Below, piece after piece: positions 1-36,237 of a stretch of DNA of 36,237 nt. A program made the position numbers and the translations under genes. The DNA lies in the NCBI RefSeq assembly GCF_015207665.1, contig NZ_JADEWL010000065.1, positions 1-36,237 on the forward strand, given 5' to 3'. The stretch is from Plectonema cf. radiosum LEGE 06105. Its GTDB lineage: Bacteria; Cyanobacteriota; Cyanobacteriia; Cyanobacteriales; Nostocaceae. Every line of letters begins with the position of its first letter. Within the stretch, counting starts at the first letter, position 1. The notes under the pieces were generated by a model that saw only the letters and a program-made list of their open reading frames with translations, searched no databases and had not been told where the DNA came from.

Positions 1-488
1 GATTCACGTTCGTTGGGGTTGACAGCCATTATGGGGAGTGGATTGGCTTCATCTGAGAGTCCCAAAGCCAAAGCTACATCTTCGATTTGCCACGCATCGA
101 GGCAATCCGTATGGGTTATACCGATTGTCGCCGGAATTGATGCATGATGGTTCATGTAGTTGAGAATTTTACGTGCGTAACGAAATTGATTAGGACGATG
201 TGCATCTACTAAAAGAATATAAGCGTGGGCTTTTTCAATCAAAATGTCCCACATAAAATCGAATCGGCTTTGTCCGGGAGTTCCGTATAAATGTAATGAT
301 TGATTGGACGCGATCGTTAATTTACCAAAGTCTAAAGCGACTGTAGTTTTTTCCTTTAATTCGGCTAACTCATCGGTTGCTCTTTTGTCGGTGTCAACAA
401 CATCAATTTCACTAATTGTCCGAATAAATGTAGTTTTTCCCGCTCCTACACCTCCTGTAACTACAATACGAAGAATTTCTGATGTCAT
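1..488 (-). CDS. Ras-like small GTPase, N-terminal part (cut by window edge)
   Basis: Reading starts at the ATG at 488 and stays open to base 1, giving about 162 residues with no stop, so the C-terminus lies outside the window. A Walker A/G1 loop GGVGAGKT is at residues 12-19, a G3-like LYGTPGQ stands where Ras proteins have DxxG, and ITHTDC stands where NKxD is expected. This is the pattern of the bacterial MglA/Rab-like GTP-binding proteins common in cyanobacteria. The start codon shares its A with the stop of the PATAN gene upstream (TAATG), so the two are probably translated together and may work as a regulator-GTPase pair. The process they control cannot be read from the sequence; surface motility or signalling is only a guess. 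Confidence 0.85.
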   Translation of the reverse strand, partial: MTSEILRIVVTGGVGAGKTTFIRTISEIDVVDTDKRATDELAELKEKTTVALDFGKLTIASNQSLHLYGTPGQSRFDFMWDILIEKAHAYILLVDAHRPNQFRYARKILNYMNHHASIPATIGITHTDCLDAWQIEDVALALGLSDEANPLPIMAVNPNERE

Positions 489-1369
489 TAAGCTTTGCTC
501 CTTAAATACCCAACAAGATTTTGCAGCAACGAACTGCTGACTTGGGGTGTTTGTGATTCTTGATGCTTTTTAGCAGCTCGCGAACCATATTTATTTACCC
601 AAGTTAAATCCATATCATAATTGTATGAATGGGAATTTGATGTTACTTGGGGTACTTCTTCTATCAAACCTACAAGCATTAATCGAAAAGCCGCTTGCTG
701 AATTTTAATAGCTGGTTGATGAAGTTGAACCGCAATATCTTTTATGGAAATATCACCACTCGCAAATTCCCAGATTTGCCATTCAAAAGCATTCAAGCGC
801 AGTTGTGGTTTACTTTGACTAATATTTCGTATACCAGATTCTACATTCGGTAGCGCTGCTTCCAACACTTGCCAATTTTTCAACACTCTTAAAGCCATTA
901 AAGTTACTTCTGTGGCTTTCAAACTTAATCCTGTCATCTCAGTCATCGGTAAACTGGCTTTACAATCGAGTTTAAATACACCTTTTTGAATTTCAAATAA
1001 TTGACGAACTTGCTGTAATTGATTAGCAAATAATAAGTTTAATTGTTCTGCACTTAAAACCTCTTGAGTTTTTAACTGCAAACCAAAAGGTGTAGTTGTA
1101 GATGTATTACTATAAATATTTTCTAAAATCTGCGGTTCTGTCCAATTTCTCTGGGCAATTTTTGCAACTAAACCTCTACCATTTAAACGATGTGCTGCGG
1201 CGACTACACGACCATTTCTGAACCAAATATAAAAGTATTTAGCTTTAGATTGAGGAGAATTAATATCGGGCAAAGTACATACATTTAAACAACCAGATTT
1301 GCGTCCTTGCTCGATAAGTTGGAATAACTCAGCTAGGGAAAAATCTGTAAAAGAACTACTGAGAGTCAT
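488..1369 (-). CDS. PATAN (DUF4388) domain protein
   Basis: The 293-residue protein opens with FSLAELFQLIEQGRKSG, the start of the PATAN/DUF4388 domain first named in the cyanobacterial response regulator PatA. This domain covers roughly the first 130 residues. The rest is helical with no receiver, kinase or DNA-binding motif that I recognise; residues 190-245 look like a winged-helix-type C-terminal module. No signal peptide or membrane segment is visible. It precedes and overlaps the small GTPase by one base, so both form one minus-strand operon. The known family is a protein-interaction module in signalling proteins, and the link to the GTPase suggests an effector or regulator role. The exact role is not known. 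Confidence 0.8.
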   Translation of the reverse strand: MTLSSSFTDFSLAELFQLIEQGRKSGCLNVCTLPDINSPQSKAKYFYIWFRNGRVVAAAHRLNGRGLVAKIAQRNWTEPQILENIYSNTSTTTPFGLQLKTQEVLSAEQLNLLFANQLQQVRQLFEIQKGVFKLDCKASLPMTEMTGLSLKATEVTLMALRVLKNWQVLEAALPNVESGIRNISQSKPQLRLNAFEWQIWEFASGDISIKDIAVQLHQPAIKIQQAAFRLMLVGLIEEVPQVTSNSHSYNYDMDLTWVNKYGSRAAKKHQESQTPQVSSSLLQNLVGYLRSKA

Positions 1370-1929
1370 AAGTTTAAATATTTTGAATAATTTGTATTTT
1401 TTGTATTAAGATGCACCCTAAATTACATTTCTTTGCTATGTAATTTTTATTACCATTGAGTTTTTAGCTTGTGCTGATTGCGCTTAACTATCGCTTCAAC
1501 AGTATACTAATCGCTTTACAGCCAATATTTCCGTAAAAAAAGTTCAATGTAATTTTACCTAAGAGATACTCATACGTGTTAGTACGTAAATTATAGCTTT
1601 TTTCTAGTTCTATTAAGTATCAATATACAATGTATAACCATTGACTTATTTCAACTATTATATTGAAAAATTCTGGCATAAACGCTGATTATTTTGCTGT
1701 AATATGACCAAAAAGCCCATAAACATTGATGATTTTATCTAGAAAATTTACGCAAGTTTTTTCAATTATTATTGTTTATTTCATTACCTCTAGATAAAGC
1801 CATGTTTATGTTGAGATTCTTTCTGCTAAAGTTAACTTTGATGAATAAATTGCAACATTACGTTTGATTGAATGAGCTATCAATCAAAGAATAATTAATA
1901 TTTCGTAATATAAACTAAAAAAACTTACT
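1370..1929. other. AT-rich intergenic region between divergent genes
   Basis: About 560 bases separate the divergent PATAN and DUF6816-like genes. No convincing reading frame, tRNA or hairpin terminator is seen. It is strongly AT-rich and probably holds both promoters and long 5' leaders, but no promoter can be assigned with confidence. Confidence 0.5.
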
Positions 1930-2703
1930 ATGAAGCTGATTTGGACTTTTTGCTTGATTTTATTATTAGTGTTCTGTACCGATAACGGTAACGCTAAGGC
2001 AGGGGAATTAAATCGACGATTAAAAAATTTTCCGCAGTGGGAGAAATTAACTTTGGTAAAATCTGCGGCAGGAGACTTGACATATCCCGAATGGATGAAG
2101 GGGGAATGGTTAGTAAAAAGTACTATGCTCGATTTAGTTGCACCTTTAGCACCGGATATTGTCACACCGGGGTTTGAAAGTAATCGTCAGTTTCTTGATC
2201 GACCAGTTAATTTTCAAGTCAGATTTATAAATCCATTGGTCAATCAAAAAGCAGAAAAGAAAAAAGTTATTGCCGATAGAGCATACAACAGTTTGAACTT
2301 AGCGCAAGCTGTTTTAGGTGATGATGTAGTTAAAGCAGTAAAATTAGATCCTAATTCTCCTAACCGTCAGATTACATTTTTGCGGGGAGAGCGTCAATTA
2401 GTTTCTATTGTTAAAAACCGTGCTACGGAAACCACCGCCGACGGTAAATTTATTACAACAGAAGTATTTCAACAGTTATTTAAAGGTGGTTCACGTCCTT
2501 ATCTCAATTCAGTAGAATCAACTACGTCATATAAAAGATTATTTACACAATCTACATCAAATCCAGTAATTGAAGCAGATCAAGTTACTGCTGTATATCT
2601 TTCATCTCAAGACCCAGATTACTTTAAAGCAGCTAATAAACCAGTAGCTTTATATAGATATCGGTTGGAATTTTTCCCCATAACTTCTAAGGGTAATTGG
2701 TAA
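1930..2703 (+). CDS. Exported conserved cyanobacterial protein, DUF6816-like
   Basis: The protein has 257 residues. Residues 1-24 form a Sec-type signal peptide: MK, then the hydrophobic core LIWTFCLILLLVF, then small residues ending AKA. The mature part carries the WMKGEWLVKS segment at about residues 55-65, typical of a lipocalin-like family found in cyanobacteria and plastids that I place as DUF6816 from memory. It is probably a soluble lumenal or periplasmic protein of unknown function. The last residues (KGNW and the stop) lie inside the heptamer repeat array that follows, so the original C-terminus may have been altered by repeat expansion. It stands alone between divergent and convergent neighbours. 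Confidence 0.7.
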   Translation: MKLIWTFCLILLLVFCTDNGNAKAGELNRRLKNFPQWEKLTLVKSAAGDLTYPEWMKGEWLVKSTMLDLVAPLAPDIVTPGFESNRQFLDRPVNFQVRFINPLVNQKAEKKKVIADRAYNSLNLAQAVLGDDVVKAVKLDPNSPNRQITFLRGERQLVSIVKNRATETTADGKFITTEVFQQLFKGGSRPYLNSVESTTSYKRLFTQSTSNPVIEADQVTAVYLSSQDPDYFKAANKPVALYRYRLEFFPITSKGNW

Positions 2704-2857
2704 TTGGTAATTGGTAATTGGTAATGGGTAATTGGTAATGGGTAATGGGTAATTGGTAATGGGTAATGGGTAATTGGTAATTGGTAATTGGTAATTGGTA
2801 ATTGGTAATTGGTAATTGGTAATTGGTAATTAAAATCTAAAATCTAAAATCTAAAAT
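2691..2857. repeat. Heptamer short tandem repeat array (TGGTAAT/GGGTAAT)
   Basis: About 20 head-to-tail copies of the 7-mer TAATTGG, with TAATGGG variants, run to about 2831. Three to four copies of AAAATCT follow. The array begins inside the last codons of the DUF6816-like gene and supplies its stop. Such short tandemly repeated repetitive (STRR) sequences are characteristic of heterocystous cyanobacteria. The same heptamer, inverted, appears inside phnI near 5555-5590. Confidence 0.95.
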
Positions 2858-2966
2858 TGCCATAGAAAAATTTTTCCCAAGTTTTACTCTCAAATAACTT
2901 TACATGGGATTTGTAATCAATCAATTAATTAATTTCAAAAACTAATCTATAAACTAAGGTTTAGAT

Positions 2967-3716
2967 TCAGCCTCTTCCAACTTCGGTAGTTGATAATTCC
3001 TCATTTGATGGAGGATTACTCGGTAATTCCAAGCAATATCCAGCACCATATACAGTTTTGATATAGCGGGGATGACGCGGATCTGGTTCTAGTTTGGTTC
3101 TCAAGTGACGGATATGTACACGAATGGTTTCAATATCATCATCTGGATCGTAACCCCAAACTTCTCGAAGTATTTCGCTGGGAGAAACCGTTTGTCCGTG
3201 ACGTTGTAGCAAACAATGAAGTAATTCAAATTCCAAGTGAGTTAACTTGACAGTTTGAGTGAACCATATTGCTTCAAATCTTTCCGGAACTAAAGTCAGC
3301 GAACCGTAATTGAGAATTTCGCTGTGCTTTGCTGCTTGAGGAATGCGATCGGTACGTCGGAGTAAAGCACGCACCCGAGCCAACATTTCCTCTACTTCAA
3401 AAGGCTTAGTTAAATAATCATCCGCACCTGCATTAAAACCTTCAACTTTATCCTGAGTTTGACTCAAAGCGGTTAACATCAATACCGGAATATCAGAAGT
3501 ACGCTCATCTCGACGCAAGCGTTGACATACGGTAAATCCATCAACCTTCGGTAACATCAAATCCAACATAATTAAGTCTGGCTGCAATTGTAGTGCTAGC
3601 GCTTGACCTTTGATACCATCTTCAGCTTGACTGACATCGTAACCAGCCATTTCTAAATTAACGGCTACCAACTCGGAAATTGCTGGATCGTCATCTATGA
3701 CAAGAATTCTCGGCAT
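2967..3716 (-). CDS. rpaA: Response regulator RpaA (OmpR/PhoB family)
   Basis: The 249-residue protein has an N-terminal receiver domain: acidic pocket DDD at 8-10, phosphoacceptor Asp in [13 protein letters not shown] near residue 52, and Lys in LTKPFE near 104. A C-terminal winged-helix DNA-binding domain ends in [13 protein letters not shown] and [13 protein letters not shown]. The combination [19 protein letters not shown] and [14 protein letters not shown] is what I recognise as RpaA, the circadian output regulator acting below SasA/CikA, rather than RpaB, which starts quite differently. Length and domains are complete. The gene is monocistronic and divergent from the hydrolase gene. The exact paralogue call is from remembered family sequence. 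Confidence 0.85.
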
Positions 3717-3873
3717 TATGAAATAATTGTTACTGTGTATTAAGGAAAGTTAAAAATCTTTGGGAAATACAAAGATTGCTTTAATGATTATAAAAAAAAA
3801 ATTAAATATAACATAAAGCTTAAAATTAAAATATTCTAAAAAAAACTACAAACCAGACAGAATATCTTATACA

Positions 3874-5103
3874 ATGTGTATTACAACCTACAATCCACCC
3901 TGGTTTTTACGAAACGGCGTGTTAATGACCGTCGGTGCAGCTTTGTGGGGAAAAAAGAATTGGCAAACTGCTCTCAACTTACCAGAGCCTAGTTATCAAG
4001 AGCAAGTATTTACAGGCGCACAAGGAGTACCTCTGTTCGGACTGGTAGCTATTCCGGAAAATCCTCGTGGCACTATTATAGGCACCTACGGCATTATTGG
4101 CGATTTAGAAGAGGAATGGTTTCTCAATATTTTGGGGCGTAAAGCCTACGCTCAAGGGTATGCGGTAATATTGTTTGATTGGCGCGCTCATGGTAAAACA
4201 GCAGAATTATCCCCAACCTTAACCAGTGATGGGTTGTATGAAGGGGAAGATTTTGTTCGCATCGCAGCAGCAGCTTTATCAATGGGATGTCCCCCGAAAT
4301 TTTGGTTTACAGGATTCTCTTTAGGAGGACAATTGGCGTTATGGGCAGTTAAAGCAGCTGTAGAATTAACCCAAACTGAGGAAATAGCAATAAAAGAGAG
4401 GGATATCGGTGGTGGTGCGGTAATTTGTCCCAGTTTAGATTCCAATCCTTCCCTTAAGTATTTGACTAGTTATCCGGTAGGCAGATTTTTAGAAGCGAGA
4501 ATTGCTAAGAGATTGAAAAAACTAGCATGGGAAATTCACAATCATCATCCAGGAAATTTAGACCCAGATGCAATCGAAAGAGCAAACAGCATATGGGGAT
4601 TTGACAACGAATTAGTCATAGAAAAGTTAGGTTTTCCCTCAGTCGAAGCTTACTATCAAGCAAGCAGCGCTTTACCTCTTCTTCCTAACCTTAGCAAACC
4701 AACTTTAATCATCTACGCCGCAGACGACCCCTTTTTTGCACCAACCATCATCCCAGAGTTACAAGCAGCCTGCGCCGAAAATCCAGCAATAGACTTAATA
4801 CTTACTCAATATGGTGGTCATGTTGGTTATTTAAGTAGTAAACAGTGTCAGGAAGAATACGGAGATAGAGACCCATGGTGGGCTTGGAATCGAGTCTTGG
4901 AGTGGGTGGAATCAGATGGGGAGACAAGGGGATGTGGAGACCTTTGGAACAAATTAACTGTCCACTGTCAACTGTCAACCATATTGAAAACTGGAGCAAA
5001 TTTATGCCTTATGTTGCTGTCAAGGGGGGTGAAAAAGCAATTGAAAATGCTGAAGCACTGCTTAAATTTTTGCGTCGTGGTGATACTGATGTACAAGAAT
5101 TGA
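3874..5103 (+). CDS. Alpha/beta hydrolase, YheT/EMB8-like, with aberrant C-terminus
   Basis: Nucleophile elbow GFSLGG places the catalytic serine at residue 149. The acid is in YAADDPFF and the histidine in YGGHVGY, so the triad is complete. The N-terminal NPPWFLRNG supports the ATG at 3874 and resembles YheT/EMB8-type hydrolases; the substrate is unknown. The native protein seems to end near WVESDG (about residue 350). Beyond that the frame runs through a repeat (GGGGAGACAAGGGG, then copies of ACTGTCAACT) and 100 bases into phnI in another frame, giving about 60 low-complexity or hydrophobic residues with no family likeness. A repeat insertion has probably removed the original stop. It lies just upstream of phnI on the same strand and may share its transcript. 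Confidence 0.8.
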   Translation: MCITTYNPPWFLRNGVLMTVGAALWGKKNWQTALNLPEPSYQEQVFTGAQGVPLFGLVAIPENPRGTIIGTYGIIGDLEEEWFLNILGRKAYAQGYAVILFDWRAHGKTAELSPTLTSDGLYEGEDFVRIAAAALSMGCPPKFWFTGFSLGGQLALWAVKAAVELTQTEEIAIKERDIGGGAVICPSLDSNPSLKYLTSYPVGRFLEARIAKRLKKLAWEIHNHHPGNLDPDAIERANSIWGFDNELVIEKLGFPSVEAYYQASSALPLLPNLSKPTLIIYAADDPFFAPTIIPELQAACAENPAIDLILTQYGGHVGYLSSKQCQEEYGDRDPWWAWNRVLEWVESDGETRGCGDLWNKLTVHCQLSTILKTGANLCLMLLSRGVKKQLKMLKHCLNFCVVVILMYKN

Positions 5104-6248
5104 GTTTAGAGCAAATTCAACAACAGTTGGCTTTGGCTGTTAATCGGGTGATGACAGAAGGTAGCTTGTATGACGAAGAACTTGCAGCCCTTGCGATTAA
5201 ACAATCTTGGGGAGATTTAGTAGAAGCAATATTTTTATTACGAGCATATCGTACTACTCTTGCTCGGTTATATTACAGCGAACCGATAGATACTGAAAAA
5301 ATGCGGGTTCGACGGCGGATTAGTGCCATTTTCAAAGATGTACCCGGAGGACAATGTTTGGGACCAACTTTTGATTATGTCCATCGTTTACTAGATTTTA
5401 AATTAATGGCAGAAGGGGAGGTTCCGACTGCACCGTTAGGAGAAATCAATTCCGAATCGATATCCAGAGTTGTTGATACTTTGAATCAAGAAGGATTGAT
5501 TGAGGATGGGGAGATTAAAGGACAAAGAGACAAGGGGATGGGAGAAAATAAATCAATTCCCAATTACCAATTACCAATTACCAATTCCCCAATATCCAAT
5601 TTTCCCACACCTTACGACATTACTCGTGAACCGCTGACTTTCCCGGCTTCTCGTGATGCGCGATTGCAAAATTTGGCTCGTGCTGATGAGGGTTTTTTAC
5701 TGTCTTTAGCTTATTCTACTCAACGGGGTTATGGAAGAAATCATCCTTTTGCTGGAGAGATTCGCATGGGGGAAGTCGAGGTGGTAATTTGTCCTCCGGA
5801 GTTGGGTTTTGATGTGGTTATAGGAGAAATTACTGTTACTGAGGTGCAGATGGTAAATCAGTTTAAAGGTAGCAAGGATATTCCGGCGCAATTTACTTGT
5901 GGTTATGGATTAACTTTTGGCTATAACGAACGCAAAGCAATGTCGATGGCTCTTATAGATAGAGCGATGCGGGCTTCTGAGTTAGATGAAACGGTAGAAA
6001 GTCCGGCTCAAGATATAGAATTTGTGATGTCTCACTCTGACAATGTTGAAGCTCAAGGTTTTGTACAACATTTAAAATTACCCCATTATATCGATTTTCA
6101 AGCAGAGTTGAATCTGGTGCGAAAAATGCGTCAGGATGCATCGAATAATAAACAAGATAAAGATATTATCGATAAATTCTCTGAAAAAGATTCTGTTTGT
6201 CAAGAGTCCCAGGTTACAAAAAACATGGATATTTCGGAAAATATTTGA
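5004..6248 (+). CDS. phnI: Carbon-phosphorus lyase core subunit PhnI
   Basis: I chose the ATG at 5004 because the protein then begins MPYVAVKGGEKAI, the usual PhnI start, with GGAG upstream as ribosome site; the frame opens earlier at 4875 but those residues are repeat-derived. The protein has 414 residues against about 354 in E. coli. Later motifs YDITREPLTFPASRDARLQ and GYGRNHPFAGEIR are typical. PhnI is the nucleosidase-type subunit that, with PhnG/H/L, attaches the phosphonate to the ribose of ATP. About 35 extra residues (roughly 168-202) are encoded by small repeats, including TTACCAA heptamers kept in frame. The C-terminal tail after about residue 370 is also not typical of the family. 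phnG and phnH, normally directly upstream, are absent. Confidence 0.93.
   Translation: MPYVAVKGGEKAIENAEALLKFLRRGDTDVQELSLEQIQQQLALAVNRVMTEGSLYDEELAALAIKQSWGDLVEAIFLLRAYRTTLARLYYSEPIDTEKMRVRRRISAIFKDVPGGQCLGPTFDYVHRLLDFKLMAEGEVPTAPLGEINSESISRVVDTLNQEGLIEDGEIKGQRDKGMGENKSIPNYQLPITNSPISNFPTPYDITREPLTFPASRDARLQNLARADEGFLLSLAYSTQRGYGRNHPFAGEIRMGEVEVVICPPELGFDVVIGEITVTEVQMVNQFKGSKDIPAQFTCGYGLTFGYNERKAMSMALIDRAMRASELDETVESPAQDIEFVMSHSDNVEAQGFVQHLKLPHYIDFQAELNLVRKMRQDASNNKQDKDIIDKFSEKDSVCQESQVTKNMDISENI
5505..5610. repeat. Repeat-derived in-frame insertion within phnI
   Basis: A stretch rich in GGGGAGA/GACAAGGGGATGGG is followed by about four CCAATTA heptamers, the inverse of the array at 2691. It lies between the conserved EGLIEDG and YDITREPL segments of PhnI and keeps the frame. 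The GGGGAGACAAGGGG part also occurs at about 4916-4931, at the end of the hydrolase gene. Confidence 0.8.
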
Positions 6249-6381
6249 TCAACTATGGAATCAGCAAAATGATTTCAGGTTTGAATCATATTACTTGATC
6301 AAAAAAATAATATACATAAATACGTAATAATATTTGCCCGTATACTTCATGCAAAATTTCACATGATAAATGGTATAATTC

Positions 6382-7578
6382 GTGACATTACAGCAACAAA
6401 TAAAAGAATCTCCCAGATTAAAAAAAACCACAAAAATAGCTATCGAAGGTGCGGACGTACTGACACCATCAGGTTGGGAAAAAACTACCACAGTTCTGAT
6501 TGAAGATGGACGTTTTGTGAGTGTCAAACGGACTGCTGATACAGATGGATACCAACAAATCAAAGCTCAAGGATTGCGGATGTTTCCGGGTATTGTTGAT
6601 TTACATGGTGATGCTTTTGAAAGGATGATTTGTCCTCGTCCTGATGTCAATATTCCTTTAGCGATCGCGATGGTTGAAAATGACCGCAATTTATTAGCAG
6701 CAGGTATTACAACTTATTTTTGTGCGATTACCGATTCCTACGAACCCGGTTTACGGAGTCGAGAAACAGCAAGAAATTTAATTGATTTTATCTGGGGAGA
6801 AGGACAATCTCTTTTACGCTGTAATCATCTAATTCATATCCGACACGAACTGACAAACACAAAAGGACATGAAGAATTGTGTAGGTGGTTGGAGCAAAAA
6901 CGCATTCATTTTTTATCAATAAATGACCATTTACCTCCTTTAGAAGATAGATATAAATGGAGGAGACATATTAGTAGTTTGCGTCAACGAGTGACGCTAT
7001 CAAATCAGGAAATTGTAGAAATGCTCACCGAGCTTCAAGAACATCGACAAGAAGGAAGTTTACAAGTAGAACAACTGGTTGAACTAGCGCATATTTACCG
7101 TATTCCCGTCGCTTCTCACGATGACGACTCTCAAGAAAAAGTTGCATTAAGTCATCGTCGGAGAATGGCGATCGCCGAATTTCCTGCTAATGTTGATTTA
7201 GCTGCTGAAGAACGTAAATTTGGTGCGGCAGTACTAATGGGTGCGCCGAATTTAATCCAAGGTGGTTCTCATATCGGTTGGATGAGTGTTGTGGAAGCAG
7301 TCAAAAATGATGTACTAGATTGTCTTTGTTCCGATTATCATTACCCTTCTCTATTTCATGCTCCATTTAAATTACATTCGTCCGGTTTAATGTCCTTAGA
7401 ACGGGCATGGGAGCTAATTTCCAGTCGCCCCGCAGCAGCAATTGGACTTGGTAAACAAAAAGGTAAAATTGCCCCCGGATTTGATGCCGATTTTCTTTTA
7501 ATTCATCCTAATAATCCTTTACCATCATCAATTGCATCAGTTTATATTCAAGGGAAAGAAGTTGCAAAGTATTCTTAA
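6382..7578 (+). CDS. PhnM-like amidohydrolase (divergent paralogue)
   Basis: This 398-residue metal-dependent amidohydrolase resembles PhnM throughout: metal site DLHGDAFERM (PhnM has ELHTDNLEK), then HIRHEL, SINDHLPP, ASHDDDSQ, LMGAPNLIQGGSHIG and CSDYHYPS. Start is GTG at 6382, because an in-frame stop at 6376 excludes anything earlier. Canonical PhnM removes pyrophosphate from alpha-D-ribose 1-methylphosphonate 5-triphosphate. This copy, placed between phnI and phnJ, differs at HGDAFE and in its middle region and belongs to the second PhnM-type subgroup seen in some phosphonate clusters. A related nucleotide-ribose phosphonate may be its substrate, which is inference. It coexists with a canonical phnM at the end of the cluster. 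Confidence 0.85.
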   Translation: MTLQQQIKESPRLKKTTKIAIEGADVLTPSGWEKTTTVLIEDGRFVSVKRTADTDGYQQIKAQGLRMFPGIVDLHGDAFERMICPRPDVNIPLAIAMVENDRNLLAAGITTYFCAITDSYEPGLRSRETARNLIDFIWGEGQSLLRCNHLIHIRHELTNTKGHEELCRWLEQKRIHFLSINDHLPPLEDRYKWRRHISSLRQRVTLSNQEIVEMLTELQEHRQEGSLQVEQLVELAHIYRIPVASHDDDSQEKVALSHRRRMAIAEFPANVDLAAEERKFGAAVLMGAPNLIQGGSHIGWMSVVEAVKNDVLDCLCSDYHYPSLFHAPFKLHSSGLMSLERAWELISSRPAAAIGLGKQKGKIAPGFDADFLLIHPNNPLPSSIASVYIQGKEVAKYS

Positions 7579-7795
7579 TAGGTTTGCATCTTAACTCAAA
7601 ATTCAAAACTCAAAACTCAAAACTCATAACTCATAACTCCTACTCCCTTCCCGTTAAAAGATTACCGAAAAAAAAACCGCAGAGACACAGAGAACGCAAA
7701 GCAAAGAGATAAAGAGAAATAGGTAATTTTCTAGCGGGATAGGAGTAACTCAAAACTCATAACTCAAAACTCAAAACTCATAACTCTTATAATGT
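7579..7795. repeat. Short repeat cluster (AACTCAAA/AACTCATA)
   Basis: Two blocks of AACTCAAA and AACTCATA units flank an A-rich segment (CGCAGAGACACAGAGAACGC) of a type common in cyanobacterial gaps. No reading frame or terminator is apparent. It fills the whole gap between the phnM-like gene and phnJ. Confidence 0.8.
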
Positions 7796-8686
7796 ATGGC
7801 AGATTATCAACAAAAATCAGATTGTGAAGGTGGTTTTAATTTTGCTTATTTAGATGAGCAAACTAAACGTTCTATTCGTCGTGCTTTACTGAAAGCTGTT
7901 GCAATTCCAGGACATCAAATACCCTTCTCTTCTCGTGAAATGCCGATGTCTTATGGTTGGGGGACAGGTGGAATACAAATTACGGCTTCGATAATTGGGA
8001 AAAATGATGTACTAAAAGTAATCGACCAAGGTGCAGATGATACAACAAATGCGGTTAATATTCGCCGATTTTTTAAGCAAGTTTGCGGGGTAGAAACAAC
8101 TGAAAAAACTAGTAATGCAACTTTAATTCAAACTCGTCATCGCATCCCTGAAACTCCATTGAAACCAGGACAGATTATTATTTATCAAGTACCGACTCCG
8201 GAACCTTTACGCTGGTTAGAAGCTTCGGAAGTTGAAACTTGTAAAATGCACGCTTTGGAAGATTACGGTTCGATGTACGTCAAGCTTTATGAAGACATCA
8301 CTAATTATGGTCATATATCTACTTCCTACGACTATCCGGTGATGGTACATAACCGTTATTTAACGAGTCCGAGTCCGATTCCCCGTTTTGATAATCCTAA
8401 AATGCATATGAACCCCGCACTTCAATTATTTGGTGCAGGAAGAGAAAAGCGTATTTATGCAATTCCTCCTTATACAAAGGTTAAAAGTCTGGATTTTGAA
8501 GATTATCCTTTTACAGTTGAGAAATGGGATAGAGCTTGTGAATTTTGTGGTTCAAAAGAAAGTTATTTAGATGAAGTATTAATTGATAACAAAGGTGGAA
8601 AAATGTGGATATGTTCTGATACAGATTATTGTAATCAGCATAGAATTTTTGGAAATGGGAAAACAAAGAAAGATATTAACTTCTAA
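7796..8686 (+). CDS. phnJ: Carbon-phosphorus lyase PhnJ (radical SAM-type)
   Basis: This 296-residue protein is the catalytic C-P lyase that cleaves the carbon-phosphorus bond of the ribose-phosphonate intermediate, releasing the hydrocarbon. Four cysteines near the C-terminus are spaced CX2CX21CX5C (C248, C251, C273, C279). In E. coli PhnJ the first three bind the 4Fe-4S cluster and the last is the radical-relay cysteine, and all are kept here. FNFAYLDEQTKRSIRRALL and MPMSYGWGTGGIQ are family signatures. Length is normal. It is followed by phnK after a 64-base gap made of ACTATCAACT-type repeats. The active-site residues indicate a working enzyme. Confidence 0.97.
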   Translation: MADYQQKSDCEGGFNFAYLDEQTKRSIRRALLKAVAIPGHQIPFSSREMPMSYGWGTGGIQITASIIGKNDVLKVIDQGADDTTNAVNIRRFFKQVCGVETTEKTSNATLIQTRHRIPETPLKPGQIIIYQVPTPEPLRWLEASEVETCKMHALEDYGSMYVKLYEDITNYGHISTSYDYPVMVHNRYLTSPSPIPRFDNPKMHMNPALQLFGAGREKRIYAIPPYTKVKSLDFEDYPFTVEKWDRACEFCGSKESYLDEVLIDNKGGKMWICSDTDYCNQHRIFGNGKTKKDINF

Positions 8687-8750
8687 CTTGAACTTTAACA
8701 ACCAACCACTATCAACTATCAATTAACTACTAACCACTATCACTTAATTA

Positions 8751-9521
8751 ATGAAACCTCTTTTAAAAGTCAATCAACTTAATAAATTTTACGGTCATAT
8801 TCAGGCTTGCAATGATATTTCTTTTGAACTTTTTCCCGGTCAAGTTCTGGGAATTGTTGGGGAATCTGGTTCCGGTAAGTCTACTTTGTTAAGTGCAATT
8901 GCCGGTAATTTACCTATTGAGCATGGTGATGTTACTTATATTAATAGTAGTGGTAATGGCTTAGAAGTTTTCCGTATTGCCGAGCCGAAACGCCGCGCTT
9001 TGATGCGAACCGAATGGGGTTTTGTGCGGCAAAATCCCCGCGATGGTTTGCGGATGAACGTGAGTGCTGGAGCAAATATCGGTGAGCGTTTGCTGGATGT
9101 TGGGGTGCGACATTACGGTAACATTCGTGAAGAAGCAGCACATTGGTTGCAGGAAGTTGAAATTGACCCAGTGCGGATAGATGATTTACCTACGACCTTT
9201 TCCGGAGGAATGCAGCAGAGGTTGCAATTAGCTCGTGTGTTAGTTTCACGACCTCGGTTAATTTTGATGGACGAACCCACCGGAGGTTTAGACGTATCAG
9301 TGCAAGCAAAGCTATTGGATTTGTTGCGATCGCTAGTTCGTTCTTTTGGTTTGAGCGTAATTTTAGTAACTCACGATATCGGTGTTGTCCGTTTGTTAGC
9401 CCATCGCTTGTTAGTGATGCAGAAAGGACGAGTTGTGGAATCGGGTTTAACCGATCAGGTACTTGATGATCCACAGCATCCTTATACGCAGCTTTTAGTT
9501 AGTGCAGCGTTAACACCGTAA
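8751..9521 (+). CDS. phnK: C-P lyase ATPase subunit PhnK
   Basis: This 256-residue ABC-type ATPase has Walker A GESGSGKST near residues 38-46, signature FSGGMQQRLQLARVL, Walker B LILMDEPTGGLD, and switch His in VTHDIG. Segments such as RNALMRTEW-like RRALMRTEWGFVRQNPRDGLR mark PhnK and not a transporter ATPase. In the known complex it docks on the PhnGHIJ core. No permease gene is near, in line with a non-transport role. It precedes phnL; the 173 bases between are almost wholly a duplicated repeat. Confidence 0.95.
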   Translation: MKPLLKVNQLNKFYGHIQACNDISFELFPGQVLGIVGESGSGKSTLLSAIAGNLPIEHGDVTYINSSGNGLEVFRIAEPKRRALMRTEWGFVRQNPRDGLRMNVSAGANIGERLLDVGVRHYGNIREEAAHWLQEVEIDPVRIDDLPTTFSGGMQQRLQLARVLVSRPRLILMDEPTGGLDVSVQAKLLDLLRSLVRSFGLSVILVTHDIGVVRLLAHRLLVMQKGRVVESGLTDQVLDDPQHPYTQLLVSAALTP

Positions 9522-9554
9522 TTAAAGGTTAAAGGTCAAAGGTTAAAAATTCAT

Positions 9555-9690
9555 AACTCATAACTCCCGTACAGACGTAGCAGTGCTACGTCTCTACAAC
9601 AACTCCGGTGGTACTAACTCCTAACTCATAACTCCCGTACAGACGTAGCAGTGCTACGTCTCTACAACAACTCCGGTGGTACTAACTCCT
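9555..9690. repeat. Perfect 68-bp tandem duplication with palindrome
   Basis: Two identical 68-base units follow each other between phnK and phnL. Each holds the palindrome AGACGTAGCA-G-TGCTACGTCT and a tail CAACTCCGGTGGTACTAACTC. A third, inverted copy of the palindromic part lies at the end of phnL. The hairpin could weaken read-through between the two genes, but no U-tract follows. Confidence 0.95.
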
Positions 9691-9694
9691 ATAT

Positions 9695-10438
9695 ATGATT
9701 ACACAAAATTTAGTGTCAACTAACAACAAACAACCAACAACTAACATTCCACATAATGTAGTTTTGCAGGCAGAAAATCTCAGTAAAAGCTTTACCCTTC
9801 ACAATCAAGGTGGAATTAATTTGCCGGTTATTGAAAATATGTCCTTTAACTTAAAAGCGGGTGAATGTATTGCTTTAGCTGGTGAATCAGGGACGGGAAA
9901 ATCAACTTTTATGCGCTGTCTATATGCTAATTATCGAGTTGATAGTGGTGCTGTTTGGGTGAAGCATGAAGGGGAATGGGTTGATTTGTGTCAGCTTAAA
10001 TCTTATGAATTACTAACAGTACGTCAGAAAACTATTGGATATGTTAGTCAATTTTTAAGAGTAATTCCTAGGGTTCCAGCTATCGATGTGGCTATTGAAC
10101 CTTTGTTAGAATTGGGAGTAGATAAAAAAGTTGCTTACGAAAAAATATCTGAATTATTTACTCGGCTAAATTTACCTCAACGTTTGTGGAATCTTTCTCC
10201 AACCACTTTTTCGGGAGGTGAAAAGCAACGTGTTAACATCGCTCGCGCACTTGCGGTAGATTATCCAATTTTATTATTAGATGAACCAACTTCGGCCTTA
10301 GATGCTAGTAATAGTCAAGTGGTTATTCAACTTTTACAAGAACGTAAACAAAATGGTTGTGCCATGGTGGGGATTTTTCATGACGAGGAAGTTCGTTCCC
10401 AACTTTGCGATCGCGAGTTAGGAATTGTAGAGACGTAG
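9695..10438 (+). CDS. phnL: C-P lyase subunit PhnL (ABC-type ATPase)
   Basis: The protein has 247 residues with Walker A GESGTGKST, signature FSGGEKQRVNIARAL, Walker B LLLDEPTSALD and FHDEEVR as switch region. SKSFTLHNQGG near the N-terminus and GYVSQFLRVIPRVPAIDVA are PhnL signatures. The N-terminal 20 residues (rich in N, T, Q) are repeat-derived, so a slightly later start could be native. The stop codon TAG is supplied by the palindromic repeat GTAGAGACGTAGC, so the last residues (VET) are repeat-encoded. Known role: with PhnG/H/I, nucleotide transfer that primes the phosphonate. Confidence 0.95.
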   Translation: MITQNLVSTNNKQPTTNIPHNVVLQAENLSKSFTLHNQGGINLPVIENMSFNLKAGECIALAGESGTGKSTFMRCLYANYRVDSGAVWVKHEGEWVDLCQLKSYELLTVRQKTIGYVSQFLRVIPRVPAIDVAIEPLLELGVDKKVAYEKISELFTRLNLPQRLWNLSPTTFSGGEKQRVNIARALAVDYPILLLDEPTSALDASNSQVVIQLLQERKQNGCAMVGIFHDEEVRSQLCDRELGIVET

Positions 10439-10462
10439 CAGTGCTACGTCTGTACGGGAGTT
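10428..10462. repeat. Inverted copy of the palindromic repeat at the phnL 3' end
   Basis: GTAGAGACGTAGCAGTGCT and the following CGGGAG tail match, in reverse orientation, the unit duplicated between phnK and phnL. The element provides the phnL stop codon. Confidence 0.9.
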
Positions 10463-10484
10463 AGGAGTGAGGAGTTAGGAATTT

Positions 10485-10600
10485 TTCACCTTTAACCTTT
10501 AACCTCTAACCTTGAACCTCTAACCTCTAACCTTTAACCTCTAACCTTTAACCTCTAATGTCCGATATACAATCCAAAATCTAAAATCCAAAATCCAAAA
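10485..10600. repeat. Heptamer array (AACCTTT/AACCTCT) and AATCCAAA units upstream of phnM
   Basis: About ten copies of AACCTYT run to about 10557, then several ATCCAAA/ATCTAAA units up to the phnM start. The complementary heptamer (GGTTAGA/GGTTAAA) follows phnM at 11745-11776, so phnM is flanked by inverted arrays. Confidence 0.9.
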
Positions 10601-10607
10601 TTATCTG

Positions 10608-11741
10608 ATGGAACAAATTTACACTAACTATCGGCTGCAACTCCCAAATGAAGAAGTTTTGGGAACGCTTATTGTAAAAAACGGTATCATTCGCGATATT
10701 CAACCGGGAATCTCCTCACAAGGACACAATGGTAGGGGAGATTATCTCATGCCTGGATTGATTGAGTTACATACTGATAATCTAGAAAAATGTATGTCTC
10801 CTCGTCCGGGTATTAAGTGGCCTCTCGAAGCGGCTGCGGTTTATCATGATCGGGATTTAGCAAGTGCTGGGGTGACTACTGTATGTGATGCGATCGCGAT
10901 CGGTGATGCTGCTGCTGGTTCACCTCGCTTGACTGAATTTTCACCGATGATTGATGTGATTTGTCAAGGTCAAGCAACGGGACGTTTTGCTGTAGAACAT
11001 TTGCTCCATCTGCGTTGTGAGTTATCTTTTGATAAAGTTTATGAAGTGACGGAAAGATATGCTGATAATCCTTTGTTATCACTTATTTCTTTAATGGATC
11101 ATACACCCGGTCAGCGTCAGTTTGTGCGGATTGATAAGTTTAAGGAATATTACATGGGGAAGCATGGAATAACCTCAGCGCAAATGGAAGAGTTTATTGA
11201 ATTCCGTCAGCAGGAACAGAAAAAATACGCATCGAAAAACCGTCGAGCATTGGTTGCTTTGAGTCATGCTAAAGGTATAACTCTTGCAACTCACGATGAT
11301 GCAACTATCGAACACGTACAAGAAGCGATTGAAAATAAAGCTCTAATTGCAGAGTTCCCCACGACTTTGGAGGCAGCGAAGGCTTCTCATGATGCAGGTT
11401 TGCAAGTTTTAATGGGTGCGCCGAATTTGGTTTTGGGTGGTTCTCATTCGGGTAATATTTCTGCAATGGAATTGATTTTACAAGATTTAGTAGACGTGAT
11501 TTCTTCTGATTACGTACCTCAAAGTTTGCTGCAATCAATCTTTATTATTGCGAATAAAACTGGTAAACCTATTTATCAAACCATGGGTTTAGTTAATAGC
11601 AATCCTGCAAAAGCAATTAATTTATTTCATGATAGGGGTAGTTTAGAAATTGGTAAACGCGCCGATTTTATTACAGTCCACGATGATGGAATAGTACCAC
11701 GTTTGACTTCAACTGTTTGTCAAGGGAAAAGAGTTGCATAA
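10608..11741 (+). CDS. phnM: PhnM, ribose-1-methylphosphonate 5-triphosphate diphosphatase
   Basis: This 377-residue canonical PhnM has metal-site ELHTDNLEKCMSPRPG, LHLRCELS, SLMDHTPGQRQF, ATHDDATIEH, AEFPTTLEAA and LMGAPNLVLGGSHSGN. It hydrolyses the triphosphate of the primed phosphonate-ribose, giving the substrate of PhnJ. Length and motifs are complete. It ends the cluster; neither phnP, phnN nor transporter genes follow, so the last pathway steps must be encoded elsewhere. Confidence 0.96.
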   Translation: MEQIYTNYRLQLPNEEVLGTLIVKNGIIRDIQPGISSQGHNGRGDYLMPGLIELHTDNLEKCMSPRPGIKWPLEAAAVYHDRDLASAGVTTVCDAIAIGDAAAGSPRLTEFSPMIDVICQGQATGRFAVEHLLHLRCELSFDKVYEVTERYADNPLLSLISLMDHTPGQRQFVRIDKFKEYYMGKHGITSAQMEEFIEFRQQEQKKYASKNRRALVALSHAKGITLATHDDATIEHVQEAIENKALIAEFPTTLEAAKASHDAGLQVLMGAPNLVLGGSHSGNISAMELILQDLVDVISSDYVPQSLLQSIFIIANKTGKPIYQTMGLVNSNPAKAINLFHDRGSLEIGKRADFITVHDDGIVPRLTSTVCQGKRVA

Positions 11742-11778
11742 TAAAGGTTAGAGGTTAGAGGTTAAAGGTTAAAGGTCT
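11742..11778. repeat. Heptamer array (GGTTAGA/GGTTAAA) after phnM
   Basis: Four to five heptamers begin just past the phnM stop, complementary to the array upstream of phnM. Confidence 0.85.
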
Positions 11779-11814
11779 ATATGTTAAAGGTGACTCGATT
11801 ATTCGTGGGGTTAG

Positions 11815-11874
11815 AAGTCGGGTTTTTAAGATAAATCTGGGTTGTAACAGACAATCATCATAAAAACCCGACTT
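11815..11874. terminator. Inverted repeat with 14-bp perfect arms, possible terminator
   Basis: AAGTCGGGTTTTTA at 11815-11828 is mirrored by TAAAAACCCGACTT at 11861-11874, with a 32-base loop. It lies between the convergent phnM and HD hydrolase genes and could end both transcripts. A related, less perfect copy is found at 30756-30817, so it may instead be a small dispersed repeat. Confidence 0.5.
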
Positions 11875-11948
11875 AGTACAGCTATTCGTCGAATTCACGT
11901 TATTTTATTTATAAACACGCTCTTAGAGGGTCGGTTCAAACTAAAATA

Positions 11949-12509
11949 TTAGAAGCTAAGTTCTTTGAGAATCTGCTCTAATTCAACGGTCATAAAATTA
12001 ACATTGTTTTGCTTATAAATCTTAAGCAATTCTCCATAAAACCATAATTTATCTTCTTTAGTACTGCTGAAATAATCCCATAATTTATCTCCTTGATTCC
12101 TATACCCGATTAAGAGACTTCTAGCATTGTGTAATTTATCTGCGAGAGATACTAATTTTACAGAATCGGAAGCATTGCGGATGTTTTGAATATATTTAAT
12201 TTTGCGTTCCTTCCACGGTGGTTTTGGTGTGATATCGGATTCTGTACAACCATCGACAATTTCGACAATCGTTTCACCAAATTGTTGACGGATTTCTTCG
12301 CGAGTTGCTTTACCTCCTTGATCTTCTACTGCATCATGAAGTAATCCTGCAATAGCTTCTTCTTCGGTACCTCCGGCTTCTAATATTAAGGCTGAAACTG
12401 AAAGTAAATGAGAAATATAAGGAATTTTATCTACTTTCCGGGTTTGATCGCAGTGTAATTGGGTAGCGTAAACTAAGGCTTGTTCAAATTTTTTTGTTAA
12501 TTTAGTCAT
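11949..12509 (-). CDS. HD-domain phosphohydrolase, (p)ppGpp-hydrolase (MESH1/SpoT)-like
   Basis: This 186-residue single-domain HD protein shows the His after YISHLL, the HD pair in LLHDAVED and a later D in VSLADKLHN, the metal-binding set of RelA/SpoT-type hydrolases. DQTRKVDKIPYISHL fits the family's start. No synthetase, TGS or ACT part is present, so it is like small alarmone hydrolases (MESH1). The substrate cannot be proven; (p)ppGpp or another nucleotide is likely. It follows the WYL regulator gene by only 13 bases on the same strand and is probably co-transcribed, which places it next to a nucleotide-signalling CRISPR system. Confidence 0.85.
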   Translation of the reverse strand: MTKLTKKFEQALVYATQLHCDQTRKVDKIPYISHLLSVSALILEAGGTEEEAIAGLLHDAVEDQGGKATREEIRQQFGETIVEIVDGCTESDITPKPPWKERKIKYIQNIRNASDSVKLVSLADKLHNARSLLIGYRNQGDKLWDYFSSTKEDKLWFYGELLKIYKQNNVNFMTVELEQILKELSF

Positions 12510-12522
12510 TTGTTAAAATATT

Positions 12523-13905
12523 TCAAAAATTAGAATACAATTTGGCTTCATTGTCAACTTCTTGCGCCATTTCCTGTCTTAGTTCTAAGGGAAGTAAAAT
12601 TTCGCACTTCGGTCTCCAGGCTCGCAGACGCATAATTACGTTGTTGTCGCGTTCTGTTTTATCTTTGTATCGAATGAATGCTTTGTAGTAAGCATCTTTT
12701 GAGGAACGATTTAAGAGGGTTTCTAAAAGTAGCTTTTGCTGTTGGGGTTGCTGTATTTGTTGTCGAATTAAATTTCGTGCTTGTTGGTAACTTATTTCTT
12801 TAAAAGTATCGTGTCTTTCCGTACCTTTAACGTAGCGTTGAGCAAAATCCCGGTCAAATCGCAAAAGCATTAATTGTGAAGGTAAATAAAAATCAAATCC
12901 CCAAGCTTCTGACATTTTTAAGGTTATTTCCGAAGGATTGGGTAAAGTTTTTTGATGATAGTGCTGTTGTAATTGCTGTGGTATTGCCGGATTTTTCCAT
13001 TCTAAAGATGTTATTTCTTGAACGTGGTCAAGTCGGAAGTTATACCAATGATGATTACGGTTGGGGCTATCTCCAAAACCACACAGATAAACTGCTCTTT
13101 GTACATAGTAAATGCATATTGGGTAAACGATACAATCAACGGTATCTGCAATTTTGGCACTAGAATATCTCAGCTTAATTGGTGGTATTGGTGGTTTTGT
13201 CCACAATTCCTTTAATTCCCATTGCCAGTTTTCCACCAAATCGATGGTACTTTTGGGAATTACATAATCAAGATGAACAAAAAACCTTTGTATTCCGTTG
13301 ATTTCTTGGGAATGGTTTTGCGCGATCGCAACTAAATCTTCATGGAGAAAGTTGAGTTCGTAAACATTAAATTTGACTTTATTTGCTTCATCTGTGACGC
13401 TCAGAGGGCGTAAAGGATACTCAGAGATTGCGTAATATTTATGATTTTTATAAACCAGCCATCCCAACTTTTCTAAAGTTTGCAAATCTCCTTGTAGGGA
13501 ACGACGAGTTACAGCAAATAAATTCTCTTTTAAGAGTTGATTTAACTTTGATTCATTAATATCAGCGTGAGAAATTAAAGATTTTTTCCACTCAACTTCT
13601 GCAATTCCGGTTTTAGAATTAAATAACCAGTCTGCCGTAGTTTTGGTACAGGGACAATTCACATCATCGTGTTTGGGAACCTCTTCCCCTTTAGTATGGG
13701 TAGAAGTAAAAAATAAATCTCGCCATTGTGCGTATGTAAATCCCTCTTCTAAATCTAAAGCTAGTCGTTGTGTGGACTCACCATATAAAGTATGCAACCA
13801 CACCCACAAACGAATTGGACGCAGTAAATTTTGTTTTAGAGAACCCCGTGCAAACCACTGTAATAGTTCCACTTGCGGAACATCCCGAAATACTTCTTCA
13901 ACCAC
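12523..13905 (-). CDS. WYL-type CRISPR-associated regulator, TIGR03985-like
   Basis: The 460-residue protein matches, as I remember it, the TIGR03985 family that occurs beside type III CRISPR loci of cyanobacteria. Residues 120-175 (RRSLQGDLQTLEKLGWLVYK) form a helix-turn-helix of the DeoR/WYL type. The middle (VQRAVYLCGFGDS, NFRLDHVQEI) is the WYL-like ligand-sensing fold, and the C-terminal third is family-specific. It is transcribed away from the csm operon across a 975-base gap, a common arrangement for a regulator of that operon. The signal it senses is unknown; a nucleotide or nucleic acid ligand is plausible for WYL domains. Confidence 0.8.
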   Translation of the reverse strand: MVEEVFRDVPQVELLQWFARGSLKQNLLRPIRLWVWLHTLYGESTQRLALDLEEGFTYAQWRDLFFTSTHTKGEEVPKHDDVNCPCTKTTADWLFNSKTGIAEVEWKKSLISHADINESKLNQLLKENLFAVTRRSLQGDLQTLEKLGWLVYKNHKYYAISEYPLRPLSVTDEANKVKFNVYELNFLHEDLVAIAQNHSQEINGIQRFFVHLDYVIPKSTIDLVENWQWELKELWTKPPIPPIKLRYSSAKIADTVDCIVYPICIYYVQRAVYLCGFGDSPNRNHHWYNFRLDHVQEITSLEWKNPAIPQQLQQHYHQKTLPNPSEITLKMSEAWGFDFYLPSQLMLLRFDRDFAQRYVKGTERHDTFKEISYQQARNLIRQQIQQPQQQKLLLETLLNRSSKDAYYKAFIRYKDKTERDNNVIMRLRAWRPKCEILLPLELRQEMAQEVDNEAKLYSNF

Positions 13906-14408
13906 TGTTCAAACCTTAAATTGTGATAACTCTAGATTAATCGAAGTTGGAAGCATTATCTTCCAAGTTTGATGAACGGGGGTAATAGTCTGCGAAGATT
14001 TTTCTGTGCTGTCGCAATCTTCTTAAAAATTCCTGTCTCAAAGCTGAAGTCGTCTCAACAGGGCTGACAAATTGAAAAATAGGTAAACCTGCAATTTACT
14101 CGTCTTGTCAAGACTTTTCTTATTAGACAGAGATTTCTGAACTTTGGGGTAATTTCCGCGACCAATAAAAGCATTAAATCAGTATTTATTTGCAAAAACA
14201 ACGGGTTTTTATTTTTTACAATAGTATACAAAAGTACTTTAATCATACGTTAATTAAATAAATTTTCATTGCCGCTTAAAGGGTTTTGTTGTTACCAGGG
14301 AGCGAGACGCTCCCACTACGAATAAATTACCCCGCATAATTAATGTGGTGGACTACTAGTACTCCACCACATTAATTTTGAATGGTTAGTTTTTCCCAAA
14401 ATTGTCTA

Positions 14409-14430
14409 GAGACGTTATGTATAACGTCTC
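14409..14430. repeat. 22-bp palindrome GAGACGTTAT...ATAACGTCTC
   Basis: Two 10-base arms with a 2-base centre. The TAGAGACGT border resembles the palindromic repeats near phnL and may belong to the same family. Confidence 0.7.
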
Positions 14431-14526
14431 TACAGCACGTCGGTAGACGAACAAACCCCTCATAACTTATGTGGTGAACTACTAGTACTCCACCACATTA
14501 ATTTTGAGGAGTTAAAATACCTCTTC

Positions 14527-14643
14527 GTAGGTTGGGTTAAGCGTTGGCGAAGCCTGTCCGACAGGACATAGCGCAACCCAACGCGGGTGCCGAGGCTCCA
14601 CTACATTTTGCTTCGCAACGCTTGCGCGAACAGCCCAACCTAC
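14527..14643. repeat. MITE-like repeat bounded by GTAGGTTGGG / CCCAACCTAC
   Basis: Ten-base perfect terminal inverted repeats enclose about 97 bases with internal hairpins (GCCTGTCCGACAGGAC, GCTTCGCAACGCTTGCGCG). It has no coding capacity. The GTAGGTTGGGTTAAGCG type of sequence is widely dispersed in cyanobacterial genomes. Confidence 0.75.
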
Positions 14644-14880
14644 AATCTTACATTGATTACCCCTCATAACTTATGTGGTGAACTACTAGTTTGTTTCACA
14701 AATCTTGAAGTAAACATAGTTTTGCTAGGAAATGGTGTCAAATAACAATGGGATACAGTTGTTTCCATTCCCACCAAGGGTTTTTAGCAGGTAAAGTTGA
14801 CAACTTATGGAATTACCCTCTTCCAATGTAGTTTATGATATAACCATCAATTAACAAGCAATCCGAAATCTAAAGTTGAA

Positions 14881-15186
14881 ATGGCTACTTACAATATTGA
14901 GTTAAAAGAAGATACTTTAAAAATTAGTTTTGGTGAACCTGCATCCAACGACCAGATTGTCAAGGATGCAGCAGCAAGATTGGAAGAAATGGCTGTGGGT
15001 GGGGAATTGCGGGGAGGGAAATTGCTGAAAATTACTGGTCCTGCATCTATTCCGGTAGCTTTTGTTTTAGCACATAGACTTTGCCATCTTTACGGTGCGA
15101 TCGCAATTTTTGATCCAAAATTGGGTAAATTTGTGATTTGTGTCACTCACAACCCTGAGTATAATCTGGGAGACTTAATAGATTGA
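14881..15186 (+). CDS. csx3: Csx3 (Crn3-type ring nuclease), single domain
   Basis: This 101-residue protein shows the Csx3 core: GPASIPVAFVLAHRLCHLYGAIAIFDPKLG, then THNPEYNLGDLID. The family's conserved His (LAHRLCH) and Asp (FDPKLG) are present. Csx3 is known to cleave cyclic tetra-adenylate, turning off type III signalling, and was earlier described as a Mn-dependent RNA deadenylase. Its size is that of a complete one-domain Csx3. It is first in the operon, 43 bases before a second, fused Csx3. The two domains are clearly related, so the pair probably arose by duplication. Confidence 0.85.
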   Translation: MATYNIELKEDTLKISFGEPASNDQIVKDAAARLEEMAVGGELRGGKLLKITGPASIPVAFVLAHRLCHLYGAIAIFDPKLGKFVICVTHNPEYNLGDLID

Positions 15187-15229
15187 TATTTGCTTGATGA
15201 GTTATTAGGGTAGACACTAATAAAAGATC

Positions 15230-16147
15230 ATGAATACATATAATATTCAACTTGAAGACGACATTTTAAAAGTTGGGTTTGCTAAACCTGCAAATGGCGA
15301 TCAAATTGTCCGAGATGCAGCAGTGCGTTTAGATGAGATGATAGCATCGGGGGAGTTTTCTGGGGGGAAGCTACTGAAAATAGATGGTCCTGCATCTTTA
15401 GCAGTATGCTATTTAATAGCCCATAAGATAGCTCATTTATATAGCGCGATCGCAATTTTCGATCCAAAAATCGGTAGACCAGGTTATAAGACTTTTATTA
15501 CAGCAGTTTCTCATACTCCAGCCTATAAAATAGGGGAAATTATCGAAACCGACGAACCGCAAAAGGATAAAATCAAGGTAAAAGTGATAATTTGCGGTCC
15601 TCCACAGTCGGGAAAATCTTGTTTGAGAGAAGGTTTAAAGCAAGCAATTACTAAGATTGAAAATGCACCTTATCCTTACGTAATTACCGCTTGTCCCGAT
15701 GGTGAAGGTGCATGGTTTTCAGAAGCAGCAAGAAGAGATTTAGAATTAGCAAGACGATTGAAAGATGAATATAAAGCGAAATTTACCCCAGAATTTGCGA
15801 CTAAAGCTGCGGGTTGGGTACGGAGTGCAAATACACCCTTGAATATTATTGATATTGGAGGAAGAAGAAGCGACGAAAATCGTGCGATTATGCGAGAAGC
15901 AACTCATGCTGTAATTTTATCGGGGAAAGAAGAAGAAATAGCTGAATGGAAGGAGTTTTGCGAATCGCTGGGGTTGCGAATAGTTGCGATTATTCGCAGT
16001 GATATTGAAGCGCAAGAAGATTTAATTGAATCGGAGTTTCCCGTATTGACTGGTAGAGTTCATGGGTTGGTAAGGGGTGAAGATGTTTCGCAACGGGAGA
16101 TTGTAAAGGTTTTAGCGCAGGTTTTAGTTAATCAGGTGAGGGGGTAA
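15230..16147 (+). CDS. csx3: Csx3-AAA fusion protein
   Basis: Residues 1-105 are a Csx3 domain (LAVCYLIAHKIAHLYSAIAIFDPKIG). From about 115 comes a P-loop ATPase domain: Walker A GPPQSGKS at 123-130, then DGEGAWFSEAARRD, and a Walker-B-like NIIDIGGR near 205. This Csx3-AAA architecture is known from cyanobacterial type III loci. The ring-nuclease part would degrade cyclic oligoadenylate; the ATPase part has no settled role and might control assembly or detect a nucleotide. It is followed by a 114-base gap and then cas10. Confidence 0.9.
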   Translation: MNTYNIQLEDDILKVGFAKPANGDQIVRDAAVRLDEMIASGEFSGGKLLKIDGPASLAVCYLIAHKIAHLYSAIAIFDPKIGRPGYKTFITAVSHTPAYKIGEIIETDEPQKDKIKVKVIICGPPQSGKSCLREGLKQAITKIENAPYPYVITACPDGEGAWFSEAARRDLELARRLKDEYKAKFTPEFATKAAGWVRSANTPLNIIDIGGRRSDENRAIMREATHAVILSGKEEEIAEWKEFCESLGLRIVAIIRSDIEAQEDLIESEFPVLTGRVHGLVRGEDVSQREIVKVLAQVLVNQVRG

Positions 16148-16261
16148 ATTATGGTGGAGAAAATGGATTCGATATATACAAGAACCCTCTTCTACCCATA
16201 TGTAGTAATTTTACAAAGTTGAGAATAATTTCACATCTAGGAATTTATTAATCGATGTCTT

Positions 16262-18571
16262 ATGAATAATTTAGATGCTTCTCATTATGCTTTGCAAGTT
16301 GTTCGAGAAGGGGTTTGTATTTTAGCGAAATGGGCTAATGTAGAACTCACGAACAAATGTCCCTCTTTTACGGAAACGGAAGCTGTTAAACGAGCGAAAT
16401 ATCTATTGTCTTGGGATAGTAACTGTAAAATCAAGTCTTTAAAATCGCTGTTTGATTCAGTGAAATTGTCACTGGGTCAAGATAAGATACATTATTGGCA
16501 TCCACAAGTGATTGCAGATAAATCTCCTTGCATTCCTTATCCGCAAGATAACGAACCTGTAGAGAATGACTTTAAGGGATTAAAGCAAGAAATAAAGAAA
16601 ACTATAAATTCTCTTGATGAAAAAGATTGGGAAAACCTTTCTTTATTAACTTTAATTTTGGAGAAATACGGTTCTTTTATTAGCTTTGGAGAATCGGATA
16701 TTGGATTTATAGATATAGTTAGAAGCACGGCTGCGATCGCGGCGATTTTAGCAAGCAATCCAGAGAGTGAAAATCTAACTTTAATTGCTGGAGATTTATC
16801 GGGTATTCAAAAGTTTATTTATACAATTTCTGCTGATGGTGCATTGAAGTCTTTGCGAGCAAGAAGTTTTTATTTAGAATTAGTCATAGAGGAAGTTGTA
16901 CAGCAAATTTTAGTAAGTTTAAAATTGCCGCGTACAAATGTGATTTATGCAGGTGGTGGTAATTTATATATATTAGCTCCGGGAGAAGAATCAGTTACAA
17001 AATTAGTTCAGGATGTCCGTCAGCAATTCAATCAATGGCTATTAAAGGAATTCCAAGGTAAACTTTTTCTGGCACTTGATTGTTTGCAATTCCCCATTAA
17101 AGATATTAAAACTCAAGAATTCTCTAAACATTGGTCAAAAATTACAAGTAAAGAATTAGCAACACAAAAATCTCGTAAATTTGCTGAGAATATAAGCAAA
17201 TTTATCCAAGTAGATGACAGTCATGAACCCTGTAAAGTATGTCATCGTGATGATGTCAAACCGGGATATTTAAAACCTCTAAACAACAACGAGTCAGATT
17301 CACCACTTGCTTGTGATACCTGTCGAAGAATGTTTGACTTAGGAGGAAAGTTATTAAGAGTTGAAGTTATAATTAGGTCGCAAAATGAAAAGCTGGGTGA
17401 AAGCTCGAAGTTAGATACATTAAAATTTTCACTTCCCAAGATTAATGGACAGGAAGCTAAAACTATTTATTACCATTTATTTAATAATTGGAAGCAAATC
17501 GTTCCAGAAAATGACACAGCTTTACTAGTAAATGATTGGAATATAGAACATTATCAATTTTCCCATTATCAACAACCCGTACCTTTGTTATTAGGTAACT
17601 ACGGTAAAGAAACACAAAAGCCAGAAGCAGCAAACGAAGCTAGCTTTATGCGTGCAGGAGAAATGGCAGAACTTGCGATTGGAATCAAGCGAGTTGGCTA
17701 TCTACGGATGGATGTGGATAGATTAGGACAAATTTTTGCTAGAGGTTTAGGAGAAAAGCAAAATTTACCGAGATTGGCTGGTTTATCCAGACAGATGAGC
17801 TATTTTTTCAAAGTTTATCTAAATAGTTTAGCCATGAATCGTGGTGAGAATATTCCTGATAATATCCGCAGTTTAACTAAACAGCAAATTTCAGATAATC
17901 CAGGTAGAAATATTATGTTTATTTATGCAGGAGGTGATGATTTATTTATTAGTGGTGCGTGGAATGAAGTTGTGGATTTTTCCTTTGATATTTATCAATC
18001 TTTTCGCGCTTATACTGGATACAATCCAGATGTTACTATATCGGGGGGTATTAGTATTGATGAGGTGAAATTCCCACTTTATCAATCTGCTAAATCATCA
18101 GGGAAAGCTGAAGATGCAGCAAAAGATAATGGTAGGGATAGTTTAGGTTTATTTGGTCAAGTATTTAAATGGAATGAATGGTTAGGAGGAGAGGAGATAC
18201 ATCTCGGTGATGCTGAAATTAGCAAATATTTGCAATCGGAAAAAAAACCCGAACTTTTAGGAGTATTGCCATTTGTAGAAAGATTAAATAATCAAAATAT
18301 TGATGTGAATTTTTCGCGGAATTTTGTGCGTAATTTATTGATTACAGCCGAAATTCAAGAAAAAGCCTTGGAAAAATTTAGAGATAATAAAAAATCTGCG
18401 GAGGCTTTAGGAACTCGTTACTATTTACATTTACCAAAAATCGCTTATACCTTAGCGAGATTACCAGAAGGTGTACTGGAAGATGAGGATTTTCGTAAAT
18501 CCTTGAAAAGTCCATATAATGCACTTTATTTTCGTGCGATCGCAACTTGGATTGAATTATTAAATCGCTAG
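16262..18571 (+). CDS. cas10: Cas10/Csm1, type III-A signature protein (HD residues lost)
   Basis: The 769-residue large subunit contains DLSGIQKFIYTISADGALKSLRARSFYLE (first palm region, near 180), a zinc motif CKVC...CDTC near residues 324-360, DVDRLGQIFARGL in the second palm domain, and the cyclase motif GGDD at 557-560. The GGDD domain makes cyclic oligoadenylates from ATP on target RNA binding. The N-terminal region aligns by its later part (ILEKYGSFISF, RSTAAIAA) with the Csm1 HD domain. However, where HD-containing Cas10 proteins have LLHDIGK it reads VVREGVCILAKWANVE, with no HD pair, so single-stranded DNA cleavage is unlikely. csm2 follows after 6 bases. Confidence 0.95.
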   Translation: MNNLDASHYALQVVREGVCILAKWANVELTNKCPSFTETEAVKRAKYLLSWDSNCKIKSLKSLFDSVKLSLGQDKIHYWHPQVIADKSPCIPYPQDNEPVENDFKGLKQEIKKTINSLDEKDWENLSLLTLILEKYGSFISFGESDIGFIDIVRSTAAIAAILASNPESENLTLIAGDLSGIQKFIYTISADGALKSLRARSFYLELVIEEVVQQILVSLKLPRTNVIYAGGGNLYILAPGEESVTKLVQDVRQQFNQWLLKEFQGKLFLALDCLQFPIKDIKTQEFSKHWSKITSKELATQKSRKFAENISKFIQVDDSHEPCKVCHRDDVKPGYLKPLNNNESDSPLACDTCRRMFDLGGKLLRVEVIIRSQNEKLGESSKLDTLKFSLPKINGQEAKTIYYHLFNNWKQIVPENDTALLVNDWNIEHYQFSHYQQPVPLLLGNYGKETQKPEAANEASFMRAGEMAELAIGIKRVGYLRMDVDRLGQIFARGLGEKQNLPRLAGLSRQMSYFFKVYLNSLAMNRGENIPDNIRSLTKQQISDNPGRNIMFIYAGGDDLFISGAWNEVVDFSFDIYQSFRAYTGYNPDVTISGGISIDEVKFPLYQSAKSSGKAEDAAKDNGRDSLGLFGQVFKWNEWLGGEEIHLGDAEISKYLQSEKKPELLGVLPFVERLNNQNIDVNFSRNFVRNLLITAEIQEKALEKFRDNKKSAEALGTRYYLHLPKIAYTLARLPEGVLEDEDFRKSLKSPYNALYFRAIATWIELLNR

Positions 18572-18577
18572 GAATTT

Positions 18578-19033
18578 ATGGCAGAATCAATTAAACCAAA
18601 ATTACCTTCTCACACTGTGAATACCAGACAATCAAATATGAGTATTGTGGAAGATATCATTAAAACTATTGATGACTTAAAGGATGGATTAAAAACCTAT
18701 CCAATTCGTGAGTTAGTCAAACAAGCAGAACAATTTGGTCCCTATCTTAAACAACAAAAATTGGAAACAAATCAAGTTCGTAAATTTTTAGATGCAGTGA
18801 ATCGCTTGAAAGCTGATTTAGGGGAAACGGGAGATTTTACCAAAATTGAAACGGAAATAGTTTTATTAAAGCCTAAATTAGCCTACGCTGCTGCAAGACA
18901 AAGAGCTGCAAAACCCTTGGGTGACGTGATGTCAGTAGCGATTGATAAAGTTCACAGCAAAGAGGATTTTGAACGATTAGTGCAATTACTCGAATCAATT
19001 ATTGCTTATCACAAAGCTGAAGGTGGAAGATAA
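18578..19033 (+). CDS. csm2: Csm2 (Cas11) small subunit
   Basis: This 151-residue, helical, charged protein shows QVRKFLDAVNRLK and LLKPKLAYAAARQ, typical of Csm2 (TIGR01870 type). Csm2 copies line the Csm complex and contact target RNA. The ATG at 18578 has AGGA upstream; an internal ATG at residue 21 (MSIVED) could be the native start, since the first 20 residues are not conserved-looking. csm3 begins 3 bases after its stop. Confidence 0.9.
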   Translation: MAESIKPKLPSHTVNTRQSNMSIVEDIIKTIDDLKDGLKTYPIRELVKQAEQFGPYLKQQKLETNQVRKFLDAVNRLKADLGETGDFTKIETEIVLLKPKLAYAAARQRAAKPLGDVMSVAIDKVHSKEDFERLVQLLESIIAYHKAEGGR

Positions 19034-19035
19034 AT

Positions 19036-20013
19036 ATGTCAGTATCATACGAACAAAAACCCCTACTTGGTAAATTAACCCTCACCAGTCAACTTTCTGC
19101 GGAAACGGGATTACATATTGGTGGTGGTGGCGAAAATTTAGATATTGGTGGATTGGATAAACCAGTAATTCGCGATCCATTAACAAAATATCCTTATTTA
19201 CCAGGTTCTTCGATTAAAGGTAAACTACGTTCAATTCTAGAAAGGCTATTAAAAAAACCTTTGAATCGCACTGGAGGAAGTGGAACTTGGCGTTATGAAA
19301 GTGATGATTTAGCCGATGGTTTTACTAAGGTAGAATCAGGTAGATTTATTGCTTATGAAGGTGCTAGCACTTGTCCAATTAGTCGCGTTTTTGGATCTAC
19401 AGGTGGCTCTAAATTTTGGATGCCAATTGAAACTGCAAGGGAAGAAGGATTATACGAAGAGAATAAAAAGAATCCAACTAATGCAATTCAAAATAAAAAT
19501 TGCATTCAAATTAATCGTGGACGAAATGCACCCGCTCGTTTAATTATTCGTGATTGTCATTTACTCCCAGAATCAGTCGAAAAACTGAAACAAGTTGATA
19601 CTGGTTTATACATGACTGAATGGAAATTTGAAAATGGTATTGATAGAGTCACAGCAGCTGCAAATCCCAGACAATTAGAACGGGTTCCGGCTGGTTCTAA
19701 ATTCCAATTTGAGTTGGTTTACACCGTAGAAGATAGACACCAAGCTATTGAAGATTTACAAAATATTGCCATCGCTCTTGCAATTTTAGAAGATGATGCA
19801 CTGGGGGGACATGGTTCACGGGGTTACGGAAAAGTCAAATTTCAGAACTTTGATATTTCCTATCGTAGTTTAGAACAATATCGTCAAATTGTGAGTAGCG
19901 CTCCTGGAACATCAAGCTTACAACTATTGGAAACAATTAGTGATACCCAAACACTTTTAGCTAACTTTTCCAGCTTACGCGATTATGTCAATCGGTTATT
20001 ACCAGGAAATTAA
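19036..20013 (+). CDS. csm3: Csm3 (Cas7) backbone ribonuclease
   Basis: The protein has 325 residues with RAMP signatures: GLHIGGGGENLDIGGLDKPVIRDP near the N-terminus, LPGSSIKGKLRS, the DRVTAAANPRQLERVPAG segment, and the C-terminal glycine-rich GGHGSRGYGKVKF. Asp41 in IGGLDKPVIRD lines up with the catalytic Asp33 of the Streptococcus Csm3, so target RNA cutting every 6 bases is expected. It is longer than streptococcal Csm3 (about 220 residues) because of an extra segment around residues 75-170. csm4 starts one base after its stop. Confidence 0.95.
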   Translation: MSVSYEQKPLLGKLTLTSQLSAETGLHIGGGGENLDIGGLDKPVIRDPLTKYPYLPGSSIKGKLRSILERLLKKPLNRTGGSGTWRYESDDLADGFTKVESGRFIAYEGASTCPISRVFGSTGGSKFWMPIETAREEGLYEENKKNPTNAIQNKNCIQINRGRNAPARLIIRDCHLLPESVEKLKQVDTGLYMTEWKFENGIDRVTAAANPRQLERVPAGSKFQFELVYTVEDRHQAIEDLQNIAIALAILEDDALGGHGSRGYGKVKFQNFDISYRSLEQYRQIVSSAPGTSSLQLLETISDTQTLLANFSSLRDYVNRLLPGN

Positions 20014-20014
20014 T

Positions 20015-21076
20015 ATGAGTGTTTGGAAACTAATCAAACTTAATTTTGATCGCAGTGCCGCACATTTTGGTGAACTGGGAATTGGAATGGAAGAAACTAG
20101 CGATCGCGTTCGTTCGGATGCTTTATTTAGTGCGTGGGTGAGTATCTATGCGCGGTTGTTTGGTAAAGCTGCAATTGAGGAATTGTTAGGGATGTTTCCT
20201 TCTCCAGAAAATCCCGAATCAACTCCACCTTTTCGCATAAGTTCCACATTTATCTATAGAGAGGTTGGGGAGGAAACCATATATTATCTTCCTCGTCCCC
20301 TGAAATTTCCCGTCAATTATCCAAAGGAGGATTTAGATTTTTTTAAATCCTATAAAAAGCTTACTTATTTACCGTTGAAAATATGGCAAAGATGGTATCA
20401 GGGAGCGGGATTTAATTCTAGCGATCACGATGAGTTAACTACCTATAGTAAGTTGGGAGAATCAAAGGGGGAATTATCTCAAGCTGGAGCATTTGATTAT
20501 GGTAAAGCCTGCAAAATCGATAAAGTTCCCAAAGTTGCCATCGATAGAGTAACGAGAGCAACTAACTTTTATCATACAGGTTTTGTCCAATTTCAATGGG
20601 AACCAAGTAAAAATCTCGCAGGTTTATATTTTCTCTTAGAATTATCAGAAAGCGGAGAGAAATTAGCAGACAAATTGCAAGCAGCTTTACACTTATTAGG
20701 AGAAGAAGGATTGGGGGGAGAACGTTCTAGCGGTGCAGGAAAATTTCAAGTTACATGGTTAGATTTAACAGATAATTGGCAAAAAATAGTTGATTTTACA
20801 CAGGGAAATCAGCACACACTCTTGAGTTTATTTTGGGATACAAACGTAACTAGTGATTTTTTAAAAAACGCTAGTTACGAAATTCAAGAAAGAGGTGGTT
20901 GGATAGCAGAATCCCAACTGCGACGCAAAAAGGTACGAATGTTTGTCGAAGGTTCGGTGTTTCCAATTCAACCCCAGGGAAAACTAGTGGATGTCACACC
21001 GGAATTATTCTACAGACACCGAATTTATCGCAGTGGTATTAGTTTAAGTTTACCAATTAAAATACCACAAGTTTAA
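20015..21076 (+). CDS. csm4: Csm4 (Cas5) crRNA 5'-end subunit
   Basis: I chose the ATG at 20015, directly after the csm3 stop, over the in-frame ATG at 19985 inside csm3, because the protein then begins MSVWKLIKLNFDRSAAHFGE, the common Csm4 start. The 353 residues include GEEGLGGERSSGAGKFQV, the RAMP glycine-rich loop, and a second RAMP-like half. Csm4 holds the 5' handle of the crRNA and binds Cas10. It is separated from csm5 by a 68-base gap with two hairpins, the only noticeable break within the csm genes. Confidence 0.92.
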   Translation: MSVWKLIKLNFDRSAAHFGELGIGMEETSDRVRSDALFSAWVSIYARLFGKAAIEELLGMFPSPENPESTPPFRISSTFIYREVGEETIYYLPRPLKFPVNYPKEDLDFFKSYKKLTYLPLKIWQRWYQGAGFNSSDHDELTTYSKLGESKGELSQAGAFDYGKACKIDKVPKVAIDRVTRATNFYHTGFVQFQWEPSKNLAGLYFLLELSESGEKLADKLQAALHLLGEEGLGGERSSGAGKFQVTWLDLTDNWQKIVDFTQGNQHTLLSLFWDTNVTSDFLKNASYEIQERGGWIAESQLRRKKVRMFVEGSVFPIQPQGKLVDVTPELFYRHRIYRSGISLSLPIKIPQV

Positions 21077-21083
21077 AGTATTT

Positions 21084-21130
21084 AGTCTGCGAAGGCAGAC
21101 TTTGTTTGTGTAGCCGCGACTTATAGTCGC
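21084..21130. repeat. Two small hairpins between csm4 and csm5
   Basis: AGTCTGC-GAAG-GCAGACT (21084-21101) and GCGAC-TTATA-GTCGC (21116-21130) follow each other. This pair is a dispersed cyanobacterial repeat; here it could attenuate or protect the polycistronic message. Confidence 0.75.
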
Positions 21131-21144
21131 CAGGTAATTTTAAA

Positions 21145-22422
21145 ATGATATCAACTTCTCTCAATAAACCTCAAGTTTACGAATCAAAAAAGATACAGCT
21201 AACCAGTCCTATTTTACACATAGGTTCCGCAGTATCAAAACTAAACCCCTTTGAATACGTGCAAACATCGAGAAAAGTCTACCTTCCTAACCAAGAAGCA
21301 CTAGCTAAAGCACTGCATAAACAAGGTGGTAGCTATCTGAATGACTATATCCAAGCAATTAATAATCGGGATAACCTAGAAAACCTCCTTGAAGATGCTT
21401 TTGGTGAGCAATGGTGGAATACAAAAGGTGAAAATGGAGAATTAATTTTTCCCAAACAAGCTATTAGTCAAAAACTCACAGAAGAACGAATCACAGATTT
21501 ACGTCCGATGATTCGCAATGGGATGGGACAATTATACATACCCGGTTCTTCCATCAAAGGAGCAATTAGAACAGCCATTGCCTATTACTTATTAAAACAT
21601 CGCGATCGCTTTCATATACCCGAACAGTCTAAAGTCAGCGAAATTGAAAAAAGATTACGTAATCGGTTGGTTGAATTAGGAAATAAACACAAACAAAAAT
21701 TTGCTGATGATGACCTGTTTATGGAGACTTTATTCTCAGATTATCAACTTATATATCAAGGCAAAAAGTACAATGGAAGCAGTCAAAATACAGATTTTCT
21801 CAGAGCCTTAAGCGTCAGCGATTGTGAACCATTAATAGAGAGAAAACTTACCAATAAACAAGGAAAAACAATTCCTATCAATATGTCAGTTATTGCTGAG
21901 ATAATAGTCTCAAGTCGCTTCCCCGATTATCTAGCAAAATATAGAGCATCCCTCTACGTTGAAATGGTACGCAATGTCCAAACAACATTTACTTTGACAC
22001 TCGATACAGAAATGCTTTCCTGGTTTAAACACAAACAAGATATGCAAATACCATTTACAAATTTAAAAGAATTATTAAACATTTGTCAGGAATTTACCCA
22101 AGAACAATGGGATTACGAACACGATTATTGGAACGATATCAAAAATAATTCCCGCGCAGCAGGGAAAAATTTAGATTTTAGTTATATCCGTCAATTTTAT
22201 GAACCCGAAACAAGTCCATTTTCCATGCGATTGGGTTGGGGAAGCGGAATGACGGGAACAACCGTAGGTTTATTATTTGATGACCAATTGCGAGCAGATA
22301 TTCGCGATACCTGTGGATTAAAAGCACCTGGTTTTGAAGCTGCAAAATCTCGAAGAACGGTGATGAATCCGAATGGAGAAATCAAATTTGTACCGGGATG
22401 GGTAAAATTCAAAGTTTTATAA
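21145..22422 (+). CDS. csm5: Csm5 (Cas7-like) end-cap subunit
   Basis: The 425-residue RAMP protein begins with a beta strand and LTSPILHIGSAVSKLNPFEYV. It carries GQLYIPGSSIKGAIRTAIAYYLL near residue 130 and SPFSMRLGWGSGMTGTTVGLLF near the C-terminus, which is the Csm5 arrangement. It caps the 3' end of the crRNA in the Csm complex and is needed for crRNA maturation. Complete length. cas6 begins 3 bases after its stop. Confidence 0.93.
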   Translation: MISTSLNKPQVYESKKIQLTSPILHIGSAVSKLNPFEYVQTSRKVYLPNQEALAKALHKQGGSYLNDYIQAINNRDNLENLLEDAFGEQWWNTKGENGELIFPKQAISQKLTEERITDLRPMIRNGMGQLYIPGSSIKGAIRTAIAYYLLKHRDRFHIPEQSKVSEIEKRLRNRLVELGNKHKQKFADDDLFMETLFSDYQLIYQGKKYNGSSQNTDFLRALSVSDCEPLIERKLTNKQGKTIPINMSVIAEIIVSSRFPDYLAKYRASLYVEMVRNVQTTFTLTLDTEMLSWFKHKQDMQIPFTNLKELLNICQEFTQEQWDYEHDYWNDIKNNSRAAGKNLDFSYIRQFYEPETSPFSMRLGWGSGMTGTTVGLLFDDQLRADIRDTCGLKAPGFEAAKSRRTVMNPNGEIKFVPGWVKFKVL

Positions 22423-22424
22423 TC

Positions 22425-23198
22425 ATGCTCATAAATTCAACTTGGACACTCACCGTATCCGAACCAACCATATTACCCCGTTCCTGCAACCTGGAACTCG
22501 TAAAAATCTTGCATAATCGCATTGGATTAGAAATCGGTAGCGAACAAATTCCTTCCACATCATTTTCGGGAATATGTGGCTCTTTTTTAAGACAACAAGA
22601 CTTTATTACTTTACAACCGGAAGATTTTTATCAAATATCTCTATCCGGATTAAAAGAAGATATTAGTAAAGCTATCCTGGAACTAAATCTTAATGATTCC
22701 CTGGAGTTTCTTGGTGCTAAATTAAATATGATTAACCGTGAAGACAAAATTACCAGCTATGAGGAAATATATACCAAATTAGTCGCCAATGAACCGGAAT
22801 CAATTCGTAAATTTAATTTGCAATTTACCACCCCCACAGCTTTCGCACAATATGGTAGTACCCTACCTTTGCCGTTACCATCTTTAATGATTCGTAGTTG
22901 GTTGGAACGGTGGAATAATTTTGCTCCTGTTTATTTAGGAGGTGATGAGTTAATCAGTTATTTTAATCATGCTTTAATCCTCAAACAGCATCGCATTCAA
23001 ACCCGTAGGATTCAAATGTATAAAGGTTATGTGAATGGATTTACCGGAGAGGTGACACTACAAATCTTAAATCGTGCGGATGCGTTGTTGGCAAATGTAG
23101 CTGATTTGTTGGTGCAATATGCTGAGTTCGCGGGAACTGGGATAAAGACGCGGTTAGGAATGGGACAGACAATTGTAAAACAAGAACTCAGACAATAG
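22425..23198 (+). CDS. cas6: Cas6 pre-crRNA endoribonuclease
   Basis: I took the ATG at 22425 after the csm5 stop; the in-frame ATG at 22398 overlaps csm5. The 257-residue protein has the C-terminal RAMP glycine-rich loop GTGIKTRLGMGQT and the QMYKGYVNGFTGEVTLQI segment of the Cas6 (PF10040-type) group. It cuts the CRISPR transcript in each repeat. The catalytic residues are not certain from sequence. Since no array or adaptation gene is nearby, it must act on arrays elsewhere in the genome. Confidence 0.9.
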   Translation: MLINSTWTLTVSEPTILPRSCNLELVKILHNRIGLEIGSEQIPSTSFSGICGSFLRQQDFITLQPEDFYQISLSGLKEDISKAILELNLNDSLEFLGAKLNMINREDKITSYEEIYTKLVANEPESIRKFNLQFTTPTAFAQYGSTLPLPLPSLMIRSWLERWNNFAPVYLGGDELISYFNHALILKQHRIQTRRIQMYKGYVNGFTGEVTLQILNRADALLANVADLLVQYAEFAGTGIKTRLGMGQTIVKQELRQ

Positions 23199-23208
23199 GA
23201 ATTTTATT

Positions 23209-24444
23209 ATGCGAACTATTATTACCTTTCTCAACAATAGAGGATTGATGCCAGGTTCATTTTATACTTGGCAAGGAAAAGAATATGAGGGTGGAGTTTT
23301 TAGTTTAGCCTTACGTCAATTTGTTGAGCATGATCGAATGCTTGTTTGTAATACCCCAGAAGCTCAAGAGAAAACTTGGCCTGAATTATTAAAATTGAAT
23401 GATAATCGCATTGAACCAGTTTTAATTCCCAAGGGTGAAACAACAGCCGAAATGTGGGAAATGTTTAATACAATTACAGAACGAGTAAATGATGGAGAAA
23501 CAGTCATATTTGATATTACTCATGGTTTGCGATCGCTACCATTTTTAGTATTTTTATTTGCAGCTTATCTTAAGTCAGCTAAACAAGTACAAATCGAAGC
23601 TATTTATTATGGTGCATTTGAATTAGGAAAACCTGCACCAGTTATTGATTTATCCGAATTTATAAGTATTATTGATTGGCTCACAGCAACTAATCAATTT
23701 GTAAAAACAGGTAATGGAGAAGCACTGGCTCATTTACTCAGAAAGGGTATACCATCTAGTATAGAGTTGCGTGATAATATTGATGCGCGAGAACTAAGAA
23801 ATCATCTTGATTCTGCATCTAAAGCTATTGAAGCTATTTCTTCCGCATTACGTCTGACCAGACCAACAGAGACAATGGAGCAGGCAACAAAGCTAGAAGA
23901 AGCCTTAAAAAAAGCTGAACCTAGTATTAATAAAAAAGCACAACCATTTAGTATTCTAACAGAACAAGTAGTTGAAGAATATGGGCAATTTGCACTTGAA
24001 AAACCTAGAGGTAATTCACAATTAGTCAAAAATTTAGGGCTACAGTTAAAGATGATTGAATGGTATCGAGATAGACAACAAATTGTACAGGCTGTAACTT
24101 TAACACGCGAATGGATTGTTTCTGTTTTAGCGCTTAATTTTGAAGAAGAAATGTTTGATAATAAAAATGGGCGTTCTGAAGTTGAAAAAGCTTTAAATAA
24201 CGGAGGTAAAATTCAAGCAAAAAAAGAAATAAATGAACCAAGTCGTTGTGATGAAAAGCTCAAAGAAATACCGAATAAGGAAGAGTTAATCAACTACTGG
24301 CAACAAATTACAGGATTAAGAAATGATATTGCCCATGTTGGCATGAATCCTCAACCAAAACAAGCTAAACAGCTAAAAGAGAGCTTTGAACGGATATATC
24401 CATTTCTCTCGCAGTTTGCGGAATCGCTGTTATCGACCAAATAA
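23209..24444 (+). CDS. csx1: CARF-HEPN ribonuclease, Csx1/Csx2 (TIGR02221) type
   Basis: The 411-residue protein has an N-terminal CARF domain: a ligand-loop motif VIFDITHGLRSLPF with D102, T104 and G106, and EAIYYGAFE after it. The C-terminal HEPN domain has the catalytic R-X4-H motif RNDIAH at residues 371-376. Proteins of this type are RNases activated by cyclic oligoadenylate (cA4 in studied Csx1 members) made by Cas10, giving non-specific RNA cleavage during infection. It follows cas6 by 10 bases. Its presence fits the intact GGDD of Cas10 and the two Csx3 ring nucleases. Confidence 0.92.
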   Translation: MRTIITFLNNRGLMPGSFYTWQGKEYEGGVFSLALRQFVEHDRMLVCNTPEAQEKTWPELLKLNDNRIEPVLIPKGETTAEMWEMFNTITERVNDGETVIFDITHGLRSLPFLVFLFAAYLKSAKQVQIEAIYYGAFELGKPAPVIDLSEFISIIDWLTATNQFVKTGNGEALAHLLRKGIPSSIELRDNIDARELRNHLDSASKAIEAISSALRLTRPTETMEQATKLEEALKKAEPSINKKAQPFSILTEQVVEEYGQFALEKPRGNSQLVKNLGLQLKMIEWYRDRQQIVQAVTLTREWIVSVLALNFEEEMFDNKNGRSEVEKALNNGGKIQAKKEINEPSRCDEKLKEIPNKEELINYWQQITGLRNDIAHVGMNPQPKQAKQLKESFERIYPFLSQFAESLLSTK

Positions 24445-24464
24445 TTAAAATAAGTCTATTTTGA

Positions 24465-24530
24465 GAGAATAACGCACAAGGACAATTATTAATACCTGCT
24501 TCCCAACTTAAAGGAAGATTTGCTAAATGA
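24465..24530 (+). pseudogene. Fragment of a RAMP (Cas7-like) gene
   Basis: After a stop at 24462-24464 a short frame reads GQLLIPASQLKGRFAK and ends at the TGA that overlaps the ATG of the next gene. IPASxLKGR is the signature found near the N-terminal half of RAMP proteins (compare LPGSSIKGKLR in csm3 and IPGSSFKGALR in csx7). No start codon or further RAMP sequence surrounds it. I read it as the remnant of a deleted RAMP gene; its small size leaves room for chance. Confidence 0.45.
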
Positions 24531-24937
24531 GTGAACCTTTACTACAACAAAAACAACTACAAGTTCAAAAAGGAATTCGTCAAGCGGAAGATGATTTAGT
24601 CATCTGGATTCAGAATGCTTTAGATCAAACCAATTATGGAGACTTAGAAGAATCGCAATTTCGCAACCTAGTCCGAGTTGCTGATACAACAGAAAGCGCA
24701 GAAGTTATCAAAAATTTTATCCGTTATCAAGTTGGAAGGGATAAAAAATGGGGGAAAGGAAACGGTTCTTTAGCAGAAAGAATAGTCCAAGATATTGATG
24801 GGAATTTAAAGAAAAATGCTCAGGCGATCGCAGAGTGTTGTCAAACAGATTTTAAGCCGATTTGGTTAGAGTTAATTCGTCGATATTTAGGTTATGGTTC
24901 GCGGTATTTGAAGTATAAACGGGATGGTGTAGGATAG
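24527..24937 (+). CDS. Small helical protein of the type III locus, unknown
   Basis: This 136-residue, charged and apparently all-helical protein has a recognisable block FRNLVRVADTTESAEVIKNF followed by IRYQVGRDKKWGKG. I do not recognise a named family. Size, helical make-up and location suggest a small-subunit (Cas11-like) protein of a second type III complex, but this is inference. The ATG overlaps the stop of the RAMP remnant (ATGA), as expected if it was once coupled to a RAMP gene, and AAGGAAG lies 10-16 bases upstream as ribosome site. Confidence 0.65.
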   Translation: MSEPLLQQKQLQVQKGIRQAEDDLVIWIQNALDQTNYGDLEESQFRNLVRVADTTESAEVIKNFIRYQVGRDKKWGKGNGSLAERIVQDIDGNLKKNAQAIAECCQTDFKPIWLELIRRYLGYGSRYLKYKRDGVG

Positions 24938-25007
24938 GATAAAAATATGACCGAAAGGATTGAAAAAGCCTGGATAATAGTTGTTATTTAGAATGAGAAA
25001 TTAATTA

Positions 25008-25514
25008 ATGATAAATACACTTATCTGTACAGTTGGTACAAGTCTTTTTGCTAACTTTAAATATAGTCAAGAAGAAGAGTTAAAGCAAGCTTTTACAGAG
25101 AAAAACTGGCAAAAACTTACTTTATTACTTTTAGATAAACCGAACACAGAGCGTATCTGTGGAGCAGAAATTAATTCCATTGCCAGAATATATGAAAAAG
25201 GGTTTTTATCATCTTTGGAGAAGTTAGTATTTGGAAAAAAAGAAATAAATCTTAGGGATGACCACGGCAAAGATAAATTGCAAAATTTTGCCGAAAAAAT
25301 TTGTAATTCTCCTTATGTAAAAAAGGTCGTCAATTCTTTACCATTTAACCCTAAAGCAACTAATCAAATTCGTCGTACTAAAGCAAACGGAATTGTCGAG
25401 TTTGTTTTAACTTGGACAGATGCAGGTTTAAGATTATGTATTGAAACAACGGGTAGAAATCTAGCTGAAACAAATACGATTGCTTTGCATTTACAAGAAA
25501 ACTACTCAAAATAA
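25008..25514 (+). CDS. Truncated CARF protein with unrelated C-terminus
   Basis: Residues 1-72 start as a CARF domain: LICTVGTSLF (the first nucleotide-binding loop) and CGAEINSIARIYEKGF. The rest of the fold, including an SDTxxG-type strand and the second ligand loop, is missing. After about residue 74 the sequence changes to another module (FNPKATNQIRRTKANG, LTWTDAGLRLCIETTGRNL) that I do not recognise. It could be a deletion fusion of two CRISPR accessory genes or a compact CARF variant. An HEPN or nuclease motif is not seen. The 168 residues are complete between clear start and stop. Confidence 0.6.
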   Translation: MINTLICTVGTSLFANFKYSQEEELKQAFTEKNWQKLTLLLLDKPNTERICGAEINSIARIYEKGFLSSLEKLVFGKKEINLRDDHGKDKLQNFAEKICNSPYVKKVVNSLPFNPKATNQIRRTKANGIVEFVLTWTDAGLRLCIETTGRNLAETNTIALHLQENYSK

Positions 25515-25526
25515 AAAAATCAAACC

Positions 25527-26416
25527 ATGTTCGACACATTTAAAAACCGCCTAGAACTAACAGGAACCCTGACAACCGTAACCGCATTACGAATTAGCGC
25601 AGGACGTTCCAGCGAACCCATCGGTTCCGATTTACCAGTCATCAAAGACCATTCGGTAATCCCTTAATACCCGGTTCCAGCTTTAAAGGAGCATTGCGAT
25701 CGCGCTTAGAAAGTTTTCTCCGTGGTATCGTTGGTAATAATCGCAAACTTGTAGCAAATCCTGCTATTGAAGAGCAATGGTCACTCACATCGAAAGAATT
25801 ATCTGATTTCAAGGAAACTATCAAAAACTTAAAACCAGTAGAGAAAGAAGAACGATTACATACCTATTTTGTAAACAACACTGATTTAGTTTCTTCTCTC
25901 TTCGGTTCTCCTTGGATAGCGAGTAAATTTCAAGTACGTGACTTAACAGTAAAACCAGATACCTGGTTTGGACAATACCAAGAACGTGACGGTGTATCAA
26001 TTGATAGAGATACGGAAACCGCAGCAGATGGAAAACTTTACGATTTCCAAGTAGTACCCGCAGGAACCCAATTTGAATTTAAAGCCATAGTTGAGAATGC
26101 AGAGGAATGGGAATTAGGTTTATTGATGCTTGGTTTGCATCAATTTGAAACTGAACAAATTCCCCTTGGAGGTGGACGTTCTCGTGGTTTGGGTGTTGTT
26201 AAACTAGATATGAGCGAGATGCTATGGTTTGATTATCCCGCAGATCAACCAGATTTATTACTTGATTATCTCAAAAAACTGGTGATGGGTGATAAAAGTG
26301 CTTATGAGGATGCGCGGGATTTTAAAGATCATTGGGTACAAAAATTAATTGATAAACTGACAATTACTAAATCAAATAAAAATATCAGTGAGATAAAGGG
26401 GCAATATGGCTTTTAG
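25527..26416 (+). pseudogene. csx7: csx7 RAMP gene, broken by a one-base frameshift
   Basis: From ATG 25527 the frame encodes LELTGTLTTVTALRISAG and GSDLPVIKDHS, then stops at 25665-25667. In the next frame the protein goes on exactly where expected with LIPGSSFKGALRSRLE and runs to 26416, including the glycine-rich GGGRSRGLGVVKLD. One extra T near 25650-25656 (CATTTCGG in place of CATTCGG) would restore DHFGNPLIPG. It resembles the Csx7 (SSO1426) RAMP family, with the Cas7-type Asp in SDLPVIKD. The cause is either a real inactivating deletion or a sequence error. A restart at TTG 25694 would lack the active site. Confidence 0.85.
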
Positions 26417-27026
26417 TAATTTCAAAATTATCGGCGAAGTTCTCAAAGAATATCAAGTCACCTACACTGAAGAAAACTTTGTCGGTGAAACTCCTTTTAA
26501 TGTATCCGAATATTTTCGAGAAGATTTAGAGATAGTAATGCGGGAAGGAGTTGTTAACAATTCGGAATTTGCTATTTGTGAAAATTTGATTTACCCAGTT
26601 CTCAAAGAAGTCTGGAAACTTTATAACAATAAATTTACCTTATGGAGTCACCAATCTTTAAATTATGATGAAAAGCTTTCGGGCTATCCGGAATATATTT
26701 TAGCAAGACGCTCTCCATTAGGAAAAGTTGTTTTCGATAAACCTTATTTTATTTTAGTTGAAGCAAAGCAAGATGATTTTGAAGGTGGTTGGGCGCAATG
26801 TCTCTCGGAAATGATAGCTGCACAAAGGTTAAATGCAGAACATTCTATAGTTGTATTTGGTGTTTCGTCTAATGGCAGTACTTGGCAATTTGGAAAGTTA
26901 GAAGATAACAAGTTTACTAGAAATATTACTCCTTATACAATTTACGAACTAGACAAACTTTTTGCGGTTGTAAATTTTATATTTCAGCAATGCGAACAAC
27001 AGTTAGATAACTTAGTAGCTGCGTAA
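26406..27026 (+). CDS. PD-(D/E)XK nuclease-like protein
   Basis: The 206-residue protein carries an early ENLIYPVLKEVWK helix, then GYPEYILARRSP, and the motif FILVEAKQDDFEGGWAQC with E119-A-K121, matching the (D/E)XK part of a restriction-endonuclease-like fold. A clear preceding catalytic Asp is uncertain. Such proteins are common in cyanobacteria and are usually annotated hypothetical. The start overlaps the csx7 end by 11 bases, so it is in the operon. Nuclease activity is likely, and a link to CRISPR defence is suggested only by position. Confidence 0.6.
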   Translation: MAFSNFKIIGEVLKEYQVTYTEENFVGETPFNVSEYFREDLEIVMREGVVNNSEFAICENLIYPVLKEVWKLYNNKFTLWSHQSLNYDEKLSGYPEYILARRSPLGKVVFDKPYFILVEAKQDDFEGGWAQCLSEMIAAQRLNAEHSIVVFGVSSNGSTWQFGKLEDNKFTRNITPYTIYELDKLFAVVNFIFQQCEQQLDNLVAA

Positions 27027-27088
27027 TTTCTATTTTTTCAATTCATTTTATCATGCACAAACGACTTGTTAATCATTGCACTATCAAT

Positions 27089-27346
27089 TTAAGTATCATT
27101 CCCGATGGACCATTGTGTCGCTTGTTCATTAAAGGGTACGATTTCTAGAGGAATTAAAAATTGAGAAAGTGCTGCACGGTTTTGTTCTTGACGTTGGCTT
27201 TTGTAAACACCATATTCAAGTTCACCAACAGTAATTGATGATATACCCACATCAAAAATATCAAGTGTTTGAAATTTTTCTAATACTTGAGGTGGCTTAT
27301 TTTTAATGATGTAGATACATGTATTGGTATCAAGCAAAAATCTCAT
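27089..27346 (-). pseudogene. vapC: vapC PIN-domain toxin, truncated
   Basis: Starts MRFLLDTNTCIYIIKNKPP with the first PIN Asp, and has the conserved acidic VGELEYGV, but stops at residue 85 after NEQATQ. Complete VapC proteins of this type have about 130 residues and two further acidic residues in the missing part. The downstream bases do not contain the rest in any frame, so this is a deletion and not a point stop. RNase activity is unlikely. The start overlaps the vapB stop (ATGA). Confidence 0.85.
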
Positions 27347-27573
27347 TCTAGTGCTTCTCTTTGGTCTGAAGTGGGTTGTTCTCTGGTTGTCATAAAATCT
27401 TCAGAGAAGAGATTTAAGCTATCAAATAATGTTTGCCAAGGATTTTCTTTGGAAATTAAAACAACAACGTTACCTATTTTTTTTATGTAAACTTCAGAGC
27501 CTTGAAATTGGAATTCTTTGGGTATAATCACTGTTTGATTATCACCGTTAGTAATTATTTGAGCAGTATTCAT
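27343..27573 (-). CDS. vapB: VapB antitoxin (AbrB-like)
   Basis: The 76-residue protein has the AbrB/SpoVT swapped-hairpin sequence VIIPKEFQFQGSEVYIKKIGN followed by an acidic toxin-binding tail (SLNLFSEDFMTTREQ), typical of cyanobacterial VapB. It overlaps vapC by 4 bases. It is complete and would still repress its own promoter, though its partner toxin is truncated. Confidence 0.85.
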   Translation of the reverse strand: MNTAQIITNGDNQTVIIPKEFQFQGSEVYIKKIGNVVVLISKENPWQTLFDSLNLFSEDFMTTREQPTSDQREALE

Positions 27574-27988
27574 TTTTTTAAGCCTCCCAATTTTTGAACA
27601 TTAGATATTAATTTGCTCTCCTATTCTCCATTATCCACTGATTATCATGCTTTGAGTGTGAAAATTTCGGCAATTGCGTAGTGCTAATTCATGAATTACC
27701 ACTACTTTTATTGGGTTTTGCGTAAGCGCTCAGTTTTTGGAAGTTGATGTCCTTTTATTAGAGTAAACCGGAAAAATAATCCCTTCATCCGTGTTGGAAA
27801 GTTTTGGGGTTCGATAATCTACACCCCAACGCCACTTGCTACAAGTCGGCCGCAGTCGCTACAACGGAGGGAGCCTCCCTTCGGGTTCATCAGTTTGATG
27901 GGACGGAAACCGACCCCATCAACTGATTCACCGCAACGCGCTGACGAAGGAAACCATAGCCGAGCAGCGGCTCAACTTTCCGCAAAAT
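27574..27988. other. Intergenic region with palindrome and inverted repeats
   Basis: No gene is apparent. A 28-base near-palindrome around TAATTCATGAATTA sits at 27678-27705 and resembles the one at 31654-31689. Between about 27890 and 27945 ATCAGTTTGATGGG and CCCCATCAACTGAT form a long hairpin, followed by GC-rich repeat sequence close to the dnaE stop. Confidence 0.65.
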
Positions 27989-30616
27989 CTAAAAAACCCC
28001 CACCTGCTTCAACTCTAACCCTCGTTCAAATATTTCATCAATAGCCAACATTTCCCCATCAACTGTCATAAATTTATGGTCTTTAGTAGCCTTGATTATT
28101 GAACCATCTTCTAATTCATATTCAAATAGTTCTTGTAATCCTCTATTATGCCATTGTGCTATAGGTTGACTATAAATATTACCATTCTCATCAACGCTGA
28201 AAACTGAACATTCGATTCTTTCTTCAACTATTTTACCTATCGGCATCAAACCATATTCTACAGTTAAAACTTCGGTGTCGGAACTCAAACAATATTCAGC
28301 AAAATTAATCATCTGCTCGAATAATGCTTCAGCAATTTGTTTGTTAACTCCATTTTTCGCGGAACCATCAATGAAAATTTCACGATGTTTCTGCATTTCT
28401 GAAACTTTCTTTTTACCCATGGCACGACGTAGCAAATCCGCTTGTCCGAGGGAATAACCAGCCATGTCTTGAGCAATTTTCATGATTTGTTCTTGATAAA
28501 CCATAATTCCATAGGTTTCATCAAGAATCGGTTCTAAAATATTCGCTTCGTATTCAATTTTTTCTCGACCATGTTTTCTATCAATGAAGTGAGGAATTAA
28601 TCCCGCGTCTAATGGTCCAGGTCGATAAAGCGCTAAAATTGATGAAATATCTTCTATATTTGAAGGTTTCAAATCTCTAACAATTTGCCGCATTCCGGAA
28701 GATTCTAATTGAAATATTCCTTCTAATTCTCCCGCTTCTAATAATTCATAAGTCTTTCTAACATCGTGAGGAAATTTAGCTGTTTCTCCTCCTTTAGCAA
28801 ATATTTTCTGAGCTTTTCTTTCTTGAGAAGTTATATCATAGGGGTCTATTCTATATCCATTCTGCTTTTCTATTAAATCGATAGTTTTGTCAATCATGGT
28901 TAGGTTTCTTAAACCCAAAAAGTCCATTTTTAACAAACCCATTGATTCCAAATCTTCCATGTAATATTGAGTTATTACAGAACCATCATTATTTCTTTGT
29001 AACGGCACAATTTCATCTAAAGGTTCCGCAGAAATTACCACACCCGCAGCATGAACCCCAAAGGTTTTGTTAGTTCCTTCAATGCGTATTGCCATGTCTA
29101 TCCAATGTTTTACCGCTGGATCATTATCATATCTTTCTTTAAATTCTGGTTCCGGAGTATCATCAGCAATCATTTTCTGCAATTTAGCCGGTTTACCCCT
29201 AGCTACAGGAATCAATTTCGCCATTTTATCGGCTTCCCCGTAAGGAATATCTAATACCCTGGCGACATCTTTTAATACCGCTTTAGAAGTTAATCGGTTA
29301 AAAGTAATGATTTGAGCAACCTTATCTTCCCCGTATTGACTAGTTACATAATCAATAACTTTGTCGCGGCTTTCTATACAGAAATCCGTATCAATATCAG
29401 GCATCGATTTTCTTTCTGGGTTCAAGAAACGCTCGAATAATAATCCATGATGTACGGGGTCAATATTAGTAATTCCCATAGAATATGCTACTAAAGAACC
29501 CGCTGCCGAACCTCTTCCTGGTCCCACAGGGATTTTATTGTCACGAGCAAATTTGATGTAGTCCCACACAACTAAAAAGTATGTCGAAAAACCCATCCGC
29601 TGAATCATTTCTAATTCATATTCCAGCCTTTCTTTATAAGTATTATCTATTTCACTACGGGATTTACGATTTAACTTTTGTAATAGTCCCTGCCAAGTTA
29701 CTTCTTCTACATAAGTATCGGCAGTATGACCTGATGGTATAGGAAAATGAGGGATTCTCGGAGAACCTAAAATATCATAAGGTTCGATTTTTTCGGCAAC
29801 TTCTACTGTATTTGTAACGGCTTCTTCTATGACATCTTCTGGTAAATGGTCGCGGAATAATTGCTTCATTTCTTCAGCAGATTTCAGATATTCCGTACCG
29901 CTGTAACGCATTCTTTTATCTTCAAAAATCTTCTTTCCAGTTTGAATGCACAGCAAAGCATCGTGAGCTTCTACATCGTTACAAGAAATATAATGAGAGT
30001 CATTTGTAGCAATTATTTTTATTCCTAATTCTCGCGCAATTTTGACAATTTCCACATTCACAACTCGGTCTTCTTGAGAACCGTGGTCTTGAATTTCTAA
30101 ATAATAATCATCTCCAAATATATCTTGATACCATTTTGCAATGTTTCGTGCTACATCCGGTCTACCGCTGAGAATCGCTTGGGGGACTTCTCCACCCAGA
30201 CAAGCACTGGTAACAATTAAATCTTGGTGATACTGTTCTAATAATTCTTTATTTATACAAGGACGCGAAAAAATCCCTTTTCCCTGCACCCCTTCCAAAT
30301 GAGATATTGTAGTTAATTTAGTTAAATGTTTATAACCACGAGTGTTTTTCGCCAAAACAACCTGATGATACCGGGGACGGCGTTCCTGTTTTGTGATATC
30401 ACCATTAATCACATACATTTCATTCCCGATAATCGGCTGAAAATTCTTACTCCGACAAATTTTGATTAATTCAACCGCACCATACATCACTCCATGATCC
30501 GTTAGCGCGATCGCCTTCATTCCCAGTTCAATAGCACGATCTATCAAAGCTGGTAACTGAGAGGCACCATCTAGCAAGCTATAGTCGCTATGAATGTGTA
30601 AAGGTACAAAGGACAT
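27989..30616 (-). CDS. dnaE: DNA polymerase III alpha, N-terminal half with split intein N-part
   Basis: Residues 1-775 are the N-terminal DnaE part: PHP domain start [26 protein letters not shown], and the catalytic PDIDTDF near 406-412. Residues 776-875 are the IntN half of the cyanobacterial split intein, beginning [14 protein letters not shown]. The C-terminal half of DnaE with IntC is a separate gene in such organisms, and the two join by trans-splicing to make the working replicase. The junction reads NFAEY/CLSS, matching the known site. The IntN here ends ELKQVGVF, slightly different from Nostoc punctiforme. Confidence 0.97.
27992..28291 (-). other. DnaE split intein N-fragment (IntN)
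   Basis: The 100 codons after AEY start with the nucleophile Cys776 and contain block A ([14 protein letters not shown]) and block B ([14 protein letters not shown] with TxxH). This matches Npu DnaE IntN in size and motif order. It needs IntC from a distant locus. Confidence 0.95.
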
Positions 30617-30755
30617 ACGATCGCCAATTTCTCCAAGACCACAGGTGTTATCCAGAGTAACGCACGAATGTAATCTAGACTATATTTTCTTGGCGGTCAA
30701 TATATTAATTTTCTTATTCGTGTTTGAATTTTGAAACATTGGTAATAATCAAGCA

Positions 30756-30817
30756 GAAGTCGGCTTTTTAGTCTAAACTCCAGTTATATAAAACAATTAT
30801 CGTAAAAACCCGGCTTC
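30756..30817. repeat. Inverted repeat related to that at 11815-11874
   Basis: GAAGTCGGCTTTTTA and TAAAAACCCGGCTTC form imperfect arms with a 32-base interior, the same spacing as the copy after phnM. It is a dispersed small palindromic element upstream of dnaE. Confidence 0.75.
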
Positions 30818-30959
30818 TCACCCCTACAGTAGTCCTAGTGCTAATTATTACTTTACATCTTATAAATAAATGTATTAATAGTTGTACATTTCCTGAGCAA
30901 TTTACTTAAAAACATCAAATTAAAGCAATAATAAAGAATTATTTTGAACCGATTTATAC

Positions 30960-30985
30960 AAAAAAACCTCATCCCAAGGACGAGG
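30960..30985 (-). terminator. Rho-independent terminator on the minus strand
   Basis: Read on the minus strand: stem CCTCGTCC, loop TTG, stem GGATGAGG, then seven T. The stem has one G-U pair. It would end a transcript coming from about 31300, that is, the small broken gene described next or an unrecognised small RNA. It is upstream of dnaE and cannot serve that gene. Confidence 0.8.
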
Positions 30986-31063
30986 CATTTGCTAAGGCTA
31001 TAAGTAAAATTAAGTTGTCGCAAACCCAGAAGAAAAAAATTAGCCCGTTAAAATAAAACTTTG

Positions 31064-31331
31064 TTAACTCATAACTGATAAATCTTCCCCAAGCGACTCG
31101 GCAATTATTGCTTTGAGATCGGGGACTTGCAAAAATAAATTATCCACCGTTAGAAGATTGTCCCTTAGCATCGCATTCTCTACCCCAACACCGCTCCAAA
31201 AGTTCAATCCTATAGACATAAGCAAAGGTATGGGGATTTAATATAAGTTTTTCACTAAACAAGGGTTGATTGAGATAATGCCACAAAGGAAATTTTAGTT
31301 TGTTTTTTTCTGGATACATAACAAGAGCCAA
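31064..31331 (-). pseudogene. Small gene remnant with apparent frameshift
   Basis: One minus-strand frame encodes FPLWHYLNQPLFSEKLILN and AYVYRIELLERCWGRE before stopping at 31140. A second frame, overlapping it, encodes NAMLRDNLLTVDNLFLQV and KAIIAESLGEDL to a stop at 31064. Both look protein-like and join naturally near 31175, suggesting one protein of about 95 residues with a single frameshift. The open frame extends upstream without a clear start. I do not recognise the family. A strong terminator 80 bases downstream supports a real transcription unit. Confidence 0.4.
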
Positions 31332-31653
31332 TAATTTAAACCGTTGCCACAGTCGTAAGCATTTTTTGAAGATGCTAGTACTGACTTAATAGTTAAACTT
31401 TACACAATCTGTATACGGTTGACCTGCGGACAATTGCTGAAACAGAAGAATCTTTAATTCCACAGTCCTACGACATTCATTTATAGCAAAAGTTAGATTA
31501 TTTTGCTGATGTCAGAAATTATGTAAATGTATATCAAGGTACATTTTTATATTTTGTAAAACGAAGTTTTGACAAAATACGGTCAACACTTCATACAGTT
31601 TATAGAGTAGTATTATCCGGATGAATTTATCAGGATTTACGCTAAACCAATAT

Positions 31654-31689
31654 GAAAGTAGGGGTAATTCATGAATTACCCCTACTTTC
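31654..31689 (-). terminator. Perfect 36-base palindrome downstream of flv1
   Basis: Arms GAAAGTAGGGGTAATTC and GAATTACCCCTACTTTC meet at AT. It lies 35 bases past the flv1 stop, so it may end that transcript, though no T-run follows. A cousin at 27678-27705 shows it is also a dispersed palindrome. Confidence 0.5.
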
Positions 31690-31723
31690 GTTCTACATCA
31701 ATTGATATGATAAATCTTCGTTA

Positions 31724-32101
31724 TTAATAATGATTCCCTGCTTTACGACGGTGAATCGCGGTAACTGTATCCGGTTGCAGCAATTTACCATTATCAACTG
31801 TTGCATATATTACCCAGTGGTCGCCGCATTCCATACGTTTACTTGCAGAACATTCCAAATAGGCTGTAGCATCGGTGAGAATAATACCACCATTATCGGC
31901 TGATGCTGTGGGGAAGTTGGTAAAACGGTCTTCACCCGGAGCAAAAGATTTACGGAAGTGCTTTACGTAATCTTGTTGATTGCCTTCACCGATAATATTT
32001 AAAACAAACTTACTTCCAGGATACAGCAAGTTTTCCACCGCTCTATCTTTGGCGATCGCCAAGCTAATTCCCGGTGGGTCGAAGGTTGCTTGTGTCACCC
32101 A
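31724..32101 (-). CDS. flv1: flv1 3' part (flavin reductase domain), split from its 5' part
   Basis: From WVTQATFDPPG to HRRKAGNHY (about 125 residues) this is the C-terminal flavin-reductase-like domain of a cyanobacterial flavodiiron protein: AIAKDRAVENLLYPGSKFVLNI, YVKHFRKSFAPGEDRF and MECGDHWVIYATV. The open frame extends upstream to an ATG at 32167, but those 22 residues come from the inserted element. The matching N-terminal part is 2.7 kb away on the same strand. Joining at TGGGT makes one 569-residue Flv1-type protein. As it stands, this half has no native start. Confidence 0.93.
   Translation of the reverse strand, partial: WVTQATFDPPGISLAIAKDRAVENLLYPGSKFVLNIIGEGNQQDYVKHFRKSFAPGEDRFTNFPTASADNGGIILTDATAYLECSASKRMECGDHWVIYATVDNGKLLQPDTVTAIHRRKAGNHY
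32091..32101. repeat. Left recombination site TGTGTCACCCA
   Basis: It shares 9 of 11 bases, at the same spacing, with the right site (TGTGNNACCCA). A second ACCCA overlaps at 32101-32105, but only the one at 32097-32101 restores the flv1 frame. Confidence 0.85.
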
Positions 32102-32165
32102 CCCAGTAGACAACCACAATTCGTGATTGTAAATTGAGTAGAACAACTTATTCAGATACCATATC

Positions 32166-33647
32166 ATGGCTAAAGTAATATGGGCTTACTGTCGCGTATC
32201 AACAAAAGAACAAGCGTACTCTGTAGAAGAATCTTTGAGTACTCAAATTAATCGCTGTCGTCTTTATGGTGCTTCTCGAACTTACTTCGATATCGATAAA
32301 AGAACTAAAGATATGCGTCCGGGTTTAGCTCAATTGCTCGAAGATATCGAAAACTCAAAGCCGGGTGATATCGATGAGTTAGTATTTACACGATTAGACC
32401 GCGTAGCATCATCGCCAGTAACTTTTTACACTCTTCTAGCTGCGCTAAAAAAAAAGAAGATAAAACCCGTAGCTATGGATGACTCCCTTGATTTAGAAAG
32501 CGTGGGGGGAGAGTTATCTGCCGATATTCGATTAGCTGTTAGTAAACATGAGATTCAAATGTTAGGTCTGCGAATTCGTAAATCTCTAGAATATCGGCGC
32601 TCTCAAGGAATCCCTCACCCGAAAATGCCGTTTGGTTACGTGTTAATCGATGATGATTACGCATTCGATTACACACCCGTCCTTTGTCATCTCGAAGATA
32701 AACGCGAATACTCAGTTCACGATATAGTCACAATGGTTTTCAAAGCATTTAGCGAAACTCATAGTATTCGTGGGACATCTCATTGGGTAACTAATTACTT
32801 CGGGTTGTACCACGGGGTGGAACGCAACAAACAACGTCAATCTCACATAGTCGAAGGTAACGCTGATATCAAGTTACCAATAAAACAAAATATAGGGAAA
32901 CGATTTCCACATTGTACGCTTAGATTTTCATCAACTATGATTTCCTATATGCTCAAGAACCTGGCATACGCAGGGAACCCAGATACTAGATTTGAACATG
33001 ATAAACCTTATATATCCCATATTCAATATCAGAAAAACCAAGAAATAATAAAGAAAAATAAGTGTAATCCTAAGAGCGATCGCACTCGTAATCAAAATGA
33101 ATACTCAGGTAAAATAAGGTGCGCTATATGTGATGGCACAGTCTCAAGAACGTTTCAACCCGGTAGAAAACAACCATATTACTTTTGTCGCGCTGCTAAA
33201 GTTGATGGACACTGTACCAATAAAAAATTCATCGCGAAGTCAAATTTAGAGAAACAAGTTGTAAAACAATTAAAAGATAGTGCTGTCACTTTAGCTAAAC
33301 GAACGCTAACTTTTCAAAAACGAGAAGATATTTCTGAGACATCGGAAGTTAAAAAATTAAAATCTCAAATAAACGCACTAAAACAAATCACACCCTCTAG
33401 TGTTGAAATAGAAGATGTGATTAAGAGTCTTCAAATTAAACTAGAAAGGGAGTTGGTCAAAACTATAGAAGTTAAATCGGATAACGAAGTATTACTTCGC
33501 GATTTTATTAGCGCCTTCAGTTATCTAGATAATGAAATGTGGGATAACTTTAGCGTTCTAGACAAAATTAAATTAATTGACTTGTATGTTGACTTTATCT
33601 CGTTGGGTATGGATAAAATCGTTAGAGTTAACTTGAGAATCAATTAA
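32166..33647 (+). CDS. XisF-like large serine recombinase
   Basis: The 493-residue protein begins AKVIWAYCRVSTKEQ with catalytic Ser12, followed by LVFTRLDRVASSP with the conserved arginines and ADIRLAVSKHEIQMLG. A recombinase domain (IRKSLEYRRSQGIPHPKMPFGY) and a zinc ribbon (CAICDG...FCRAAKVDGHC near 320-350) follow, then a coiled coil (EVKKLKSQINALKQ) near 390-430. This is the XisF/large serine recombinase layout. It is complete and reads away from the left end, its ATG 65 bases inside the site. It most likely excises the element from flv1. An excision cofactor is probably needed. Confidence 0.93.
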   Translation: MAKVIWAYCRVSTKEQAYSVEESLSTQINRCRLYGASRTYFDIDKRTKDMRPGLAQLLEDIENSKPGDIDELVFTRLDRVASSPVTFYTLLAALKKKKIKPVAMDDSLDLESVGGELSADIRLAVSKHEIQMLGLRIRKSLEYRRSQGIPHPKMPFGYVLIDDDYAFDYTPVLCHLEDKREYSVHDIVTMVFKAFSETHSIRGTSHWVTNYFGLYHGVERNKQRQSHIVEGNADIKLPIKQNIGKRFPHCTLRFSSTMISYMLKNLAYAGNPDTRFEHDKPYISHIQYQKNQEIIKKNKCNPKSDRTRNQNEYSGKIRCAICDGTVSRTFQPGRKQPYYFCRAAKVDGHCTNKKFIAKSNLEKQVVKQLKDSAVTLAKRTLTFQKREDISETSEVKKLKSQINALKQITPSSVEIEDVIKSLQIKLERELVKTIEVKSDNEVLLRDFISAFSYLDNEMWDNFSVLDKIKLIDLYVDFISLGMDKIVRVNLRIN

Positions 33648-33752
33648 CTTTTGATTTCGCTTTTCTTTAGTTGCTTTAATAATTTGAATGATGCGGTTCG
33701 CAAACTCCCAATCAGATTCAAACTGTATATCTGCTTGTTGTTGTAGTGTCAT
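33573..33752 (-). CDS. Possible small protein at the recombinase 3' end
   Basis: A 59-codon frame from MTLQQQADIQFESDWEF to IQVN, convergent with and overlapping the recombinase by 75 bases. The first 40 residues look protein-like (FANRIIQIIKATKEKRNQKL). The tail lies in recombinase coding sequence, and the start sits right after a hairpin. Support is weak. Confidence 0.3.
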   Translation of the reverse strand: MTLQQQADIQFESDWEFANRIIQIIKATKEKRNQKLIDSQVNSNDFIHTQRDKVNIQVN

Positions 33753-33755
33753 AAA

Positions 33756-33805
33756 AAAAAATGTAGCGCTTATTCTAATCATAGAGACTACACGCTACAT
33801 TTTTT
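33756..33805. terminator. Bidirectional hairpin with A/T runs after the recombinase
   Basis: AAAAAATGTAGCG and CGCTACATTTTTT are perfect 13-base arms with a 24-base interior, about 110 bases past the recombinase stop. The outer A/T runs suit termination of the rightward recombinase transcript and of leftward transcripts from the small genes. Confidence 0.65.
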
Positions 33806-33836
33806 GTTTGAAATAATCAATTATTTAGTATAAAAA

Positions 33837-33947
33837 TTATTCAGTTTTAACCATTAGCGCTTTCACTTCGTTCATCCAACGGGTAAATTGATTTCGCTGT
33901 TTGGGAGGTATTGTTTTCGCCACAATATCAACTGCATCCCCAAGCAT
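33837..33947 (-). CDS. Tiny frame following the 87-residue gene (possible frameshifted end)
   Basis: The 36 codons read MLGDAVDIVAKTIPPKQRN then QFTRWMNEVKALMVKTE, very protein-like. It starts 3 bases past the upstream stop and in the same direction. Its frame stays open back into the upstream gene (PQ/SCLEMLGDAV), so the two may be one 120-residue protein broken by a frameshift, or a coupled pair. Function unknown; within the element an excision factor role is possible but unproven. Confidence 0.5.
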   Translation of the reverse strand: MLGDAVDIVAKTIPPKQRNQFTRWMNEVKALMVKTE

Positions 33948-33949
33948 CT

Positions 33950-34213
33950 CTAAGCAACTTGGGGCAGGGATTTTCCCTCAAGTAAAGCCAACCTCCTATC
34001 TAACGATTGCAAAGTATCCAATAAAGGTTTTGTTTCCGTTGGTGATATATCTAACGGTTTTGTTTCCGCAGCACCATCAATCAAAGATTTAACAACATCA
34101 TTTAAATCTTGTTTTGAAAACTCCTCGGATAGCAACCCACTTGCTATCAGTTTCAAAACTAGTTCGTTTGATATTCGGAATTGAATCAATCTACGGTCTG
34201 TGTCGAATTTCAT
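33950..34213 (-). CDS. Small element protein, possible DNA-binding factor
   Basis: Starting at MKFDTDRRLIQFRISNELV (an ATG 54 bases upstream is also in frame, but its residues look non-native), the 87-residue protein begins with a short strand plus helices (LVLKLIASGLLSEEFSKQDL), faintly like ribbon-helix-helix proteins. It continues with a repetitive TETKPL linker and LDRRLALLEGK. It is transcribed toward the recombinase and away from the CGTTACG motif block. I do not recognise the family. Confidence 0.5.
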   Translation of the reverse strand: MKFDTDRRLIQFRISNELVLKLIASGLLSEEFSKQDLNDVVKSLIDGAAETKPLDISPTETKPLLDTLQSLDRRLALLEGKSLPQVA

Positions 34214-34240
34214 AGTACTTATTATATCCACACCCCAACT

Positions 34241-34640
34241 GTATACGAACAACGTAACGAGCGACAACGCATAAACGATGTAAATAGGTAAGGCTAGAAT
34301 CCATAAGTTAATTCGTTACGCTATCCGTATACAAAAAAATTCCGGTATGCGTTACGGCAAGAACAGGAACCGACACAACACTATTTAAAGGTTAACGGAA
34401 CGTAAAGTTACCATGCAACAGCAGATATCTCAATCCATTGCGATCGCCCCTCCGGGGCGCGTGCCGATCGCGATTCTCTCGAAAGCGGAAACCTAATGTT
34501 TTACATCGATCAATCAATTTAGTCTATCTTGAATTGTCGGAATTACTTTTTTTGTGTGGGGTGTGTTTTCGTTTTCCCCTCACACTTCAATCGTAACGCA
34601 GACCGTTACGGTATGCGTACGGATAACGTAACGGATAAAC
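34241..34640. repeat. Cluster of CGTTACG/CGTAACG motifs in the element
   Basis: Six copies of the 7-mer or its complement: near 34253-34259, 34314-34320, 34350-34356, 34592-34598, 34604-34610 and 34627-34633. Several have GTATAC or GTATGCG nearby. The pair at 34604-34634 forms an inverted repeat around GTATGCGTACGG. A HIP1-type hairpin (GCGATCGCCCCTCCGGGGCG) lies between at about 34440. The region to 34765 has no gene, and the motifs look like protein-binding sites. Confidence 0.7.
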
Positions 34641-34793
34641 TTATACTAATTCAATATTTAATAATGACGTAGGTTTATAGGTTTACGTGACTACAAAAAA
34701 ACACCCCACATACTATGCAAAGGTTGAGTCATACATAATCATTTTGTTTTCGAGATAAATATCGGTTAGTTATTGACTACTGCAAAGGGTGTA

Positions 34794-34804
34794 TGTGAAA
34801 CCCA
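34794..34804. repeat. Right recombination site TGTGAAACCCA
   Basis: Partner of the left site. The TGTGAA half is inside the element, while the GGAACC after ACCCA belongs to flv1 codons for GS. Confidence 0.85.
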
Positions 34805-36136
34805 GGAACCAAGCATTCCAGTGGTAACTTCTCCGTGTTTTGCTGTAAGAACACAAACAGAACCAACGATACGTCCCACGGCTTGTTCCATAGGAGTTGC
34901 AGCGGGTTGAGTTAAACGTAATTTACGAGCTTTTCTCAAAGTTTGAGCGAAATCAGTTGCTGTTTCTTCGCATTCCTTGAGAGTTTTATCGGATGGTTTA
35001 AATCTAGCTTTGAAGGTGTCGAAACCAAATTTAAATCCTGCATCCCGCAGTTTACCTTCAATTAAATCAAATGCTTCACCACTCCAACCATAGGAACCAA
35101 ATACACCAGCAAGTTTACCTATATCACCAACTGTAAGTACAATACCCAAAGCAGTGTGAATCGGAGTCGGTGCATTACCACCAATGGTGGGAGAACCGAT
35201 GATAAAACCGTCTGATTTTTCAATAGCAGCCCGAATTTCATCTGGTTGAGCAAATTCACAGTTAATCGACTCTACAGCTACCCCACCTTTAGTTAAACCT
35301 AAACCGAATGCTTGAGCCAAAGTAGAAGTATTACCGTATGCTGAAGCGTAAAGTAAGGCAACGGTAACTTCACGCTCAGTTTGAGAAACACTCCAGTGTT
35401 GATAAGCTTTGTTGAGTTCAATTAAACCGTAACGTACCAAAGGCCCGTGAACACTAGCATACATTCTCACCGGCATTTCGGAAAGTTTTTCCAAAGCCGC
35501 TTTTACATGAGATGCATGGGGAGCCATCAAGCAGTCATAATAGTAGCGCTGGTCTTCTTTTAAAATGTCCCAGTCTTCATCAAATACTTCTTCACCGCAG
35601 ACATGAGCGCCAAATAATTTATTCGAGTAGAGAATTTGGGTTTGCTGGTCGTAAGTAACAAGTCCGCTTGGCCAGCGGGGACTCGGAATCGGAATAGCTT
35701 TTAAAACGTGTCCCTGCCCTAAATCAAGGGTTTCTTTACCCCGCATTTCCATCACTTGTACCTGTTCACCAACAGCAGTACGCAGATTGGCGGCAGCAGG
35801 AACCGAGCAAACAAAAGTTAACTGTGGAGCGCGTTCTAAAAGTGCTTTGAGAGTAGCGACGCGGTTGGGATTAAAATGTCCGATAATTACATAATCCAAC
35901 TTTTGAAAATCCAAGACATTCTGCAACGCTTCGATATAAATTTGGGTAAAAGTTTCCGGAGGTGGATCGATAAGTGCAGTTTTATCACCTTCAATTAAAT
36001 AACAATTAGAAGTAGTTCCTTTAGCCAAAGCATATTCAATTTCAAATCGCAGCCGCGTCCAACTGCGAGACCGAATTAACGTAGTATTGGTCGCAATAGA
36101 TGCAATCTGCACGTCGCGGGGATTGGAATTTGTCAT
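34800..36136 (-). CDS. flv1: flv1 5' part (lactamase-like and flavodoxin domains)
   Basis: Residues 1-446 encode the metallo-beta-lactamase-like domain, the flavodoxin domain (VALLYASAYGNTSTLAQAF, GSYGWSGEAFDLIEG) and the first part of the flavin reductase domain (AVGRIVGSVCVLTAK, GMLGSWV). The canonical diiron ligands are replaced (GHFNPNR where active FDPs have HxExDH), which is the Flv1 and not the Flv3 type. In cyanobacteria Flv1/Flv3 reduce oxygen to water, and Flv1B/Flv3B are heterocyst-specific. In the unexcised state translation would go 10 residues into the element (SHTPFAVVNN) and stop at 34766. Upstream gene and promoter lie mostly beyond the window. Confidence 0.93.
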
Positions 36137-36237
36137 AATATGTGTGAAAAATTAAGGATTAAGAATCAAAAGAATAATCAAAAAAAAAGGATGTAGATGC
36201 CTTTTTAAAAAAGAGATGGGGTGATGGGGGGATGGGG

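Follow-up and report, generated by a model that had tools for sequence, protein, structure and literature searches.

The element described here would work like the nifD and hupL elements (xisA, xisC), in which developmental excision restores a heterocyst gene, but their xisA and xisC products are tyrosine recombinases, enzymes unrelated to the one found here. The fdxN element of Anabaena PCC 7120 (xisF, xisH, xisI) is far longer than the present element. It shares with it short direct repeats and a recombinase type that passes the XisF equivalog cut-off; in two relatives, recombinases that lie beside nifS-like genes (by eye, the fdxN region) show 32-33% identity to that of our element. The fdxN element needs XisH and XisI, and a catalogue of interruption elements by Hilton, Meeks and Zehr (2016) includes two in flv3B and, in its Table 1, one in hglE (PMC4874684). 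The flv3B elements resemble the element studied here in having a serine recombinase and in residing in a heterocyst flavodiiron gene of the flv3b-flv1b operon, yet the host gene is flv3B rather than flv1B. In relatives the flv3B break is located near residue 128-131, whereas the present one falls at flv1B residue 445-446, and the recombinases at these flv3B breaks are 34-38% identical to ours. Recombinases of the wider family adjoin flv3B and nifK parts in relatives. flv1B is absent from Table 1 of the catalogue (PMC4874684), and among the papers listed by a literature search no title or abstract opening concerned an element in flv1B. Within these sources, flv1B is a host gene that we have not found reported before, although the element type itself is well known.

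Architecture of the interruption and its exact joint

The window is the whole 36,237-nucleotide stretch of the Plectonema cf. radiosum LEGE 06105 genome that was analysed. The interrupted locus comprises the following features, where G188 denotes the metagenome-assembled genome (MAG) Richelia sp. SL_2_1:

31724..32101, minus strand: 3' part of flv1B, with a Pfam flavin reductase domain and one repeat copy inside
32097..34799: interruption element, 2703 bp (repeat-to-repeat offset; empty site in a relative)
32097..32101: left direct repeat ACCCA (TGGGT on the gene strand), in an imperfect 11-bp copy at 32091-32101
32104..32114, plus strand: left terminal motif CAGTAGACAAC, shared with the left ends of the sister element and the G188 element
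32166..33647, plus strand: 493-aa serine recombinase of the XisF type (Resolvase at 3.8e-18 and zinc ribbon at 1.1e-9; NF041201 recomb_XisF)
33615..33752, minus strand: small ORF, 46 aa, 53-55% identity in the sister element of an hglE-like gene
33753..33808: inverted repeat with 24-nt arms and an 8-nt spacer, with the recombinase on one side and the 36- and 87-aa ORFs on the other
33840..33947, minus strand: small ORF, 36 aa, with 86% identity to its sister-element counterpart
33953..34213, minus strand: small ORF, 87 aa within a 105-aa frame, with 38-40% identity to its sister-element counterpart
34772..34782, minus strand: right terminal motif CAGTAGTCAAT, which repeats the left motif imperfectly and in inverted orientation
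34800..34804: right direct repeat ACCCA, in an imperfect 11-bp copy at 34794-34804
34800..36136, minus strand: 5' part of flv1B, which covers joined-protein residues 1-445 plus two bases of codon 446, with Pfam ODP beta-lactamase and flavodoxin domains

The initial annotation had described an Flv1-type gene in two parts, with repeats at the junctions and an XisF-like recombinase in between, and all of these were recovered at the positions given. Deleting the 2703 bp between the ACCCA copies in silico yields a single flv1B ORF of 569 aa without any stop, which reproduces the 569 codons anticipated upon excision. In the interrupted state, the 5' open frame reads into the element as far as 34766 (456 aa, i.e. 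10 codons beyond the joint), and the 3' part is an open frame whose ATG start is situated in the element.

Frame restoration is weak as stand-alone evidence, since among 23 common words of at least four bases around both junctions 10 restore some open frame. The joint is settled by homology: an offset of 2703 bp, with SWV[S/T]QATF at the joint, is the only one that matches the relatives in both length and sequence, and the exact joint proposed earlier thus holds. An overlapping ACCCA at 32101-32105 was rejected as the core because it would give an offset of 2699 bp, which is not divisible by three, and because the register is fixed by the left end in G188. The 5-bp repeat is the perfect portion of an imperfect 11-bp repeat, TGTGTCACCCA (32091-32101) versus TGTGAAACCCA (34794-34804). 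Within it the crossover base is ambiguous, as a crossover in the TGTG part would give S447, the residue of the nearest relatives, and otherwise T447 would result. Uninterrupted homologues, sought among cyanobacterial relatives to confirm the joint, were found throughout: all 40 fetched sequences are continuous across it, 39 of them to the gene end and one (L006) as far as residue 486, the limit of its contig.

The recombinase has an intact reading frame in the window and scores 456 bits against the NCBIfam equivalog model NF041201 (cut-off 375), which bears out its assignment as XisF-like. It is encoded on the strand opposite to flv1B and adjoins the 3' part of that gene, and so follows the published orientation rule, opposite to the host gene and near its 3' part (PMC4874684). 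The locus has two hallmarks of an XisF-type element: the insertion interrupts a protein-coding gene, is bounded by short direct repeats and on precise removal leaves the gene restored, and an XisF-family serine recombinase is encoded within. It departs from the fdxN-type system, where xisH and xisI belong to the element. Neither was found inside the element by a Pfam scan of its 105- and 69-aa minus-strand frames, which gave no match at all, or among the genome-wide matches (14 for XisH, 16 for XisI), none of which is on contig C47, the carrier of flv1B. XisH and XisI may act on the element in trans. Searches with the small ORFs returned no usable family, neither in PHROGs for the 46-aa ORF (best 0.013) nor in NCBIfam for the 87-aa ORF (best 0.001, a sigma-factor model at 19 bits versus a cut-off of 266). 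The 87-aa ORF was detected in none of six genomes of the genus, a count that says little since this part of the element is absent from the G188 assembly. A 23-residue relative of the 36-aa ORF occurs near a nifH-like fragment in G188.

Host gene and distribution in the family

By similarity and by position behind flv3B in relatives, the interrupted gene is flv1B, as initially annotated. It is nearest to Flv1 paralogues, and a second flavodiiron gene, whole or in part, lies immediately upstream in 36 of the 40 relatives; the remaining four loci begin at a contig end. In the window's own genome the adjacency is deduced from contig ends: flv3B sits at the margin of contig C184, and C47 breaks off about 100 bp ahead of flv1B. 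This flv3B is intact (572 aa) and shares 98.9% identity with the flv3B that adjoins flv1B in the nearest relative. A single copy of the flv1B 5' part is present, in interrupted form, and the joined junction was not seen in this 323-contig draft assembly.

A survey of 217 family genomes, three of them without a clear flv1B row, placed the element at the flv1B site in two, the window's genome and G188; flv1B is split at this site in no other listed family genome. Three broken flv1 rows were discarded as candidates, two (G157, G183) being insert-free frame breaks in flv1A and one (G081) stopping at its own contig end. Among the other rows, that of G165 has one stop, and that of G029 lacks the 5' end and reads through the joint in frame.

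A second carrier and a sister element

In G188, contig C143 has the joined form and contig C55 bears the element, and the two overlap by exactly 127 bp, a stretch that stops at the ACCCA repeat. Owing to this exact overlap, the joined and the interrupted form were probably present in one read set, and the element is likely excisable; a strain mixture is a possible source of the two junction forms. The left junction and repeat are as in the window, and the first 1415 bp of the element are 92.9% identical. Beyond this portion, the G188 assembly contained only short matches of at most 71 bp elsewhere, and two 1-base deletions occur in its recombinase frame, so that the element form there may come from a minority strain, be a decayed copy or lie in a stretch of low coverage. 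The two recombinase genes are mosaic relative to each other, with 60-base blocks at about 32317-32676 that agree in 43-53 positions each and about 98% identity downstream, which implies that descent at the flv1B site was not simply vertical.

The window's own genome harbours a sister element that splits an hglE-like gene (L090) and may be set beside the published element in hglE. It is 3043 bp long with a GGG repeat at 10398/13441 of L090, a joined length equal to that of relatives and a recombinase 72% identical to that of the flv1B element; the small ORFs and the terminal motif are common to both elements. TACA and ACAAC were rejected as its junction because they give the wrong frame and the wrong length, respectively. 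A second interruption had been suspected at 8640-9700 of L090, but G188 and G189 align through this region with the same layout, which is thus probably ordinary gene order.

Proposed excision, likely tolerance and rival explanations

The evidence points, with good probability, to an XisF-type element in flv1B that is excised as a 2703-bp circle by its own recombinase in developing heterocysts, whereby the gene is restored. The recombinase would act at the direct repeats and cut out the circle, the loss of which would restore flv1B; vegetative cells would retain the element and hand it on. Excision specifically in heterocysts is likely in view of Anabaena PCC 7120, for which Flv1B and Flv3B are reported to be exclusive to heterocysts (PMC4390876). 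According to the same study, O2 in these heterocysts is reduced by Flv3B, and a flv1B mutant had no defect in growth or O2 uptake. Together with the intact flv3B, these statements leave the earlier suggestion that excision switches on oxygen removal unsupported. The element likely persists by tolerance, as its host gene is needed only in a terminal cell type, rather than through a regulatory part in oxygen removal.

Alternatively, a mobile XisF-type element may have entered a dispensable flv1B, with carrier and non-carrier strains coexisting and no developmental excision. The rarity of the element at this site, the incompletely assembled G188 form with its damaged recombinase, the mosaic recombinase, which suggests exchange between copies, and the wild-type growth of the Anabaena mutant (PMC4390876) would all fit. 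Against it, both known carriers have the insertion site and repeat in common, the joined frame is intact, and the codons on either side of the element appear strongly constrained in pairwise comparison (dN/dS of 0.045 for the window versus L007 and 0.048 versus G188), a measure that also covers the time before insertion and hence is no proof of selection since. On balance we regard this scenario as unlikely. Decidedly less probable still is that each half serves as a protein of its own, one flavodiiron-like with two domains and the other a free flavin reductase domain, so that excision would be inconsequential: each half is an open frame with an ATG start and Pfam domains, but the 5' frame stops in element sequence just past the joint, the other listed family genomes are unsplit here, and a joined form exists in G188. 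A chimeric assembly of flv1B with an unrelated element, conceivable in a draft of many contigs, is very unlikely to the point of being negligible, because the same left junction was assembled in G188.

Returning to the excised element as the favoured explanation, one may speculate, quite tentatively, that the flv3b-flv1b operon is a repeated target of the XisF family. The compact lineage in flv1B and the hglE-like gene might have replaced XisH and XisI by its own small proteins, one of them setting the direction of recombination, and related copies, each tuned to one and the same developmental signal, might have spread among the heterocyst genes of a single genome. With the present locus, flv1B joins the genes that removable elements interrupt, and the heterocyst flavodiiron operon is now seen to be hit in both of its genes, in different places and by elements with related recombinases. 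The sister pair in one genome, with its conserved small ORFs, offers a compact system in which to seek the factor that decides on excision, and relatives with an empty site, along with one that has both forms, make the model testable.

The split flv1B gene and its joint

The element occupies 2703 bp (32097-34799) and interrupts a flavodiiron gene at the repeat ACCCA (TGGGT on the gene strand). The components are:
34800-36136, minus strand: 5' part of the gene (start at 36136, break at 34800), with beta-lactamase-like and flavodoxin domains
32166-33647, plus strand: serine recombinase of 493 aa, within the 2703 bp between the gene parts
31724-32101, minus strand: 3' part of the gene, with the flavin reductase domain

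Deletion of 32097-34799 in silico results in a single ORF of 569 aa; gene parts, recombinase and repeats agree in position with the initial annotation, which had described one gene in two parts with a recombinase between them. Elsewhere in the window, 27989-30616 (minus strand) holds an 875-aa frame that, judged by eye, looks like the N-terminal DnaE half and closes with the N part of a split intein.

Frame restoration alone is weak proof of the joint (residue 445-446 of the joined protein), because an open frame of some kind results from 10 of the 23 word pairs in the vicinity. Homology supports it better. A homologue search gave 42 loci, of which L046 and L047, weak matches from other organisms, were dropped; the other 40 are cyanobacterial flavodiiron genes, and all are continuous across the proposed joint. 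The joined protein aligns unbroken to its end in 39 of them (identity 60.8-97.5%; starting at residue 4 in L044), and in L006 the alignment is unbroken to residue 486, beyond the joint, where the contig ends. At 1e-8, no recombinase was found in any of the 40 loci, some of which are short. L007, the closest full-length relative (97.5%), comes from the MAG Rivularia sp. T60_A2020_040 (G189); its empty site reads GAAACCCAGGAAC on the plus strand.

There are five flavodiiron matches in the window's own genome, the next of which is 64% identical to the window gene over the 5' part. Directly upstream, 36 of the 40 relatives have another flavodiiron gene, whole or partial; in the remaining four the locus starts at a contig end. 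This layout is the flv3b-flv1b order, which is always kept according to PMC4390876. The own flv3B (L004, 572 aa) is intact and 98.9% identical to the flv3B adjoining flv1B in L007. Similarity and gene order in relatives bear out the earlier assignment of the window gene as flv1B. In the own genome the two genes are presumably adjacent: flv3B is at the edge of contig C184, and the contig that holds the window breaks off about 100 bp before flv1B.

The recombinase and its relatives

The recombinase, XisF-like as initially proposed, scores above the cut-off of the XisF equivalog model of NCBIfam (456 vs 375 bits) and has resolvase and zinc-ribbon domains; its sole solved relative at 0.001 is the N-terminal part of TP901-1 integrase. 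Matches at 1e-60 or better occur in 35 of 217 family genomes, own included. We compared neighbourhoods at 23 loci, i.e. 20 recombinases of this set, L090 and L092 of the own genome, and L127 of the MAG Richelia sp. SL_2_1 (G188), where the recombinase is broken. Part of flv3B is present at 10 loci. Its N-terminal part adjoins the recombinase at nine (ending at residue 128-131 in seven), with the C-terminal part on the recombinase's other side at L133; at L128 the C-terminal part stands alone, so its tie to the recombinase is putative. The C-terminal part of nifK adjoins the recombinase at seven of the 23 loci and a nifS-like gene lies next to it at two (fdxN region, by eye); we take these nif names from by-eye reading of translations, not from a family search. 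Because its relatives adjoin flv3B, nifK and nifS-like genes, the recombinase is a member of the already known group of interruption elements in heterocyst genes.

On L092 (own contig C316, 6707-10856) nif genes adjoin two more recombinases: the first has a nifK-like C-terminal part at its side, and the second follows immediately on a truncated nifE-like frame. Each has the look of another interruption element. L127 (G188 contig C305, about 6096-6341) has a remnant of the 36-aa ORF of the flv1B element close to what are, by eye, a nifH-like fragment and the broken serine recombinase, and looks like a decayed nifH element. At L012 and L018 (G085 and G025 by contig coordinates), flv3B adjoins flv1B upstream with no more than its C-terminal part, which begins at about residue 131, whereas its N-terminal part lies with a recombinase on a different contig (L129, L131); large elements thus seem to be present in these flv3B genes.

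A second recombinase, 72% identical to that of the element, lies on own-genome contig C101 in a gene that we take to be hglE-like from its ACP repeats and ketoreductase part:
L090 (C101) 10398-13443, GGG repeat at 10398/13441: sister element of 3043 bp in the hglE-like gene

Deleting 3043 bp at the GGG repeat restores a stretch equal in length to that of relatives. G188 and G189 have no insert at this site, and the G188 frame has a stop shortly upstream of it. Both elements share the terminal motif CAGTAGACAA and three small minus-strand ORFs, to which family searches gave no family name; one of 36 aa is 86% identical, above the recombinase identity. XisH and XisI have 14 and 16 matches in the own genome, none on the window's contig. 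In the right half of the flv1B element (34240-34644) there are several inverted repeats in which CGTAACG occurs. At L090 8740-9393 a low-complexity 217-aa ORF lies between two ketoreductase-like frames, probably an ordinary gene order, since G188 and G189 share the layout.

Distribution and descent

A search with the flv1B 5' part in the 217 family genomes listed 150 matches, one per genome, and the remaining 67 genomes were searched separately. In 148 of the 150 the frame stays open for 569 codons or more; the exceptions are the window's genome (461) and G188 (491, stopping at a contig end). No row among the 67 has a frame ending at the joint; G081, G157 and G183 give partial rows (a contig end, or a frame broken at another place), as do G029 and G165. 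The element was seen at the flv1B site in two of 217 genomes, with three (G036, G178 and G081, whose one match each may be flv1A) countable neither way. In G157 (L161, C1:1398000-1410000, about 7200), an flv1A frame breaks near residue 407-413 without an insert.

G188 has both junction forms. On contig C143, which is also that of L006, flv1B is continuous across the joint up to the contig end, which lies 127 bp after the TGGGT start; contig C55 has the flv1B 3' part followed by the element. The overlap of the two is exactly 127 bp long and stops at the repeat, as at a fork in an assembly graph for which we infer k = 127. We read this as joined and interrupted molecules in one read set, compatible with excision or a strain mixture alike. 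Of the element, G188 has only the first 1415 bp besides short matches, and two deletions of 1 base each interrupt its recombinase frame, which count against a simple picture; had most cells carried the element, we would have expected it to assemble whole.

Pairwise dN/dS of flv1B is 0.045 (window and L007) and 0.048 (window and G188), over a span that includes time before the insertion. Since the tree joins G188 with empty-site G189 and leaves the window outside, either the line of G189 lost the element or there were two gains. In G189 no recombinase match reaches 1e-60, and matches to the element are all short. The window and G188 recombinase genes are mosaic (43-53 identical bases per 60-bp block at about 32317-32676, 55-60 downstream), which makes exchange between recombinase copies likely.

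Proposed excision and its meaning

Most probably the recombinase would bind both element ends, and strand exchange inside the repeat would release a circle and make flv1B whole. By analogy with the family and with the known place of Flv1B in Anabaena (PMC4390876), excision would take place in heterocysts. The earlier proposal that it switches on oxygen removal there finds no support: according to the same paper Flv3B performs this task in Anabaena and an flv1B mutant grew normally, and the own flv3B is intact. The element probably serves no purpose, as the cost is small when the interrupted gene is required in a terminal cell type only. Hilton et al. 2016 (PMC4874684) gives 22 interrupted gene groups, flv3B and hglE included, and its Table 1 does not contain flv1B; titles and abstract openings among the literature matches listed gave no report of an interruption element in flv1B. 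The flv1B element is a new case of an already known type of interruption element.
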